From positions 434,001-498,000 of the forward strand of contig NC_018208.1 in assembly GCF_000219625.1 (NCBI RefSeq): DNA of 64,000 nucleotides. The letters run 5' to 3'. The stretch comes from Zymoseptoria tritici IPO323. Its lineage: Eukaryota > Ascomycota > Dothideomycetes > Mycosphaerellales > Mycosphaerellaceae. The number at the start of each line of letters is the position of its first letter. Position 1 is the first letter of the stretch. Shown in pieces: positions 1 through 64,000 of this stretch. The position numbers were made by a program, and so were the translations under genes. The notes beneath the pieces are model-generated. The model did not search any database. It saw nothing but the letters and a program-made list of their open reading frames with translations, and had not been told where the DNA came from.

Positions 1-962
1 ACTCTGATGACAGCTCTAGGCAAGTGGATGTACTGCCTTTGTCGTACGGCTCGTTGACAGGTGCCACCAAATTCCCAGCCGTCTCGGCAGACAAACAACA
101 GGCTCACAAGCGAGCTGCTTCACTGCTGGATGCAATGCAGGTGTATCTCCAATGAAAGTGTCCCTCAGCGCCGTGTCAACGAGGATTGAACACCGAACAC
201 CACATTTCCAGTCTCACCTATCACCATCTCGGGCGCAACTCCGAATGCAAGTCGCCTTGTGCATACTCCGGAACAGCGTTCGGAAGGTGGTGTTCATTCT
301 GTGTTCCTGCAAGTTTGTCTGTGCTCAAGCTTTCGGCTTCCCAATCGCTCGTCCAGTCTGCCGGACGGAGAGCCGAATCGGAGAACTGACACCTCACAGC
401 AAATCCCGACGGCAGAAACAAAGGTCCGTGAAGAAGGCGAGCGGAAGAAAGTGATTGTGCCCTATAAACTTCCATTAGGCGAACAATTGCTCTCCCTCTT
501 GTCCGAAACAGGCCTGCTCTGTGCCCATTCATTACCTCTGTCCCACTCAAGCCCCTCCATGTATCCTTCCATGCTGGTCCCAAATACTCATCGATGCCCA
601 TGTTCTCGCAAAGGGCAAAAAGCCAGCCGACCCTCTAGCCGGCCTGTGAACCAACGAGTCTTCGCTGTAAACCGCCAAGTATGCTTCTCTCTTGAGATTG
701 CCCTCTTCCTGTAGCAAGTATGCGATAGCTCCTGTTCTCCTGGCCCATGAGATGGTTCGAAAGACAAGACACCGCCGGTATCCTGTAGTCCTGCAAGTTG
801 CCCAATTCCTCGCATCTGGCAGCCAATACCCTTCTATTTCCACGCATCTTTCGCGCGCGCGCGACAAGTCTCTGTTCAGACCAAATGCTCGCAATGCTTC
901 TCCCACTCTCAGGACAAGCTCATCCAGGTAAATCGATCCAATGCAAAGAACCATTGTCCGCC
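1..962. other. No supported gene
   Basis: Downstream of the metalloprotease stop. Overlapping short frames on both strands show no domain, no codon-bias contrast and no credible splice structure. A short CG-alternating stretch lies near 853-862. I see nothing else. Confidence 0.5.
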
Positions 963-3421
963 TCACCGAGTAATGACCAACCCGAACCCATCCACCCAAC
1001 CCCCACAACTGCCAAACACACCCGCAATCGAATACCCTCGAGGCGGAACAAGCCAATACCCCGATCCGCCAGTCGCATTGCCGAATATCTCACTCTTCCT
1101 CCCGGTGCTCGTCAAAATCTGGACCGCATCGATCCACGCTCCTGCTCTCACATAAAATCCCATGAGCATCTCTCCCTTCCGCGTGTCCAGCGCGAACTCG
1201 GACCCGCCGGGCTTTCCTCCCCGGTTACCGAAAAGTTCGGACGTGCCGTCTTCGTAGACGAATTCCATGCCGTCAAGGCAGGAGCCGTGGTAGACGCGAA
1301 CGGAAAGCAGTAGTCTGAGTTTGCGGTCGAGTGACTTCTTCTCGCAGGGCCCGAGGATGTGTTGGATTGGGCGGGAGGTGTTCATCGATGAATGTCCCAA
1401 CTTGGAGGACTTGAATCCTGGTCGGCCATCGGGAAGCTTGAGACGATTCTCGGACGAGAGCAGGGAGGAAAAGTCCTTGACTTCGTATTCGGTTCCAGCG
1501 CAGGAGAAGATCTTGACGCCAAGCTTCTTCTTGCGCTTTTCAGCGGGCAGGTGCTCCTTCAGCGTGGCTTCGGTCATGGTGATCTGCCGGGGAGTCGTCG
1601 TCGGGCTTGCACCGGGTTCTAGGTATTCGATCCAGTGGCGGCAAAGCTCGTCACCTTCGGTGAAGATCTCGATCCACGCAACGCCCGTGGCGGAGGTGAT
1701 GAGGACTTGATTGTTCTCGACGCTCCAAACCTGGATGGAGGTGTCGCCTATGATGGAAGGATCGCCTGGTAGGTGAAAGCATGGGTGGAAGCGGAAGCGA
1801 AGGGCATCGAGACGGTGCCACGCGCACTCATCTTTGGGCAGACACAGGCGCTGGCCTTGCTGTTTGGTGCGGGTGGAGTATGGTTCCCGCGTGGTGAAAG
1901 TGCGATTGAGTGTGACATAGTCGCGGAGCATGACGCCTGTCTCTTGGTGGGGAGAGCCAAAGAGATGACCGGTCTCGTGCATGTGGGCACCAATACCGAT
2001 GTTGGCCGCTTCCCAATTACTGCCAGATTCATTGCAGTCATTGGCGACGTAGTCCGTGTCGGTCCGGGTGCAGTCGGTGAAGGCCGGAACCACTTCCTCA
2101 ATATGCGCAGGGTAAGACTGCAGGCAATGGGATCCAAAGATGGCCAATCTGACTTCTGACGTGCCACCGCCGAGAGCTGCATGTCCGCGGATCAAATTGG
2201 CCTGCTTGTCCCACTTCGAATCGAGGAACATACAAGTAACGTATTGCGGCTGTCCTGCACGCGCGGCAAAGTATCCCTTTACTGCGTCCATGGCCATTCC
2301 AAACAGGTCGCCCTTCTTGCTTCCTCCACCCTGTTGTGCCACATCCAAATCTTGAACCTCAGCCACCGTCTGTTGCAGGCGGATGATGTGAATCTTTGCC
2401 TCGTTCCGCATCTGACCAGTCTCTTGGTCTTTCCACGTCAATGTCCCTGGCTGCCATTCCTCCTCATACCGATAGCACCTCCTACCGAACCCATTTCGGT
2501 TCATCTGCTCCGCTGTGAAAGCTTGCCATAGATATGCCGCCATTCTGAACTTCTTCACTGCAGTCGCCAACCCATTTCCCTCCGTCCTCACTCTTTCGGG
2601 AACCGCATCGTACGTTTCTGGCGAGTCCTTCGCGACGAGTATGCACAGTTGGAGCGGCGGTGCGGAAATCAGAGGCAGGAAGTTGATGTTGATCCACGAG
2701 GAGTGCGCTGGGATCGATGTGGTGGGTGAGTGTACTTTCGGCGATGTAAAGTCGAGGCGTATTCGGTTCGGACCTGGTTGTAAGTAGACCAACGCTTTGA
2801 AGTGCGAGTCGTTGACAGGCCATTGTGTAGGAGGGAAGTTGTCCTGATGGTGACAGACGGTGACCTCGCCATCGACAGGGTTCGCAGGGTCAGCGCATTG
2901 GCCGAAGATCAGCAGGACTTTTTGATGCACCTATACCATGTTAGCGTTGACGTTGGTGTACTTCGACAAAACACCCACCCATGAACCATCCGATATGGAC
3001 AACACTCTCGGTGCAAGAGGAGATGTAGCAGGTGCCTGGCGATCTCCAATCTGCGCGGGCATACCCTGTAAACGAGTCAGCCGTGTTCCACGTGGTCTGA
3101 GAACCTGTTCGACCGCACGTTTATGCTGTAACGACTGCTGGAGGCGCCACTCATTCCAGGCCTCGGCGGAACTGGCGGACCACCTTTGACGCTGCCATTG
3201 AGGGATGCCAGGTTGTTGTGTGATTGCGAGCGCTGAGAGGAGAGAGATGTGGTGGTCGGCGGTGAAGGCTTCAGGCTGAGGTTGGTGGAGGATTGAGCAG
3301 AGGAGCCGGGCTGTTGGTCCATAACGCTGCCATTTTCCGAGTTGCTGCTTGAGCCATTTTCAGTCTTGAACGAAGCCTTGGACCTGCGACGGAGACTGAG
3401 GTCTTTGAGGAAGGACGGCAT
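963..3421 (-). CDS. Secreted-type zinc metalloprotease (metzincin) with C-terminal jacalin-like lectin domain
   Basis: Three exons: 3421-3119, 3065-2979 and 2930-963. The introns 3066-3118 and 2931-2978 have GT..AG ends, and the second contains GCTAAC. The protein is 785 aa. It starts with a basic, Ser-rich, Pro-rich segment of about 100 residues and has no clear signal peptide. The zinc site HETGHLFGSPH (codons near 1949-1979, about residue 448) fits HExxHxxGxxH, followed shortly by a GVM that may be the Met-turn. The last ~110 residues are Gly- and aromatic-rich (SELFGNRGG, GWVDGFGLVITR), as in jacalin-like lectins. The arrangement matches the fungal YIL108W-like metallopeptidase family (Pfam Metallopep). 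Predicted role is zinc-dependent proteolysis with a carbohydrate-binding tail; the substrate is unknown. The start codon was chosen because exon 1 matches the conserved basic N-terminus of this family. Confidence 0.85.
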
Positions 3422-5480
3422 GACGGCGGTGGATCGGAGCGGGAGATCGGCTGGCGGAGGATGCTGTGATGTTCGTCGCGGTGTTGATGGTGATGTTATT
3501 GGGGTGTAAGGCGGCGGCGGCGGCGCAGTCGCAATGACCGTCGCCGGTGATGGTGAATGAGGAGTAGCGATGAAGGAGGATTGGACGGGTCAGGCGCAAC
3601 CGCCCTTCACACTTGGTCGAGCTGCGACGATGTCTCAAATGGCAAGCTGAGAATTGAGTTTCGATTGGCGTCACTGGTCTCCACCTTCACGAGATAGTCG
3701 TTGAATCCGAAAGAAGACCTCAGCTCTCGAAGATATGTTTCTCAATCGTGCAAATGCCCAAGGGAGAATTGGAACGACGACCGGCCGTATCGCGGCCAAG
3801 CAAATCACGGACTGCAGGGATTGGAATACTGATGATGATGATGATGATGATGCTGCCGCCGCTTGATTGTTGAGATATGTGAGCCACCACTACGAAATTC
3901 GCTAGGCGTGTAAAGTTCGGAGGATGTCCAAGTTTCATGTCGCTGTGGCTGGAGCCGTGGCGGCCAAGAGAACGATTGTAGGGATGAGGATATTTCTGTG
4001 AAGGCCAAGTCGTATCGGCGGACATCCGAACATTGCCGCAAGCAGGGAGTCGCAGGAGTCAAGTTGTGTGCGGTTGAGTGGAAGATATCTCCAACCACAT
4101 CGACGACCTCACTTCGTCCAATACTAATAAAATACGATTATGCTTCGTTCGACAGCACACGCAAGCACCCGTCCGCACAAGCTTGGGATTGCCCCATCTG
4201 CCATCGTGCAGGCTTGTGTGATGCCATCTCAAACACGGCGGCACGCAGTTCGCCAGCCAAATGTTCGTGACTCAGCCATCGTGGGTGTACGTCTCCCTTG
4301 TTGCGTTCATCACAGGACCGGCTTTGAGTCTTACGAATGCTCGGACTTGCTGAGATCTAGTCTTTACGGCAAGGTCGTTCTCAAATTACACGACACACGC
4401 AAGAGGAGGCAGGGCGATCGGCTGATGTTCTTTTCCAAAAAGATGCACCGCTTGGGCGCCTATACCAGCTCCGATATCGAGACAATAGTAGCAAGTCAAA
4501 GGTCTCCTCTCCTCAGCGGATCGTCGCCATGTAACGAGGAATGAGTCGAGCAAAACTCACTGGGTCCTTAGCGGAGCCATCCCCGTCCTAAGTTTGCTGG
4601 CGGAAGCAAGGAAGGCCGCTGCGAATTCATACAGTATTGATGAGCGCTTTTCTCTTCCACCCTTCTACAATTGAGGGACAGTCTATCTCCAGGACAGAGT
4701 GCTAAGAAGACGAGAAGCCGGATTGCAAGCTTCAGATCTTGGAAGGCAGTCCAATCTCGCATAAGTGGCTTCGGTCGCGGCGGATCGCGAGATCTACGGC
4801 AAAGAAGAAGGCAGGTTGCCATGCCTGAGGTTTTGCATGAGTAGCTGCAGGCGGGAGAGACGATTGGTTCTCTTTAAGCGCAGCCTTGAACGTTTCATGG
4901 TCGCCCAGCATTCGAGTGATGAATGTGACTGGTCGCATTGATGGGAGGCAATGCTTGTCGATATTGTATACACAGCAGATTGAAGACTCTTCCAATTCAC
5001 CTTTTTGACGTCTCCTTCTCTCTGTAAATGAACTCGGTCTTCACGGAAACCGATCAACGACTCCGCGGTTTCTCCTCCTCTCTGCAGCCTCTGCGCTAAG
5101 CAAAAGACATCGTCGATGGCGACTGCCCCATTCCTAAGGCAAACCTTAAAACGAGCACCAAACGGTCGACTAGTTCTACTGCAACCACTGTCGCTCTTCC
5201 GAGAGAGAGATAGATCACTTTTCCTCCTCTTCCAGATCGTGCTCCAAAGTACATGCTGGAAGCAAATCATTGTGCAAACGCCCGAGATCTTCTTCACCTC
5301 CAACGACTCGTCATCACTCTCCAAACATCTTCGACATTCCTCCCGACCCGACTCAGCTGAGAACTGTGGCTTGCTCGAGATTGCTTGCTTGCCAACCCCT
5401 CTCAGCTTGCTCTCTCTTCACTTCGACAACACTGCATCATACACCACCCTCGATTGAGCAAAACGGAGGATTGCTACACC
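3422..5480. other. Divergent intergenic region, about 2.06 kb
   Basis: This lies between the start codons of the divergent metalloprotease and Whi5-like genes and should hold both promoters and 5' leaders. A (GAT)7 microsatellite is at 3831-3852. The 4794-5324 minus-strand frame has no recognisable feature and overlaps the CT-rich leader of the downstream gene, so I do not call it. Confidence 0.5.
3831..3852. repeat. (GAT)7 microsatellite
   Basis: Seven perfect GAT triplets in the divergent promoter region, about 410 bp upstream of the metalloprotease start. Confidence 0.95.
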
Positions 5481-6729
5481 ATGGCGGCCTCAGTCACCTT
5501 CGAGCGACCGGAAGAGGTTGCAACCAAAGTCATGAGAAGAGTCCAGGTCTCCAAAGTGAGTGGCTGGCACCATACAAGAGCATGCCGTGAACCTCGTTAA
5601 CCACACATACCTCCACCAGATGACCCGAGCATTACAAGACCGCCTCGCCCTCGCCAACGTGAAGATTCAAAACGGATGGCAGAACATGAGCTTGGACGCT
5701 ATCGAGCCACAAGTGGAAGAACGTTTAAAGAGAAGGAAGAGACCGGCCTCGAGCAATGATACCATATCCGACTCTGCATCTACCACATCCAGTCGATTGC
5801 AGTCCTCGCCTCTCACCGAGCCTTTATTCTCCGACGACTACCCACCACGCTCCGGCGGCAGCTATCGCCCAAAACGCATTCGCACGGCGATGAACCCACC
5901 GCCAATCCTCGCACCTCCGAGCATACCCATCACTACTGCCCAAACCGGTAGACGAACACGAACCGCTGCTAGTAGACAACCTACCTGGAAGAAGGCTTCT
6001 GGTCTTGCAGAGTCTTCCCCTATCAAGCACACCAAGCACACCCGCCTTCCTTCCCACAACGTCTCCCACCTCTCCTTCACCGAAGACGACGAACCGCCCT
6101 CCCCAGAATTCAGCGAGGACGACGATACCGATCTACCTCTTACATCGTTTGCGGCGAACAACAACAAGACCTCCCGTACTACGAATGCCACCTCTCCTCC
6201 TCACACTCCTCCTCCCGACCGCCACGTCCGTCACATCAACCAGGTATCCTGGTCCCGCACACCACGCACATCCCACAATCCCGACGATGGCGCCGATCTG
6301 TTGATGTACCTTGCGACATCACCATCACCAGCCATAGGCTCCCACCGCATTACGAATCGCTCCAACATCCCCCAACCCTCCACCGTCATCGCACCGCCTT
6401 CCACACCACCCTGCAAATCGACTCCGCTCCCATCCTCACACATGACGCCTGGCTTCCTCGGTGGGTTCGGGGCGCCTAACACACCTGGCAATACCTTCAA
6501 CTTTGCAGACTTTGTCACTTTGACGCCCAGCCCTGCTCAAGTACACTGGTCGAGGACTCCAGTTGCGGGCGGTCGGACACCGGGTCAAGCCGGCACGAGT
6601 GCGAGGCGGAGGTTGAACTTCGAGGGAGGACTGATGCCTCCAGGTGGACTGAGTCCGGTCATGACCAGAGGGAGGAGAGATGGCGGCGAAGGCCTGGGCA
6701 TGGAGTTGGGAGGAGAATTGGTTTCATGA
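5481..6729 (+). CDS. Whi5/Nrm1-like G1/S transcriptional repressor
   Basis: Two exons, 5481-5555 and 5620-6729. The intron starts GTGAGT, contains GTTAAC and ends CCACCAG, and phase 0 is kept. The protein is 394 aa. Residues about 30-45 read LQDRLALANVKIQNGW, the short helical motif of the Whi5 family that contacts SBF/MBF-type transcription complexes. The rest is disordered, very rich in Ser, Thr and Pro, with many S/T-P sites expected of a CDK target. Two further conserved-looking patches are DLLMYLATSPSPA and FNFADFVTLTPSP. The likely role is to hold G1/S genes off until CDK phosphorylation. The family is assigned from the motif only, so whether it is closer to Whi5 or Nrm1 cannot be said. 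Confidence 0.75.
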
Positions 6730-7984
6730 ACGAGGATGAGATGGAATATGAAGTTCATGATGGACACTACAGGCAAAGACTGCTGCCAATTGCTGTTCTG
6801 AGCTACGGCTTGATGCACACGACTTTTGTGATTGCGTTTCTGGTTGCCGCTCTGACGGCTTTGCGATGACACTCAAGCTACCACTGCTATGCGATGCGTT
6901 TACTTTGTATGAGACGGACGGGTTGGAATGATGGACAAGGAACCAGGAACATGGGCTCGAGAAGACCTAACAGACTGCAAGGAAGAGAATGAGGATGAGA
7001 ATCGAATTGGAAAGTGTTTATACCCTCTTAGCTAGCATGATTACCAGTATGAACAGAAAGACGATGCCATCAAGGCAGTTTCTTCGCTCGTTCTCCCGGC
7101 TCATTCTCAATCTGGCTTGCACTTCGTCAATCCCTATCAGGGTTCATACGAACAGTACGATCTTCTCGCTCTCGTGAGATGATGCCATATCGCAATCTCT
7201 GATATCACTCTTCCGACCCGAAAAGTGAGGCGTCCAACCGTTCCAACTTCTTCCAAGCGGTGCCGACCAAACTGCCAGCTTCATACCGAAACTCAAATCC
7301 CGCACGTCCAGCGCGCGCTACTCGTGACTGGGATCGCGTGGAGGTCGTGCAGCCTTATCCTTGCTCTTTCAACTTCCAGCAGTTGCACAGCGATTTCGAA
7401 CACTCCTGTGCATTCTTGTAGCTCGACCGCATGGTTTGAGATATGTTTCCGAGGTCGATGGTGAAGGGAAGGGAAGGAGGAAGATGGGCTGCATTTCGGA
7501 TGTGCGGATGGGAAGACGCGTTGTGGGAAGGTTTGAGGCGGACTTGACCAGGATGGGGTGGGAACCGAATAGTGCTAGGATGAATGGGGAAGTCGCAGAT
7601 TTAGATCAGGGCAAAGCTGACAAGAGCTTGGAGGGGTCTCTCGGAGCACTGCGATGAAGTGGGAGGATGTGCGAAGATGTGTGTTTGACTGCGTGGCGGT
7701 GAGCATGATGATTCTGGTGTCAGTTGCGTCGTCTGGGAATGACATCGACGAGGATGATAGATGATTACAGCAGCACGGGTTGAAACTCAACGAGGAGGGC
7801 AAGGTTCATGTGTGGCAGGACGGCTGATCTAATCACGATACCTTAGACGGGAACCTGGCAGGCACGGAGTATTGTGCTGATGAATGCTTACTGGTTCACT
7901 TTGGTGCGTATGGCGGCACTGCCAACGTCTCTCGCTGGATCGGCTCTGTGCCATTGCCCGTGACTTCGATACTTTCACCTCCTC
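6730..7984. other. Convergent 3' region, 1.25 kb, no supported gene
   Basis: It lies between the stops of the convergent Whi5-like and kelch genes. Small frames on both strands carry no recognisable domain or splice pattern. Confidence 0.5.
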
Positions 7985-9336
7985 TCATTCCAAAGAAATC
8001 ACCCATCCATCCCCCTCCCTGTCTCCCTTAGCATTCACACCGCCCCAAATAACCACCTTCGCACCCGCCACCTCATTGCCAACAAAGTCACATCCGAAAT
8101 GCATTCTCGGTCCCGGGTGAATCTTCCCTTGCCCATCGCCTTCACCGAGAATCTCCGGCAGTTTGACTTCTACTTCACACCAACTCTTCTCTCCACTGTC
8201 GTAGCCCAGCTTCTCTCTGATGGCGTCCTTGATAGCCGACGGCTTCAGCGCTTCGGAGATGGAACGAGTAGGTCTCACGGCGGGTTTGGTCGATGGAGCT
8301 TGGTAAGTCCAGGCGTCAGACCATTGAGTTGGTGCACTCGTCTCTTCTGGGTCGGAGGTCTCGTTGGTTGCAGGGTTCTGTCTTGCGCCGAAGAAGTAGA
8401 GGAGGTAGTTTCGTCCATAGCCGGTCGAGATTGGGAGAAGTCCACCTCCCACGCGCGGACGAGGACCCGGGGCGAGAGGGTTGGTTGGGAAGGTTGTGGT
8501 CGTCCATGAACCAGGCTTTTCTGGGTTGGATATATCAAGGGCGTGAACTTCTGAGCTCATGGTGTCGGCGGAAGAGATGAGGTATAGAGAGCCGTCGGAA
8601 TACGCGGCGTTGGAAGTATCGACGGGCGCACTGGGGAGGGGAGTCCAAGATCTGGATGTGTAGGAGAAGTGCCAGACATCTTTCAGTGGTTGGTCGTCCT
8701 TGTCGAAGCCGCCGTATAGAACGAGATTGTTGGAGGCATTGAAGAGACTCGCTCCGTATCGTTGCACTGGCGCGACGGAAGAGTCCTGGGAGCGGATGGT
8801 TTCCCAAGCAGACTTTCCAGTCACGTAGAGCCAGATGACGGGATCTTGGTCAACAAGCGCGCCAGAAGTGTCTTGCCCGCCGAAGACTGCGAGGCAGACA
8901 TTGAAGTGACAGGCGGCATGTTTGGTTCGTGCGGAGGGTACGGGTTGGTCTTTGATGTCGGGAACAGCCGGAAGAAGGATGTACTCTGCTGATGAAGGTG
9001 TTTCGTTTGATGAGAAGTCCACGCTGTGGATCTCGTTGCTGGCGAGTTTGCCGTCTGTGGTGATGCCGCCGAAGATGTAGGCTTTGTCCTTGATGATCGT
9101 GACGGAGTGATCGGAGCGAGTCAAGACTTGTCTGACATGCGGTCAGTTGTAGGCTTATGACAGGCCATGGGCAAGATGTTTGACCTTGTTTCTTCGTCCT
9201 TGGCGGCAGCGATTTGGGTGAAGGTCGCCTTTAGCGGCATCGTTGGCTTTGCCACGGCGTATGTGGCTGCACCAGCCTGAACGGTGGTCGAGACCACCTC
9301 TTCTGCGACTACGAGTCCTGCTGCGACTTCTGCCAT
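7985..9336 (-). CDS. Kelch-repeat (beta-propeller) protein
   Basis: Two exons, 9336-9185 and 9131-7985, joined across a 53-nt intron (donor AAG|GTCAAA, CTGAC branch, GTCAG end) that gives a protein of 432 aa. Repeated blade cores are visible: KAYIFGGITTDGKL, VCLAVFGGQDTSG, NLVLYGGFDKDDQP, LLYFFGARQNP and KVVIWGGVNAKGD. Each blade has the GG doublet followed by a turn and an aromatic-rich strand. About six blades are expected. There is no signal peptide or membrane segment, so it is probably a cytosolic or nuclear interaction scaffold. No enzymatic residues were recognised. The ATG at 9336 was preferred over an upstream one at 9447 because the upstream extension has no family character. Confidence 0.8.
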
Positions 9337-9554
9337 GATGATGTTGAAATGTTGTTGATCTCGTTTGGTGCTGAAGTCAGGTACCTTACGCGAGTGATGT
9401 GCGTTGACGGATTGCAGGCGGTTACGACTGGTGACGTCACGCAGCATTTTCGTGAGATGTTCGAGCGGTGAAGCTAGAGAGAATGAAGGACGAGGCCGTC
9501 CGATACCATGGACTTGAGCCGGTGCAAGACAGAATATCGAAAGCCGGCCACGTC

Positions 9555-10397
9555 TCAGCCATGGTCCTTCGACCTCCCTTGCCCTTCATCCCGATACTGC
9601 ACCACACCATCCCACTCCCTCAGTCGAAGACACGGACTCCTCAGCCAAGCCTCCAACTCATGCAATAACAACCTCGCGTTCTCCCTTCCCAAGAACTCGC
9701 CGGCCAATTCCTCCGCCTTGCCGTCGCTACCTTTGACTTCATTCGACCGCAATATCGCCACGATGTATTCCATCAAATAGTCCCTACTGCCAGCTCGGGG
9801 GTTGTGATCGAGGAAAGTGAAGACTTGCAGTTCTCGGCGGAGGAACGTCCGCGCGCGGGATTGAAGAATGGAAGATGTGGAAAACTCGGCGGCAGTGAAG
9901 TCGACATACCCGGAAATGGAGTTGCCGCCGACGTGCAGGCATGGTGTCCTGTTGCGGTAGACACCTCGTCTTCGTTCGAGAGTCGGATCAGTGTCCACAA
10001 GAGGCGGAGGAGCCAAATCCCGTCGGCGAGCAGCATTCCGCCTGGCACTGAGATTTGCCGCAGTACTGGGTCCAGCCTGAGCCTTCGGCTTTGAAACGTG
10101 GTACGTCTTCCAATCCGTCGTACTTCGCCAATCATACTGCACTTCCTTCACTTCAGCTTTGCATAGCGGACAAGTCGTCTGCTCTTGCAGCCACGAGACC
10201 AGGCAGAGGAAGTCGAAAGTCAAGTGATTGCAGGGCGTTGCCACTGCGCGCTCGGATATGGGATCCAAGCATATCGTGCAGATGTCGCCTCCATTGATAC
10301 GCTCGGTGGGTTTAGTGGTTTGCTTGTCTTTGCGAGACGCGGCGCCTTTTATTTTGAAATCATCGTTGGATGTACAGGGCGGATGCGCGCCATCCAT
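9555..10397 (-). CDS. Topors-like RING-finger E3 ubiquitin ligase
   Basis: Single exon, 280 aa. A C3HC4 RING finger occupies about residues 40-80: CTICLDPI, then CNHLTF, C-x2-SW, and CPLC. The C-terminal half carries a second conserved block: RNRTPCLHVG, SRARTFLRRELQVF, YLMEYIVAIL and LHELEAWLRSP. This arrangement is typical of the fungal and animal Topors-type RING proteins (topoisomerase I-binding, nuclear). A predicted role is ubiquitin or SUMO transfer to nuclear substrates. It lies 218 bp downstream of the kelch gene start, in the same orientation. The family is recognised from RING plus the C-terminal block; the substrate is not known. Confidence 0.8.
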   Translation of the reverse strand: MDGAHPPCTSNDDFKIKGAASRKDKQTTKPTERINGGDICTICLDPISERAVATPCNHLTFDFLCLVSWLQEQTTCPLCKAEVKEVQYDWRSTTDWKTYHVSKPKAQAGPSTAANLSARRNAARRRDLAPPPLVDTDPTLERRRGVYRNRTPCLHVGGNSISGYVDFTAAEFSTSSILQSRARTFLRRELQVFTFLDHNPRAGSRDYLMEYIVAILRSNEVKGSDGKAEELAGEFLGRENARLLLHELEAWLRSPCLRLREWDGVVQYRDEGQGRSKDHG

Positions 10398-11542
10398 GCA
10401 TCAGTCTTTGCTCTTGCGTTGGTAGGATGTGGTCACAGATCTCGAAGTGCGAAACCTGGGCTGCCAGTAGAAGGCGTGGCGATTAGTCAGCCGCGCTAGC
10501 GGTCGAGAGCTTCTTGCCTTTGACATCCATCTTCTCCAATTCTTCTCATCGACGTCTTCATTCAGAGCCTCGCTGGTGTCTCATCAACAGACTGTTTGCT
10601 ATTTCATAGCCATGAACAGCGACGACAAGATCAAAAATTGAGTGCCGACGGGACGATCATAACCCTCATCTACAGGAACATGGACGAAAGCGATCGCAAG
10701 CGGCGCCCATGAGTCGCGCCGGTGCCGGTCCGACGTGTGCCGGTCCGACGTGTGCGGGCCCACCACATCATCTACAATCCCGTCGGTATTGTGCTCCGTT
10801 GCGATTGGTGTGATCAATTGAAAGCGATGCAAAGTTGTAGACGAGAACGGCGACACCGTGGTGTAATAAAGACCAGAACACCCTTGTGGTCTCCATGATC
10901 GAGGGCACCAAGGTGAAAAGGTTCAATCAGTCAGATTGACACGGCGAGGCTGCCCAGCTGTCACATGCATCCTGCCATCGGGCCTCGTGAGAAGAAATGC
11001 GGCTAGTCGCTAGATTGGCAGATCCGACTTGACCTCCTTCACGACTAGCGAGTCGACAGATCAACTTTCGTCTGATCGATGTCTTTGCTTTCAGCAGCAA
11101 TCGAGGAGCATGCCAATGATGACAGCAACCGCAGCAGCCATCGCGACCATCAAGCGTCTGGGGTACACATCGCATATTCGCTACCATACCACCGGCATGA
11201 TGATCAGGCCTGCCTGCTCCGCATTCATGGACAGGGCAAGCTACTACTGCGTGTGTCAGGGACCGTGCAGCGGCTCTTGACTTTCGGCCCAACTCCCTGA
11301 GCACCTTCCTCCACATCGATAGGCTAGTTGCCGCCTCGTTCACACTGGCGCATGCCAGACATGATTCGCATGAGAACTAAACAACCTGCAGGGAGGCGAT
11401 ACTCTTTGACAGCTTGACGGAGAAGTATCCTGGTTGCTCGTCTCTACCGATTGTTCGGTTCTTACTCTTCTCTTAATGTCAGCGTTCAATATCTGATCTC
11501 ATTTCATTTCTTCAAGCGCCGAGAGGCGGCTTGTACTTCACG
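10398..11542. other. Divergent intergenic region, 1.15 kb
   Basis: Holds the upstream regions of the RING gene and the CFEM receptor gene. It contains a 15-bp direct tandem duplication at 10724-10753. No other gene is supported. Confidence 0.5.
10724..10753. repeat. 15-bp tandem duplication
   Basis: Two perfect adjacent copies of GCCGGTCCGACGTGT between the divergent RING and receptor genes. Confidence 0.9.
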
Positions 11543-14500
11543 ATGATGCTCCGCGGCGGGCTGATGTGCTATTTGGCAATTGTTGCATGCACAAGCGTTG
11601 CGGCAGTGCAGGTTATCAACCCTGCGGGCATCGAGACGGCCAATCTATCATCATGCGGCGTACGTTGACTGAACCAAGGTCACAGCGTGTACTGGCATTA
11701 ATAGCTGACCACACTCATCTAGACAACCTGCACCACCCGAGTCCTTTCTTCGTATCGATGCACGAATAACGATACATGCTTCTGTTCGAGCAAACCGCTT
11801 CAGGCCGACATCTCTGCTTGCCTCGATGAGTGCCCTTTCAGCGATCAATTCTACTACTCGGGTACTCGGGCGAAGATATGCAAGACGCCGGTCAAGAGTC
11901 GAGGCGCAACACTCTCTGGGGTTGCATATGCACTGTTCGGCCTCGCAACGATCTCTACAATCGCTCGCTTGGTCGCTCGATGGACTCGTGTTGGCGGACA
12001 TGGATATTGGTGGGACGACTATGCTGCGATCCTGGCATATCCGTTCTTGGTCGCCTTGACGGCTAGCCAGGCTCTCGCAGTTCAGGGAGGAACTGGACGG
12101 GACATCTGGGGTCTTGACTTGAACGACTTCAAAGACGTGCTATATGTGCGTTGATTCCCCTCGTGGCTGTCGTCTCAGTCGAAAGCTGACGTTGCTATTC
12201 TAGTGGCTCTATATTGCCGGCATTCTCTGGACACCGGTCGTTTTCTTCACAAAAGTCTCCTTGGTGTCCGCCTACCTGCGCATCTGGAATGCAGCGACCT
12301 GGTTCCGATCCTTTTGCTTGGGAGCGCTGGTGTCGCTCTCGCTCGGATACGTCGTCTTCCAAATCGTGGCCGTCGCTCAATGTTCACCCACCAGCTATGC
12401 ATGGAAACGGATCGAGGATACGAAGCTGGTGGAAGCACACCTCAAAGATGCCGTACAAGGCAGTTGCATTGATCAGCAAGACTGGCTTTGGGCTTCCTCA
12501 GCAGTCATCGTCGTGTTTGATTTGATCGTTGCGCTTCTGCCGATCTCGAAGTTGCTAAAGTCGAGCATGTCTGGGATGGAGAAGTTCGGGTACAGCCACC
12601 TTCTTGTCATGTTCGGAAGACAGCAATACTGACTTACTCGACAGTGTTGCCTCGACGTACGTCGTTGGACTCGTCGTTCTTGCCAGCGGCCTTGCGAGAT
12701 TTGCCTACATCAACAACATCTCGGATCGGTCCAACCCATCCCGTTACTACAGCCACTTCTATCTCATTGCCATCATCGAAGCGAATGTCAGCCAGATCTG
12801 CTGCTGCATGCCTGCGGTGAGTATCACTGGAATCGGTGCGTCATTCTGCCTTGACTGACCTTCGCTACAGATTCTTAATTATTTCGGACACGGGGGACGT
12901 ACGCGCAGTACAGGACGCTCTCGATCCAACCGTCCTTCTCGACTCATTTCTTTATTCACATTCAACAGTCCTACTTCCCCAACCTTCACCGGCGACACAT
13001 TCGAAACGGAAAAGCCACCCGCGTCTGCCAGATCGAGGTTCTCAAAATCTGGATCTCTCGACTCTTTGCAAAGGAAGCCACAAACGCCGCGACAGTTCAT
13101 CGCCTCGGCTTTCCAGACACGCTCGAAAGACATTTCACGGCCGGTGATACCACCAAGAAGATTCACGCCATCACCACAATCGCCATTTGTCTACGCGAGT
13201 GATCGTGAAGAAGGAGATGAGAGGACGACACCAATGGAAGCTGTAGAGCAAATTCCGCACTCACCTGGCGCATTCCTACCGGGAGATGGCTTCACTCAGC
13301 CGAGCCCGTCCGCTGCCAAGATCAGTTTCGACGACGTAGACACAGCACTTCCACCACCACCAATCATCAGAGGTCCTTCGCCTTCGCTAAGTCTTCCATC
13401 GAAGAGGGAAAAGAGGTGGTCAGCTTTGAGCAGCATCGGAGAGTCAAGGCGAGGAGACGGTCACATTCGCATCGAGGAGGAGGACGAAGAATCTGATGGA
13501 GCCATGCCACCACCCATATCGAGAGGTCCATCACCAGCAATGGTAGGTCCGATCAGGAAGGAGAAGCGCCTGTCGGGTCTGTCCGCATTGCGAGTAGGAG
13601 CAGGGTCTCGACAGGAAGTCTCCCGCACTTCATCTCTCCGTCCTCATTCCAGTGATGAGGATTCCGACAGCGCATTGCCACCATCCGTCGCTCGAGGTCC
13701 GTCGCCTCTTCCGACTTCGACATCACGACAAGAGAAACGCTCTTCCGGTCTCCGCATATCAGCAGGCTCACGACAAGAAGATCGCAGTCCCTCACCACTC
13801 ATCTTCCCACCTGCTGCCTACATTTCCGACTCCGACTACGACTCCGACTTGGCCTGTCCTCCCCCAGGTATCTCACGCGGTCCATCTCCCCTCCCCGGCG
13901 CTGTACCAGCTCCACTCCAACCCAAAACCAAACGCTTCTCCGGTCTATCACGCTTGACATCCTCCTCCCGACAAGGCGCTCAAAGTCCCACCAAACCGAC
14001 TTCCTCCTCCCGACCCCGCGCCGACAGCCCACCCAAACCAACCCACAATGACATCGCCTTCTCCGACTCGGACTCCGACTCCGCCGTCCCCGCTCCTCTC
14101 TTCAACGCCTCCCGCGCCCCTTCTCCCGCCCTCGTCGCCACCGTCCAATCCGTAAAACGCCACAACAGCCTCCGCTCCAGCGTAACCTTCGCCCGTTCCG
14201 ACGATCGAGCCCGCAGTCCCACCATCTTCGAGGAATCCCAACGCCGCATCAGCGAAACAGTCGACGACGACGCACCTGCAGAACCGCCCATCGTTCCCCG
14301 CCTCAATTCCCTCAATTCCGCGGAACCTGGTCAACGCCCGCCATCCCGCCGAAGCAGTATGCGTTCATCGGGTCTCATGCACAGTCTGGGGTTATCCGGT
14401 CGGTCGAAGGAAGGGAGGGTGTCTTCACCGACGATGGGAATGAGGCCGGGGAGTTCCGCGAGTGTTGGTACGGCGAGTGGGTGGCGGATTAGTGATGGCG

Positions 14501-14676
14501 AGGTTGCCAGGGCGGTGGAGGAAGGGAGGGAGAAGAGGATTAGCGGGATGGTGGGTCCCGGAGGAGGGATCGCTGGAAGGGCGAGTAGTGATCTTGTGCC
14601 ATTTGCGAGGAGTGGGAGGGGAGTTGATGTGGGGAGGACGGGAGAGTGGGTTCGGAGGTCGAGTAGTCGGGCGTGA
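11543..14676 (+). CDS. CFEM-domain seven-transmembrane (Pth11-type) receptor with long repeat-containing tail
   Basis: Five exons: 11543-11659, 11723-12145, 12204-12589, 12645-12816 and 12871-14676. All introns are GT..AG and the frames join, giving 967 aa. Residues 1-20 form a signal peptide. Eight cysteines at 38, 42, 52, 58, 60, 72, 76 and 92, with Asp56 just before the CxC, fit a CFEM domain. Seven hydrophobic segments follow (about 97-365), starting GVAYALFGLATISTIARLV and ending near CCCMPAILNYF, as in fungal rhodopsin-like Pth11 receptors. The remaining ~600 residues are a cytoplasmic tail rich in Ser, Pro and Arg. It contains five degenerate repeats, each with acidic-Ser, PPP, RGPSP and EKR-x-SGL blocks. 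Predicted role is surface sensing; the ligand is unknown. Confidence 0.87.
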
Positions 14677-15735
14677 GAAGGATGGATAGATCTCTTTGCA
14701 TTTCATTGTATATACTTATCCAAATTGTATTTTGGGAAATAAAGGTCAACGGAGCCTAGCTGGCTGAGTATCTGGGTTGGGAGTCTACAGACTGTGAACT
14801 GCATACGGGTAGTACGAAGTAGTGCATCTTGACAAGCTCAATCGGTGCTCTCTCCGGGCAGATACCGACAGCCTCCCGGATCTGTATTGGCCCGAGGGCA
14901 TTGGTAACTTCTCCCGAGGTCGATCGCTGCTTCATGCTTCTGGTCCACCGACTGTACGGTCCGATGATATGCTAGGAGAGACATTTGACCTCCTTCGACA
15001 GCTATTGTCTTGCGTCGAGAGGCATCTCGCCTCCCATTCCATCACAGCCGTTGTCTTCGCTCGAGGGCAGTTGACGTTGAGCTGGCCCGCCCACGTGGCG
15101 GTCGAGAATAGAAACAGAGGACGCATGGAATGGAATGGCTGAGACGAGGCTGAGCGGGACGCCTTCCTTGTCATGGGCGTGTGATCCGTGTGATGTCTCT
15201 CCTGAATATCAGACACGGCAAATTGATGGACACATGGTTCAATTTGATGGTCACATTCAATAAGCAATGGATAGCTCCATTCACGAGAGATTTGAAGGGA
15301 GCTTTCGGGCAGGGTCAGCGATGGATTCTGTACCTGATATAAAGCCGCAATACGTCACTGGTGTTTGGGACTTGGGATTGTCTTGTGTCGCAGAATCAAC
15401 AACATGTATCCTTGATCCTCCACGACACGACACGACACCTCACCTGAACCCCTTCTCGAAGACAAATCTCCAGCTTTGACACACGGAGAATGGGAGACGT
15501 CACCTAAGAATAGCTGCCGGCAACTAGACTCCAGTCTCCCTCTCTCTCCTGCTCCCTCACTCTCGACAGACCCCTCGGCGGAACAGACACAGCACGTCGA
15601 TCAGATCACAGAGAGCACATCTCCACCCCCTTGGATCGATCTCCGCCGACGACATCTCTCCGCCGGCAGTGAGCATCGACGACATCCTCCTGGTACTCTC
15701 TCCCTCCGGCTCATATCACCACCACCTTGCCCACC
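14677..15735. other. Intergenic region, 1.06 kb, with CT-rich leader
   Basis: Upstream region of the Skt5-like gene. A pyrimidine-rich stretch at about 15535-15570 and CACC-rich sequence before the ATG look like a fungal promoter and 5' leader. The short direct repeat CGACA at 15423-15438 is minor. No gene supported. Confidence 0.5.
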
Positions 15736-18427
15736 ATGTCCTGGAGCGATCCTCGAGGTAGTGGTGGCCGGGAGACGGTCATGTCCGCGACCTTTATGCC
15801 CGGCGACGACGAGTTCTACATGCCACACATCGCTCCTCCTCTCCAAGCTCCCGAACCGCAACGCATCAATCCAGAAATGAGCAACCAGATCGCCGACGGC
15901 TTAAACAACATGGACCTCAGCCGGAACTCGACTTTCGACCCTCCTCGCCCGGACTCGATCGTCTCCCGTCCGTACTCGACCGCACTGCAAGAGATCAGTC
16001 CTCCGCACCTCTCGCCCTTCCCCAAGCTCGTCAACCCTCCTCCCAACGTCCCACCCTCCGACGACGAACTTGAAGCCCGCCTCGAAAATGCCCGCATTCC
16101 CGTCCTCAACTCCAACGATCCGGACATGCAGCTCGCCTGGGCCACCGACGCCCTCGTCTACACAGGCGTCTGCTCCGACGAAGCCGACCGTTTCGCTGCC
16201 GCGAAACCCTCCCAAGCACGCCCCGTCACCCCTCGCATCGAACACCAACTCAAACAAGACGCCATGAACATCGTCACGTTCCTCGCTGATCAACACCACC
16301 CGCGAGCAGAGTTTCTACGAGGGATGTGGTTGGAATGGGGAAGATATGGCCAGCGGGAGGACAAGAAAGAGGCGTTTCGGTGCTACTCCCGCGCGGCGGA
16401 TAGAGGTTTCGCACGAGCTGAATACCGAATTGGAATGCTGTACGAGTCGTATAATGACCCTGCCAAAGCGCTGCGACACTATCATCGCGGGGTGGAAGCG
16501 GGTGATGCAGCTTCTTGCTATCGGTTGGGCATGATGACGTTGAGAGGACAACATGGACAACAGCAGGACTTCGGGAAAGGAATCGACTTGATCAGACAGT
16601 CGGCCGGTGCGGCGGATGAGAATGCCGCGCAAGGAGCGTATGTGTATGGCATGCTGCTGGCGAGACAACTGCCGCAGATTGAAGTGCCGGATCACCTCCT
16701 GCCGTACGATGAGAAGCTTGCGAGAGAGAATATCGAAAAGGCGGCATATATGAAATTCGCCAAAGCGCAGGCCAAGCTCGGCTCAATGTATGAGTTGGGA
16801 GCGCTGGGTTGTGACTTCGACCCGGCCTTGTCGATGCATTACAACGCTCTGGCGTCGAAGCAAGGCGAGGCGGATGCTGATATGGCGTTGAGCAAGTGGT
16901 TCCTCGTCGGAGCGGACAAAATCTTCCCCAAGAACGAGGAGTTGGCGTATACCTATGCTGAACGAGCGGCGCAGACGGGTCTGCCTACTGCGGAGTTCGC
17001 GCTGGGATACTTCCATGAGATTGGCATGCACGTTCCCGTCAATCTGGAGAAGGCGGAAGAGTGGTATGAGAAGGCCGCGAAGCATGGGAATGAGGACGCC
17101 AAAAGTCGGCTTGACGGTCTCGCCAAGAAGAACGTCTTGTCGAAGAAGGATCATGAAAATGTCGCCATCCACCGCATCAGATCTCAGCATGACTCTATGC
17201 GTGCGGCTCAACGACCTGAACGCTTCCGGCAGAAGCAAGAACCCTCTCTGTCACAAGTCCCTGAGCAACAACCTCAATACGCGGCGGCGTACCCTCCGTA
17301 TGCCCACGCCGCTGCTGCTGCCTCGCCACTTCATCCTCGTGGCACCACTCCCTACCCCGAAGACAACAACCCACCACGCTTCGATCCTCGTCCAGCCTCC
17401 GTCGCTCCATACCCGACGAGTGAAGGCCCACCGCGCATCGGCGGCGGTCCCGCTGGCGGTTTCTTCAACGTGCAACCTCTGGCTCCTCGCGCCGCGACCA
17501 CAGTCTACTCCAACGACCCTCGCACTCACTCCGCCTCCACTCCCGCCTTCACATTCCACCCAGACCAAGGCATGGCCTCCAACGCCTCCCTCCCACCCAA
17601 CTCCGCTCGCCCTATGTATCCCAACTCCCCAATGTATCCTCCCGCCAACAACGCCTCCGCTCCGCACCTCCGGCCCTACGAGCAACGCCACGCTTCCACC
17701 CCGCACCTCTCCTCTGGCCCTCCAACTCCCGCTTTCAGCCCAGCGCCTGGTGGTCTCCGCCCTCTTCCCGCCGGCCAACGCATCACCTCAGGGCCTCCGA
17801 ATTTGCAACACCTCGCCCTCGCCAATTCCAGCACAACAAGCCTCCAACCCGCTCGTCTACGTCCTCACTCGTCCCAAACGCCCGTGCCAGACATCGGCTT
17901 CGCGGCGCCGGCTGATACACGTCCACCCGTCACCGATCCGACGTGGAATAAGGAGAAGCCATCGAGGACGAGGAGGAAGAGCTGGGTGTCTGCTAGTCAA
18001 ATCGTCGGTACCAACGATGCTGCCGCTGCCAGCACGCCGAATCTGAATGGCAGCGGTGCGAGTGCGAGTGGAAGTTCAAGGAATAGCCAGGTCAGTTCGT
18101 TGGGCAGTAGCGCGGGTGGGAGTAGTCATACTTCTGCTGCGAGTGCTGTCAGCGCTATTAATGCGGGCGGAAGAGCGAGTGCCAAGCCGACCGCTGGTGG
18201 GAGGGGCGGAAAGGATAGGTTGAGTAGTCGTCCGGCTGCATCGCCCGCACCGCCGAGCGGTGGAAATGGTGGTGGAAACGGTGGGCCGGGTAAGGGACCC
18301 AAGACGTTCGAGGAGATGGGCGTTCCGGCGCATAATCAGGACAAGGAATGTGTAAGTCTGCCCTTCATCCTGTTGAGTTTGATGTTGGTAAGAGCGATGC
18401 TGATGAATTTCGCAGGTTATTATGTGA
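15736..18427 (+). CDS. Chs4/Skt5-like chitin synthase regulator (Sel1 repeats, CaaX box)
   Basis: Exon 1 is 15736-18351 and exon 2 is only 12 nt, 18416-18427. The intron begins GTAAGT and ends TCGCAG. The protein is 875 aa. The ATG sits in CCACCATG. Residues about 195-460 hold tandem Sel1 repeats (for example AFRCYSRAADRGFARAEYRI and KAEEWYEKAAKHGNEDAKSR). A disordered Pro/Ser/Gly-rich region follows, with the conserved KTFEEMGVP near the end. Exon 2 supplies V-I-M after the Cys that ends exon 1, making the C-terminal CaaX box CVIM, a farnesylation signal known in this family. The role is activation and localisation of chitin synthase at the plasma membrane. If the intron is retained, the frame continues to 18474 with a hydrophobic tail instead. 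Confidence 0.88.
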
Positions 18428-19642
18428 GATCGCGCAACAGAAGAGGCACACGACGGCGAGCATGTCACGATTAACGGGAAGGGACTGTTCCTGCTCTCGG
18501 TTATGAAAACAGGTTCGAGGGGTATTCGCACAGCATTCATTGGCATGGTTTATAAGCATGAAAAATTGAAGACTTCGGACATGAGAACGGAAAAGTCTTT
18601 GGAACTCGGGATCTTGGACACAAACGGCGCTTGGGAACTGCGAGACTGCGAACTGTACGAATAAGACATGATCAACAGGCTTGGATTGGAACTGCCATCT
18701 GGTCGCATTTGGGCTTTCGGAATAGATACAGACTGGCGCGATGGAGAGGAGAGATGAGATACCCTAATGTGTTTTTTTCGTTGGGGATTGGATAATGATA
18801 ACAGACAGGCGGATAATAGAACGAGAATTGAGTCGTCGACAAGAATGCCTTCCTCTTACTGCGGTTGTGCTTGTGCTTGTGCTTCGTTTGGGTCTACTTA
18901 CATCTCACTCTATTGGAGGCCTGACCTCGACGGCGTCGCAGACATATGGCTATTCTTTTGCGCTGCGTTCGTCCATTCGATCTGCCGCGGGTATGGGCTC
19001 GTAGTCGCAATGCTGGCCCCGCAGTAGCTATACCAATGCGCGTGTGTCTCCGACTGAGGCTGGTCATTCGTCTCCGCTGAAAGTGATCATGTCCGTCTGT
19101 CTGCAGCGTTTGCTCGAAATGAAAAGCTAAGCTCGTTTGCATTCACTTCACTTCACCTCACTTCCCTTTCCGCGCTAGCGCACACACCGGAGCTCGCCAC
19201 GGGCTTAGACGATGAAGGCCACTCTGGTAACGGACATCACTGCAATCCTCGATACCAATACTCATGACACCTGATGTGAACCGAATAACCACGGACACTG
19301 CTGTTGTGACGAAGTGATGAAGTGAGTGCGGCACCTGACTGAACTGACGGAGCTTGTGCGCTAGCGTGGTTACACGAGCTTTTTGCGACAATACGAAGTC
19401 CTTTCCAGCTTGTGGACGATGAAGTGACAGGCGCATATCTTCTTCATTTCAATCGCAGCCTTCACCGTCTTCCAGACATCCAACTCTTCGACACCAAATC
19501 ACAATCTCAAGACCTCGACCAACAAACGACACCCCGACCGAAGCATCCGCCTCAAGCGCACAACGGCCTCTTCTTCACTCCACACCAATCTCGGAGCTCC
19601 AAAATCAGGCTCGGAACTTCCAACATCAACCACCGCGCAACC
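18428..19642. other. Intergenic region, 1.2 kb, no supported gene
   Basis: It lies between two + strand genes. Short TGTGCTTG repeats occur near 18866-18883. Frames here show no domain or splice pattern. Confidence 0.5.
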
Positions 19643-20404
19643 ATGCCCTACACCCGCCTCCCCGTCCCAATCCCCATCCTCACCACCACCCACGCCTGCG
19701 CATTCACGTCCATAACCTCTTTCGCCTCGACCGCTTACACCTACACCCTCTCCGCCCTTCAACCCAACCCTTACACCCCCACGCACGCCACCGTCATCAT
19801 CAACGCCGCCTACGCCGCGTGCGGCACCAGAACCGCATGGAACAAAATGCTCACGACCATCGACATGGGTCGTCGTCCCGGGCCACCCTTTCTCAAGCTG
19901 AGAGAAGGGGCGTTGAAGTGTAAAATCGTGTTGGAGGACGTTATTGAGGAAGAAGACGTGCCCGGAGGGGGGTATGTGAGGGTGATGAAAGTGCAGTGGA
20001 AGGAGGGTTGGTTTGCTGGGACGGCGTGGGTTCCGGGCGGGCCGCTACGGGCGGAAGTGGAGGAGGAGAAGTTGAGGATGAGGGAGGAAAAAGAGGCTGT
20101 TGCGAGTATTGAAGTTATGCCAACACCTGAAGAAGGGGAGGGGGAGGTGAAGAGGGCGGTGGTGTTTTTCGGAGCGCCGCAGAAGGGGAGGAAGGCGGTT
20201 ATGGAGGTTTGGAGGGTGGATGGATCGGATGGGGTGGAGGTTATCGGGAGTGTGGTTGGGTGTGAGAAGAGGGGAGATGGGAGCAAGGCGTTGAGGGTGA
20301 GGGTTGATGTGGAGGGCGTGAAGGGCTTGGTGCTGGAGGGGGTGATTCCGGAGAGGATGTTTGCGGCGCATTTCCGGGTGGTTGAGGAGGGCGGGAAGGA
20401 GTAG
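19643..20404 (+). CDS. Hypothetical protein, 253 aa
   Basis: I do not recognise this protein. The ATG at 19643 was chosen over upstream in-frame codons because the preceding sequence is CA-rich leader and the ATG context is good (GCAACCATG). Residues about 10-40 are Thr/Ala/Ser-rich and mildly hydrophobic, with a second Ala-rich stretch at 48-65. From residue 75 on the protein is charged and Glu/Lys/Val-rich, alternating short strands and helices (KVQWKEGWFAGTAWVP, VDVEGVKGLVLEGV). The codon use shifts midway to G-rich, unlike the C-rich start, which can reflect a young or fast-evolving gene. It could be a mitochondrial or membrane-associated fungal orphan. Confidence 0.5.
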   Translation: MPYTRLPVPIPILTTTHACAFTSITSFASTAYTYTLSALQPNPYTPTHATVIINAAYAACGTRTAWNKMLTTIDMGRRPGPPFLKLREGALKCKIVLEDVIEEEDVPGGGYVRVMKVQWKEGWFAGTAWVPGGPLRAEVEEEKLRMREEKEAVASIEVMPTPEEGEGEVKRAVVFFGAPQKGRKAVMEVWRVDGSDGVEVIGSVVGCEKRGDGSKALRVRVDVEGVKGLVLEGVIPERMFAAHFRVVEEGGKE

Positions 20405-20676
20405 TTTTGTGGGTGAGGAGGATTTCTGACAGAGTACTACGGCTGGTGAGTCTCCTGCATTGGGTTTCTCTGGCGGTTGGTCTGTTTGCAATGCTCGCGT
20501 TTCATGGCGGAAAAGCACGCACTCGTCCGGCGCTCTGACTTCGATCGTGGTTTGCTATGAAGCTCCAGTCTTCCCAGACTCCACTTCTCAATGAAAAGCT
20601 TCCCTCGCAGCTATTCCCAAGCTGATGACCTTCCTTCCCTGGCTGCTGGAGTCCATCTCTTGGTCGGGTCCAAGGT

Positions 20677-22833
20677 TCAACCCTCATCCAAACACTGACA
20701 CTTCTCCAAATCCTCCATCTTTCTTCCCAACATACCGCCCAACCATCCAGCCGGCATACTCTCACACTCCTCCACCAACCTCCTCTCCCCACACCCCATC
20801 ACGGCTCCCCAAGTCCTCTCCAACGTGAAGCCCAACCGCGGACTGTCCAAAATGTCCGATTTACCCGGCATCCACGGCTGATCGATATATCCTTGTCCAT
20901 GTACCTCACTTTGAGCATCACTCAGCAGTCTCATCAAGTCCTGATAATGTGCCCTCCCTCTCGCTTGAATCCTCCTCTTCGAAACGAGGAATTGTCCACG
21001 ATACGTCATCGCAAAAGGACGGCACGACTCCCCAATAACCTTCTCCAGAACATCCCTCCTCTCCGACCACGTCGAGTGATCCCAGCACCTCTCGCAGTCC
21101 TCGCAGAAATGCTGCTTATCGCTGAACGCCAGGAAGCCCGTCTCGGGGACGAAGTGGCTCTCCAATCTCCACAGCAATTGCTGAAAGTCATGCGCTTGGG
21201 CTTGTAAGAAAAGCGTATGGTCCGCTAAGCGGTCATAATTCTGACTCATGTGGTGGAGGTAAGCGCCGGCTTCGCGGCCGATGTTGGGGCGAGGTTCGAT
21301 GTGGAGTTCGACGGTAGAGTTGAGTGCGGCGCGGAGGGCGACGCTGAAGGCGTTGGGGTGGGTGGCGCTGGTGTCGTAGACTAGGACTCGGATATTGCGG
21401 TGCTCGAGGGCGGGGAGGTGGAGGAGGGGGTGGAGTTGGTGGAGTAGTTGGACGGAGGTTTCGGAGTGGCGGGAGATGACGATATCAAGAGTGGAGTTTG
21501 TGGGTAGGTGATGTGCCGTGGTGAGGCTGTGTGGCGGCACTGTGCTGTGGACTTCGGCGGTGAAGTATATTGATGTCGGAAAGGCGAGGAGTATGGCGCA
21601 AAACAGTGATATGAACCTGAGCGATCTGCGTCGTTCATGCCAGGCAAGGTTCAGACCGCTCTTCTCGCTGTCCAGAAGACGATACTCATCGTCTGTAAAC
21701 AGCGGCTCGTGCGGCGGTGGACTGTTTTGCAGGTGCATCGCAACCAACGCCGTTGCGAAGCCAGCATACTGCCAGAGCGTCACGGTATGTTGGAAACCAA
21801 AAAAGGTAGTCGTGAGCGCTATCAGACTCGATATTACCATTGCCCACACCGCAGGATTTTGTTCGTTCCGTGGGAATGTCTCTTCAGACGCATCGTGATC
21901 AGCGTAGGGACGAAATAGTGACACAGTCGTACGGAGTAGCACGGCTCCAGAGCCGATTGAAAGCACGAAGAGCGGCGCATTCGCGATAATGCTGAAGGGG
22001 GTGTAGATCGGCCACTCTCCGTTCATGAGTGCGCCGAGCGTGCAAGGTAGAGCCACGAGAAGGACCATGATCTTATGGCAGCATGAATCGGGTGCGTTGT
22101 CGAGTAGCTCAGCCCAGCTTCGAAGGACACGGGCTGAGCCTGCCAGCAGGACTCCTCCAATAGACAGTAGTAGACTTGGTCGAGTGAGGTGCTGGTCGAA
22201 GATGACTATCGACATGATCCCGAGCGCTCCTAGACAGCCTGTGCCAAAGTTCATCCACGATGGTTTCCGTATGATCAAAGGCAGCAAATTGATCTGCAGG
22301 GCAAAGAGCATCGCCAAAGCTGGTAGACTCTTGACATGGTACATAGCCTGGTACTCGCATATCAGACTTCCACTGAGACAGACAGCCTCGACAACGTTGA
22401 GACCAATTGCGGCGAGCCGAGTCTTGCATGGAAGCTTTGCACTCTGGCCGACTTCGATCAAAACATTGCGTGGTGCTCTCCATAGTTGTCGATGATGTAC
22501 AATCTGTACACCAATTTCGAGGATGAGGGCCGCCAGGATATGTATTGTGAGTAGTCGAGCTGGGTAGTGGTAGCCTCTGAGCATGAGAGCTGTGGTCGTT
22601 GTGATACCCAGCACGGCGACGAGGAGGTACACCACTGCGTAGACCAGAGAGTGCGAATGCTTGCGGCTTGCCATATCGTCCTGGTAATTGAGGTCCATGG
22701 CATCGTTGTGGCAGACTTCCTCTTCGTCGAGGAATGTCGACACCTTTCGCCGGAAGACATCAAAGACCTGGCTGTTGCCTTGTTCTCTCATCGTGTGGGA
22801 CAACTTGGTAGCGGGATCAGCCATGTGGGCCAA
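20677..22833 (-). CDS. Multi-pass membrane protein (transporter-like) fused to DUF3431 domain
   Basis: Single exon, 718 aa. Residues about 60-430 hold roughly ten hydrophobic segments (for example LVYAVVYLLVAVLGITTTTA and LPALAMLFALQINLLPLI) that resemble nucleotide-sugar or DMT-type transporters. After a last membrane span (FISLFCAILLAFPTSIYF) comes a soluble domain from about residue 460: LDIVISRHSE, LVYDTSAT, PNIGREAGAYLHHM, YDRLADHTLFLQAQ. This is the pattern of DUF3431, a glycosyltransferase-like fungal domain. The CxxC pair (FCEDCERC) may form a disulfide. The topology suggests the DUF3431 domain faces the lumen or outside. A role in Golgi or cell-surface glycan work is inferred. A second ATG at 22824 could also be the start. 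Confidence 0.75.
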   Translation of the reverse strand: MAHMADPATKLSHTMREQGNSQVFDVFRRKVSTFLDEEEVCHNDAMDLNYQDDMASRKHSHSLVYAVVYLLVAVLGITTTTALMLRGYHYPARLLTIHILAALILEIGVQIVHHRQLWRAPRNVLIEVGQSAKLPCKTRLAAIGLNVVEAVCLSGSLICEYQAMYHVKSLPALAMLFALQINLLPLIIRKPSWMNFGTGCLGALGIMSIVIFDQHLTRPSLLLSIGGVLLAGSARVLRSWAELLDNAPDSCCHKIMVLLVALPCTLGALMNGEWPIYTPFSIIANAPLFVLSIGSGAVLLRTTVSLFRPYADHDASEETFPRNEQNPAVWAMVISSLIALTTTFFGFQHTVTLWQYAGFATALVAMHLQNSPPPHEPLFTDDEYRLLDSEKSGLNLAWHERRRSLRFISLFCAILLAFPTSIYFTAEVHSTVPPHSLTTAHHLPTNSTLDIVISRHSETSVQLLHQLHPLLHLPALEHRNIRVLVYDTSATHPNAFSVALRAALNSTVELHIEPRPNIGREAGAYLHHMSQNYDRLADHTLFLQAQAHDFQQLLWRLESHFVPETGFLAFSDKQHFCEDCERCWDHSTWSERRDVLEKVIGESCRPFAMTYRGQFLVSKRRIQARGRAHYQDLMRLLSDAQSEVHGQGYIDQPWMPGKSDILDSPRLGFTLERTWGAVMGCGERRLVEECESMPAGWLGGMLGRKMEDLEKCQCLDEG

Positions 22834-23657
22834 AGGAAGTGGCTAAGTTTATTCCTTCGTTATCGTCACAGCGTGGTAGACAAGATCCATACGTCTCCGA
22901 AGAAGATTCGGCCTTGGGATTCCGCAAACGACAAGCTCGAGAACACAGCAAACAGCCCAGGACCCGATCGATGCTCGGACCGTACAAATTTGCGGTCAGG
23001 TCGTGGGAATGCGATCCATGGCGAACCACACCGTTGTGCCCTCTCTGCGCCTCGTAGGAGTGAGGTCGGTCACTCGCGTGCGTCCGATTCTGTACGCTGC
23101 GACCTATTCGTATGCCTGGGCAGTGTCGGCGTTTTTCTCAAGGCAACAGAATTAAGCCAACCGCTGTCGAACTCAAATGTTGGCGAAGGATGCGCCAGGC
23201 TGGTATTCAAACGTGGAGCAAGATCCTTCGATCGGCATTCAATGGAGAGTGTAACCCCTTGACCGGCATTCGTATGATAGATCCTTCGATTAGCGATTTG
23301 ATGGTCGCGGGAGCCTCGAACTCTTTGTCAGTAATTCTCAAAGACGGTCGTGATGTCGTCGAAGCCACACAAAGAATCGGAATCTGCAGCAACCCTTTCT
23401 TTCGCCATTTTGACCTCAAATTACCTGCGATACAGCGTCAATGCTTGCGCCTTGCCATGCTGGGGAACGATGGCGGCGTATCGACCCCTTGCATGGCGGG
23501 GCTGCCCACGCAGACTAGACATGGTTTGCCTGTCGAATGCCAGTTGAAACAATGGTCCAACACTTCGAGTCGACGGGAAAAGGCGTGGGATGCGCGCTCG
23601 GGAGACGCAATTGCTGTGCCTCTTACGATGCCGTGATCATGGCCGAGGAATAGCCTC
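22834..23657. other. Upstream region, 0.8 kb, no supported gene
   Basis: It lies between the DUF3431 gene start and the transposon. The frame at 23112-23636 has no recognisable character. Base composition is still like the host, so the change at 23667 is sharp. Confidence 0.5.
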
Positions 23658-23666
23658 ACCGGTCCG
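23658..23666. repeat. Left 9-bp target-site duplication
   Basis: ACCGGTCCG lies directly before the left inverted repeat and recurs at 30637-30645 directly after the right one. The two inverted repeats then align base for base from their outer ends. A 9-bp duplication is typical of Mutator-like elements. Confidence 0.75.
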
Positions 23667-23768
23667 GTGGGTGTAGCTGACCTCACAGCGCTAAAATCTC
23701 GGTAAATCCGCGCTAAACGCGGGTAACATCCGTACTTAGATGCAAAGATTTTTACTGTAAGCCGAGCT
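23667..23768 (+). repeat. Left terminal inverted repeat (102 bp)
   Basis: Contains CTGACCTCACAGCGCTAA near the end, then CGCGCTAAACG, and closes with ACTGTAAGCCGAGCT. All three blocks recur in the same order in the reverse complement of 30527-30636, with indels between them. The first few outer bases agree only partly. Confidence 0.85.
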
Positions 23769-23885
23769 TCCCGAGATCCTTACTGTTACATTAACATTAT
23801 TACCGACATCGCATATTCTATTACCTACATTGCAACATAGCGGCATAGCGTCCTTATAACCTATTTCTTGTCTCTCGAAACCTAT

Positions 23886-26800
23886 AGAACCCTGCGGCCT
23901 ATTAGGTTATCGAGTAACAACAAGCCGCGGCATTGCAAGACTTCGGCAGGCAGGTAGAAGGGGTCGCAAATGTAACTTGACGTCATAGCTAATGTTACCC
24001 TAGATATTATCTATAAGGTTACGCGCGACATTATGGCTAATTTCGATAAATAGGGACGTCGAATCCTATACTACCTCTCCGAACGTACACGTACCTTTGA
24101 GATTAAACATTACGTTCTAATTCCCGAATATCTAAGAACCGCACCGCATAGTATCGGCTATATTATCGATATACGAGCAATCCCGGAGATCCGACCAGCT
24201 ATAGACAAGATTATCCTAAAGGAGATCCAGGGCGCGGTATAGACATTATCGATAAGCTCGGCGATAGGGTTAGGGGTGACCTCACGGTTGATGCTATTGC
24301 TAACATCGCTAGATCTAATATACGAACAAGCGGATTAAAGGTCCGTATATGTCGACAAGCCCTTTCCTTAGAAACGCTCGTGTCCTTCGACTTATAAAAC
24401 AGTGCAGTAGTATTAAACACTGCGAGCATATCGTGCCAGAGGTTATTAATTGATTCTACTCGAATGTAGACGAGCAAGAGTAGATGTAGTACCGAGCTAT
24501 CCGTAACCGACAGGGTACTGCCGCACATAAGGCTATAGATAACCGCGCACGTGCTAACATCGAATTTACTGCGATTTACAACCGTTTTCAAAACTCCCGT
24601 GCATGTACGCCTTATCTAGCGACCTGCACGATGATTTTCCGATAGGATACAACACCGGTAAGATCATCCATACTGTCCCGGCTGATGTTATAGCTAAGCA
24701 CCTAGATGTCATCACAGAACGTTCTATCACAGAACGTTCTTAACTACTTTGGCGCTTCTATCCAGTGTATCTACTACGACTACCACACGGCACCTCTGCA
24801 TATGCATAAGTGGTTTGCGCCGAACGGTTACTTTAGTCTTAATCGATTCGACGAGCTCTTTAACAATCCTTATGCTGTTGCACCACCGGCAGACGAGTAC
24901 TATGCCTATAAGGGCAACTAGTGCCGGAGATTTACATGCGGTAAGCTTATTAACTAGGTTATCGATCACATTATGTGTGAGGACATCGCTGTTATTACTA
25001 ATAGCGTCACCTATAACAACACTGCCGACCTTAGTAGCGACCTCGCTAATAAGATTACAGGAAAGTATTATCCTACCGGTGTTAGCTAATTTGTTTAACA
25101 ACGAGTGCTATGTTAAGCAAAATTTATATAGCTAGTGCTACTCGACTTTAACAGAACTCTAACGATAATTCTCGTTGCGGAAGGGATATATAACTATCCT
25201 TTAAATGGCCCGAACAAGCTGCCTACGCAGATCCGGAACGAGATCTGGAACGTTTTGCTTAGGACAAGGGACCCAACCTTAATAACAAGTATAGCATCAT
25301 TAGCGAGATCATATGTAGCATTACAGCTGACATTATTAGACAAATTCAGAGTTAACCCTCTCGTAAAGGCGTAGATTAAGTTATATAATGTCGAAACACT
25401 AGAGGATGTTTATAATGCTTTGAACTGTAATAATATCGTAGGCAGTATAATCCGTAAGATAAAGGTCCTTATATAGCCGGGTAGCCGGTCGGTGCAAACC
25501 CTGCACCAGGTTTAGATGGCAGAGCAGGAAAAGCCAGCCGATAAGGTAAGATTAACCGTAATATTATGCATAACCTTATCCCCTAGCTTACTAGTAACCT
25601 TAGCAATACCTCCGCGACATCTGGTATAGCGATAACCTCGAGCAATAGATCGTTGTGTGCATGTTCGACGATTAAGCTTAGATCTGGGCTAGTTTGACCG
25701 CTTTCGAGATCGACATAACGTTTAAACGTCTCGAACATCGCATTACCTAAGATAACGAGGTGCTCTTTACATACGAAGGCGAAAGCAACTACAGTAAGAT
25801 AACCTATAGCCTTATACATAACCTCGGTAATAATGTCACCCGTAAGGTTACTAATTCTTTTCTAGTTTTCCCTCTTTGTCGCGTATATAGAAACTTCCGT
25901 AGGGACCAATTCTGGCGACGGCTATTCTATTATGTCTTCGATGTACTTGCCCGGGTCCTTGGTAAGGAGCGGATTTATTAGCGGCATATCCACGGCCGGG
26001 GCTTTGCATGTGTTAAGAGCGACTAGTCCGGAGAGCAACATTCAGGTAGGTAATGTTAAGGATACCCTCGCTAATAATCCTTTCTATAATCCTATCTATA
26101 ACCTTAGCCGTAAGCTTATCCTTTAGTACCGTCCTGACATAATAGTAGGACTTAGTTAATACCTCGAGGATATTAAACTCCCTAGTTAAAACCTCGCTGG
26201 AGACTAGCGAGAACATCTACGAGATGTTCTTATGATATGCCGTGTTCACTTCTTTCGCAATATCGACGAGAAGTTCGGCAAGAACCCAGCCCTTCGGGAA
26301 GCTGTTAGCTAGATAAAGTCACTTACGACAGCAGTAACATAGGAAGAGTATTAGGGATTAGTACATACTTTGTAGGGTAGGTAACGTTACTAATAGCCTT
26401 ACCGATAACCTCGTAGCTAACATTAAGCAGCACACCCGGATCCTAAAGTCGCAAATTGGGCACAGAACAAGGACAATAAGTACGTTGCGTGTAGTATCTC
26501 TAGCTACTTTACCCGTGTTCCGAGGGAGGTATAGCTTAGCGAACGCCCTAATACGAACTCTAATAAGCAATCGGGGTAGGTAGGCCAGTCCTTAGGGAAA
26601 GGTAACGTTATGCCTAATATCAGCGGTAATAACATGCGTAATCTTATACTAACTCCTTCCTAGGATGTAACCTCGTCCTTGCTTATAAGAATAGGAAGTT
26701 AATTAATGCTCGGGCTGTTAGCTAATGGGGAGGGCGAGCTAAGTATGGACAATAGACGTACTAAAAGGATCCCTCGGCACAGAAGCGGGTAGAGAAAAAC

Positions 26801-27517
26801 CTACGACGTCTTGGTAAGGTTATCGCTAATATTAAGGGTAACAACATTGCTAATATAGCCAGCGTTAAAACGCGAAAAGAAGTAGGAACAAGAGCAGGCC
26901 GAACGTCGTCGCCTTCGAGACGCCGTACGGAGGAACGGTAGTAATAACGACGATGACGACAGCGGCGATAATACGGACGACCGTGCAGAACAACAACATA
27001 CGCGGGCGCAACGACGAAGAGACAACCCTGAAGTTGGACATCCAGATGATATCAGCGATAATAACAGCGGTGATAATATGGATAACCCCCTACCCCCTAA
27101 TCCTAATAATGTAGCTATAAGGTGGTTAGAGAATGTTCAAAACAGTTCGCGAGTCTATAAAGAGGGCCGTAGACGGGGTCGTTCGCGGGGTCGTGGACGA
27201 GGGAAAGCATCGAGCGCGAGCTCATTACGGACACTATAGTCGACACTACAGTCTAGTCGGACATTAGTATCGATTCCTTCGGCTTCTACAAGGCAGACTC
27301 CTACCTCTATCGGCCCTAATCCTCCCCAACTAAGGTATGTTGTTACCGGTAATATTACGGATGTTACTATAGCTAACATTAGGTCTCTAGCACTTCTGCA
27401 GACACCGAATATAGGGACAACATGCTAGCTTATGAGCGTGTACGTAATGCGGTAAATGAATCGCGGATTCGGGTACTTCTAGAAGGAGGGCCAGATCTAG
27501 GACTACTGCGTCCATAA
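23886..27517 (+). pseudogene. Mutator-like (MULE) transposase, intron-dense, with RIP-type stops
   Basis: Exons read in one continuous frame when these introns are removed: 23972-24053, 24237-24312, 24658-24705, 24941-25060, 25289-25339, 25546-25603, 25794-25865, 26046-26145, 26377-26430, 26602-26663, 26814-26862, 27335-27390. The frame upstream of 23972 looks coding but the start is not resolved. MULE signatures in order: an N-terminal block with GPNKLPTQIRNEIWNVLL (about 25202-25258); the core FEIDITFKRLEHR, whose Asp (codon 25712-25714) is the probable first catalytic residue; RHIHGRGF (about 25982); MICRVHFFRNIDEKFG (about 26230); VANWAQNK and RPNTN (26447-26567). A basic, Arg/Gly-rich tail follows. 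About thirty in-frame stops are TAA or TAG (one TGA), as if Gln codons had been mutated. Confidence 0.78.
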
Positions 27518-30102
27518 TGTTATCTATAGCAACATAGATGACATTATCGTTAAGATTACCCGCGATGTTAGACTCCTTGGTCCGGTTCCCCTTTCCTATG
27601 TCGACCGATAGGGTTAGGGTTATTAGGGATAAAAACGCTATTCTAGTTAACATTGCAGTATAAGAGCTATTTATTATATATGTCGAGCGATATATCTAGT
27701 ATATTAATAGCTTTATAGTATATAAACGCTACTCTAGTATATATAATAATAGATTAGGCTATAAGCGTAGTTTAAGCATTATTTAACGTCTACGAGATAG
27801 ATATACTAGATTAACGCGTATATAGTATATATATAAGCACTATCCTAGTATATATTAGGCTACGAGCGTAGTTTAGGGACTATATACCGTTATATATAAA
27901 CGCTATCCTAGTATATATAATATGTTAGGCTATACGCTTAGTTTTAAGACTATTTATCGTCTACGAGATAGATATACTAGACTAACGCGTATATAACTAT
28001 ATGTATACACGCGACCCTAATATATAATAGGCTACGAGCTAGCTTAATAAGTATCTCTCGTCTATAAGATAGACATACTAGATTAACCCGCATATAGTAG
28101 TATATATATAAACACTATTCTGTTATTTATTAGGCTACGAGCATAGTTTAATAACTATTATCTATATATATATAATAGATATAGATAATTAACGCGTATA
28201 GAGCATATATATAAACGCTATTCTAGTATATATCGCGGTCTAAGAGCTATTAGTTATATATGTCGAGCGATTATAAGAAGAAGGATAACATGATGTTATT
28301 CGCGACCCTATAGCTGACATCATCGCTGATACTACGGATCTATATTTATTATGAACTAACCTTCGAAGATAAAGACAGAGATGAGTTGATTACTTAACAT
28401 CAGGGGTGAGGTTATAGACGATCTTATCGTATAATTGGATTCGGGCGCTGCGTGCCGGGGTATAATAAAACTGTAGACTCCTCCTGCGCTATACGCTCGC
28501 TTATAAGGTTATTCGTAAGGTTATGCTTGACCTTATTAGACACCCTAATTAATCTAGTCCCTTAGCTTCGGACTATCTAAGAACAAGTCCTAGCCTAGGC
28601 ACTCCTTAATTTCGAAGCATTCGGCTGTAATAAGGTTAGCGATAATATTACGGAGGATAATATAGATAACTTTACTATTCCTAAGATCCTTGCAGATCGC
28701 GCACGGGAAGGCCTTGTTCCAGATGGTCTTGCAGTGCGCTATAGCCTTAGAGTATTTCACCTTTAATAAGGTTAGTAATAAGATTACTAGTAATATTAGT
28801 AATAAACTTACGTCTCCCTTCCTGTGAATAACCTCTCCTTCCTTGTTGCCCCTCTTCTTCTTCGACTTAACATTACCCTTATACATAGGGAATCCAGGCC
28901 TGTCATAAGGTCAGCTATAATATTATCCGTAGTGTTAGGTGTAATGTACTTAGATCCTATAATTTCCGCTGGCGTGCGCGCTAATTTGCTACTAGTTCTT
29001 AGATGTCCAAAGGGGTTTTTATCTCTGCAATAATGTTAGCTATAAGATTACTTATAAGCTTATAGATAACATACTGCTCGACAGTCTGCTCTTCCGGCGT
29101 TTTATTAACATCTTCCTCCCGGCCGCGTTTCTTCAGAGTAGTAGGGCTGTAATAAGGTTAGCGATAATGTTAGGCGTAGGATTAGGTGTTATACACTATA
29201 CTAACAAGATTACTAGGCTTGCCGCTAGCCTTCTCTGTAGCTTCGAAGATCCGGCGGTATTAGGCTAGGCGATAAGGTTAGGAAATAGTCGGCGGTAAGG
29301 TTATAGATGATATTACCCTTAGTCTTAGCGATAACCTTAGACGAGTAGCTACGATCTCCACCCTTCTTGTACTCTCCATCTCTGCCTTCGCCTTAACTAG
29401 AAACTCGGATTCGATGCTAGTAATAAGGTTAGCTATAACATTAGGTGTGACATTAAGTGAAATTAATTTCTTACTACTCCCCTTACGTGCTGCTTAAGGT
29501 TAATAAAGGATGTGGAGCGATCCTAAGAGGGTAAGGTTAGCGGTAATGTTACGGATAAGGTGATTAATAAGCTCACGTTGCACAGTCTCGCCTTATCCCA
29601 GCCCTCTAACTTATACGGGAGAATCGACTTAAATCTATCCTTATCGTCCGAGCTAGAATCCTCCTCTAGTCTAACTATAATAAGGTTAGTAGTAATGTTA
29701 GGGATAATATTAAGTAGAATAATATTCCCTACTTATTTCTGCTACGTGATATAGAACCGGTAGTGTAGGGTTTTTCGCGTCCCTTAAGGTAGATAAGAAC
29801 GCCTCCTTAGTGTACCTAATAATGTTAGCGCTAACCTTATAGCTAATATTAGTCTCTTACATACTTCTACTTCTTCGGCATTAGACAGATTACCCAACCC
29901 TTCGGCACGATTATATGCTAATGTTTATCCTGCCTAGAAGGTTAGCTATAAGCTTAGCGCTAAGGTTATAGATAATAGTATACTAGCTCGAAACTCTTGC
30001 CTCTGAACTCTAATCTATTGTTATATGCCTTAACTATCTTCTTGTAGTATTTCTACATAAGGTTAGCGATAACCTTATGCATAATGTCCTATGTGTCCTT
30101 AC
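23972..30102. repeat. Family of at least 24 short introns sharing a 12-nt periodic sequence
   Basis: Introns lie on both strands of the transposon, 12 per gene, 48-120 nt long. Most carry two to four units of TAAnnTTAnnnn and end in the form GCTAAC-n-TTA-n-AG. Because TAAnnTTA reads the same on both strands, the pattern looks alike in both genes. In the - strand gene they occur about every 106-155 nt. Host genes in this window do not show this pattern inside their introns. Confidence 0.8.
27661..28275. repeat. AT-rich satellite between the convergent transposon genes
   Basis: The landmark TAGGCTA..CG..TAGTTTAA-like sequence begins at 27755, 27856, 27926, 28028 and 28131, spaced 101, 70, 102 and 103 bp. 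Other shared blocks are TATAAACGCTATTCTAGTAT and TACGAGATAGATATACTAGA. Both ends of the array carry the same sequence, TAAGAGCTATT..TTATATATGTCGAGCGAT, at about 27661 and 28241. Units are degenerate. There is no coding potential. Confidence 0.85.
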
Positions 30103-30150
30103 CTGTTCCGTTAAAGCTAAAGTTTAAGACAACGGTCTCTCTTTCGCCAT
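28590..30150 (-). pseudogene. Transposon accessory gene, 13 exons, unknown basic protein
   Basis: Exons: 30150-30103, 30052-29984, 29929-29861, 29805-29733, 29674-29577, 29522-29475, 29416-29336, 29264-29206, 29146-29075, 29024-28950, 28899-28812, 28760-28676, 28624-28590. They sum to exactly 900 nt, 300 codons, in one frame. Introns are 50-71 nt. Four in-frame stops remain, all TAA or TAG. The protein is Lys/Arg-rich. An N-terminal part has IIVPKGWVICLMPKK and LPYKLEGWDKARLC. The C-terminus has CKTIWNKAFPCAICKDL and ECFEIKECL, six cysteines with a CxxC that could bind zinc. I do not recognise the family. The stop at 28590 is a TAG and may itself be a mutated Gln: a further intron-like gap at about 28505-28548 would let the frame run on to about 28395. 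Confidence 0.68.
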
Positions 30151-30526
30151 CTTGTTATATAGGAATTCGGATTAGTAAGGTAAGCGGTAAGGTAAGCGGT
30201 AAGGTCGCGGGTAAGGTCGCGGGTAAGGTAATAGGGTCCTTGAAACTCTCGATTCTTAATAATGCTATTAAGATGTTAGCATTCCTATAAGGTTAATCGT
30301 AATGTTAGGGATAACATACCTATTAACTACCTATAGGGGTAGGTAGTAAGGTAGATAGTAAGACAGTAGAAGGAACGGTAGAAGAAGGTAAGAGCGAACT
30401 TCTCGAATCCGCGCTAGTAGTCTTGGCATGCTGCAGAATACGCACTAGTTTGATATATTCGCAGTAAATCCCAGCGCCTGACCTTATCGATAACCTTAAG
30501 GGATCGATTTTCTAGCTACCCCGCAG

Positions 30527-30636
30527 AGCTCGGCTTACAGTTCCGCTTCCGGCATGTGAGTTCCGCTTTTGGCATGTAAGCCGAAGTTTAGCGCTGTGAG
30601 CCGAGAGATTAGCGCTGTGAGGTCAGCAGGGCCCTG
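30527..30636 (-). repeat. Right terminal inverted repeat (110 bp)
   Basis: Reverse complement of the left end in three blocks. It also contains internal duplications: AGCGCTGTGAG twice (30591 and 30611 region) and a 20-bp unit beginning TTCCGCTT twice (30541-30580). Confidence 0.85.
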
Positions 30637-30645
30637 ACCGGTCCG
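30637..30645. repeat. Right 9-bp target-site duplication
   Basis: ACCGGTCCG, identical to 23658-23666. Confidence 0.75.
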
Positions 30646-31483
30646 CGCGTATACAGGGAGATGGGCGTCGAGAATACGAACGCGCCGATCCATGACAAGG
30701 AGGGAGCGGCGCAGCAAGTGGTATGCTGGCAGTCCTAGCGTCGAACGTAATTGAGATGCACAATGCTTGACTCCAACGACATCCTTCGAGGGTGAAACCC
30801 GGGTAGAAGGGGCCACGTCACCGCATATACGTACGGCAAGTGAGGTTCGATATTGCCGCGATATGCGGAGTACAGCTGGCGCCGAAGCTTTGGCAATCGC
30901 CGACCTGAAATGCTTGTTATCATCTGCTCTATGCAATTGGTCGAGCATGGCGATGGTCTGAAGGATCTCGAAGGCAGATGGCACGGCGGTTGTACAAACT
31001 GATGGTTTGGGTGAGTTGGGAGTTTGCTGCGTGACGAGCTGACGATCCTAAGGTAGCGGGTGGGTGCTTAGTAAGCTTCCAGCTCGCGCCTCGCCCGAAT
31101 AGATCGAAGTCTTTGATGACCACACTTCCACCGACTGCAACTTCAACATACTGCCATACCATATTGGATCAGCACGAGCAGATGTCGTCGATGTTTCTCG
31201 CAAATCGGTTCGGATTCTGCGCGCAGGCTTCCCCCTTCTCATGTCCGGAGAATGGAAAGCATTGGTGTGTATTTGGAAGCGCTGAACGAGCTCCGGAAGG
31301 ACTGTGCATCGTAGCACTCCACTGCTCATCACTATTGGATGCTTTCTGCCTGGCTGCATCCAGTAAACTTCATGACGGTATGACAAGGCGACGAAGACGG
31401 TCGCGATACCTTGTGCCAGCAGGCCCAATTAGGCATCATGGTGCCATTCATTCCGACCATGCACCTGTGCATCGCCCAGGACA
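30646..31483. other. Region right of the transposon, 0.84 kb, no supported gene
   Basis: Downstream of the secreted-protein gene. A minus-strand frame starting at 30984 runs leftwards through the target site into the transposon end; it has no recognised domain. It could be a gene cut by the insertion, but I do not call it. Confidence 0.4.
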
Positions 31484-32596
31484 CTAGCACTGGAAAGGAA
31501 TGAAGGCGAGATAGTTGGTGAACGGCTCTCCCTGCCCAGCACAAGTCTCGTCGGCACTGAGACGCCAGACTTTGTCGCCATTGCCCAAGATTTCCAGACA
31601 ATTGTGAACCCGGCTTCCCTGCTGACAGTCCATCACGCAGGTACTGTCCTTCTGCAGCGCAATGCTGCAAGTTGGGTTCGAGTATCCCGCTGGCTTTTGT
31701 GCCGCCTCGCTGTAGAACACCCTGTTCGATGTCCCGTTGTCGGGAACCGTGGCCAACACTGTGCCATAGCCGCAGCCTCGTGTGTAAAGCTCATTGGTCT
31801 CCGTCAGGGAGAAAATTCGGTTCCTCGAGCTGTACAAGGCGTACTGAGTCAGTGGATCTGCGGGAGCGCGAAAGTCGACATCAGGCAGGCCGGCGGAACC
31901 CTCGCCGGATGGAGTGTCCTCTGTGATGGCGACGAGACCGAAAGCGCCTACGACTTGTCAGCGACGGTATACAACACCTCTTTTACCGCAGTTCGTAACT
32001 CACCTGGCGTCTGCAATGGGGCGACCTTGGTGAGAGTGCTCGTGACCAGTCCACTAGTGATGGTCGATGTCGAAGTGGCGACCTTCGTCGTCCGAGTCGT
32101 CGAAGTCGAAGCCTGGATTGAGAAGCATTTGCAAGCAGAGGAGAGCTCAGGTCCTGGCTTGTAGCTGTTGAGGCAGCCGGGCTTTGGCTGGGACTTGCGG
32201 ACGTCACGTTTCCTGCCATCTGGCACTGCCGTAGGCTGTACGCAGAATGGAGTCGAGGTGGTGGTCGTGGTGGCTGCTGAGCTGAGCACGCATCCGTCTA
32301 GGAGCCGCAGTCGATGGAGACTTACTGGTTTTTGCAACGGTGATGGTCGTGATGGTGCTGATTGTTCTGTTTTGGCAGTGTCAGTTGTCCGATGACGGAA
32401 CATGGCGCAATGGAACTCACGAAGTCAACACCGCTGTTTTCGGCTTGATCGACAGGTAACTCGAGCAGAACGCCGTCACCGCCTTTTGACTACCGCCTGC
32501 TGTGATAGCATTCCTGAGCCGTGGGCACTGTACTGGAGTGTTGGATTGATACGCATCTGCAACTGCAAGCAACGCAAGAGCAACGAACGACTTCAT
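31484..32596 (-). CDS. Secreted Ser/Thr-rich, cysteine-containing surface protein
   Basis: Four exons: 32596-32421, 32366-32326, 32276-32004 and 31947-31484. Introns are 54, 49 and 56 nt with CTGAC or similar branch sites, and the protein is 317 aa. Residues 1-15 (MKSFVALALLAVADA) are a signal peptide. A short cysteine-containing N-terminal domain (QCPRLRNAITAGGSQK) follows, then a Thr-rich linker encoded across exons 2 and 3, a basic RKRDVR site that may be cut by a Kex2-type protease, and a CLNSY..SSACKCFSI motif seen in fungal cell-wall-like proteins. The C-terminal domain (about 170-317) has eight cysteines and DPLTQYALYSS. Likely secreted or wall-associated. No enzyme motif was recognised. 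Confidence 0.75.
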
Positions 32597-33673
32597 GATG
32601 GGAGATGTGCGAATGTGCGGAATGAAAGCAGAGCGAACGAACTTGACCCGCGAGAGGACCATTCTTTTATGGACTCTCGTCTGAACACGAACGCCATGGT
32701 CTGGATTCATGAAGCCAACGCGCCACCAAATCTGTCTAGCCGCAAAGCATGGCTCTAGAACAGCCACCCGTCCACTAATCCACTTGCCAAGGTAAGAGAA
32801 AAATGAGAACGATGGTTCCATGGCACCACATTCACGAACAGACTTCGACAAGCTGATCGCCCGGGAGCCTGCAGCCTCGAGGAATCGGATTGATGTGCGG
32901 CTTGTCGCGAGAAGTGCGGGCGTTGGCATAGACATGCATGTCGACCGACAGCAATTGCCGTTTTGGGACGCCTTCCGGAAGAGGCATTGGTAGCGCCGGG
33001 CACCGGTCAGGCTTATTCCGCTTCGCGGTCTGGACAGTTCGCCAATACACTACATCCTCAGTGCCTTGTGAAGGAATGTCTGAACCTATTGCCAAAAACC
33101 TTGGGCTTCTCTTGGCCGAGATGAAAGCATGCTCACATTGGCACAAGCGGGACCTCATCATATGTACGATTCCGCCGACAATGAGTATACGCGGAGTGCT
33201 TCCAGGCCGATTGCAATCATCTTTGCTATGCCGAAGTCATCGCGCACGATGCTTGACGATGAGCTGCGTTGAGTTCCCGAGGACCTGACAGACTTTCCTC
33301 ATAGGCAAGTGTGAAGAGTGACTGTGAGCTGGCAGTCATCGTTGACGATATCATATGCAGTCAAGGTGAAGCATCAGTATCATGAGAGCTGTTCACGGGC
33401 AGTCATGGGATCACTATCAGGAGTCATCACTCCCGTCCCACATGCGTCTGATCAGCATCCCGGCGGGACCCATAAAGGTCGTTGCAAACTTGCTCTTCCG
33501 CCCGGTTTCGAACAACAACTTCAACACGTCTGCAATCAACACCCACACGGATCAACTTCGACTATCAACTCCATCTCCACATTCGGCACCATCGGCATTC
33601 ACATTGCACACACATCCACACCACCTCCGGAGCACGAGCAGTCATACCCACGGGCTTCGATCGATCACACAGG
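32597..33673. other. Divergent intergenic region, 1.08 kb
   Basis: Upstream regions of the secreted-protein gene (-) and the 2EXR-like gene (+). CA-rich leader sequence lies at about 33540-33670. No gene supported. Confidence 0.5.
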
Positions 33674-34693
33674 ATGGCTGCCGCTTCTACCGATCACATC
33701 AGTAACCAGGCGACAACAAACCAGACCAAACCAGGCACGCTAACGCGGAAGTGGTGTCGGAACCTCAAGAAAACCGCCCCATTAGTCCCGAGGAAATCGA
33801 AAGACCGGAACATGAAGAATGCGGCGCACGAGGAGGAGGCGAGTACGAAGAAGCCCTTTCGCTTCCTGGGTCTCCCGCCGGAGCAGAGGAACCAAGTGTA
33901 CAAGTACTGTCTCGTGCCTGGAACGAAGTTTCAGGTGGTACATGAGTGGTCCCCACACGCCGTCGCGGGTCTCCAACCTCAAGTGATGACCTGTGGCATC
34001 TCGACAGACACCCGCATGATCGTCCGGAAGTCTGCGCTCAATCCACACATTCTCCGAACTTGCCGCGTCATTCACAGCGAAGCGACATCGATCTTTTATG
34101 GTACCAATGTCTTCTATCTGAATGCTCGAACCCTCTCCGCAGCCTTGAAGCTGCCGCAAAGCATTCTGTATCCAAAGCCAGGCCCAATCACGTACATTCG
34201 ACATATCAGTCTTGGATGGAGAGCTCAGGACTCCTACAATGCGGCTGTACATCCCATCTTGGCGCGGATATCCAACGCCGTATCGTTGGAGACCTTGACG
34301 TTCGATGCGACTTGGATCGAATGCTTCAGAACTCCGGAGACGATGGCAAAGGCGATTGTCACTCTCTGGAAGCAGGTCAATCGTGCCAAAAGCAAGAACG
34401 ACAGGAGGGGTATTGGAATCGACTTCTTCTCGATTAAGCGTCCGGATCATGACAGCTTGCTACTCAACAAGAATCTGGTTCCTGGAGCAAAGAAGGACGT
34501 CGCAGTCTTCATTCCGGAATTCAACAAGGCGTTGAAGAGGATTGTGACGGAGGGGTTGCCGAAGAGGCCGAAGAGACCGAAGAACATTTTTGGCAAGGAG
34601 ACGAAGGCATCTACGACCCGGGGAACACAAGTTACTGATAGTCTTCAGGTAGGAGCGTCGTTGAAGTGGAGCTTCGCATCGCTCTGTCGTTGA
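33674..34693 (+). CDS. 2EXR/F-box-like fungal protein
   Basis: Single exon, 339 aa from the ATG at 33674; the frame is open further upstream but that part is CA-rich leader. A basic N-terminus is followed by FRFLGLPPEQRNQVYKYCLV (about residues 62-81), the LPxExRxxIY core shared by 2EXR and related F-box-like domains. Conserved-looking patches follow: ILRTCRVIHSEATSIFYGTN and ITYIRHISLGW. Such proteins are abundant in Dothideomycetes and generally have no known substrate. The C-terminus is very basic (LPKRPKRPKNIFGKETK). Confidence 0.68.
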   Translation: MAAASTDHISNQATTNQTKPGTLTRKWCRNLKKTAPLVPRKSKDRNMKNAAHEEEASTKKPFRFLGLPPEQRNQVYKYCLVPGTKFQVVHEWSPHAVAGLQPQVMTCGISTDTRMIVRKSALNPHILRTCRVIHSEATSIFYGTNVFYLNARTLSAALKLPQSILYPKPGPITYIRHISLGWRAQDSYNAAVHPILARISNAVSLETLTFDATWIECFRTPETMAKAIVTLWKQVNRAKSKNDRRGIGIDFFSIKRPDHDSLLLNKNLVPGAKKDVAVFIPEFNKALKRIVTEGLPKRPKRPKNIFGKETKASTTRGTQVTDSLQVGASLKWSFASLCR

Positions 34694-35378
34694 ACCAGCA
34701 TCCACGAGATCGAGCATCTTGAGTTCCATTGCAAGTCGAGTCGAACACCACAGCAACCTGCACTGGCCTTCTCCCAGCACCAACACCCAATGAAACCGCC
34801 ACAGGGAATTCAACACACTCTCGGCCATACAGCACAATCGAGATCTCCAAAAGCTTGAGCTGCCTTCAGCCCAAAAGTCTGCTTCCACTGAATTGCCGTT
34901 TGGCGCTGCTTTACCCTCTGAAACATTGCAATGCGAACGCAGGTTCGGCAGTGTCCTTTGATCATACGGTGCTCTCTGCATGTCTCCTTTTCTGCTGCTC
35001 GAACGATTCACAGAAGCGATTTCAGTTTCACCGACTTCTGTTCGAGCGATGCGAGCATTGCCTCAGCGGCGGCGAAGGTACATATCAAGCAATGCTCAAT
35101 GCAACATTACGCAATGGCAAGATACCCTGTGCGTATTTTCCCTTACCTCATCCTTCGGCGACGCAGCATCACTGAAAGGACAGCGCAGCGGAACAGCAAC
35201 CTGAAATCACTGCGAGCAAGGGACAGTAGAATGACGAATTTCATGCCTTTCAATTCCACCTTGTCATCGTATTATGAAGGAGCGCAACGACCAGTGACGT
35301 TCTGATCGCCTGCAGCGTCTCGCTAAGCCATGTTCCTTCCACCCTTTTCAGCGCAGCTTGTCTCCAGACACGAGCTCA
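34694..35378. other. Convergent 3' region, 0.69 kb
   Basis: It lies between the stops of the 2EXR-like gene (+) and the F-box gene (-). No domain or splice structure seen. Confidence 0.5.
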
Positions 35379-38294
35379 CTATAGCCTCCCATGCCTCGCC
35401 TTAAACACAGCGACCTTATCGTCATAGAACAGAATCTCCCTCAACCTCAACCGCCCCAATCCATCATCCTTCCCCTCCGCATCCTCACTCTCCACCTCAC
35501 TCGCCTCGTCATCGTCGTCGTCAAGATCTTCATCATCATCGTCATCGTGTTCGTCCTCCTCCACCTCATCGTCACTCTCCGTCTCCTCTTCTCCATCCAT
35601 CTCTCCGTCCTCATCGTCTTCCTCGTCCTCCTCCTCCATCCCGTGCACCTGTCCAGAAGAGCCGTCGAGAGCCATTGGCGCTCCGTCCGAGTCGCCTGCC
35701 CCGCGCTTCATCTCCAGGATTTCAAAACACTTGCCTTCAATGCCGACGTAGCAAACTTCGCATTCGCCTCTCAACGTCACGATGTCGACAACTTGCAACG
35801 CCAGTTCCCTCGCATCTAAGCTTGCCGGTCCTGTACCCTGTAATCCCGTGTGCGTACTATTGCCATAATCCGCCACCACAGGGAGGTACAAACTCCTCAA
35901 TCCCTTGACGCGTGGGAGATGTTGCAGGAAGAAATGCCAATCGCGATACTCGATGCATACGCCCAGTTCCCGTAAAGCAGGCATCTTGCCGCTCATAACG
36001 AATGAAAGAACTTCCCGGTTTAGAAGCCAGCGACGGTATCGGGTCGACGTCGAAGGCGTAGCGGCTTGACCACCAATTCCAGGCGGGACATCCTTCTCCG
36101 TGGACGAGTCGATCAGCAATCGGGTCAGGCTTCCACGGTGACGCCGGAGGGGACCCTTGTGGATCGCCTCGATGGAGACGGAGGAGGCGTATGAGCGAGT
36201 CTCTTGGAGGAAGAGGGTTTCGAGAGAATTCGGCGCAAGCGTTTCTTTGAGGAAGGTGACCAGAGCGGCGGATACGGTGTTGGTGTGGACTTTCTTGAGG
36301 CGGAGGGGGAAAATGAGATCGGAGGGAGGACATGACGGGTTGGATGTGGCGGTGGCTTTGCCTTTGCGAGGGGTATTGTTTGGCGTTCGGCGAGGCTGAG
36401 GGTATGTGGGCGACTTCGGTGTGGGAGCGTACTGCCGTCGGAGAGTCTTCCAGAGTTGTTCGTGGTTGGGACAGTGGAGGAGGGTGAGGGAGGTGAGGTG
36501 CGTCCAGTCGAGGGCGAGTTGGAGGACTGGGACGGAAATGGGAACGCGTTCGAGCTCGAGAGTTTCCAGTTTGAGTTTGTGAGCTAGTCGTGGCGGTTGC
36601 TCGCTGTCTGTGGGAGGTGGGATACCTAATAGTGCGTTGAAGGCGAAGTCTTGTGAGGTGACCTCAGTTGGACTTGTTCCTGTCGATTCCTCGTCAACTG
36701 CCAAAGGTTCTTCTGCTCCTGTCGGCGACAAAGGCAGCGCTGTGGTCAACGCGGGATCTTGCACAGCCTGTGAAGCACCCGCGCCATCCTCAGCACCAGC
36801 ATCACCAGCAGACGTCGCCGAAGCCACATTTCTGCTGTTCTTCCGCCTCGTCCGGTCCGGTAATGCAAATTTCGGCTTCTTTGCATCGCAGACAAAGCCA
36901 GTCAACACTCCAAGAACACCACCCAGTCTCTTCTCCCCAATTGTGACCGAGCCAGCAGTTGGATACACCGGATCGACCTGCGTTACTTGGTCGCCTTCCC
37001 ACACTGTGACCCATTTCTGACCCAGCGCATGCCTGGCGATTCCCAACCGCAATTCGCGAAGCTTATCAATCGACCTGCCAATGAGCACCGCCATTTCGTC
37101 GAGGTAGGCCAGCTCGTCGATGTCCAACACACTCAGACTCTTCAATGCCGGCAGAACCGAGAAGGATGGATGCTCGACCCGGTCCAGAGATGTCGGATGC
37201 GGAGGACGCAGATGCGCAGCCGCCATCCCTGCTGCGGGGGGTAACTGGGACAACACCAAGGGCGGTGGGCGCGGGATTTGATCTGTCGGATCGATAGACG
37301 AATTGTCGTGCCATCGTACCCACACTTTCTCCAATCGACACGATCGCCCATCGTCCCGTTCTCCCAAAGACGCCAGTGCCAACCAGACATCCCTCAATAT
37401 CCCTGTCGGCATATCCCAGATGAACGTTTCCAACGCTCGCATCCTCGCCAGCGCTAATGCAACCAGTGTTCCCAGCATCTTGCCTCCCTCCTTCGTAATC
37501 AGATACTCTTGCACCCAATCCACGGGTCCATTGCCCAGGGAGAACTTCTTCGTGAACTGCGCGTAGTGGTTCCCTCTTCTCCTCCGTATCGCCGTCTCCG
37601 TCGCGACACCCCTGCCACTCACACTGAAACGATTTCCCTTGTGCCTCACCGCCTCTTCCCGCCGTTGACTCGGCGACTCCCCAAAGATCTCCTCCGCCAT
37701 AACCAGCGTCGCGAGTCCATACGTTAGCGCATCGACTCCACTCCTCGGCTCGGCGTGGGTGATGCTATCGGGCCACACGATGTCGAATCGGGAGTAGATG
37801 TGCGGAATGGCGAGGCGGTGGAGGGCGGAGTGGCAGAGGGCGAGGGAAGTGAGGTCGTTTGTGTGGGTGACTTCTTTGACGATGTCTTTGAGAATATCGA
37901 GGGGAAGGTCGAGCAGTTGAAGGGGTTTCTTGATTTCCTTGCGAGGGGTGGGGAGGTAGTCTTTGCCGGTGAGTTTATTGAACAGTCGGCTAGAGCGCAA
38001 GCGGGGACTGGGGGAGTCGGAGTCGGCGTTGTCTTCGTGAAGACGGGCGAGGAGCTGCTTGGCTACTTTGTTCAGGGCGTCGGTAGGAGGAGATGAGTGA
38101 GGGAGTGAAGGCGGTGACATGCTCGCCGTGGGTTTGGGTATTTGCGAAGCAGGGATCGCCAAATGAGTGTGTCGAGAGTCGTCGTCGGTGGATGTCGTCG
38201 CGGTGGTGGTGGTCGTGAAGGTGGAGGACGACGTGGAGGGGACGGCCGCGTTGCTGCTTTCGGTGGACGGATTACCGAGCAGCGACGCCTCCAT
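35379..38294 (-). CDS. Large F-box / leucine-rich-repeat protein with acidic tail
   Basis: Single exon, 971 aa. After a Thr/Ser-rich N-terminus, residues about 120-165 form an F-box: PLQLLDLPLDILKDIVKEVT followed by LTSLALCHSALHRLAIPHIY. Scattered leucine-rich segments follow (LKSLSVLDIDELAYLDEM, LETLELERVPISVPVLQLAL, LTSLTLLHCPNHEQLWKTL, LRELGVCIEYRD), separated by disordered basic or Pro-rich stretches. The C-terminal ~100 residues contain a long run of Asp and Glu. The role is substrate recognition in an SCF-type ubiquitin ligase; the target is unknown. The acidic run is encoded by a GA-rich microsatellite-like stretch (about 35495-35640), which may vary in length between strains. Confidence 0.8.
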   Translation of the reverse strand: MEASLLGNPSTESSNAAVPSTSSSTFTTTTTATTSTDDDSRHTHLAIPASQIPKPTASMSPPSLPHSSPPTDALNKVAKQLLARLHEDNADSDSPSPRLRSSRLFNKLTGKDYLPTPRKEIKKPLQLLDLPLDILKDIVKEVTHTNDLTSLALCHSALHRLAIPHIYSRFDIVWPDSITHAEPRSGVDALTYGLATLVMAEEIFGESPSQRREEAVRHKGNRFSVSGRGVATETAIRRRRGNHYAQFTKKFSLGNGPVDWVQEYLITKEGGKMLGTLVALALARMRALETFIWDMPTGILRDVWLALASLGERDDGRSCRLEKVWVRWHDNSSIDPTDQIPRPPPLVLSQLPPAAGMAAAHLRPPHPTSLDRVEHPSFSVLPALKSLSVLDIDELAYLDEMAVLIGRSIDKLRELRLGIARHALGQKWVTVWEGDQVTQVDPVYPTAGSVTIGEKRLGGVLGVLTGFVCDAKKPKFALPDRTRRKNSRNVASATSAGDAGAEDGAGASQAVQDPALTTALPLSPTGAEEPLAVDEESTGTSPTEVTSQDFAFNALLGIPPPTDSEQPPRLAHKLKLETLELERVPISVPVLQLALDWTHLTSLTLLHCPNHEQLWKTLRRQYAPTPKSPTYPQPRRTPNNTPRKGKATATSNPSCPPSDLIFPLRLKKVHTNTVSAALVTFLKETLAPNSLETLFLQETRSYASSVSIEAIHKGPLRRHRGSLTRLLIDSSTEKDVPPGIGGQAATPSTSTRYRRWLLNREVLSFVMSGKMPALRELGVCIEYRDWHFFLQHLPRVKGLRSLYLPVVADYGNSTHTGLQGTGPASLDARELALQVVDIVTLRGECEVCYVGIEGKCFEILEMKRGAGDSDGAPMALDGSSGQVHGMEEEDEEDDEDGEMDGEEETESDDEVEEDEHDDDDDEDLDDDDDEASEVESEDAEGKDDGLGRLRLREILFYDDKVAVFKARHGRL

Positions 38295-39126
38295 GGTGAA
38301 CGACTGCAGCTAGTCTTAGCTGCTCGGAGCTACTGAAGTGAAGTCAAGTGAAGTGAATGATTGTGCAGCGCTACCACCAGCTTGTGGCTGCGTCCACGGA
38401 CAGGTCGGGGAGCGTGCGCGCATGTGAAGGGTCCGGCGGAAGTGAGGTCGCGGTGCCAAGCCGAATGAATGAGAATGTGAGAAATGTCGGCATCAGCGTG
38501 CGAGTCGTTCACAGAAGGAATGTGTGTAAGTGGAGGAGAGATGTTGGAGGTCGATGTTGTCGGTCAGAGTCGTTCGTTGTCTCGTTCGGTACCACCCGAA
38601 TGCGGTTCACCCACAGCAACTATCCCAGCCAGCGTCAAACCTTAAATATCGCAAGATACAGACATGTCACAAGCAACCACGCAGTACCGACATGAGGCTT
38701 GATATGATACACCAAGCATTGAGATAAAGACTTGGTGCGACGTGCTTGCTGTCCCCAAGCTGTGTCCGATATAGTAGATTTGTGTACCCTGCCGGAGCGC
38801 CGGTACTCCCAGCTACCGGGCTTCATGTCTGAGCAACCGGCTTCAGAGGGCGATGCGTTGCTCGAACATGATCAAATCTCGGTATCACACCGTGCACGAG
38901 TATGAGCTGAAAGTCACGACAGCAACATGAAACAGGTCGGATGACATTCACCCCGTTCGAGACAATGAGGAGAAATTCGAAACCGTAGGCACAGTTTCAA
39001 GTCTTCCCCCACAGATAGCATGGCAGCACTCCCATACCAATCTCACGCCACCACCAGACCGAGCATCTCCATACGAGCACAATACAAAATCGAGCATCGC
39101 TCCTCGGACTCATCTCCTCCACAACT
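38295..39126. other. Intergenic region, 0.83 kb, no supported gene
   Basis: It lies upstream of the F-box gene and downstream of the Zn2Cys6 gene. A short AAGTGAAGTCAAGTGAAGTG direct repeat sits at about 38334-38356. Nothing else was seen. Confidence 0.5.
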
Positions 39127-41839
39127 TCACGAATCCAACGCAAATCCTCCAACCCAAGCATCCAACTGCGCCGAATCTAACCCGTTGCTCTCCCAAGGCG
39201 GCAAAGCACTACTCTCAATTCGACTTCCCACCGCCGTCTCCGCCGGCTGCCACGTCCAGCCTGTTGGATCACTCGTGAACAAACTCTGCAATTCATCGAA
39301 GTTGATTTGCTCCACTTGTGGGATGTGTTGGACGGGAAGAGAATTGTTGTCGCCAGTTCCACGGAGTTCCGGCGCGAGCATTGTTTCATCGAGGAGGGTG
39401 GGGAGGACGGAGTGAGTGGAAGCGGCGTTGAAGGGAGCGGGCTGTTGGGCGGGCAGTAAATTATTGTTGTGGTATGCGGTGGACTCGGGATGGTTTTGGG
39501 GTGGATTTGAAGTGGTGGCGAAGGTCGTCTGGTGATGGCGTTCGGGAGCATGCTTTTCGGGAATGTTCTTGCGGGCGAGACGGTAGATGGAAAGAGGGTT
39601 GAGGATGTAGTCTGGCGCGCTCTGAGCTGGAGTGCCTGGTTGAGACTGAGTAGTGTCGTCGTGATCGTTCGTATCGTCGGGCTCTGCGGTATTGGCGTAT
39701 GGGTCTTCTGTGATGAAGACTTGGCTTGCTTGCTGACCGGCAGCTTCGATGCCGACCTTTTCGAGCATGGTATCCGCGGCTTTGGAGAGAGGCCCGGCAG
39801 CGGCATACATCGAGCGCATTATTTTGAGTGCCTTGACATTGTCTCGAACGTGAGGAATCGTCTCAGCCATGAGTGCTTTGCTTGTGTCCAATGATGGATC
39901 GATGAGTTGGGTGAGGTAGAAGAGCATGATCTTGCACGAGTCGTAGAGGACGGTTGGGAGCCAGGAGTCGGCGATGGCATGAGGTCCGTGGCGGAGTGCC
40001 TCGGACATTATCGTTGCCAGACTACGGGCGTGACCGAAGAGGGTGAAACGAAGTTTGGCGAGGAAGTTGGACTGCTCGGGAGGGAAGATGAAGGCGGATC
40101 GCAGACGATATAGACCAGGGGCACCTATCATTATTATCAGCATGCGTTCGTTGAGAAGAGCGGATCCATCCTCACCTATGCGATACAAGTCGCACATTGT
40201 TTGATGGTATGCGTAATGCAAAGCACACAGCGCACCAACCTGTGAAGTCTCCTGGCGGATGTACAGAGTCGTGGGCGTAAATTGGAGATTGGCGGGAAGA
40301 TTGTCGTACCAGTCTCGCAATTCTGCATCGAGCTGAGCAAATTCCGAGTCCGGCAGCCAAGGCAGTTTCGCGGTATCAAGGTGTTTAATGTATCTGCGAG
40401 GTCCAGTTAGGCACAGATCATTGGGTTCCCAAATAGGAGCAGACTCACTTCAACACCTTCCGCCTCGTTGCGATATGCCTCAAATAGAACGCCGTCATTC
40501 CCATAGAGTCCTGCGGATACGACGGCAGCAACTCCTGCGGGAGAAACTTCAGCATCTGTCCGGGCTCGAGCGTCTCGGTGATGCAGGGCTCCTCCAATGT
40601 AAAGTTCCTCTCGTTGCAAGGCAGCTGAATCTTGATATCCGCCTCATCGATCAACGTCAACTGATCGATACCGCTTCCAACCAACGAGTCAGTGATATAA
40701 CAGCACCACATCAACCTCCGTCTGGACTCCTTGACACTAGCAGAAGGTCCACTTCCCGCCTCTCGACACAGCACATCCGTCGAATGCTCCAAATTTATCT
40801 GCAAAGCCTGTGCCATTCTCGCGGTGATCGAGCTCAACATGAATGCGTTCGAGTAGTTGCCCAGCCGAATTTCATAGTCGTGTAGCAAGACTGCCGCCAT
40901 CAGGTTCTCCACTGAGATCCGGTCCAGTCTTGCAAGAATGATGTTCTGCGCTCGATCCGCCCAGAACTTGCCGGCATCTAGTGGATTGATCGGTAATGTC
41001 ACGTTGCGACTCGTCTCGTACTCCACCGCGTAGAACAAAGCGCCCAGCGCACACACGACGTGTAGCAGCGGATTGCTGTCGTGCTTCTTATCAGCGTCGC
41101 TGTCCAGTCTTTGCAGGAATGTAGGCTTATGGAGGAAAGCGAAACATCGCAGGTGGTGCACATTGGCGAAGTATCGCTCGACCAGCACTCGCGTCCGGTG
41201 ATGTTCTGGCAGGCGTGGGGACACCAGCCATGAGAGATCCTCTCCAACCCCGTTCGCAGAAATGGCGACTGGAGAAGCCAAGCCGAGGCTTCCTGTAGGC
41301 GTCGTAGCGGAGTCCAGTCTTCGGGAAGGACTACGGGTTTCGGTGCTGTAGTCGTTCAGCGAAGGTGATGCAGGTCCGCTGCTTGCGCCAGATGGCAGGA
41401 CGACCCTTTGTTTCCACGCTGGCTCCGTTTCGTCTTCGTACGCGCACCTCAGTGCCTTCTCTCGACATCTGAGGCAGGCCGGCTTCTGACCAGAACACCG
41501 AGTCTTGGAAAGGCGGCACGCGGAGCAGGATCGGTACGTGCGCTTCCGTTTCAGTCCGGTGGTGGTAGCGGTAGGCGATGCAGCGGCGGATGCATACGCC
41601 GAGTGATTGCCGTTAGTATGACCATTTGAGAAGCTCGCATCTGCTCTGCTGGGTAAGATCTGATTGCCCGGACTGCCAGACGCGCCGGTTCCCGAGGAGG
41701 CGCAGATCAGGCCAAGTCGTTCGCAGTTGAAACAGCGTCCCGGCCGCTCGTCGCAGCGGACTTTACGCGCACGACAGGTATCGCATCCATGTCGTGACCG
41801 AGTGACTTTCCGCTGCGATGCAGGTTGGGAGTCTGTCAT
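39127..41839 (-). CDS. Fungal transcription factor with two Zn2Cys6 clusters
   Basis: Exons 41839-40449, 40393-40176 and 40124-39127. Intron 40394-40448 starts GTGAGT. Intron 40125-40175 is 51 nt with no stop, so retention would only insert 17 residues. The spliced protein is 868 aa. Two perfect C-x2-C-x6-C-x6-C-x2-C-x6-C binuclear zinc clusters occur: CDTCRARKVRC.. near residue 19 and CSACRLSKTRC.. near residue 106. A fungal-specific TF middle-homology domain follows (LVERYFANVHHLRCFAFLHK, RRRLMWCCYITDSLVGSG). The Asn/Ser-rich C-terminus probably activates transcription. It lies 826 bp downstream of an MFS transporter gene in the same orientation. Confidence 0.85.
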
Positions 41840-42665
41840 GTCCGACCCCGAGTGGTGACCGCCGTGTTGAGGAGGTGGAGTAAGCGACGACCCGAAAAGC
41901 TGGATTCCGTCTAGTTTGTTCTTGATAAGGAATCGCTTGGAGAAAACTCGGACAGGCCTGAACAAGCGCAAAGACGATTTCGGTCGGCGGTCGAGATGAT
42001 CAAGGTCGTCTACGTGAGCGTACGTCGGTTTGTGCGCCGCTCCAGTTTGTTGTTGGAATATTATGCAAAGGAGACAGGTTGAGTGTGGAGTGAGAGAATA
42101 TCCCGGCTAAAGACGGGTCCTCGGGCGCTAGTGAACTGTATACATCTCGGTCGGCACATGGAAGAAGAAGTTCACAAGATCTCTTATCACCTCCACGCCA
42201 AAAACAACGACAGCCGTAAACGCGGCCGGCTCGCAAGACATCCTGGAATGGTAGCATCGAAGGGGAATAATGGAGATACCACGCTCGACGCTGTGCCCGG
42301 CTACAGTCTGCTGCGACCGACTGCGAAGACGCTAAAGAGCCAACGTGCGCTCTCTGCTTACTCCACTTCACCGCTCTGCAGTCTGCACTGTCCACCAGTT
42401 CATCCCACTCTCCATGCACGAGACTTATCGGTCGATGTCATTGATCAGATACGTCTCCCCATCTCTGGCCTCAGGCATACTCCATCAGAGTTCTCCCGAG
42501 TCCTGTTGTCCCGCGGAAAAGGTTCCGATGCAGTCCTTGCGAGGAAAAGGGCGCCCGGAGTGCATCTGGCCGATGCGGCCATGTTCAAAGCGTTGCAGAG
42601 CGTACTCATTCATTCGGGTATCTGTTTGAGCCCCGATCGGAGAAAAATAATATCTCACCGCCCAT
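41840..42665. other. Intergenic region, 0.83 kb
   Basis: It lies between the MFS transporter stop and the Zn2Cys6 gene start and probably holds the latter's promoter. No gene supported. Confidence 0.5.
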
Positions 42666-44321
42666 CTACAACAACCAGATCCTCTCATTGCCTCCGACAT
42701 CCCTTGTGCCAGCCGCATTCATCCTGCCATACAGTATCCTCAGCCCTACCGCTATAGCAGCTGTGGCGAAACTGCATGCCGCACAGACGAAGTTCCCTGT
42801 AGGATATCCGATTGCGGCCTCCTCCGGCCTCCAAATCCACTGCGCAATGATCTGACTCACACCAGCTGCACTGTTGTTGAGCGCTGTAGCGATACCCATA
42901 CACGCGATCGCGGGAACATTGCAGGTGACCCACGCTGACAACGGTCCAGACGATGGGAACGCACCGCAAGCGCAGAGCATAAGGCATCCGTACCGAGCGA
43001 GGTAGGCGTCCGCAGGGAGTAGGCCGGCAGTGAGCCATCCAATACCACCGATCGTGGACGCCAGTGTGATGTGCCAGCCACGCATGTTGAAGCGGTCGGC
43101 GGACCAGCCAAGTGCAAGACAGACGCAGTAGCCGACAATCCATGGCGGAACGGTCATCAGCTGTGCACGGATGGAAGTGTAGCCCAGGCCGGAGACGATC
43201 GTAGGGCTGAAGAAGGTGAGGGAGCCGAGAGGCACGCAGTCTGTGAGATATGCAAGGTAGTGGGTCATCATCCTTGGGCTGAACGCTGTGGCGAGGACTT
43301 CCCTCCGCGAGGCATGCGCATTTGTGTACCCGCCGCCCTTGACAGCAATGCGATCTTGGATGTACTTCTTGTCATCGTCGTTGAGGAACTTGGCCCGTGC
43401 GGGATAGTCCGGCAGAAAGAACAAAACGGGCAAGACACAGATGACTGTCAACACTCCTTCGATGATGAAGAGCCAGCGGAAAGCTTCGAGACCTCCGTCG
43501 CCGTTGAGGTGTCCCACTCCGTAAGCAATGCATCCACCAAAGGCTCCGGCTGCGGTTGCGGAGGCAAGGACGAAGGCAATTCGGACGGAACGCTCCTCAA
43601 CTGGGTACCAGAAGGTGATGCTGACATGTATTAGCATGTCTTCGTGGTCTGAAGTCGCCAACCAAAACTTACAGATAGACAATTCCAGGGAAGAATCCCG
43701 CCTCAAAGACACCGATGAGGAATCTCAGCACCGTGACTGTTGCGAAGTTTTGGACGCCAGCAAAGCCAATGGTGCAGACGCCCCAGGCGCCTAGCAGTGT
43801 GGCCAACCATATTGATGGCCGAACGTAACGCTTCATGATCCAGTTACTGGGTACCTCAAAAAGGGCCTAGTGAAAAGAACAACAGAGTCAGCAAAGTCTC
43901 CTACAGGCGCAGACATGCTCATGCCATGACTGCGACGCCTTCTGCAGTTGTGTGTACATACGTATGCGAGAGAGAAGAGCGAGACCGCAATGCGGTACTG
44001 CATCTGGCTCATACCCGTTTGTGACAGCATGTCATCTTTCGTTTCCTTGTTGAGTACCTTCGCATTTCCTATGTTGCCTCGATCGAGATAGTTGAGTAGA
44101 TATACGAAAGCGCAGAGTGGGAGAATGCGGAGGTCCATCCTTCGAACAAGTTTTCGTGCTCGTGCCTTGTCTTCCACGAAGACGCCTTGCTCGTGGTAGA
44201 TGGCATCTTGCTTTCCCTGTAGTTACATTAGACGTGTCGGCCGAGGAACAGCTCGAGGTCAACTTACCGACTCACCATCACTGATGGCGTCGACGTGCTC
44301 GACTTCCCGTTTGGTGTCCAT
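42666..44321 (-). CDS. MFS transporter, anion:cation symporter (Dal5/allantoate-permease-like) family
   Basis: Four exons: 44321-44268, 44216-43962, 43866-43673 and 43620-42666; introns are 51, 95 and 52 nt. Total 485 aa, the usual size of the family. RRMDLRILPLCAFVYLLNYLDRGNIGNAK is split over the first membrane span and matches the ACS family's N-terminal signature, including the DRxNIGNA motif. About twelve membrane segments follow, including FEAGFFPGIVYLITFWYP and a second half from MTHYLAYLTDCVPL. The predicted substrate is a small organic anion or vitamin (nicotinate, allantoate, pantothenate and similar); it cannot be chosen from sequence. The Zn2Cys6 gene downstream could regulate it, but this is inference from position. 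Confidence 0.85.
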
Positions 44322-45158
44322 TCTGTCTTTAGCTCGTTATAGGAACTGAAGCCCAACAGCAGAAGAGTGACAAAGAAAACAAGAAGACAAGCAAAGGACG
44401 TACAACCTACCTGGCTAATAGTTCAGCATCAACTCAATCATTGCAGATCTCCTCTTCTACGCCACGTTTTCGAGGTTCCGCTGCAGAAGGTCGTCTCCTC
44501 GCGTGGCGAGCTTCCCCATAGGAGGAGCTGATCGACGTGCGGAGAAGTGGGGTTTCCGGGGCAGGTTATCCGCTTTGGTGTGTTGGTGGAACCGAAAGTA
44601 AGGCAGAGGGGCAAATGTGAGCAAATGTGAGTGTTTTCCAATGCACTTTGTTGATGGAGTGAAAGCGAAGTCCAGCGTCGTCGGCGAGTATAGCCGATGG
44701 AGACGACTCCGAGCTGTCCTTTCGTCGAACGTGACATGCATGCAGGGCCTTGGTCTCAAAGACATTCTTTTGTTGACCGCGGGCTAAACCATGCTCGTCT
44801 AACGGCAGGATCGCTCTTGAAGTCGAGGGAGCTGGACCTCTCGACCGCGGGATGCAGATTGGCGGAGCAGAGCAAGGCATCGCCAGGTTGGATTTGTGCA
44901 CGACTAAACTTGCGATGAGCTATAAAGCAACTCCATGCTTTATCGACATGACCCAGGCAGAGAAGTTCCGAGGATGTAGGATGGAGTGAGAGATGTCGAC
45001 GCTGTTTCCCTCGAAAACGGAGCTGGGTCCAATCCATGCACGCCAAGGATTCAGCGTGTCCATTTCGCGTGAGTTCGCGTACGCGTTGCCGTTTGACCAA
45101 TCTATCGCTCTCAACGTCTTACTGTCTCTTCTAATCTCACTGTTGTCAAGCCGCCAAC
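44322..45158. other. Divergent intergenic region, 0.84 kb
   Basis: Upstream of the MFS gene (-) and of the conserved fragment (+). GCAAATGTGA is directly duplicated at about 44609-44630. No gene supported. Confidence 0.5.
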
Positions 45159-45775
45159 ATGTCCAGAGCGGCGATGCAATCGGCGGTCGCCGACCGAGAT
45201 GCGGTAGCTTACCTCCAGACGCTCTCGATTCCTGAGATTCGTGCCACGGTCCGCATAACCGATGCGATGTGCGGCATGAATGCAGCAAGATCCACATTCA
45301 AGACCGACGAAGAACTGATCGGCTACCGTAACGACATCGTCCGTGATCTCAGGGATGGTCCACGGCAAGGTGGTGGAGGTGAGGTTCTCTCGGCCTATTC
45401 TTGGATTCGGAGGCACCCTACTGCTAGTCGTGGACAGGCTCCTCCTGCTAGCAATCGGCCCGCCAATGCCAGCTCGCTCGACTACAGCAGATTCGAGTCT
45501 CCGGCGATGTCCCCTGGCTAGACTTCGTACACGCCATGGTAGCCACTGGTTTTGAAGCCGAGAAACTCTACGGCCCAGTATGGAACTTCCGGCCGACGAA
45601 ACTTGATGTCGAGCGAAGCATCCAGTTCCACGAACCCCATCCGAGCGGTAAGATTGCGTATCGGGTTTGTCGGGGGCATGGAAGGAGGTTGAACAGGGCG
45701 TATGGGTGGACTGGAGACAATTTCGTGGCAGAAGGAAAGAGTGCGGTGGCTTTGGGCGAGAAGCAGGTCAATTGA
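45159..45775 (+). CDS. Conserved hypothetical protein, gene structure unresolved
   Basis: Two coding-like blocks in different frames. Block 1 (45159-45521) is open for 120 codons and begins with a helical LQTLSIPEIRATVRI segment that vaguely recalls a SAP-type helix pair. Block 2 (from about 45437 to 45775) contains VSGDVPWLDFVHAMVATGFE, VERSIQFHEPHP and GRRLNRAYGW, which look strongly conserved and folded. A stop lies between them in block 2's frame, so an intron ending at CTGCTAG (45436) is likely, but no good donor in block 1 has the right phase. Either a donor is atypical, there are two introns, or the gene is broken. I do not recognise the function. Confidence 0.4.
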
Positions 45776-46015
45776 GACGGTACTTCTCGCCCACCACACC
45801 ATTTTGAATACAGATGACGGATCATGGACGAGCGGGATATTCGATGTCCTCGGATCGGGTATATATCATGATTATGTCATCGTTCCGAGGTCGGCTCGCG
45901 AACGCAAGCTCCAACGACAACTCTTCTTCACTTTCAAACACATCAAGGCAAGATCTCGTCTCCCGGAAGACCGCAACCTCCATTCAAGCTGAATAATCTC
46001 AAAATCTGAACCGCT

Positions 46016-46873
46016 ATGCCTTTCGCTACCGTCAAATCTCACCGCATCCACTATGTCGAATCCTCAGAACTCGGCTACGAGAACGACTCCAGCAAAGCCA
46101 CGATCGTTATGGTCCATGGCCTCGGTTCCTCTCAGAACTTCTATGTCCCAACATTTCCCTCTCTAGCCGGGCATCGCTGTATTGCTCTGAGTACCTATGG
46201 CGCCGCACAATCGAAGTCAAATGGCGAGAAGCTCACATTGGAAGAACTGGCTGACGATGTCATTGGACTCATGGACCATTTGAAAGTCGAGAGAGCGATT
46301 CTAGCTGGGCACTCGATGGGAGGTCCGATGGTTCTGACCGTAGCGGCGAGGCACCCAGAGAGAGTGCTTGGTGTAGTTCCAATTGGGCCGGTGAACCCGA
46401 GTTCAATCAAGCCTGAGATGTTCACCAGTCGGATCGAGACAGTGCTGAAGGGTGAGACTTTATCAACTGGGTCCTTGACAAAGCCATGACTGACTCCACC
46501 GATGATAGATGGCATGGAACCCCTCGCCAACACCGTACCAAAAGCTGCGACCAACGCCAACAGCACCGGAGTGCAAAGAGCGATGATCCGCGAGCTGATA
46601 ATCGGCCAGGACCCCAAGTCGTACGCTTCGCATTGTGAAGTCATTGTGAACGTGAAGGATCCTGGCTTCGGCTCGATCAAAGTCCCGGTGCTGCTGATTG
46701 CGGGTGATGAAGACAAGTCGGCGCCGTTGAAGGGTGTTCAGTATATTCATGAGCATCTGGGAAGTGAGCAGAAGGAGTTGAAGGTGTTGAAGGGCGTGGG
46801 CCATTGGCATTGCATCGAATCTGGAGATCAGGTTGGCAGCCTGATCAAGGACTTTGCGGCGAAGATTGCGTAG
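46016..46873 (+). CDS. Alpha/beta hydrolase (3-oxoadipate enol-lactonase-like)
   Basis: Exons 46016-46451 and 46509-46873, with a 57-nt intron that starts GTGAGA and contains ACTGAC. The protein is 266 aa. The oxyanion motif HGLGSS is at about residue 40. The nucleophile elbow GHSMGG lies near residue 100. The acid is probably the Asp in LLIAGDEDKSAP, and the base His lies in VGHWHC near residue 247. The size and motif order match the enol-lactonase, esterase and haloperoxidase branch of the fold. There is no signal peptide, so it is cytosolic. The substrate cannot be told, and no catabolic neighbours support a pathway. Confidence 0.8.
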
Positions 46874-47005
46874 GATTTGATTCCTGCTCATCAGCCTACT
46901 TCAGTCTTTCAGTCTCGTTGGAAGGCGTTCCCAACGACAGCCTCTTTCCAACATTAGGTTCACTCCACACTATCCGACCTTCGGAACAAGCCAGCGACCA
47001 TCACC

Positions 47006-47558
47006 ATGCGTACAGCTTCCATCATCGCTCTTTGGTTTGGCAGCTCTTTGGCTGTCTCTGTAAGACGAGCTATGCAAGCATCGATGCTGGATGCTGATCG
47101 ACGTCGTGCTAGCAATGCGTCAAATTCGCCGACAAGTTCCCCCATAGAACTTCGCTCGACGCTTCTTTGTACTTCAAACCGGGCCAGATTCGTCTGAATT
47201 CGAAAGACGGTGAGTCCGAATGGTGTGCAGGTAGCCCCGGCAGGGAAAATGGCTGTTGCATCGACTTCGACGAGTTGCCATCAGATAACGGCAAAATTTT
47301 CCCTCATTTCCGTCCGTGCCTTGAGGTAGGCTATCTTCCTTGGACACCATCTTCCTCTGACGGTCTCACGCATACTTGCAGGGTCGCGGTTGCAACACCC
47401 ACGGGGCACTATGTGTGGACCAGCCGCTCACCAGGATGGCGTACTATGACTGCGAAACAGTAAGTTTGCCGACGGTCACCAGACCTGCCACAAATTTGCC
47501 TCGCCTGTATGGGTGTAGCTGACACTCGTACTTCTGGTGGTAGAACCACTCGTGCTAG
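47006..47558 (+). CDS. Small cysteine-rich secreted protein (candidate effector), four exons
   Basis: Exons 47006-47059, 47113-47325, 47382-47459 and 47544-47558, all phase 0; introns are 53, 56 and 84 nt. The product is 119 aa. Exon 1 encodes exactly a signal peptide (MRTASIIALWFGSSLAVS). The mature protein has nine cysteines, including SEWCAG, NGCCIDF, FRPCLE, RGCN, ALCVD and YDCE. A last 15-nt exon adds NHSC. If intron 3 is not used, the frame ends 22 codons later instead. No family was recognised; it resembles small secreted disulfide-rich proteins of plant-associated and saprobic fungi only in general form. It sits 132 bp downstream of the hydrolase gene. Confidence 0.6.
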
Positions 47559-47870
47559 AACCTCTTTGAGTACCGGACGGCTCAGTCAGCAAGTGGGCGA
47601 CGGACGGCGTTCCGTTGGAGACGTCGCCGCGACACGCTCGCTTTGACGGTTGGTCGCGGGCAGATATTGGTGCCAATGGCCGTTGCTTTTGCTGGTGGAT
47701 TCCTGTCTTCCAAGCATACTGTATCATAAACCTGAAGGACTCTCTCACACGAGTTCGCTCATTCGCTCCAATACCACATCTCAATCATTGAACACGCGGC
47801 ACCATCGCGGAACCCGACGATGCGCAGTCGTCCTCAGCCGAAGTAGGATGAACGCTTCTCCCCTGCCATC
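47559..47870. other. Short convergent 3' region
   Basis: It lies between the small secreted protein and the HAUS1 stop. Nothing recognisable is present. Confidence 0.5.
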
Positions 47871-48725
47871 TCACCGGTTGTACGGATCGACAAGTCCCTC
47901 GAACAGCCTGTCCCTCTTCGTGGTCAATCTTCTCAACCCCTCCCTAGCTCTCTCGACTTCTGCTCTCGCCGTCCTTGCATCAGCTGGTAAGTTCTGAAAT
48001 GCTCGCAACTCTTCCTCAAGGACCTGCAAAGCCGCCTTCTGTTCTTCGACATCTCCCATTCGCTGTTGCACATGCTCAATACCAATACTCCTGGAACTGG
48101 TTTTCGAAGCACTCAGACGCTCCTCATACTCTGCGACCTTCGCTTTGAGATGCTTTGCGAGCCGCATCCACTCAGCCGTGTCTTCGACAATATCAGACGG
48201 CGCTTTGTAATCTTCACCTCGCAGGTCTTCGAGAAGTGCAGTGATCCGTCGCTGTTCCCGCTTCAAGGCTTCTAATTGCGCCTCAGCACGCTTGACCTGC
48301 TGCACAATCTCGAACTCCTCCACACCCAGACTCACTATCTCCTTGCCCAGCCTCGCCACGTCCCCACTCCCACAATTCAAAACCACGCCCATCTCAGCCA
48401 GCACGTCCAAGCTGTCCACTCCCTTCAATTCTTTCTCCACACCCTGCATCACCTCGCCTTGCAGTCCGTCCTGCTTTCTCCCAAGTGCCTGTAAAGCGGA
48501 CTTTTGTACTCTCTCCACTGAAGCGCGCTGTTCGTCTGCATTTTCATTGAGATTTGCGAGTGTCAGGAGCGCTTGCAGGGTATCCTCGTTGCGCTCGAAT
48601 GAAGGAATTCGTGAGCCATATCGTCGAGAGAGCCAGGCGTCTACGGCAGCCCAATCTTTGGCTTGTGCTTGTTGGGCGCGAGCTTTGGAAGGCGAGAAGA
48701 GTGCTGTCGCTGTCCAGTCGTCCAT
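47871..48725 (-). CDS. HAUS1: HAUS augmin-like complex subunit 1
   Basis: Single exon, 284 aa from the ATG at 48725; an ATG 13 codons upstream is less likely because conserved HAUS1 proteins begin near WTATALFSPSKA. The N-terminus WAAVDAWLSRRYG followed by FERNEDTLQALLTLANLNE is characteristic of HAUS1. The rest is almost entirely heptad-patterned coiled coil (KRAEAQLEALKREQRRITAL and AALQVLEEELRAFQ). Augmin recruits gamma-tubulin to existing spindle microtubules for branching nucleation. It is divergent from SKI3 with 377 bp between the start codons, so they probably share a promoter region. Confidence 0.78.
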   Translation of the reverse strand: MDDWTATALFSPSKARAQQAQAKDWAAVDAWLSRRYGSRIPSFERNEDTLQALLTLANLNENADEQRASVERVQKSALQALGRKQDGLQGEVMQGVEKELKGVDSLDVLAEMGVVLNCGSGDVARLGKEIVSLGVEEFEIVQQVKRAEAQLEALKREQRRITALLEDLRGEDYKAPSDIVEDTAEWMRLAKHLKAKVAEYEERLSASKTSSRSIGIEHVQQRMGDVEEQKAALQVLEEELRAFQNLPADARTARAEVERAREGLRRLTTKRDRLFEGLVDPYNR

Positions 48726-49102
48726 GTTTGCACTTTGAGATAGCTCCGGGAAGGAATGGTGCAATTTTTGTCAGATTTCTTGCTGAGAATACTCTGGTTT
48801 AATCAGGCACGGTGACTGAGATCTTGCGGCGTGGTTCCGCTCCAAACGCCTCCCAAGAGTCCGATTCTGATGTTGTTGTGTTGAAGTTGTTCGGCGCGTT
48901 CATCACACTAAGTCATTTAACCAAGCATTTTGGCACTGTCCCACGACTTTGCTTGCTCGGTAAAGGCGTAGACATGACTTTACCAAGACTAATTTATTGA
49001 AGCCGTCAGAAACATCATCACTCTCGACTCTCCACTTGGGAATTGACATCAGCCAGGACACTTCACTCTCCGGACGATTCGATCCCAACCCAATGCGAGA
49101 CT
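48726..49102. promoter_or_regulatory. Shared divergent upstream region of HAUS1 and SKI3
   Basis: 377 bp between the two divergent start codons, with no coding potential. Individual promoter elements were not identified. Confidence 0.5.
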
Positions 49103-52100
49103 ATGTCCGCCAAAGCTGCCCTGAAAGCAGCGAAAGCGGCGTTGGATAATCAGCAATACGATACCGTCATCGAACAATCAAACCAAGCACTATCAACGGA
49201 CCCTTCAAACTACTTTGCCAAACTGTTCCTTGGACGTGCCTACGAGAAACAAGGCAACTTTGACGACTCTGCCAAGAACTATCGCTCAGCAGCACAGTCA
49301 AAACCAGACGATACTCAAGGATGGCTGGGTCTTTGCAGTGTCTACGAGGCACAGGAATCGAGGAAGGTAGATGAGTATCGCGAAGCCGCTATCAGTGCGG
49401 CGCAAGTATTTGCTACAGCTGAGGATCGCGAACGCTGCCAAACGACATTTGATAAATTGAGGTCATTCACCAAGAAATATGGCACGCCGGAGCAGAACAA
49501 GAAAGTGTTGAAGGAGCAACTTCCAGGCAGTGTTCTGTACGAGTTTCTGGAAGGCAGAATTCCGCATCCGTCGCATACATTCACGCGGCTAGCAGAGTTG
49601 ATCGAGGATGAGGAAGGGAAGTTCATCTCGAAGGAGATTGCAGAGCGGAGGACGAGGATCGGTGCGAGGGTGGGACAGGTCACTCTGGATGTCAAGCGGG
49701 AGGTGTTCCGGACGAGCGAACTGGAAGAAGTCTATCAACAGATCATCAATTGGGCCAGCGATGATGAGATCAGAAGACAGTACGAGGAGAAGCTACTTGA
49801 ACGGGCTTATGAGACGCTGACTGTTTTGCCAATGGAGGAGAAGGCTGCGAAGCTTGATCAAGTTCTGACTCTTGCTGAGGGCATGGTCATCATCCACCAT
49901 CCTTTTCGACTAGCTTGGGACCTGGTCCTAGAGTCACGAGACATGGATGAACTAAGAGATCTGGATGCTGGAATTCTGCGAGAGTACGTCAAAGTGTTCC
50001 CAGATGGCGGACTTGCCAGGATCATGAAGGGTTGGTTGACGAGCGAGTTGTCTCCATTCCCGCCGCCGCCAAAGTCCGAAGATGACGACGAGAAGGATGA
50101 CATCTTCAAGCCCATGACTTCAGAAGATCGACTACTCCTCTTAACGGAAGGCCTTGCTGTTGCAGAGCAGTCTCCGCTTGCGCATCGCCTGGTCGCAGAC
50201 TACTATCTCCACATCGAGGAGCATCAAAGCGCAGCCGACACCTCTCGTTCCGGATTGCAGACCGTGCAGACTGAGGGTAACAAGCTCGGTCTTGCATTCC
50301 AGAACACCAAAGATGCCCTCAATTCAGTCTTGGCAACATCTCTGGTCCACCATCAGGCTCCGCGAAACCATCCCGAGGCAAAGCGACTGTTCGAAGCGAT
50401 TCTCCAACGGAAACCGAAGTTCACAGCAGCACTAATCGGCCTAGGCTTGATCATGGAAGAGAACGAGGACTATCAAGACGCCATTACATTTTTCACCCGA
50501 GCTCTGGAAGAAGATAAAGGCAATGTCCGCGTGGGTACAGAGCTTGCTTGGTGTAGAGCACTAAGCGGTGATTTCTCGCGGGCGGCCGAAGAGCTTGAAG
50601 ACTTCCTCCAGCTCATCCGAGCGGATGATCCTCGGACCAGAGATCTGCGAGCGCAGACTTTGTACCGCATAGGAATATGCTTGTGGGAAATGGACACTTC
50701 GAAAGCTGCCCGCAAAGACAGGACTGGTGCTTACTCTCGCTTCATTGCTGCGATCAAGACGAACATCAACTTTGCGCCGGCATACACAAGTCTCGGAATC
50801 TACTATGGCGACTACGCCAAAGACAAGAGGCGAGCACGGCAGTGCTTTCAGAAAGCGTTCGAGCTGTCTCCCGCCGAGGTATCCGCCGCAGAAAGGCTAG
50901 CCAGGACATTTGCTGATCAAGGCGACTGGGAAATTGTAGAGGTCATCGCTCAGCGAGTGGTCGACTCAGGTCGCACTCGTCCACCTCCAGGCTCCAAGAA
51001 GAAAGGCATCAGCTGGCCGCACGCCGCCCTTGGTGTGGTACAAATGAACAAGCAGGAGTACCAGAAATCCATTGTATCGTTCTTGGCTGCACTCCGAATC
51101 AGTCCGGACGAGTATCAACCTTACGTCGGCCTGGGAGAGAGCTATCACAACTCTGGGAGGTACAACTCGGCGCTTCGAACATTCAACTATGCTCTGGAAC
51201 CGCACGACAAGGTGGAGTTGAAGATCACTGGAGAGAGGTGGTTTGCCAAGTACATGCTTGCCAACGTCCACCGAGAGCTGGGTGAGTTTGAGGAGGCGAC
51301 GCAGGGCCTGCTGCATGTCTTGGAGGAGCGACCAACCGAATTTGGTGTGCTCATGTCGTTGCTGCAGACACACGTGGAGCATGCGTGGCGATGTGTCGAG
51401 ACTGGTCTGTTTGGTAGAGCCGTGCAGAGTGCGAAGGATGCCATTGAGATTGCGAAGAAGATTGCAGAGGGAAACACGAACGCTTTCAACATGTGGAAGG
51501 CGGTAGGAGATGCATGCTCGATCTTCTCTTGGGTGGGAAGTGCGAACGAGGAATTCCCCGAGGATGATCTGCGGACTCTACTTGACACAAGTGCAGCTGC
51601 AGAGGTGTACGAGTCGCTGGCAGACGTCGATCGGGTTTCGCTGGAGGCGCTGAAGAAGTCCGCGACGAACGGCACCACAGCATCGCCTACAGCGCTTCCC
51701 AAGCCGATGGTCGCCTCAATCCTCGCATTCAAGCGAGCAATTCACTCTTGCTCACATGAGATCAACGCTCAAGCCGTAGCGTGGTATAACCTTGGATGGG
51801 CCGAACAACGTGCCCATGCGATCAGCGACGCCAAGACCGGCAAGAAGTACAGCAGCGCGGCCGTCCGCTGTTTCAAGCGTGCGATTGAGCTCGAAGCAGG
51901 CAACGCGGAGTTCTGGAACTCGCTTGGCGTGGTCACTACCACCCTTAATCCGGCCATCGCACAGCACTCATTCGTCCGCTCTCTTCACCTCAACGAACTG
52001 AATGCCAAAGTTTGGGCCAACCTCGGCGTCCTCTACCTACTGCAGAACGACATGGAACTTGCCCACCAAGCATTCGGCCGTTCACAGAGCACAGATCCAG

Positions 52101-53269
52101 ACTACGCTCACGCATGGATGGGAGAAGGTCTCATCGCTCTGCTCACCGGTGACTCGTCTCTGGCCCTCAGCCACTTCACTCACGCTTTTGAGATCTCTGA
52201 TTCGACATCCCTCCTCGTCAAACGGCACTACGCCCTCTCGACATTCGACTACCTACTCACCTCTCCGTCCTCCTCCAACGACCTCACGAAGCTCATTCAG
52301 CCGCTCTTCGCCCTCTCCCAGCTTATCACTCAGTCTCCCCACGACCTCCCCTTCCGCCACCTCTCTGCCCTGTTCCTCGAACGAGTGGGCTCCCATCTTA
52401 ATGCGATCGAAGTTCTTACATCTCTTTGCAACGACGCAGAAGCCGAATACGAGACGACCGAGTCTGATGCGGCTCTTGCACGTTTTGCGCAAGCGAAAGC
52501 AGATCTCGCGCGGAACCAACTCGCAGCGAAATCTTTCTCCAATGCAGCAGAAAGTGCAGAGACAGCCCTTGACCTTTCGTCTGACGCAGATAACTCCGGT
52601 CTTGACGCCGACTCACGAAGGAAGCTCCGTCTATCTGCGCATCTTACTGCTGGATTAGCGTTACATAACGAGGGAAAGATGGGTGAAAGTGTCAGCATGT
52701 TCAAGGCCGCACTGGAGGAGAGCAGCAACGATCCAGACGTTGTATGCTCGCTTGTCCAAGTCCTCTGGGCGCAAGGAGGTTCGGATGAGAAAGCTGTCGC
52801 AAGGGAGCAGTTGTTCGAATGTGTGGAAAAGTCACCTGAGCATGTCGGTGCCGTGACGCTCTTAGGTGCTATCGCTGCGCTGGACGATGATCAAGATACT
52901 GCTGCAGCTGTGAAGGACGACTTGATCGTGCTACGGACGAAAGATGGTCTCTCGACGAAGGACATTTCGGGCATTGAGACGTTGCTTTCCTCATTGGCAG
53001 CTTTGTCGCCCGGATCCGAGGCAGACTCTCTCACTGAGGCGCAGGCATCGATCCTGCTTCGACCAAATGACCCGCAGGCCTGGACGAACCTAGCAAACCT
53101 TTCGGGAGAGGCTACGGCTGCCGAGATGGCGTTGAAGACGGCTGCAAAAGCTGTTCCGCCAAGCGGCGATATGCAGGCCAGCGACTTGAGTCTCGCTTTC
53201 AAGGGTGTGGGCACACTTGGTGATTCGCAGAGAGGGAGGGTGCTCGCACCGTGGGTTGGTGGACAGTGA
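49103..53269 (+). CDS. SKI3: Superkiller protein 3, TPR scaffold of the Ski complex
   Basis: Single exon, 1,388 aa from the ATG at 49103 (the frame is open 20 codons further upstream). The N-terminus is two TPRs (KAALDNQQYDTVIEQSNQAL, AKLFLGRAYEKQGNFDDSA). The whole protein is TPR-rich, with clear units such as ALIGLGLIMEENEDYQDAIT, YVGLGESYHNSGRYNSALRT and AEFWNSLGVVTTTLNPAIAQ. Length and the EQLPGSVLYEFLEGRI segment match Ski3. With Ski2 and Ski8 it feeds RNA into the cytoplasmic exosome for 3'-5' decay. Intronless, with no anomalies seen. Confidence 0.9.
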   Translation: MSAKAALKAAKAALDNQQYDTVIEQSNQALSTDPSNYFAKLFLGRAYEKQGNFDDSAKNYRSAAQSKPDDTQGWLGLCSVYEAQESRKVDEYREAAISAAQVFATAEDRERCQTTFDKLRSFTKKYGTPEQNKKVLKEQLPGSVLYEFLEGRIPHPSHTFTRLAELIEDEEGKFISKEIAERRTRIGARVGQVTLDVKREVFRTSELEEVYQQIINWASDDEIRRQYEEKLLERAYETLTVLPMEEKAAKLDQVLTLAEGMVIIHHPFRLAWDLVLESRDMDELRDLDAGILREYVKVFPDGGLARIMKGWLTSELSPFPPPPKSEDDDEKDDIFKPMTSEDRLLLLTEGLAVAEQSPLAHRLVADYYLHIEEHQSAADTSRSGLQTVQTEGNKLGLAFQNTKDALNSVLATSLVHHQAPRNHPEAKRLFEAILQRKPKFTAALIGLGLIMEENEDYQDAITFFTRALEEDKGNVRVGTELAWCRALSGDFSRAAEELEDFLQLIRADDPRTRDLRAQTLYRIGICLWEMDTSKAARKDRTGAYSRFIAAIKTNINFAPAYTSLGIYYGDYAKDKRRARQCFQKAFELSPAEVSAAERLARTFADQGDWEIVEVIAQRVVDSGRTRPPPGSKKKGISWPHAALGVVQMNKQEYQKSIVSFLAALRISPDEYQPYVGLGESYHNSGRYNSALRTFNYALEPHDKVELKITGERWFAKYMLANVHRELGEFEEATQGLLHVLEERPTEFGVLMSLLQTHVEHAWRCVETGLFGRAVQSAKDAIEIAKKIAEGNTNAFNMWKAVGDACSIFSWVGSANEEFPEDDLRTLLDTSAAAEVYESLADVDRVSLEALKKSATNGTTASPTALPKPMVASILAFKRAIHSCSHEINAQAVAWYNLGWAEQRAHAISDAKTGKKYSSAAVRCFKRAIELEAGNAEFWNSLGVVTTTLNPAIAQHSFVRSLHLNELNAKVWANLGVLYLLQNDMELAHQAFGRSQSTDPDYAHAWMGEGLIALLTGDSSLALSHFTHAFEISDSTSLLVKRHYALSTFDYLLTSPSSSNDLTKLIQPLFALSQLITQSPHDLPFRHLSALFLERVGSHLNAIEVLTSLCNDAEAEYETTESDAALARFAQAKADLARNQLAAKSFSNAAESAETALDLSSDADNSGLDADSRRKLRLSAHLTAGLALHNEGKMGESVSMFKAALEESSNDPDVVCSLVQVLWAQGGSDEKAVAREQLFECVEKSPEHVGAVTLLGAIAALDDDQDTAAAVKDDLIVLRTKDGLSTKDISGIETLLSSLAALSPGSEADSLTEAQASILLRPNDPQAWTNLANLSGEATAAEMALKTAAKAVPPSGDMQASDLSLAFKGVGTLGDSQRGRVLAPWVGGQ

Positions 53270-53822
53270 TCCATCCAGCAACAGAGCTGTGGTAATGCTG
53301 ATCCGGCAAGGAATCACAATACTAAAAAGATGTCGATAGATAACAGATCCATGGTCTCAGTCCTGGACGTTCAAGGCACAGCGTCGGCCCCGAAAAGATA
53401 TGGACCCACATCGACTTCACGATGATGCCAAAGTTGAAAATTCGTCGGGCTTTTCGCGGTGTTATCATCTCCACAACATCCCAGCTCGTCACACAAAGGT
53501 CACTCGCAGATAGGCTCGTCTGCGAAAACTGCCTGCGAACTCGCCACATCTAGGGAATGTTTCCCTGCTTGTGGCAAGGTAAGACCGTGGTATGTGCAAG
53601 GTACTGCTATCATCAGACGTGCATCATTGACATCGCTAAGATGCTATATCACTCTTTCTCCTCCCTCGCCGTCCTCCGCACTGTTTAACACTGACTCTTC
53701 CGCGCTTCCGCGGTCAATTTCAGCTTCATTCAAGATTTCCAGACATACAATTCGACCCGAACAATTGGGATTGAATCACGTATCGCACTGAATCCATCAA
53801 ACCCCTCTCCATCTCCATCAAA
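53270..53822. other. Intergenic region, 0.55 kb
   Basis: It lies between two + strand genes and holds the 3' end of SKI3 and the leader of the aquaglyceroporin gene. Nothing else seen. Confidence 0.5.
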
Positions 53823-55385
53823 ATGTCCCACCGCCCTCCAAACGCCCCTCGAAAGTCTACGATGCGTTCGACTCGCACGAACAAGACGTCCAATACAGCC
53901 CACAACCTCGCCGGGCCACCCTCTCGTCCTCCACTTCCTCGCACCGACAGGACGGATGCTCATAATACCTACTACGCACAGGGCTATCGCGCTCTGAACC
54001 CGCTGATGGAGAATAGCGAGCCACGGCCAAGCTTTTCTCTCGCGAGGACTTTTCCGCATCAAGTCAGATGGGGAGCTGGGAAGAAGACTGGTAGTCCCAA
54101 GACTGTCGAACAGGCGGAGAAAGGTGAGACGCAGACGGCGCCGTGGGATAGGGAGGACGAAGTAGAGCAGGCGGCTGCAGCGGGTGAGGACGCTGAATGG
54201 GATGTCGGAGATGAGGCAGTGGAGTCTGAAACGAGTACGCAGGTTGATCGACTGTCACAAGCCGGGAGGGATGTCGAGGAGGGAGAGAATGATGACACAC
54301 CGGAAGTGCAGCATCGACGAGTCGACGCTTTTCGGAAAGATGGCGAGTGGGCTGGGAATGTAGCGGAGGAAGATACAGTCGAGGGCGATGCTGAGGATCG
54401 TGAGTCGTCTTCCATCCTCTGTCATAACCAGAATCGGACATCGCTGACCATCAGAATCGCAGACCCATTCAACCACTGGGCCCTCCTCCGCCTCCGCTTC
54501 CAACGCCCCCTGGCCGAATGGCTCGGAACCACAATTTACAGCTTCATTGGCATATCCGGCACTCTCGCCGTGCAGACCTCCTCACCATCCTCTCCCCTCA
54601 CACCTCAATCCCAATACTGGACCTGGGGTTTCGCGACCATGCTGGCGATCTACATCTCCGGCGGCGGGTCCGGCGCCTTTCTCAATCCAGCTTTGACGAT
54701 CCTGTTGTCGGTCTTTCGAGGCTTTCCCGCCCGCCGTGTGCCGACATACATCCTCGCACAAATACTCGGCTGCTTCACGGGCGCTCTGCTCGCGTTCGCG
54801 GTCTATCGAGATGGCATACTCATGTTGTCGGAAGATGGAGTTCTTAGCGCGGAAACGACTGGTACGGCGTTTTACACGCAGCCGAAAGAGTGGATGGGGA
54901 ATGGCAGTGCTTTTCTGACCGAGTTGCTGGGAACGGCTGTCGTGGGGATCTCAATACTTGCCCTAGGAGACTCGGGCAATAGCCCACCTGGAGCAGGAAT
55001 GCACGCCTTCGTTATAGGTCTGCTCATCACGACTGCGACGATGGCGTTGGGACAGGGTACGGGAGGATGTTTCAATCCAGCGAGAGATCTGGGACCGAGG
55101 TTGGCGACTATGGTCGTGGGGTACAATCGTGGCATGTGGAGTGCGCGGGATTGGTGGTGGATCTGGGGAGCTTGGGGAGCGACTGTGACTGGAGCATTGC
55201 TCGGAGGCTTCGTGTATGATGTATGTGTTTTCAAAGGCGGAGAGAGTCCGGTGAATTATTCGTGGAGAAGATGGAAAGTCGAGGGGTTGAAGGAAGAAAA
55301 AGTGTGGACGGAAAGACTTGGGATGAGGAGGAAGACCAAAGATCTGCAGAAAAGGTTGGAGGAGGGAGCAGTTGAGAAGGAATAA
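53823..55385 (+). CDS. Aquaglyceroporin (MIP family) with long acidic N-terminal extension
   Basis: Exons 53823-54399 and 54463-55385. The 63-nt intron (GTGAGT, GCTGAC, CGCAG) has no stop and is a multiple of three, so the unspliced frame is also open. The spliced protein is 499 aa. Residues 1-195 are disordered and acidic. The MIP fold follows with six spans. The first pore motif is GSGAFLNPALT and the second GGCFNPARDLGPR; the Asp after NPAR is typical of glycerol-conducting channels. Fungal Fps1-type proteins also have long regulated N-termini. The role is glycerol and small-solute flux during osmotic adjustment. Confidence 0.88.
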   Translation: MSHRPPNAPRKSTMRSTRTNKTSNTAHNLAGPPSRPPLPRTDRTDAHNTYYAQGYRALNPLMENSEPRPSFSLARTFPHQVRWGAGKKTGSPKTVEQAEKGETQTAPWDREDEVEQAAAAGEDAEWDVGDEAVESETSTQVDRLSQAGRDVEEGENDDTPEVQHRRVDAFRKDGEWAGNVAEEDTVEGDAEDRESSSILCHNQNRTSLTIRIADPFNHWALLRLRFQRPLAEWLGTTIYSFIGISGTLAVQTSSPSSPLTPQSQYWTWGFATMLAIYISGGGSGAFLNPALTILLSVFRGFPARRVPTYILAQILGCFTGALLAFAVYRDGILMLSEDGVLSAETTGTAFYTQPKEWMGNGSAFLTELLGTAVVGISILALGDSGNSPPGAGMHAFVIGLLITTATMALGQGTGGCFNPARDLGPRLATMVVGYNRGMWSARDWWWIWGAWGATVTGALLGGFVYDVCVFKGGESPVNYSWRRWKVEGLKEEKVWTERLGMRRKTKDLQKRLEEGAVEKE

Positions 55386-55440
55386 GAGAGCAATTCTGTC
55401 GTTGCTGTGGAGCTGATGCAGTCTGAGACGGCTTTATACC

Positions 55441-56682
55441 CTAAGATGAGATGTACGAGACCACGACCTGAAGAATTGTCAGCAGCGTCCCTGATGTCAA
55501 CTCGCAGCCATACTCACCTTCTTCGCGCTTACGCCCTTCTTCTGCGTGTCTAAGCCCAGCTGCACGCTCCTCAAGCCCTCTCCAACAATCTTCGGATCCG
55601 GCTTCGGCACAATTGCCCCCTTCTTGTCCGACTTGAGCGCCTTGGGCAAGAAGTCTCGCCAGATGTATGGTCCGACTTCATTGCTGAAGATGTCTGTGGC
55701 GCTGACTACAGCTTTGATCAGCATGAAACCACTTTTGCAAACGATCCTCGGCTAGATTGACTTACTAGCCTTGACTCTCACTTCTCCCGGAATGCCCTTT
55801 TCTGGCACACCCCTGACAGTAACAACCACCGCCTTTCCCTCCGCCTTTGCCGCAATCCTCGCACAAGCCTCCACCGCTCCGTCCGCGCCGACAGCATGGA
55901 ACACGCCCGCTAGCGCCTTGCCCTCGAGATACTTCCCGACCTGCTTTTCGACATCATTCTCGTGATAGTCGAAGACTTCCTTCGCACCCAGATCCTTGCA
56001 GTAGTTGAAATTCGCAGGGCTGGCTGTGGTGATGACCTCCACGCCGGACGCAACGGCTAGTTGAATGGCGCAGCTACCGACGGAGGAAGAGCCACCCCAT
56101 ATCAGAATTGTCCGATGAAGAGGCTTGGGCTCGTCGGTCGTGGGGAGTGGGAGTGAGAGGTAGCCTTTCTGGTACAGACCAGCGCTGGCGGTTGACACGC
56201 CCAATGGCAATACAACACCGGCGGACGAGCGGATCTTGGAGGGTAATTCCGCTACTTGGACCGCCGGGACAACAACGAATCTTTGAAAAGCGCCTGTTGC
56301 ACCTGATGGAAGGTCTGCGTTGGAGCGAGTGCAGTGTCTTCAACACGGTTGAATTTCGTTAGCAAATATATCGCAACAGATCGGAGATATGATACACCAC
56401 TCACGCGATAACCCTCGTTCCGATCCTGAAATCCTTCACATCGTCTGCGACTTCCACTATCTCTCCCGCCACATCTGAGCCGAGGATCGTCGGATACTGA
56501 AGCTTGAATAGATCTGAGTCCTGTAAGATCCAGTCGATGGGGTTGACGGCGACGTCGTAGACTTTGATCACTACATGGCCTTTGGGAGGCTTCGTGTACG
56601 GAGAGTTGCTGACCACGAGAGGCCTTTCTGTAGCATGTAGGATCCAGGCAGCCGCGTTCTTCGGGGAGAAGACAGTCGCCAT
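55441..56682 (-). CDS. Zinc-type alcohol dehydrogenase / quinone oxidoreductase-like enzyme (cipB-like)
   Basis: Four exons: 56682-56405, 56337-55766, 55705-55518 and 55441-55467; the introns are 67, 60 and 50 nt. The last exon adds eight residues. The protein is 354 aa. The GroES-like N-terminal domain has AVNPIDWILQD and ILGSDVAGEIVEV. The Rossmann domain has the dinucleotide loop WGGSSSVGSCAIQLA at about residue 165. The C-terminal part (GPYIWRDFLPKAL) matches fungal enoyl-reductase-type MDR proteins. The zinc-binding cysteines of classical ADH are not evident, so quinone or enoyl reduction with NADPH is more likely than alcohol oxidation. Confidence 0.82.
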
Positions 56683-57135
56683 ACTGGAGTTGTGCTCTTC
56701 GTCGCAGTGTATTTGAGCCGAGTTTGTGTGGAAGAACGCTTGTGAGATGCGCCCTGTGCTTGAATTGACGGCAGCAGACGGTCAGATCCTGTCGTGTTCC
56801 GGGAATGTGATGTTGTAAGTTGTGTCAATGACGAGGTGTTGTCCATGTCGAGGTCGAAGTGTGGCGGGAGCTGTAGGTATAGAGCTCCAAGTCGTGCCTG
56901 CATATGAGGGGCAATATCGTCAGGCTGCAGGATGAAACAACCTTGTGGAATACATCCAAAAGAAGTCACGCACCTCATACAAGTCGAGCTGTGTAGGTCT
57001 ATAAATCTCCATCAACGTATCATCGTCACGTACAGCATGTGAATACAATGCCGTTGGTTCAACACCACCCATACTGACCACGCCGACAAATCGCCAACTG
57101 TCCCTTCGAACTCACCTCTCCGCCCTCCCTCCACC
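56683..57135. other. Intergenic region, 0.45 kb
   Basis: Upstream of the oxidoreductase gene and downstream of the phosphatase gene. Nothing recognisable. Confidence 0.5.
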
Positions 57136-57911
57136 TCACAACTTCCCAACCCCCTCATCGACAAAAATCTCACTACTCCCCGGCGCATACCCTCCCGCCA
57201 CAGCAACAACCCCATCTCCACCCTCCTCCACCAAAAAGCACTCCTCCTCATCCTCTCCATCCTTGAACCTGAACACCCTCGCCTCAGCATTCTTCCACCC
57301 ATGCCCATTCGGCCCTCTCTCATTCGCCGTAATCCGCCTCAACACATCTCCATGCGCGACCAGAATAATACACTTCTCCGGACGCTTCCTCAACCACTGC
57401 CTCACCCACCTCGCTCGCTCCGTCAAAGCCTGCTCATCCGCGGCCCAGAATCCTTGCTTGGAAGTCCAGTCGTCCGTCAAATTTTCAAAGTTGAATTCCT
57501 GGAACTCCGGGTCCGCGGAGAGGGTTGCGGCGGAGGAACCGGTGTCGCAGGGAAAGTCGTTGCATTCTTGGGCTTGAGGGAGGGTGATGACTTTGCCGAG
57601 GCCGCCGAGACGGTCGATGGTGGGCTTGTAGCCTAGGTAGGTTGTTTGCAGGGTGCGTTTGAGTGGGGAGGAGACGACTAGATCGACTTCGGAGAGGAGG
57701 CCTGGTGAGGTCGAGTTGATTTGGGTGGAGAGGGAGGATGCTTGTTTCCGGCCGAGAGGTGTGAGAGGTGCGTCGGGGACTGGAGGAGAAGGTTAGATCA
57801 TGGACCTGGTAGAAACCATCCGGCGATAGGGAACTCACTGGTATAATCAAGGTCGACATTGTGCTCGGCCTGGGCATGGCGAGTGAGGATGATGCGGGAG
57901 TTGGGAGCCAT
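57136..57911 (-). CDS. Histidine phosphatase (phosphoglycerate mutase-like) family protein
   Basis: Exons 57911-57839 and 57779-57136 with a 59-nt GTGAGT..CCAG intron; 238 aa. The catalytic LTRHAQAEHN (RHx) is at residues 9-18, then the conserved DAPLTPLGRKQA and VVSSPLKRTLQT. The second catalytic His lies in ILVAHGDVLRR. Family members are phosphatases acting on sugar phosphates or phosphoproteins; the substrate is not inferable. There is no signal peptide. Confidence 0.85.
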
Positions 57912-59117
57912 GGTCGCTGAGAGTGGATGATGTGCAAAGAGAAGTCTGAGCGGAATTTGGAATCAACAAAGCTTTTCTACCTTATCTTCTAATCTAGAGT
58001 GACAATAGATATGATGGAGTGTTGCACTGTGACTCCAACGATGAAAAATGTTGGTCGTGACGTAGTTCTGATTGACAAGGGTCATTCACCGTCGGCAATT
58101 CCGAATAGGCAATTCCGCTGTGTCTGTCACATGCAAATACTGCAATTAATTGAGTGAACGCATGGAGGATTGATGGTACATGCTGTCAAGTGATGAGATT
58201 GCCATATGGAGTTGAACACGTCTCGGCAATATGGGGACAACGCGGGCAGAGTGGACAATGCATCGATCGGCAGAGTAGCATGTCAACGTATCCATGAACT
58301 GAGCAAAGCGCCAGCGCACATGTAGTACAGGCACCCATATTGCTGGCAACGAGAACAATCATCCCAAATCGTAGGGATTGGAAGATCGCTGCCAATATGC
58401 GATGTCAGATCAGGCAAGCGGCCTCAAGGAACGGCATGATCAAGAAGACTGCTCTCACAAACTTCAATAACGACCGGGCTGACATGCTCCTAGCGATGTC
58501 AACGTGAGAACTCAATTCTTGCTTGAATGACATCCTCTATAATGGGCACATGCCTTGCGTTCGTGGCGACGGCGCGGCCCTTCATTCGACACTGTTGGAG
58601 TCGAACGTTCGAACAAAGAAGACTAATCACACAAACTTCAATAACGACCGGGCTGAATTGCTCCTAGCGATGTCACAACGTGAGACCTCACCTCTTACTT
58701 TATTGACACTCCATGAACGGGAACATGCCCTTGCGATCGTGTCAACGACGCGGCCCTTCATTCGACAATGTTGAGTCGAATGTTCGAGCATACTCTCTTT
58801 TTGCAGGGAAGCCTTTGAGACAAACCCCACATGGCCCTCACGATCGTTGCAAGGGCCCTTGATATTCTCCTCATCGTCCTGGTTTAGGGCAGGTTGGACT
58901 CATTTCGAAGCTGACATCACGCTTTCATGGTCCGTGGTGTGACAGTCCGTCGTGGACAGTGATGGTGGCACCTCCAGGGGATACCAGCTCCCAGAGTCCG
59001 GACTGAGGATAGGTCTACATAAAGGAGAGCAGTGCCTCGAGGTTTCACCGTCCTCAAAATCTCAAATCACCACCAACAAGAAGGAAAACATCATCATCCA
59101 ACTCTTCTTCACCCAAC
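57912..59117. other. Divergent intergenic region, 1.2 kb, with tandem duplication
   Basis: It lies between the phosphatase (-) and the small secreted protein (+). It contains a degenerate ~175-bp tandem duplication (58455-58800). No gene is supported. Confidence 0.5.
58455..58800. repeat. Degenerate tandem duplication, about 175 bp x 2
   Basis: Both copies share ACAAACTTCAATAACGACCG near the start and GCGGCCCTTCATTCGACA near the end, with GTCGAA-GTTCGA following. The second copy starts about 174 bp after the first. The middles have diverged. Confidence 0.85.
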
Positions 59118-59611
59118 ATGCAGTTCACAACGCTCTCCCTCTTGGCCACCCTCGCCGCTCTTGGCCTTGCCCAGGACAACGTCTGGGAAATCGACACCTA
59201 CGACAACCAGTGCGACGAGGACAAAAAGTGCGCCTACCTGTTCAAATTCAGCAGCAAAGGCAGCAAGGACACGCCCGACTTCGCAGCCCAGTGCGAAGGA
59301 CACACCGGCTACTCCGACACGACCCTGCGGCCATGCTCGATCATTCCGGGAGTGTCGGGCGACAACGTGAAAGGCGCATCGGCTTACTACGCCCAGCTTC
59401 CGCCGTCCAAGTGGAACGACCAAGGCAAATCCGAACTGAAGGTGACGCTCGACTTCGATGATCAGTGAGTTGTTTTTCCGCTTTGTGTGTTTCGCTTCTG
59501 GAGAACGATGTCTGACTGAGGTGGTACAGGCATTGGGAGGCTGAGCACCACGGACCCTACGATGAGTATGACCATGGCGATTACTTCGACGTCACCCCGG
59601 AACGTGCTTGA
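59118..59611 (+). CDS. Small secreted protein with His/Asp-rich tail (candidate effector)
   Basis: Exons 59118-59464 and 59530-59611, with a 65-nt intron (GTGAGT, CTGAC, TACAG); 142 aa. Residues 1-19 (MQFTTLSLLATLAALGLAQ) are a signal peptide. The mature protein has four cysteines (DNQCDEDKKC, AAQCEGH and LRPCSI) and aromatic YDN motifs, suggesting two disulfides. Exon 2 encodes a C-terminal tail with repeated His, Asp and Tyr (HWEAEHHGPYDEYDHGDYFD), which could bind metal ions. I do not recognise the family. It may be an effector or a surface protein. Confidence 0.72.
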
Positions 59612-59804
59612 AGAAGGTCCAGAGCTGGAACAAGGTCCGAGTCGTGGATCATTCGGATGGAATGTGTGTCGTGGGAGGAAGATTCGGAGGATCCCATGGT
59701 CATCGGGAGAGACATGCAGGTGGACGTAGATACCTTCATACATTCACATGGCAATCTTGAGTCGTTCAATCCCTACCGCCCAGTCATTTGTCCACGTTCC
59801 CTCC

Positions 59805-60437
59805 TCACATCTTACTCTTGATCTCCTCCGCCAACTTCTTCAACCTGTCCATATCGCCCTTCAACATCGGCCATCCAATCCCAAGTCCCTGCGTCTCGTC
59901 CGGCTTCGGAATGACATGGAAATGTACGTGATCCACCTCTTGATGTGCGAGTCGGCCGTTATTCTGCAGGATGTTGTAGTTCTCGGAGCCTTGAGCGGAG
60001 GCAATCTTCTTGGCGACGGGCAGTAGTTCGGAGAGATCGGCGTCGGGAATGTCGGTGAGCTTTGCGCCGTGGTGTTTGGGGATCACGAGCTGCGAATCGA
60101 AGCACGGTGTCAGCGGGAAGGGGTTGTAGGAGCATGACGGGATGCGAAGGTGGGTTGAACGAGGTCCATCAAGGTCATGAGTTGGAGAGGTCGTACCGCG
60201 TGGCCGTAGCTATCACTCTGTCAGCTCGAGGCCTTTCCGCGGTCATGGATCTACTTCGCTACTCACGCAAGAGGGTTGATGTCAAGGAATGCGAGAGTCT
60301 TCTCACTCTCGAACAGCTTCATCGACGGGATCTCTCCTGTAAGTAGGATGGTCAAGAGCTGTCTGGACGGAGAGTGAAGAGGAGCGAAACCACCTACCCT
60401 TGATGATCTTACAGAAGATGCAGGCGGCAGTGGACAT
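59805..60437 (-). CDS. HIT-family nucleotide hydrolase (Hnt1-like)
   Basis: Four exons: 60437-60398, 60336-60267, 60209-60197 (a 13-nt micro-exon) and 60089-59805; the introns are 61, 57 and 107 nt. The protein is 135 aa, the usual size. ACIFCKIIKGEIPSMKLFES is the HIT N-terminus, with FLDINPLAYGHALVIPKHH split by the micro-exon. The histidine triad HVHFHVI lies at about residue 107. It is predicted to hydrolyse adenosine phosphoramidates such as AMP-NH2 in the cytosol. The micro-exon encodes only YGHA. Confidence 0.87.
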
Positions 60438-61156
60438 GATTGCTGATCTGAGATGTGCTGGTATGGTGCTGGACGTTGTCTCACAAGTCAACATTCGTTG
60501 CTGCCGTCGCCAATGCTCTCGGGCTCCGATCAAGGCATCAACTCAGGCATCAACAAAGTGGAATTCCGAAAGGGACCTCAATTTATGCCGACTACCTGCC
60601 CTCGCCATGATCTCTACGAGGAGGCTATCCCATAACAGAGCAAAGCTTCAGAGGTCCAGTCCTACATTGTGATCGCCATGGCAGCTTGCTTGAGCTTTGC
60701 GTGAGCTCGTCAGCTTCTCCTGGTGCTTCCACATTAACCGAGGGGCCCGACCATTCCCAAGACTGCCATCGCACTCCGCTCGAGCTCCAACGAACAAGAG
60801 AGAATCCCGCCTCCAAGACAAATCCATTGCCTGAACTCGGCGCGATGACACGATTGCATACCATCGGAGAGCTCCAGCTGAGATATACAGCTCAGCCAGC
60901 CGCAAGATGTGCCAGCAAGATCAAAGAATTCGCGAGCATCATCTCTTTGGCGGCCTGCTTCAAATGCCCAGATTCACACCTTGCAGAGCGTGGCTCAGGT
61001 TGCGCAGGTGATGGAATACGACTGGACGCTCAAAAATAATCACACGACGGAGGGAGATGATATTGACCTCGCCGAAAAATGAAAATGGAACTAAGTCGTC
61101 TGCTCGCGATCACGATCGCGTCCATTGAGCGCGGTCCGCACAGGGTCATTCGTCCT
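60438..61156. other. Intergenic region, 0.72 kb
   Basis: It lies between two - strand genes: upstream of the HIT gene and downstream of the DsbA-like gene. Nothing recognisable. Confidence 0.5.
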
Positions 61157-62835
61157 TTACAGCCTGCTTGGACCATTTCTTAACCCGACCTCATCGACAG
61201 TAGCAACGCTGTCTCCGTCCCAGCCAGCGATCAAGTCCTCCACCACAGCTAGCTCGTCCTGTCCCCAGACCAGTCCTCCCGTCTGTTTCCAAGCCTCCTC
61301 GCCCTGCCCTTCTCTCCGACGATAGACTCTGTACGTTGGTACACCACACATCCCAGCATCCTTCGCCTGTTTGGTCCGAGTTCGCAGTTCGGACTTGTAC
61401 TCTGCTTCGTTGGACTTCGCAATCAGAGCTTTGCCGTCGGAACCCGCTTGGTCGATAACTTTGGCGACCACGTCGTCGTCCGACATGTCGAGGTTTCGTT
61501 CCCAGCAGGCTCGATCTGCAGAATGTCAGCTGAGTTCGCCTTTGATGCGATAACACCGGAGAGTCCAGGGTACTCACAGAGTGCTGTCGTCAAACGTGGC
61601 TCGACCAAAGCTATCCGTAGCAACGTCGGTGTGCGAATCGGGAAGTTGTCCGCCCAGTAGAAGTCGATGTTTTTGTCGTGGTTGCCGGTTTGCGCATTCA
61701 CGGCATTCCACCATCGACACCAGTCCTTGTGGTCTTCGTTCATATAATTCCGTTTCTGCTCGGATATCGCAGCTAAAGGAGTATTCGGTGCACCGATTCT
61801 GCTCGACTTGTCAGCCACGTCGGCAGAATGAAATGTCCTAATACTCACTCTCTAAACAAGATACCCAGCAGGAAAGGCTTCATGTCAATCTGCAGCCTCG
61901 ATCCGAACTGTCGCTGTAGTCTCGGCAACTGCGTCCAGCCCAGGAACGCCCAAGGCGAACTGAAGTCGTACCAGAACTCGACTTTGACTTCCTCTCCTTT
62001 CGGAATCGTAGCCCTCTTCGCTCTCGGCAACAAGCTCTGCAACGGTTTCGAGATCTTGCTGATCTCGAACGGATCATGACCTTCATTGAGAGCCTGTATC
62101 GCCGCTTCGACCAGATGCATTCGATCTTGACCCCAGTACAGGCGCTTCTGCTCCGGGATCCAGAACCCAGGAACGCCGGGGCTCCCTCTTTGAACAGCGT
62201 CATTCGTTGCCTCCTCAAGCAACTTCCTCTCCTTCTGTCCCTCAAAGCTCCCACTCTCAACCGCTTCAACAATCCTCTCCGCCTCTCCAACTCCGGCACT
62301 CCTCACAGCCCCAATCAGAGTCGCCTTCTCTCCAATCTCCTTTCCCTCCACCCAATAAGCTCGAAACAAAGCATGCGTCAACGCCGGTCTGTCAACCTCA
62401 TCCACGAAATACAACAACCTCAACGCAGCGGTCGTCTTCATCGGGTGCCGAGGTGGTTGGCGATGAGGAATTCCATGTCGCCTGATAGTCCGCTGGAAAG
62501 CGGCGTTGGAGACCTCTTTCTTTGTCACGTTGAAGACGTCGGAGGCCGAACCACCGGCGCCTTGCGGAGCGGAAGTGGCGCGGTAGATGGCGCCGAGTAG
62601 CACGGGACGCCATATGATACGGGCTCCGGTTCGGGTCGCGAGGGCTTCGATTCTGGAGCGAGGGTGAGTATGTGCAGTGGGCAGCGTGAAGGTGGGATGT
62701 CACGTACTTCGTGGAGGCGATATAGGCAAATGGACAGGAGATCTGAAGCAAAGTCAGTTGGTAGTAAGAAGATGGTAGCGTTGCTCAGACATCGTAGTGG
62801 AACTCAATGATGTGGCCTTGGCTTCTGGAAGCCAT
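61157..62835 (-). CDS. Two-domain DsbA / GST-kappa-like protein (2-hydroxychromene-2-carboxylate isomerase-like)
   Basis: Five exons: 62835-62791, 62742-62708, 62652-61849, 61798-61578 and 61515-61157; the introns are 48, 55, 50 and 62 nt. The protein is 487 aa, about twice the usual length for the family. The first thioredoxin-like domain starts IIEFHYDISCPFAYIAS, ends near PEQKRLYWGQDRMHLVEAAI and has VPGFWI. The second starts VEFWYDFSSPWAFLGWTQL and ends GVPTYRV..GLVWGQDELAV. Both keep the S/C-P-(F/W)-A motif of GST-kappa and chromene isomerases. The DsbA CxxC is absent, so glutathione-dependent isomerase or transferase activity is more likely. A mitochondrial or peroxisomal signal was not seen. 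Confidence 0.8.
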
Positions 62836-63210
62836 GGTTGATATTCGATGAATTGCCGGTGAAGTCTCGGCGCTGATCGGACTATGAGGTACTTCTTTGA
62901 TTGTTTTGATCAGTATATCAGATCTGAATGACCGTACGTCAATAGAGTCTCATAGCGGATGCTCAATGAATTGTATGGTGCAGGGCGAAGTGAGGTTGGT
63001 AATCCGGTCCGAACAAGACCTCGGTTGACGTTGCCGAACTCCTCACTCTGTTCCAGACATCAACGAAGATCTCCACTCCAATGATCAAATCTATTGAACA
63101 TTCCATTTCATTTCTCACATTATTCAATCTGTTGTTAAGATCTGCTCCGACGCTTCGCTGTGGGTAAGGGCTGTCTCGAATGCTTCTTATTACTCATTAA
63201 GCCCCATCAT
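62836..63210. other. Intergenic region, 0.37 kb
   Basis: Upstream of the DsbA-like gene and downstream of the tyrosinase gene. Nothing recognisable. Confidence 0.5.
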
Positions 63211-64000
63211 TCAGTCATACATGTAGCAAAGGTCCCCTCCGGTCGGACTCATGATGTCCCTGATCTTTGTATTTCCCCAGGGTGGGGATAATTTCAGCTC
63301 AGTGTCCAGATTCGCCTCTGGAAGCGGGCCAACTGTTGACATGTCGGTCAGCGATGGGGTCCTGATGCCCTGATGCCCGTGGGGGTTGAGAGGAGACTTA
63401 CAGTTGTATGCATGTCGCTCGTCAAAGTCGGTGTTCTGGTCCAATGCATTGGCTCTGTTCTTAAAGTCTTGGGCTACCCAGATGGCCCACAAGCGGTCCA
63501 CCGAAGCGTGATGGAAGAAGAAATACACATCTTGGCAGGAGTACAGAATAAGATTCTGAAGGCCACCGATGGAACCGTGGCCGATGACGTGGGGGCCGTT
63601 CTGTGCTTCGAACTGTTTGTGATACGATGCAATGTCTGATGTTCGTCAGCATAGATCGAGCAACCGGCGACATTTACAAAGGCTTGCTTGACTGACCAGG
63701 CTTTGTCTGCAAGTCAAGCAGGGCATCTGGGTTGAGGTCTTGTTGCAAAAAAGACGAATCCATCGCTCGGGAGATGCATTGACCGGGTGTGGCATTCTCG
63801 GGGATGTTGATCTTGTAGTCCTTGAACGGTCCGTTCGTGATGCATCCATTGGAACCACCGTTGCCGCCTATCGACGTGTCCGTGCCGTCGAAGAGTGGAT
63901 TGTTCTCGAGGTTGTCTTGGTTGTTCATGTAGTTGTGCCATGGGAGGTAGCCCGGATAGCCACACACATCTCGCATCTCCTGCTCGAGCTTGTGGAGGAA
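63211..64000 (-). CDS. Tyrosinase-like copper oxidase, 5' end beyond the window
   Basis: Three exons in view: 64000-63697 (continues outside), 63635-63402 and 63332-63211; the introns are 61 and 69 nt. The visible part is 219 codons. FLHKLEQEMRDVCGYPG and NNPLFDGTDTSIGGNG are typical of the region between the two copper sites. The CuB site is visible: HVIGHGSIGG followed by FFFHHASVDRLWAIW, giving the His ligands. The CuA histidines should lie outside the window. The enzyme oxidises phenols to quinones; in fungi related proteins act in melanin or secondary metabolism. Whether it is secreted cannot be told. Confidence 0.83.

Follow-up and report, generated by a model that had tools for sequence, protein, structure and literature searches.

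How did one locus of Zymoseptoria tritici IPO323 come to hold some two dozen short introns that resemble one another in sequence? Within the 64,000-nt stretch of contig NC_018208.1 analysed here (the window), a first-pass annotation had read a set of repeat arrays as introns of two genes inside a DNA transposon, and had proposed that they arose from one source, as introners do. We favour, with a probability of roughly 0.5, a reading in which a MULE-like DNA transposon carries two genes, interrupted by about 24 small spliceosomal introns, and family-specific arrays of 12-bp palindromes would be bound by a protein of the element itself.

The complete transposon, delimited by ends common to six copies (GTGGGTGTAG and CAGGGCCCTG), covers 6,970 bp (23667..30636). 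A target-site duplication of 9 bp, read by eye, flanks it (ACCGGTCCG; left 23658..23666, right 30637..30645), and a 27-nt left terminal inverted repeat (23676..23702, + strand) pairs with the right arm (30601..30627, - strand) at 93% complementarity. A genome search for other copies, which the first-pass annotation had proposed, gave a family of six that are about 92-96% identical, with RIP-type C/T changes accounting for nearly all differences. The element in the window has been killed by mutation, and the copies seen contain RIP stops. Members of the MULE superfamily have terminal inverted repeats and duplications of 8-11 bp; terminal inverted repeats are present here, and all six copies are flanked by duplications of 9-10 bp. 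Because a Pfam search at E<=10, weakened by stops read as X, gave no transposase model for this protein, we use the label MULE-like rather than MULE, and this assignment rests on duplication length and motifs, such as a C-x2-H-x3-N stretch in the transposase that we take to be typical of fungal MULE/Hop-type transposons. The element resembles these in its inverted repeats, its 9-10 bp duplications and this stretch, and differs from them in having no Pfam transposase match and in its two convergent, intron-dense genes. Pieces of this family (family 1) gave no useful match in Pfam, the PDB or a large protein collection.

Gene 1 (24054..27517, + strand) is identified as a MULE-like transposase by similarity to a distant family and to Golovinomyces proteins. 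Its model has 12 exons (24054-24236, 24313-24657, 24706-24940, 25054-25288, 25350-25545, 25604-25793, 25866-26045, 26149-26376, 26431-26601, 26664-26813, 26863-27334 and 27391-27517) and 904 codons, with 33 internal stops of RIP type; at 18 of these, one or more of the other copies have a sense codon. The model frame contains 34 stops, the terminal one included, versus 39 and 83 in the other two frames. Stop-intolerant models were rejected: gene 1 would then need doubtful introns, and its many stops are RIP stops. A probable 5' intron (23972..24053, + strand) is supported by shuffle fit of the 12-bp unit. Internal introns on the + strand that are supported by gene model and shuffle fit lie at 24237..24312 (76 nt, phase 0), 24658..24705 (48 nt, phase 0), 24941..25053 (113 nt, phase 1), 25289..25349 (61 nt, phase 2), 25546..25603 (58 nt, phase 0), 26602..26663 (62 nt, phase 1), 26814..26862 (49 nt, phase 1) and 27335..27390 (56 nt, phase 2). 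Three others, all phase 1, were compared with the distant family (family 2): intron B (25794..25865, 72 nt), which may correspond to the one intron, or one of the two, that family 2 has in this stretch; intron C (26046..26148, 103 nt), which matches in codon and phase the intron at 4937-5018 of the family 2 locus L056; and intron A (26377..26430, 54 nt), which matches L056 5235-5306 in the same way. The acceptors at 25053, 25349, 26148 and 26862 were chosen among alternatives, as was 29806 in gene 2.

Gene 2 (28545..30150, - strand) is predicted to encode a basic protein (pI 9.5) in 13 exons: 30150-30103, 30052-29984, 29933-29865, 29805-29733, 29674-29577, 29522-29487, 29416-29317, 29264-29195, 29146-29075, 29024-28950, 28899-28812, 28760-28676 and 28624-28545. 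The exons are 36-100 nt long, in line with the 35-100 nt first described, and add up to about 320 codons with an uncertain 3' end, not to the exactly 300 initially counted. Six internal stops are followed by a seventh at the possible end, three of the seven being replaced by a sense codon in one or more of the other copies; the other two frames have 21 and 38 stops versus these 7. Gene model, profile match and shuffle fit support - strand introns at 30053..30102 (50 nt, phase 0), 29934..29983 (50 nt, phase 0), 29806..29864 (59 nt, phase 0), 29675..29732 (58 nt, phase 1), 29523..29576 (54 nt, phase 0), 29417..29486 (58-70 nt, phase 0, donor at 29486 or 29474), 29147..29194 (48 nt, phase 2), 29025..29074 (50 nt, phase 2), 28900..28949 (50 nt, phase 2), 28761..28811 (51 nt, phase 0) and 28625..28675 (51 nt, phase 1). 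For the intron at 29265..29316 (- strand, 52 nt, phase 1) the array extends as far as 29339, and the true donor may therefore be further upstream. Pfam searches with pieces of the protein recognised no domain, the best sub-cut-off match being EntA_Immun (E 0.008).

The model thus has 23 internal introns, 11 on the + strand and 12 on the - strand, with one to three further candidates; counting the probable 5' intron, this comes close to the 12 on each strand first proposed. All 23 are GT..AG by construction, and a CTRAY branch-like site stands near the 3' end of 21 of them (12/12 on the - strand, 9/11 on the + strand); the initial reading had the arrays begin with GT and end in GCTAAC..TTA..AG. 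The claim that removing them leaves one frame in each gene stands only if RIP stops are allowed. When set against intron-blind, frame-scrambled versions, gene 2 is bettered or equalled by one of 60; gene 1 is not significant by frame alone, since 14 of 60 reach its real score, and its predicted structure rests on homology at the junctions.

In family 1 the repeated unit is 12 bp long, with a palindromic core, TAANNTTA, and is arranged in tandem. At lag 12, - strand introns have an identity of 0.536 versus 0.287 in shuffles (z 11.0) and + strand introns 0.436 versus 0.264 (z 10.1); exon values are 0.280 (-, z 1.3) and 0.292 (+, z 4.8). The 24 modelled introns, among them the probable 5' one, each fit the unit better than all of their 300 dinucleotide shuffles, and the arrays first noticed by inspection are far beyond chance. 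Units in strict 12-bp register number 71, while other spacings from 7 to 19 give at most 11. They are nearly absent from exons: introns hold 54 and other non-coding DNA 15, and the remaining two stand together at one intron edge, within the 976 nt of - exons; the 2,712 nt of + exons have none. The 56.9 kb of window flanks contain none. Outside the modelled introns, in-register units and profile matches mark arrays upstream of the gene 2 start (30274..30319, - strand, perhaps a 5'-UTR intron), at the 3' end of gene 2 (28495..28544, - strand, perhaps a last intron) and directly after the gene 1 stop (27514..27571). A 12-bp repeat also lies upstream of gene 2 (30175..30231), where copy L019 is 24 nt longer, and two in-register units stand near the right end, outside the genes (30479..30498). 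Some of the 15 units outside modelled introns may belong to UTR introns.

A distant relative bears on both the reality and the origin of these introns. Family 2, found at five places in the same genome, has 26-41% amino-acid identity to gene 1, and its arrays have another palindromic core, AACATGTT, also every 12 bp. At L056, lags 12, 24 and 36 are highest and 24 perfect AACATGTT copies occur in 6.66 kb; a looser count, made without shuffle control, gives 33 chains of at least two core-like sites. Across the genome, tandem AACATGTT pairs with at most one mismatch occur at 39 places, versus none in the control, and 38 of these have a family 2 transposase no more than about 20 kb away. Introns A and C, at junctions placed by hand, have the same codon and phase in families 1 and 2 and different sequences: the motif has been replaced between the families. 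Since these sites are shared and the 12-bp palindromes differ, the two intron positions predate their present repeats. Junctions A and D of family 2 are gapless in a protein of the powdery mildew Golovinomyces (P0001), apart from one residue at D that an X wrongly present in the query accounts for; a second Golovinomyces protein (P0002) agrees at D and follows another gene model at A, with no agreement there. In family 2, gene 2 is likewise on the - strand (model score 3.8 versus -41.3 on the other strand), in a model of which several of the 17 introns are doubtful. A tblastn comparison of gene 2 between the two families gave nothing significant (best E 3.1). By eye, a C-x2-C-K stretch is seen as a likeness between the gene 2 proteins. 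The left end of family 2 was sought and not found. In family 3 (C5:2363713, L059), 12 is not among the three strongest lags; this family was not used as an intron-free control because it may have an intron at site A.

The introns are in all likelihood real. That the arrays are instead repeat insertions in a dead element, intron-like in looks only, is very improbable: the stops in the copies seen and the blind test of gene 1 would fit such a view, but gene 2 beats 59 of its 60 scrambled versions, codon and phase of A and C are the same in both families, junctions A and D of family 2 are gapless in another fungus, and the arrays are present in all copies where aligned, with no indels that remove them. 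Together with the splice signals, the junctions bear out the first-pass view of introns inside a DNA transposon.

Its proposal of a single, introner-like source fared differently. Under this proposal, one intron copied itself into both transposon genes. Introner-like elements have been reported for Zymoseptoria tritici (PMC4457414), and 11 aligned introns of about 50 nt resemble one another over their length (mean column identity 66%). We nevertheless consider such an origin unlikely, as A and C share their sites with a family that has its own unit there, and so predate the sequence that they now share with their neighbours, and as 15 of the 71 units fall outside modelled introns. Nor was spread to host introns seen, either at 0-1 mismatch genome-wide or by profile in the flanks of the window: a profile of eleven - strand introns, run at E<=10 on both strands of the 64 kb, gave 63 matches, all inside the element. 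All 69 genome matches with 0-1 mismatch to the shared sequence lie in the six copies; at up to three mismatches there are 981, and among the 100 matches listed all are in copies, so that more diverged ones may occur elsewhere. Arrays of TAANNTTA number 188 per strand in the genome, 163 of them in the copies and at locus L022, while the other 25 (1-2 mismatches) may include weak host matches. Fungal introner-like elements are described in PMC8469720 by stable structures or inverted repeats. The introns here have no excess RNA folding stability over shuffled sequence on average (mean z -0.56 for 12 introns, -0.28 for 11 and -0.41 for 4), with two of 27 near -3. The likeness to fungal introner-like elements, then, is one of related intron sequences at many places of one genome; the arrays differ from them in being so far confined to one transposon family, with no copies found in host genes at 0-1 mismatch, in sharing sites with a family of another repeat, and in lying partly outside modelled introns. 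The internally symmetrical stwintrons and cropped introns of Hypoxylaceae are likewise fungal intron families with inverted symmetry; they are described as having terminal inverted repeats of 45-55 nt and as having integrated at new gene positions (PMC8469720), in contrast to the short 12-bp tandem palindromes seen here.

The folding results bear equally on a function in RNA, in which the units, as repeats of the branch-site sequence, would ensure that very short exons are spliced, or would pair in RNA. The family 1 unit does include CTAAC, and the CTRAY sites and the two well-folding introns point the same way. In four family 2 introns examined by eye, however, AACATGTT-type units have no branch site except in the last, altered unit, and the units outside modelled introns and the average folding also speak against it; we regard an RNA-level role as improbable.

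A more serious alternative, though one that we still hold to be unlikely, is that real, old introns carry neutral satellites, made by 12-bp slippage and kept alike within the element by conversion between copies or introns, without any protein. Slippage without function could generate such arrays, which would be tolerated in the non-coding DNA where the units sit. Length differences of 12 or 24 nt between copies occur at three places, one of these being a 24-nt gain within an array; the other differences (1, 2, 3, 6 and 15 nt) are not multiples of 12. Against this stands the second family, with the same period and a palindromic core of unrelated motif, as does the lack of in-register units in the window flanks; slippage alone would presumably neither spread one unit to more than 20 places on both strands nor require palindromes.

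The arrangement suggests instead that the arrays are family-specific protein-binding sites within introns. Each unit would be a double-stranded binding site, with the next little more than one helical turn away, and the binder would be encoded by the element, the basic gene 2 protein being the best candidate. Once bound, it may keep the element expressed or protected, as VANC does for the VANDAL MULEs of Arabidopsis, and arrays would turn over in 12-bp steps together with the specificity of the protein. Splice signals within the unit would explain how such arrays persist inside genes: the last unit, GCTAACNTTATNNNAG, would provide branch site and acceptor, and unit edges (GTAAG) the donor, so that the array would leave the RNA.

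Plant MULEs are already described that combine motif arrays specific to a family with an anti-silencing protein: VANC is reported to bind introns, intergenic and terminal non-coding regions, its targets lying in tandem repeats that vary from family to family (PMC5735166, PMC10398659). Both systems are DNA transposons of Mutator or, here, Mutator-like type with accessory genes, with a short tandem motif in introns, intergenic and terminal non-coding parts and repeats that expand and contract (PMC5735166, PMC10398659), and in both the motif differs between families, here TAANNTTA versus AACATGTT. Unlike VANDAL, the present element lies in a fungus under RIP, has strict 12-bp palindromic units, and carries arrays that form most of the intron in more than 20 introns per element. 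The proposed likeness is one of working mode; the predicted product of gene 2 is a basic protein without recognised domain.

More tentatively, fungal transposons may carry a sequence-specific self-recognition system, for anti-silencing or assembly, with its binding-site arrays stored in introns. Donor and branch signals within the palindromic unit would allow growing arrays to settle in coding DNA as new introns, and an arms race over specificity would both create and rewrite introns. If true, transposons in another kingdom have evolved sequence-specific self-recognition, in a fungus defended by RIP. The layout is that of the plant MULEs, and between families the whole motif is exchanged at intron sites that remain in place, which offers a testable route by which an intron could change its entire sequence without moving, the array of an old intron being replaced by another. 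It also corrects a natural misreading, as intron families within one element need not be introners.

The pattern GCTAAC....TTA...AG was tried as a genome-wide probe and dropped. It occurs at 40 places (22 + 18 per strand; control 7 + 3), ten of which carry one same 18-mer; the four examined (L001, L004, L006 and L008) are copies of another repeat, whose strongest lag, in the two measured, is 21 and not 12.

Window positions 23667-30636 form a single transposon. Its terminal inverted repeats are 27 nt long and 93% complementary, and a 9-bp target duplication, ACCGGTCCG, lies on both sides. A search of the genome (39.69 Mb, 21 contigs) found six copies of this family (family 1), including the window copy, at about 92-96% identity, and duplications of 9-10 bp were read by eye at all six. 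Besides the window copy, those at C1:5050759 and C10:1144576 (contig and position) are unbroken; the copy on C2 has part of its central repeats doubled, and those on C7 and at C1:1184606-1199536 are split by other DNA. When the window copy was compared with the others, 1,900 of 1,990 differences were transitions, in a count where some compared loci overlap, and 1,596 of the 1,887 differences with a counted neighbour lay in a CpA/TpA context on either strand, which is a sign of RIP. TpA is over-represented and CpA depleted in the element stretch, and the flanks differ from it in both.

The element carries two convergent genes. Joining 12 exons of gene 1 (+ strand, 24054-27517; first exon tentative) gives 904 codons to the stop, with 33 internal stops, 18 of which are a sense codon in at least one other copy. 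Its product was not matched by Pfam transposase models; it contains DITFKRL, a Q..GL..YL stretch and CRVHF..N, which we take to be MULE transposase features. In gene 2 (- strand, 30150-28545; 3' end tentative), 13 exons together make about 320 codons; 6 internal stops precede its possible end, and its product is basic (pI 9.5). The first-pass annotation had reported that intron removal joins the exons of each gene into one frame; this holds only when RIP stops are tolerated. In an intron-blind test, in which each exon-joined gene was scored against 60 versions with frame-scrambled exons, the real score was reached by 1 of 60 for the - gene and by 14 of 60 for the + gene, which therefore rests on homology.

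We modelled 23 internal introns (48-113 nt, GT..AG, several acceptors tentative), 21 of which have a CTRAY site close to the 3' end, together with a probable 5' intron of gene 1 (23972-24053, + strand). They are built from a 12-bp unit (core TAANNTTA) repeated in tandem, and in all 24 the unit fit beat 300 of 300 shuffles of the same intron. Lag-12 identity was far above shuffles in introns, near background in - exons and in slight excess in + exons (z 4.8). When spacings of 7-19 were scanned, exact-register units numbered 71 at 12, 11 at 18 and 0-4 at each other spacing; the 71 fell in introns (54), other non-coding DNA (15) and the edge of one - exon (2), with none in + exons or in 56.9 kb of window flank. 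RNA folding revealed no surplus stability on average. In the copies aligned, no indel was found to remove any of the arrays first noticed in the window. In the copy at locus L019 the array at 30175 is longer by 24 nt, and 12-nt length differences occur at two further places, beside differences of 1, 2, 3, 6 and 15 nt.

Spread of the units into host introns, for which the first-pass annotation had proposed a search, found no support: a profile built from eleven - strand introns and run on the window placed 63 of 63 matches inside the element. Genome-wide, a pattern search that allowed up to 3 mismatches gave 981 matches; the 100 listed (69 with 0-1 mismatch and 31 others) all lay in the six copies, and weaker matches may exist elsewhere. 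A separate repeat family (loci L001, L004, L006 and L008; copies 93-94% identical) contains GCTAACATTCTTAACTAG, and its strongest lag is 21, not 12, in the two copies measured.

With the family 1 transposase as query, a genome search identified a distant family (family 2) at five places, at 26-41% identity. The 12-bp period of family 1 recurs in the DNA of family 2, but there the commonest 8-mer is AACATGTT, a perfect palindrome, and the RIP-like derivatives AATATGTT, AACATATT and AATATATT are among the next commonest. Tandem AACATGTT pairs with at most 1 mismatch occur at 39 places genome-wide, compared with 0 for the control, and 38 of these are on the five contigs, none more than about 20 kb from a copy of the family 2 transposase; the remaining lone pair (C13:576441-576460) stands apart from known family 2 copies. 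Along the element at L056, one family 2 locus, there are 33 chains of at least two core-like sites, a raw count with no shuffle control. The family 2 second gene is on the - strand and has small introns of the family 2 unit (e.g. L056 7573-7524, 50 nt); its product has no significant similarity to that of family 1 gene 2. A third transposase relative (L059, C5:2361800-2366300) is stop-laden, with strongest lags of 33 and 11, not 12.

Two introns, placed by hand in both families, occupy shared phase 1 sites: intron A (window 26377-26430; L056 5235-5306) follows EEY.GLVHTL / EEY.ALVNILK, and intron C (26046-26148; L056 4937-5018) follows SGEQHS / SGT.YY. Inside both lie each family's own units. 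The powdery mildew Golovinomyces cichoracearum has two proteins closely related to the family 2 transposase (P0001 and P0002), whose gene models seemingly retain or lose stretches at intron sites. At junction A, P0001 reads ILKNFEADKRV, gapless against ILKNFEQDERV in spliced family 2, while P0002, a different gene model, disagrees with family 2; at junction D, the next in family 2, both read AIEKSRILD against AIKKSRILD. P0001 has 25 additional residues at the intron C position of families 1 and 2, which look like an intron retained in the gene model.

Sites A and C predate the split of the two families. The first-pass annotation had suggested a single, introner-like source for the introns; these old shared sites, holding units alike within families and unlike between them, argue against such copying of one intron. 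The presence of units outside modelled introns as well, their palindromic cores and their fixed 12-bp spacing, with no average surplus of RNA folding, point to a role at the DNA level. The closest known case is that of the Arabidopsis VANDAL MULEs, whose VANC proteins are described as binding short motifs that vary by family and change together; these motifs lie in tandem repeats within introns, between genes and in terminal non-coding DNA (PMC5735166, PMC10398659). Among the papers listed in a literature search, none, judged by its title or the abstract shown, deals with fungal transposons whose introns hold 12-bp palindromic arrays. By analogy, we propose that the fungal elements may operate similarly, with an element-encoded protein, most likely that of gene 2, binding its own family's arrays. 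The last unit would provide branch site and acceptor (GCTAACNTTATNNNAG) and unit edges the donors (GTAAG), so that arrays could be tolerated inside genes.

Several minor features were also observed. Between the two genes, window 27620-28280 consists of AT-rich repeats in tandem, with periods of about 103 and 171 bp; the C2 copy seemingly has one unit more. At 24710-24740 the window copy has a 15-bp duplication, ATCACAGAACGTTCT, present as a single unit in the 5 other copies covering the site. Finally, an isolated right end (L020 1420-1556; C12:1168341-1168396), about 90% identical and adjoined by one 12-bp array, is in all likelihood the remnant of a diverged relative.
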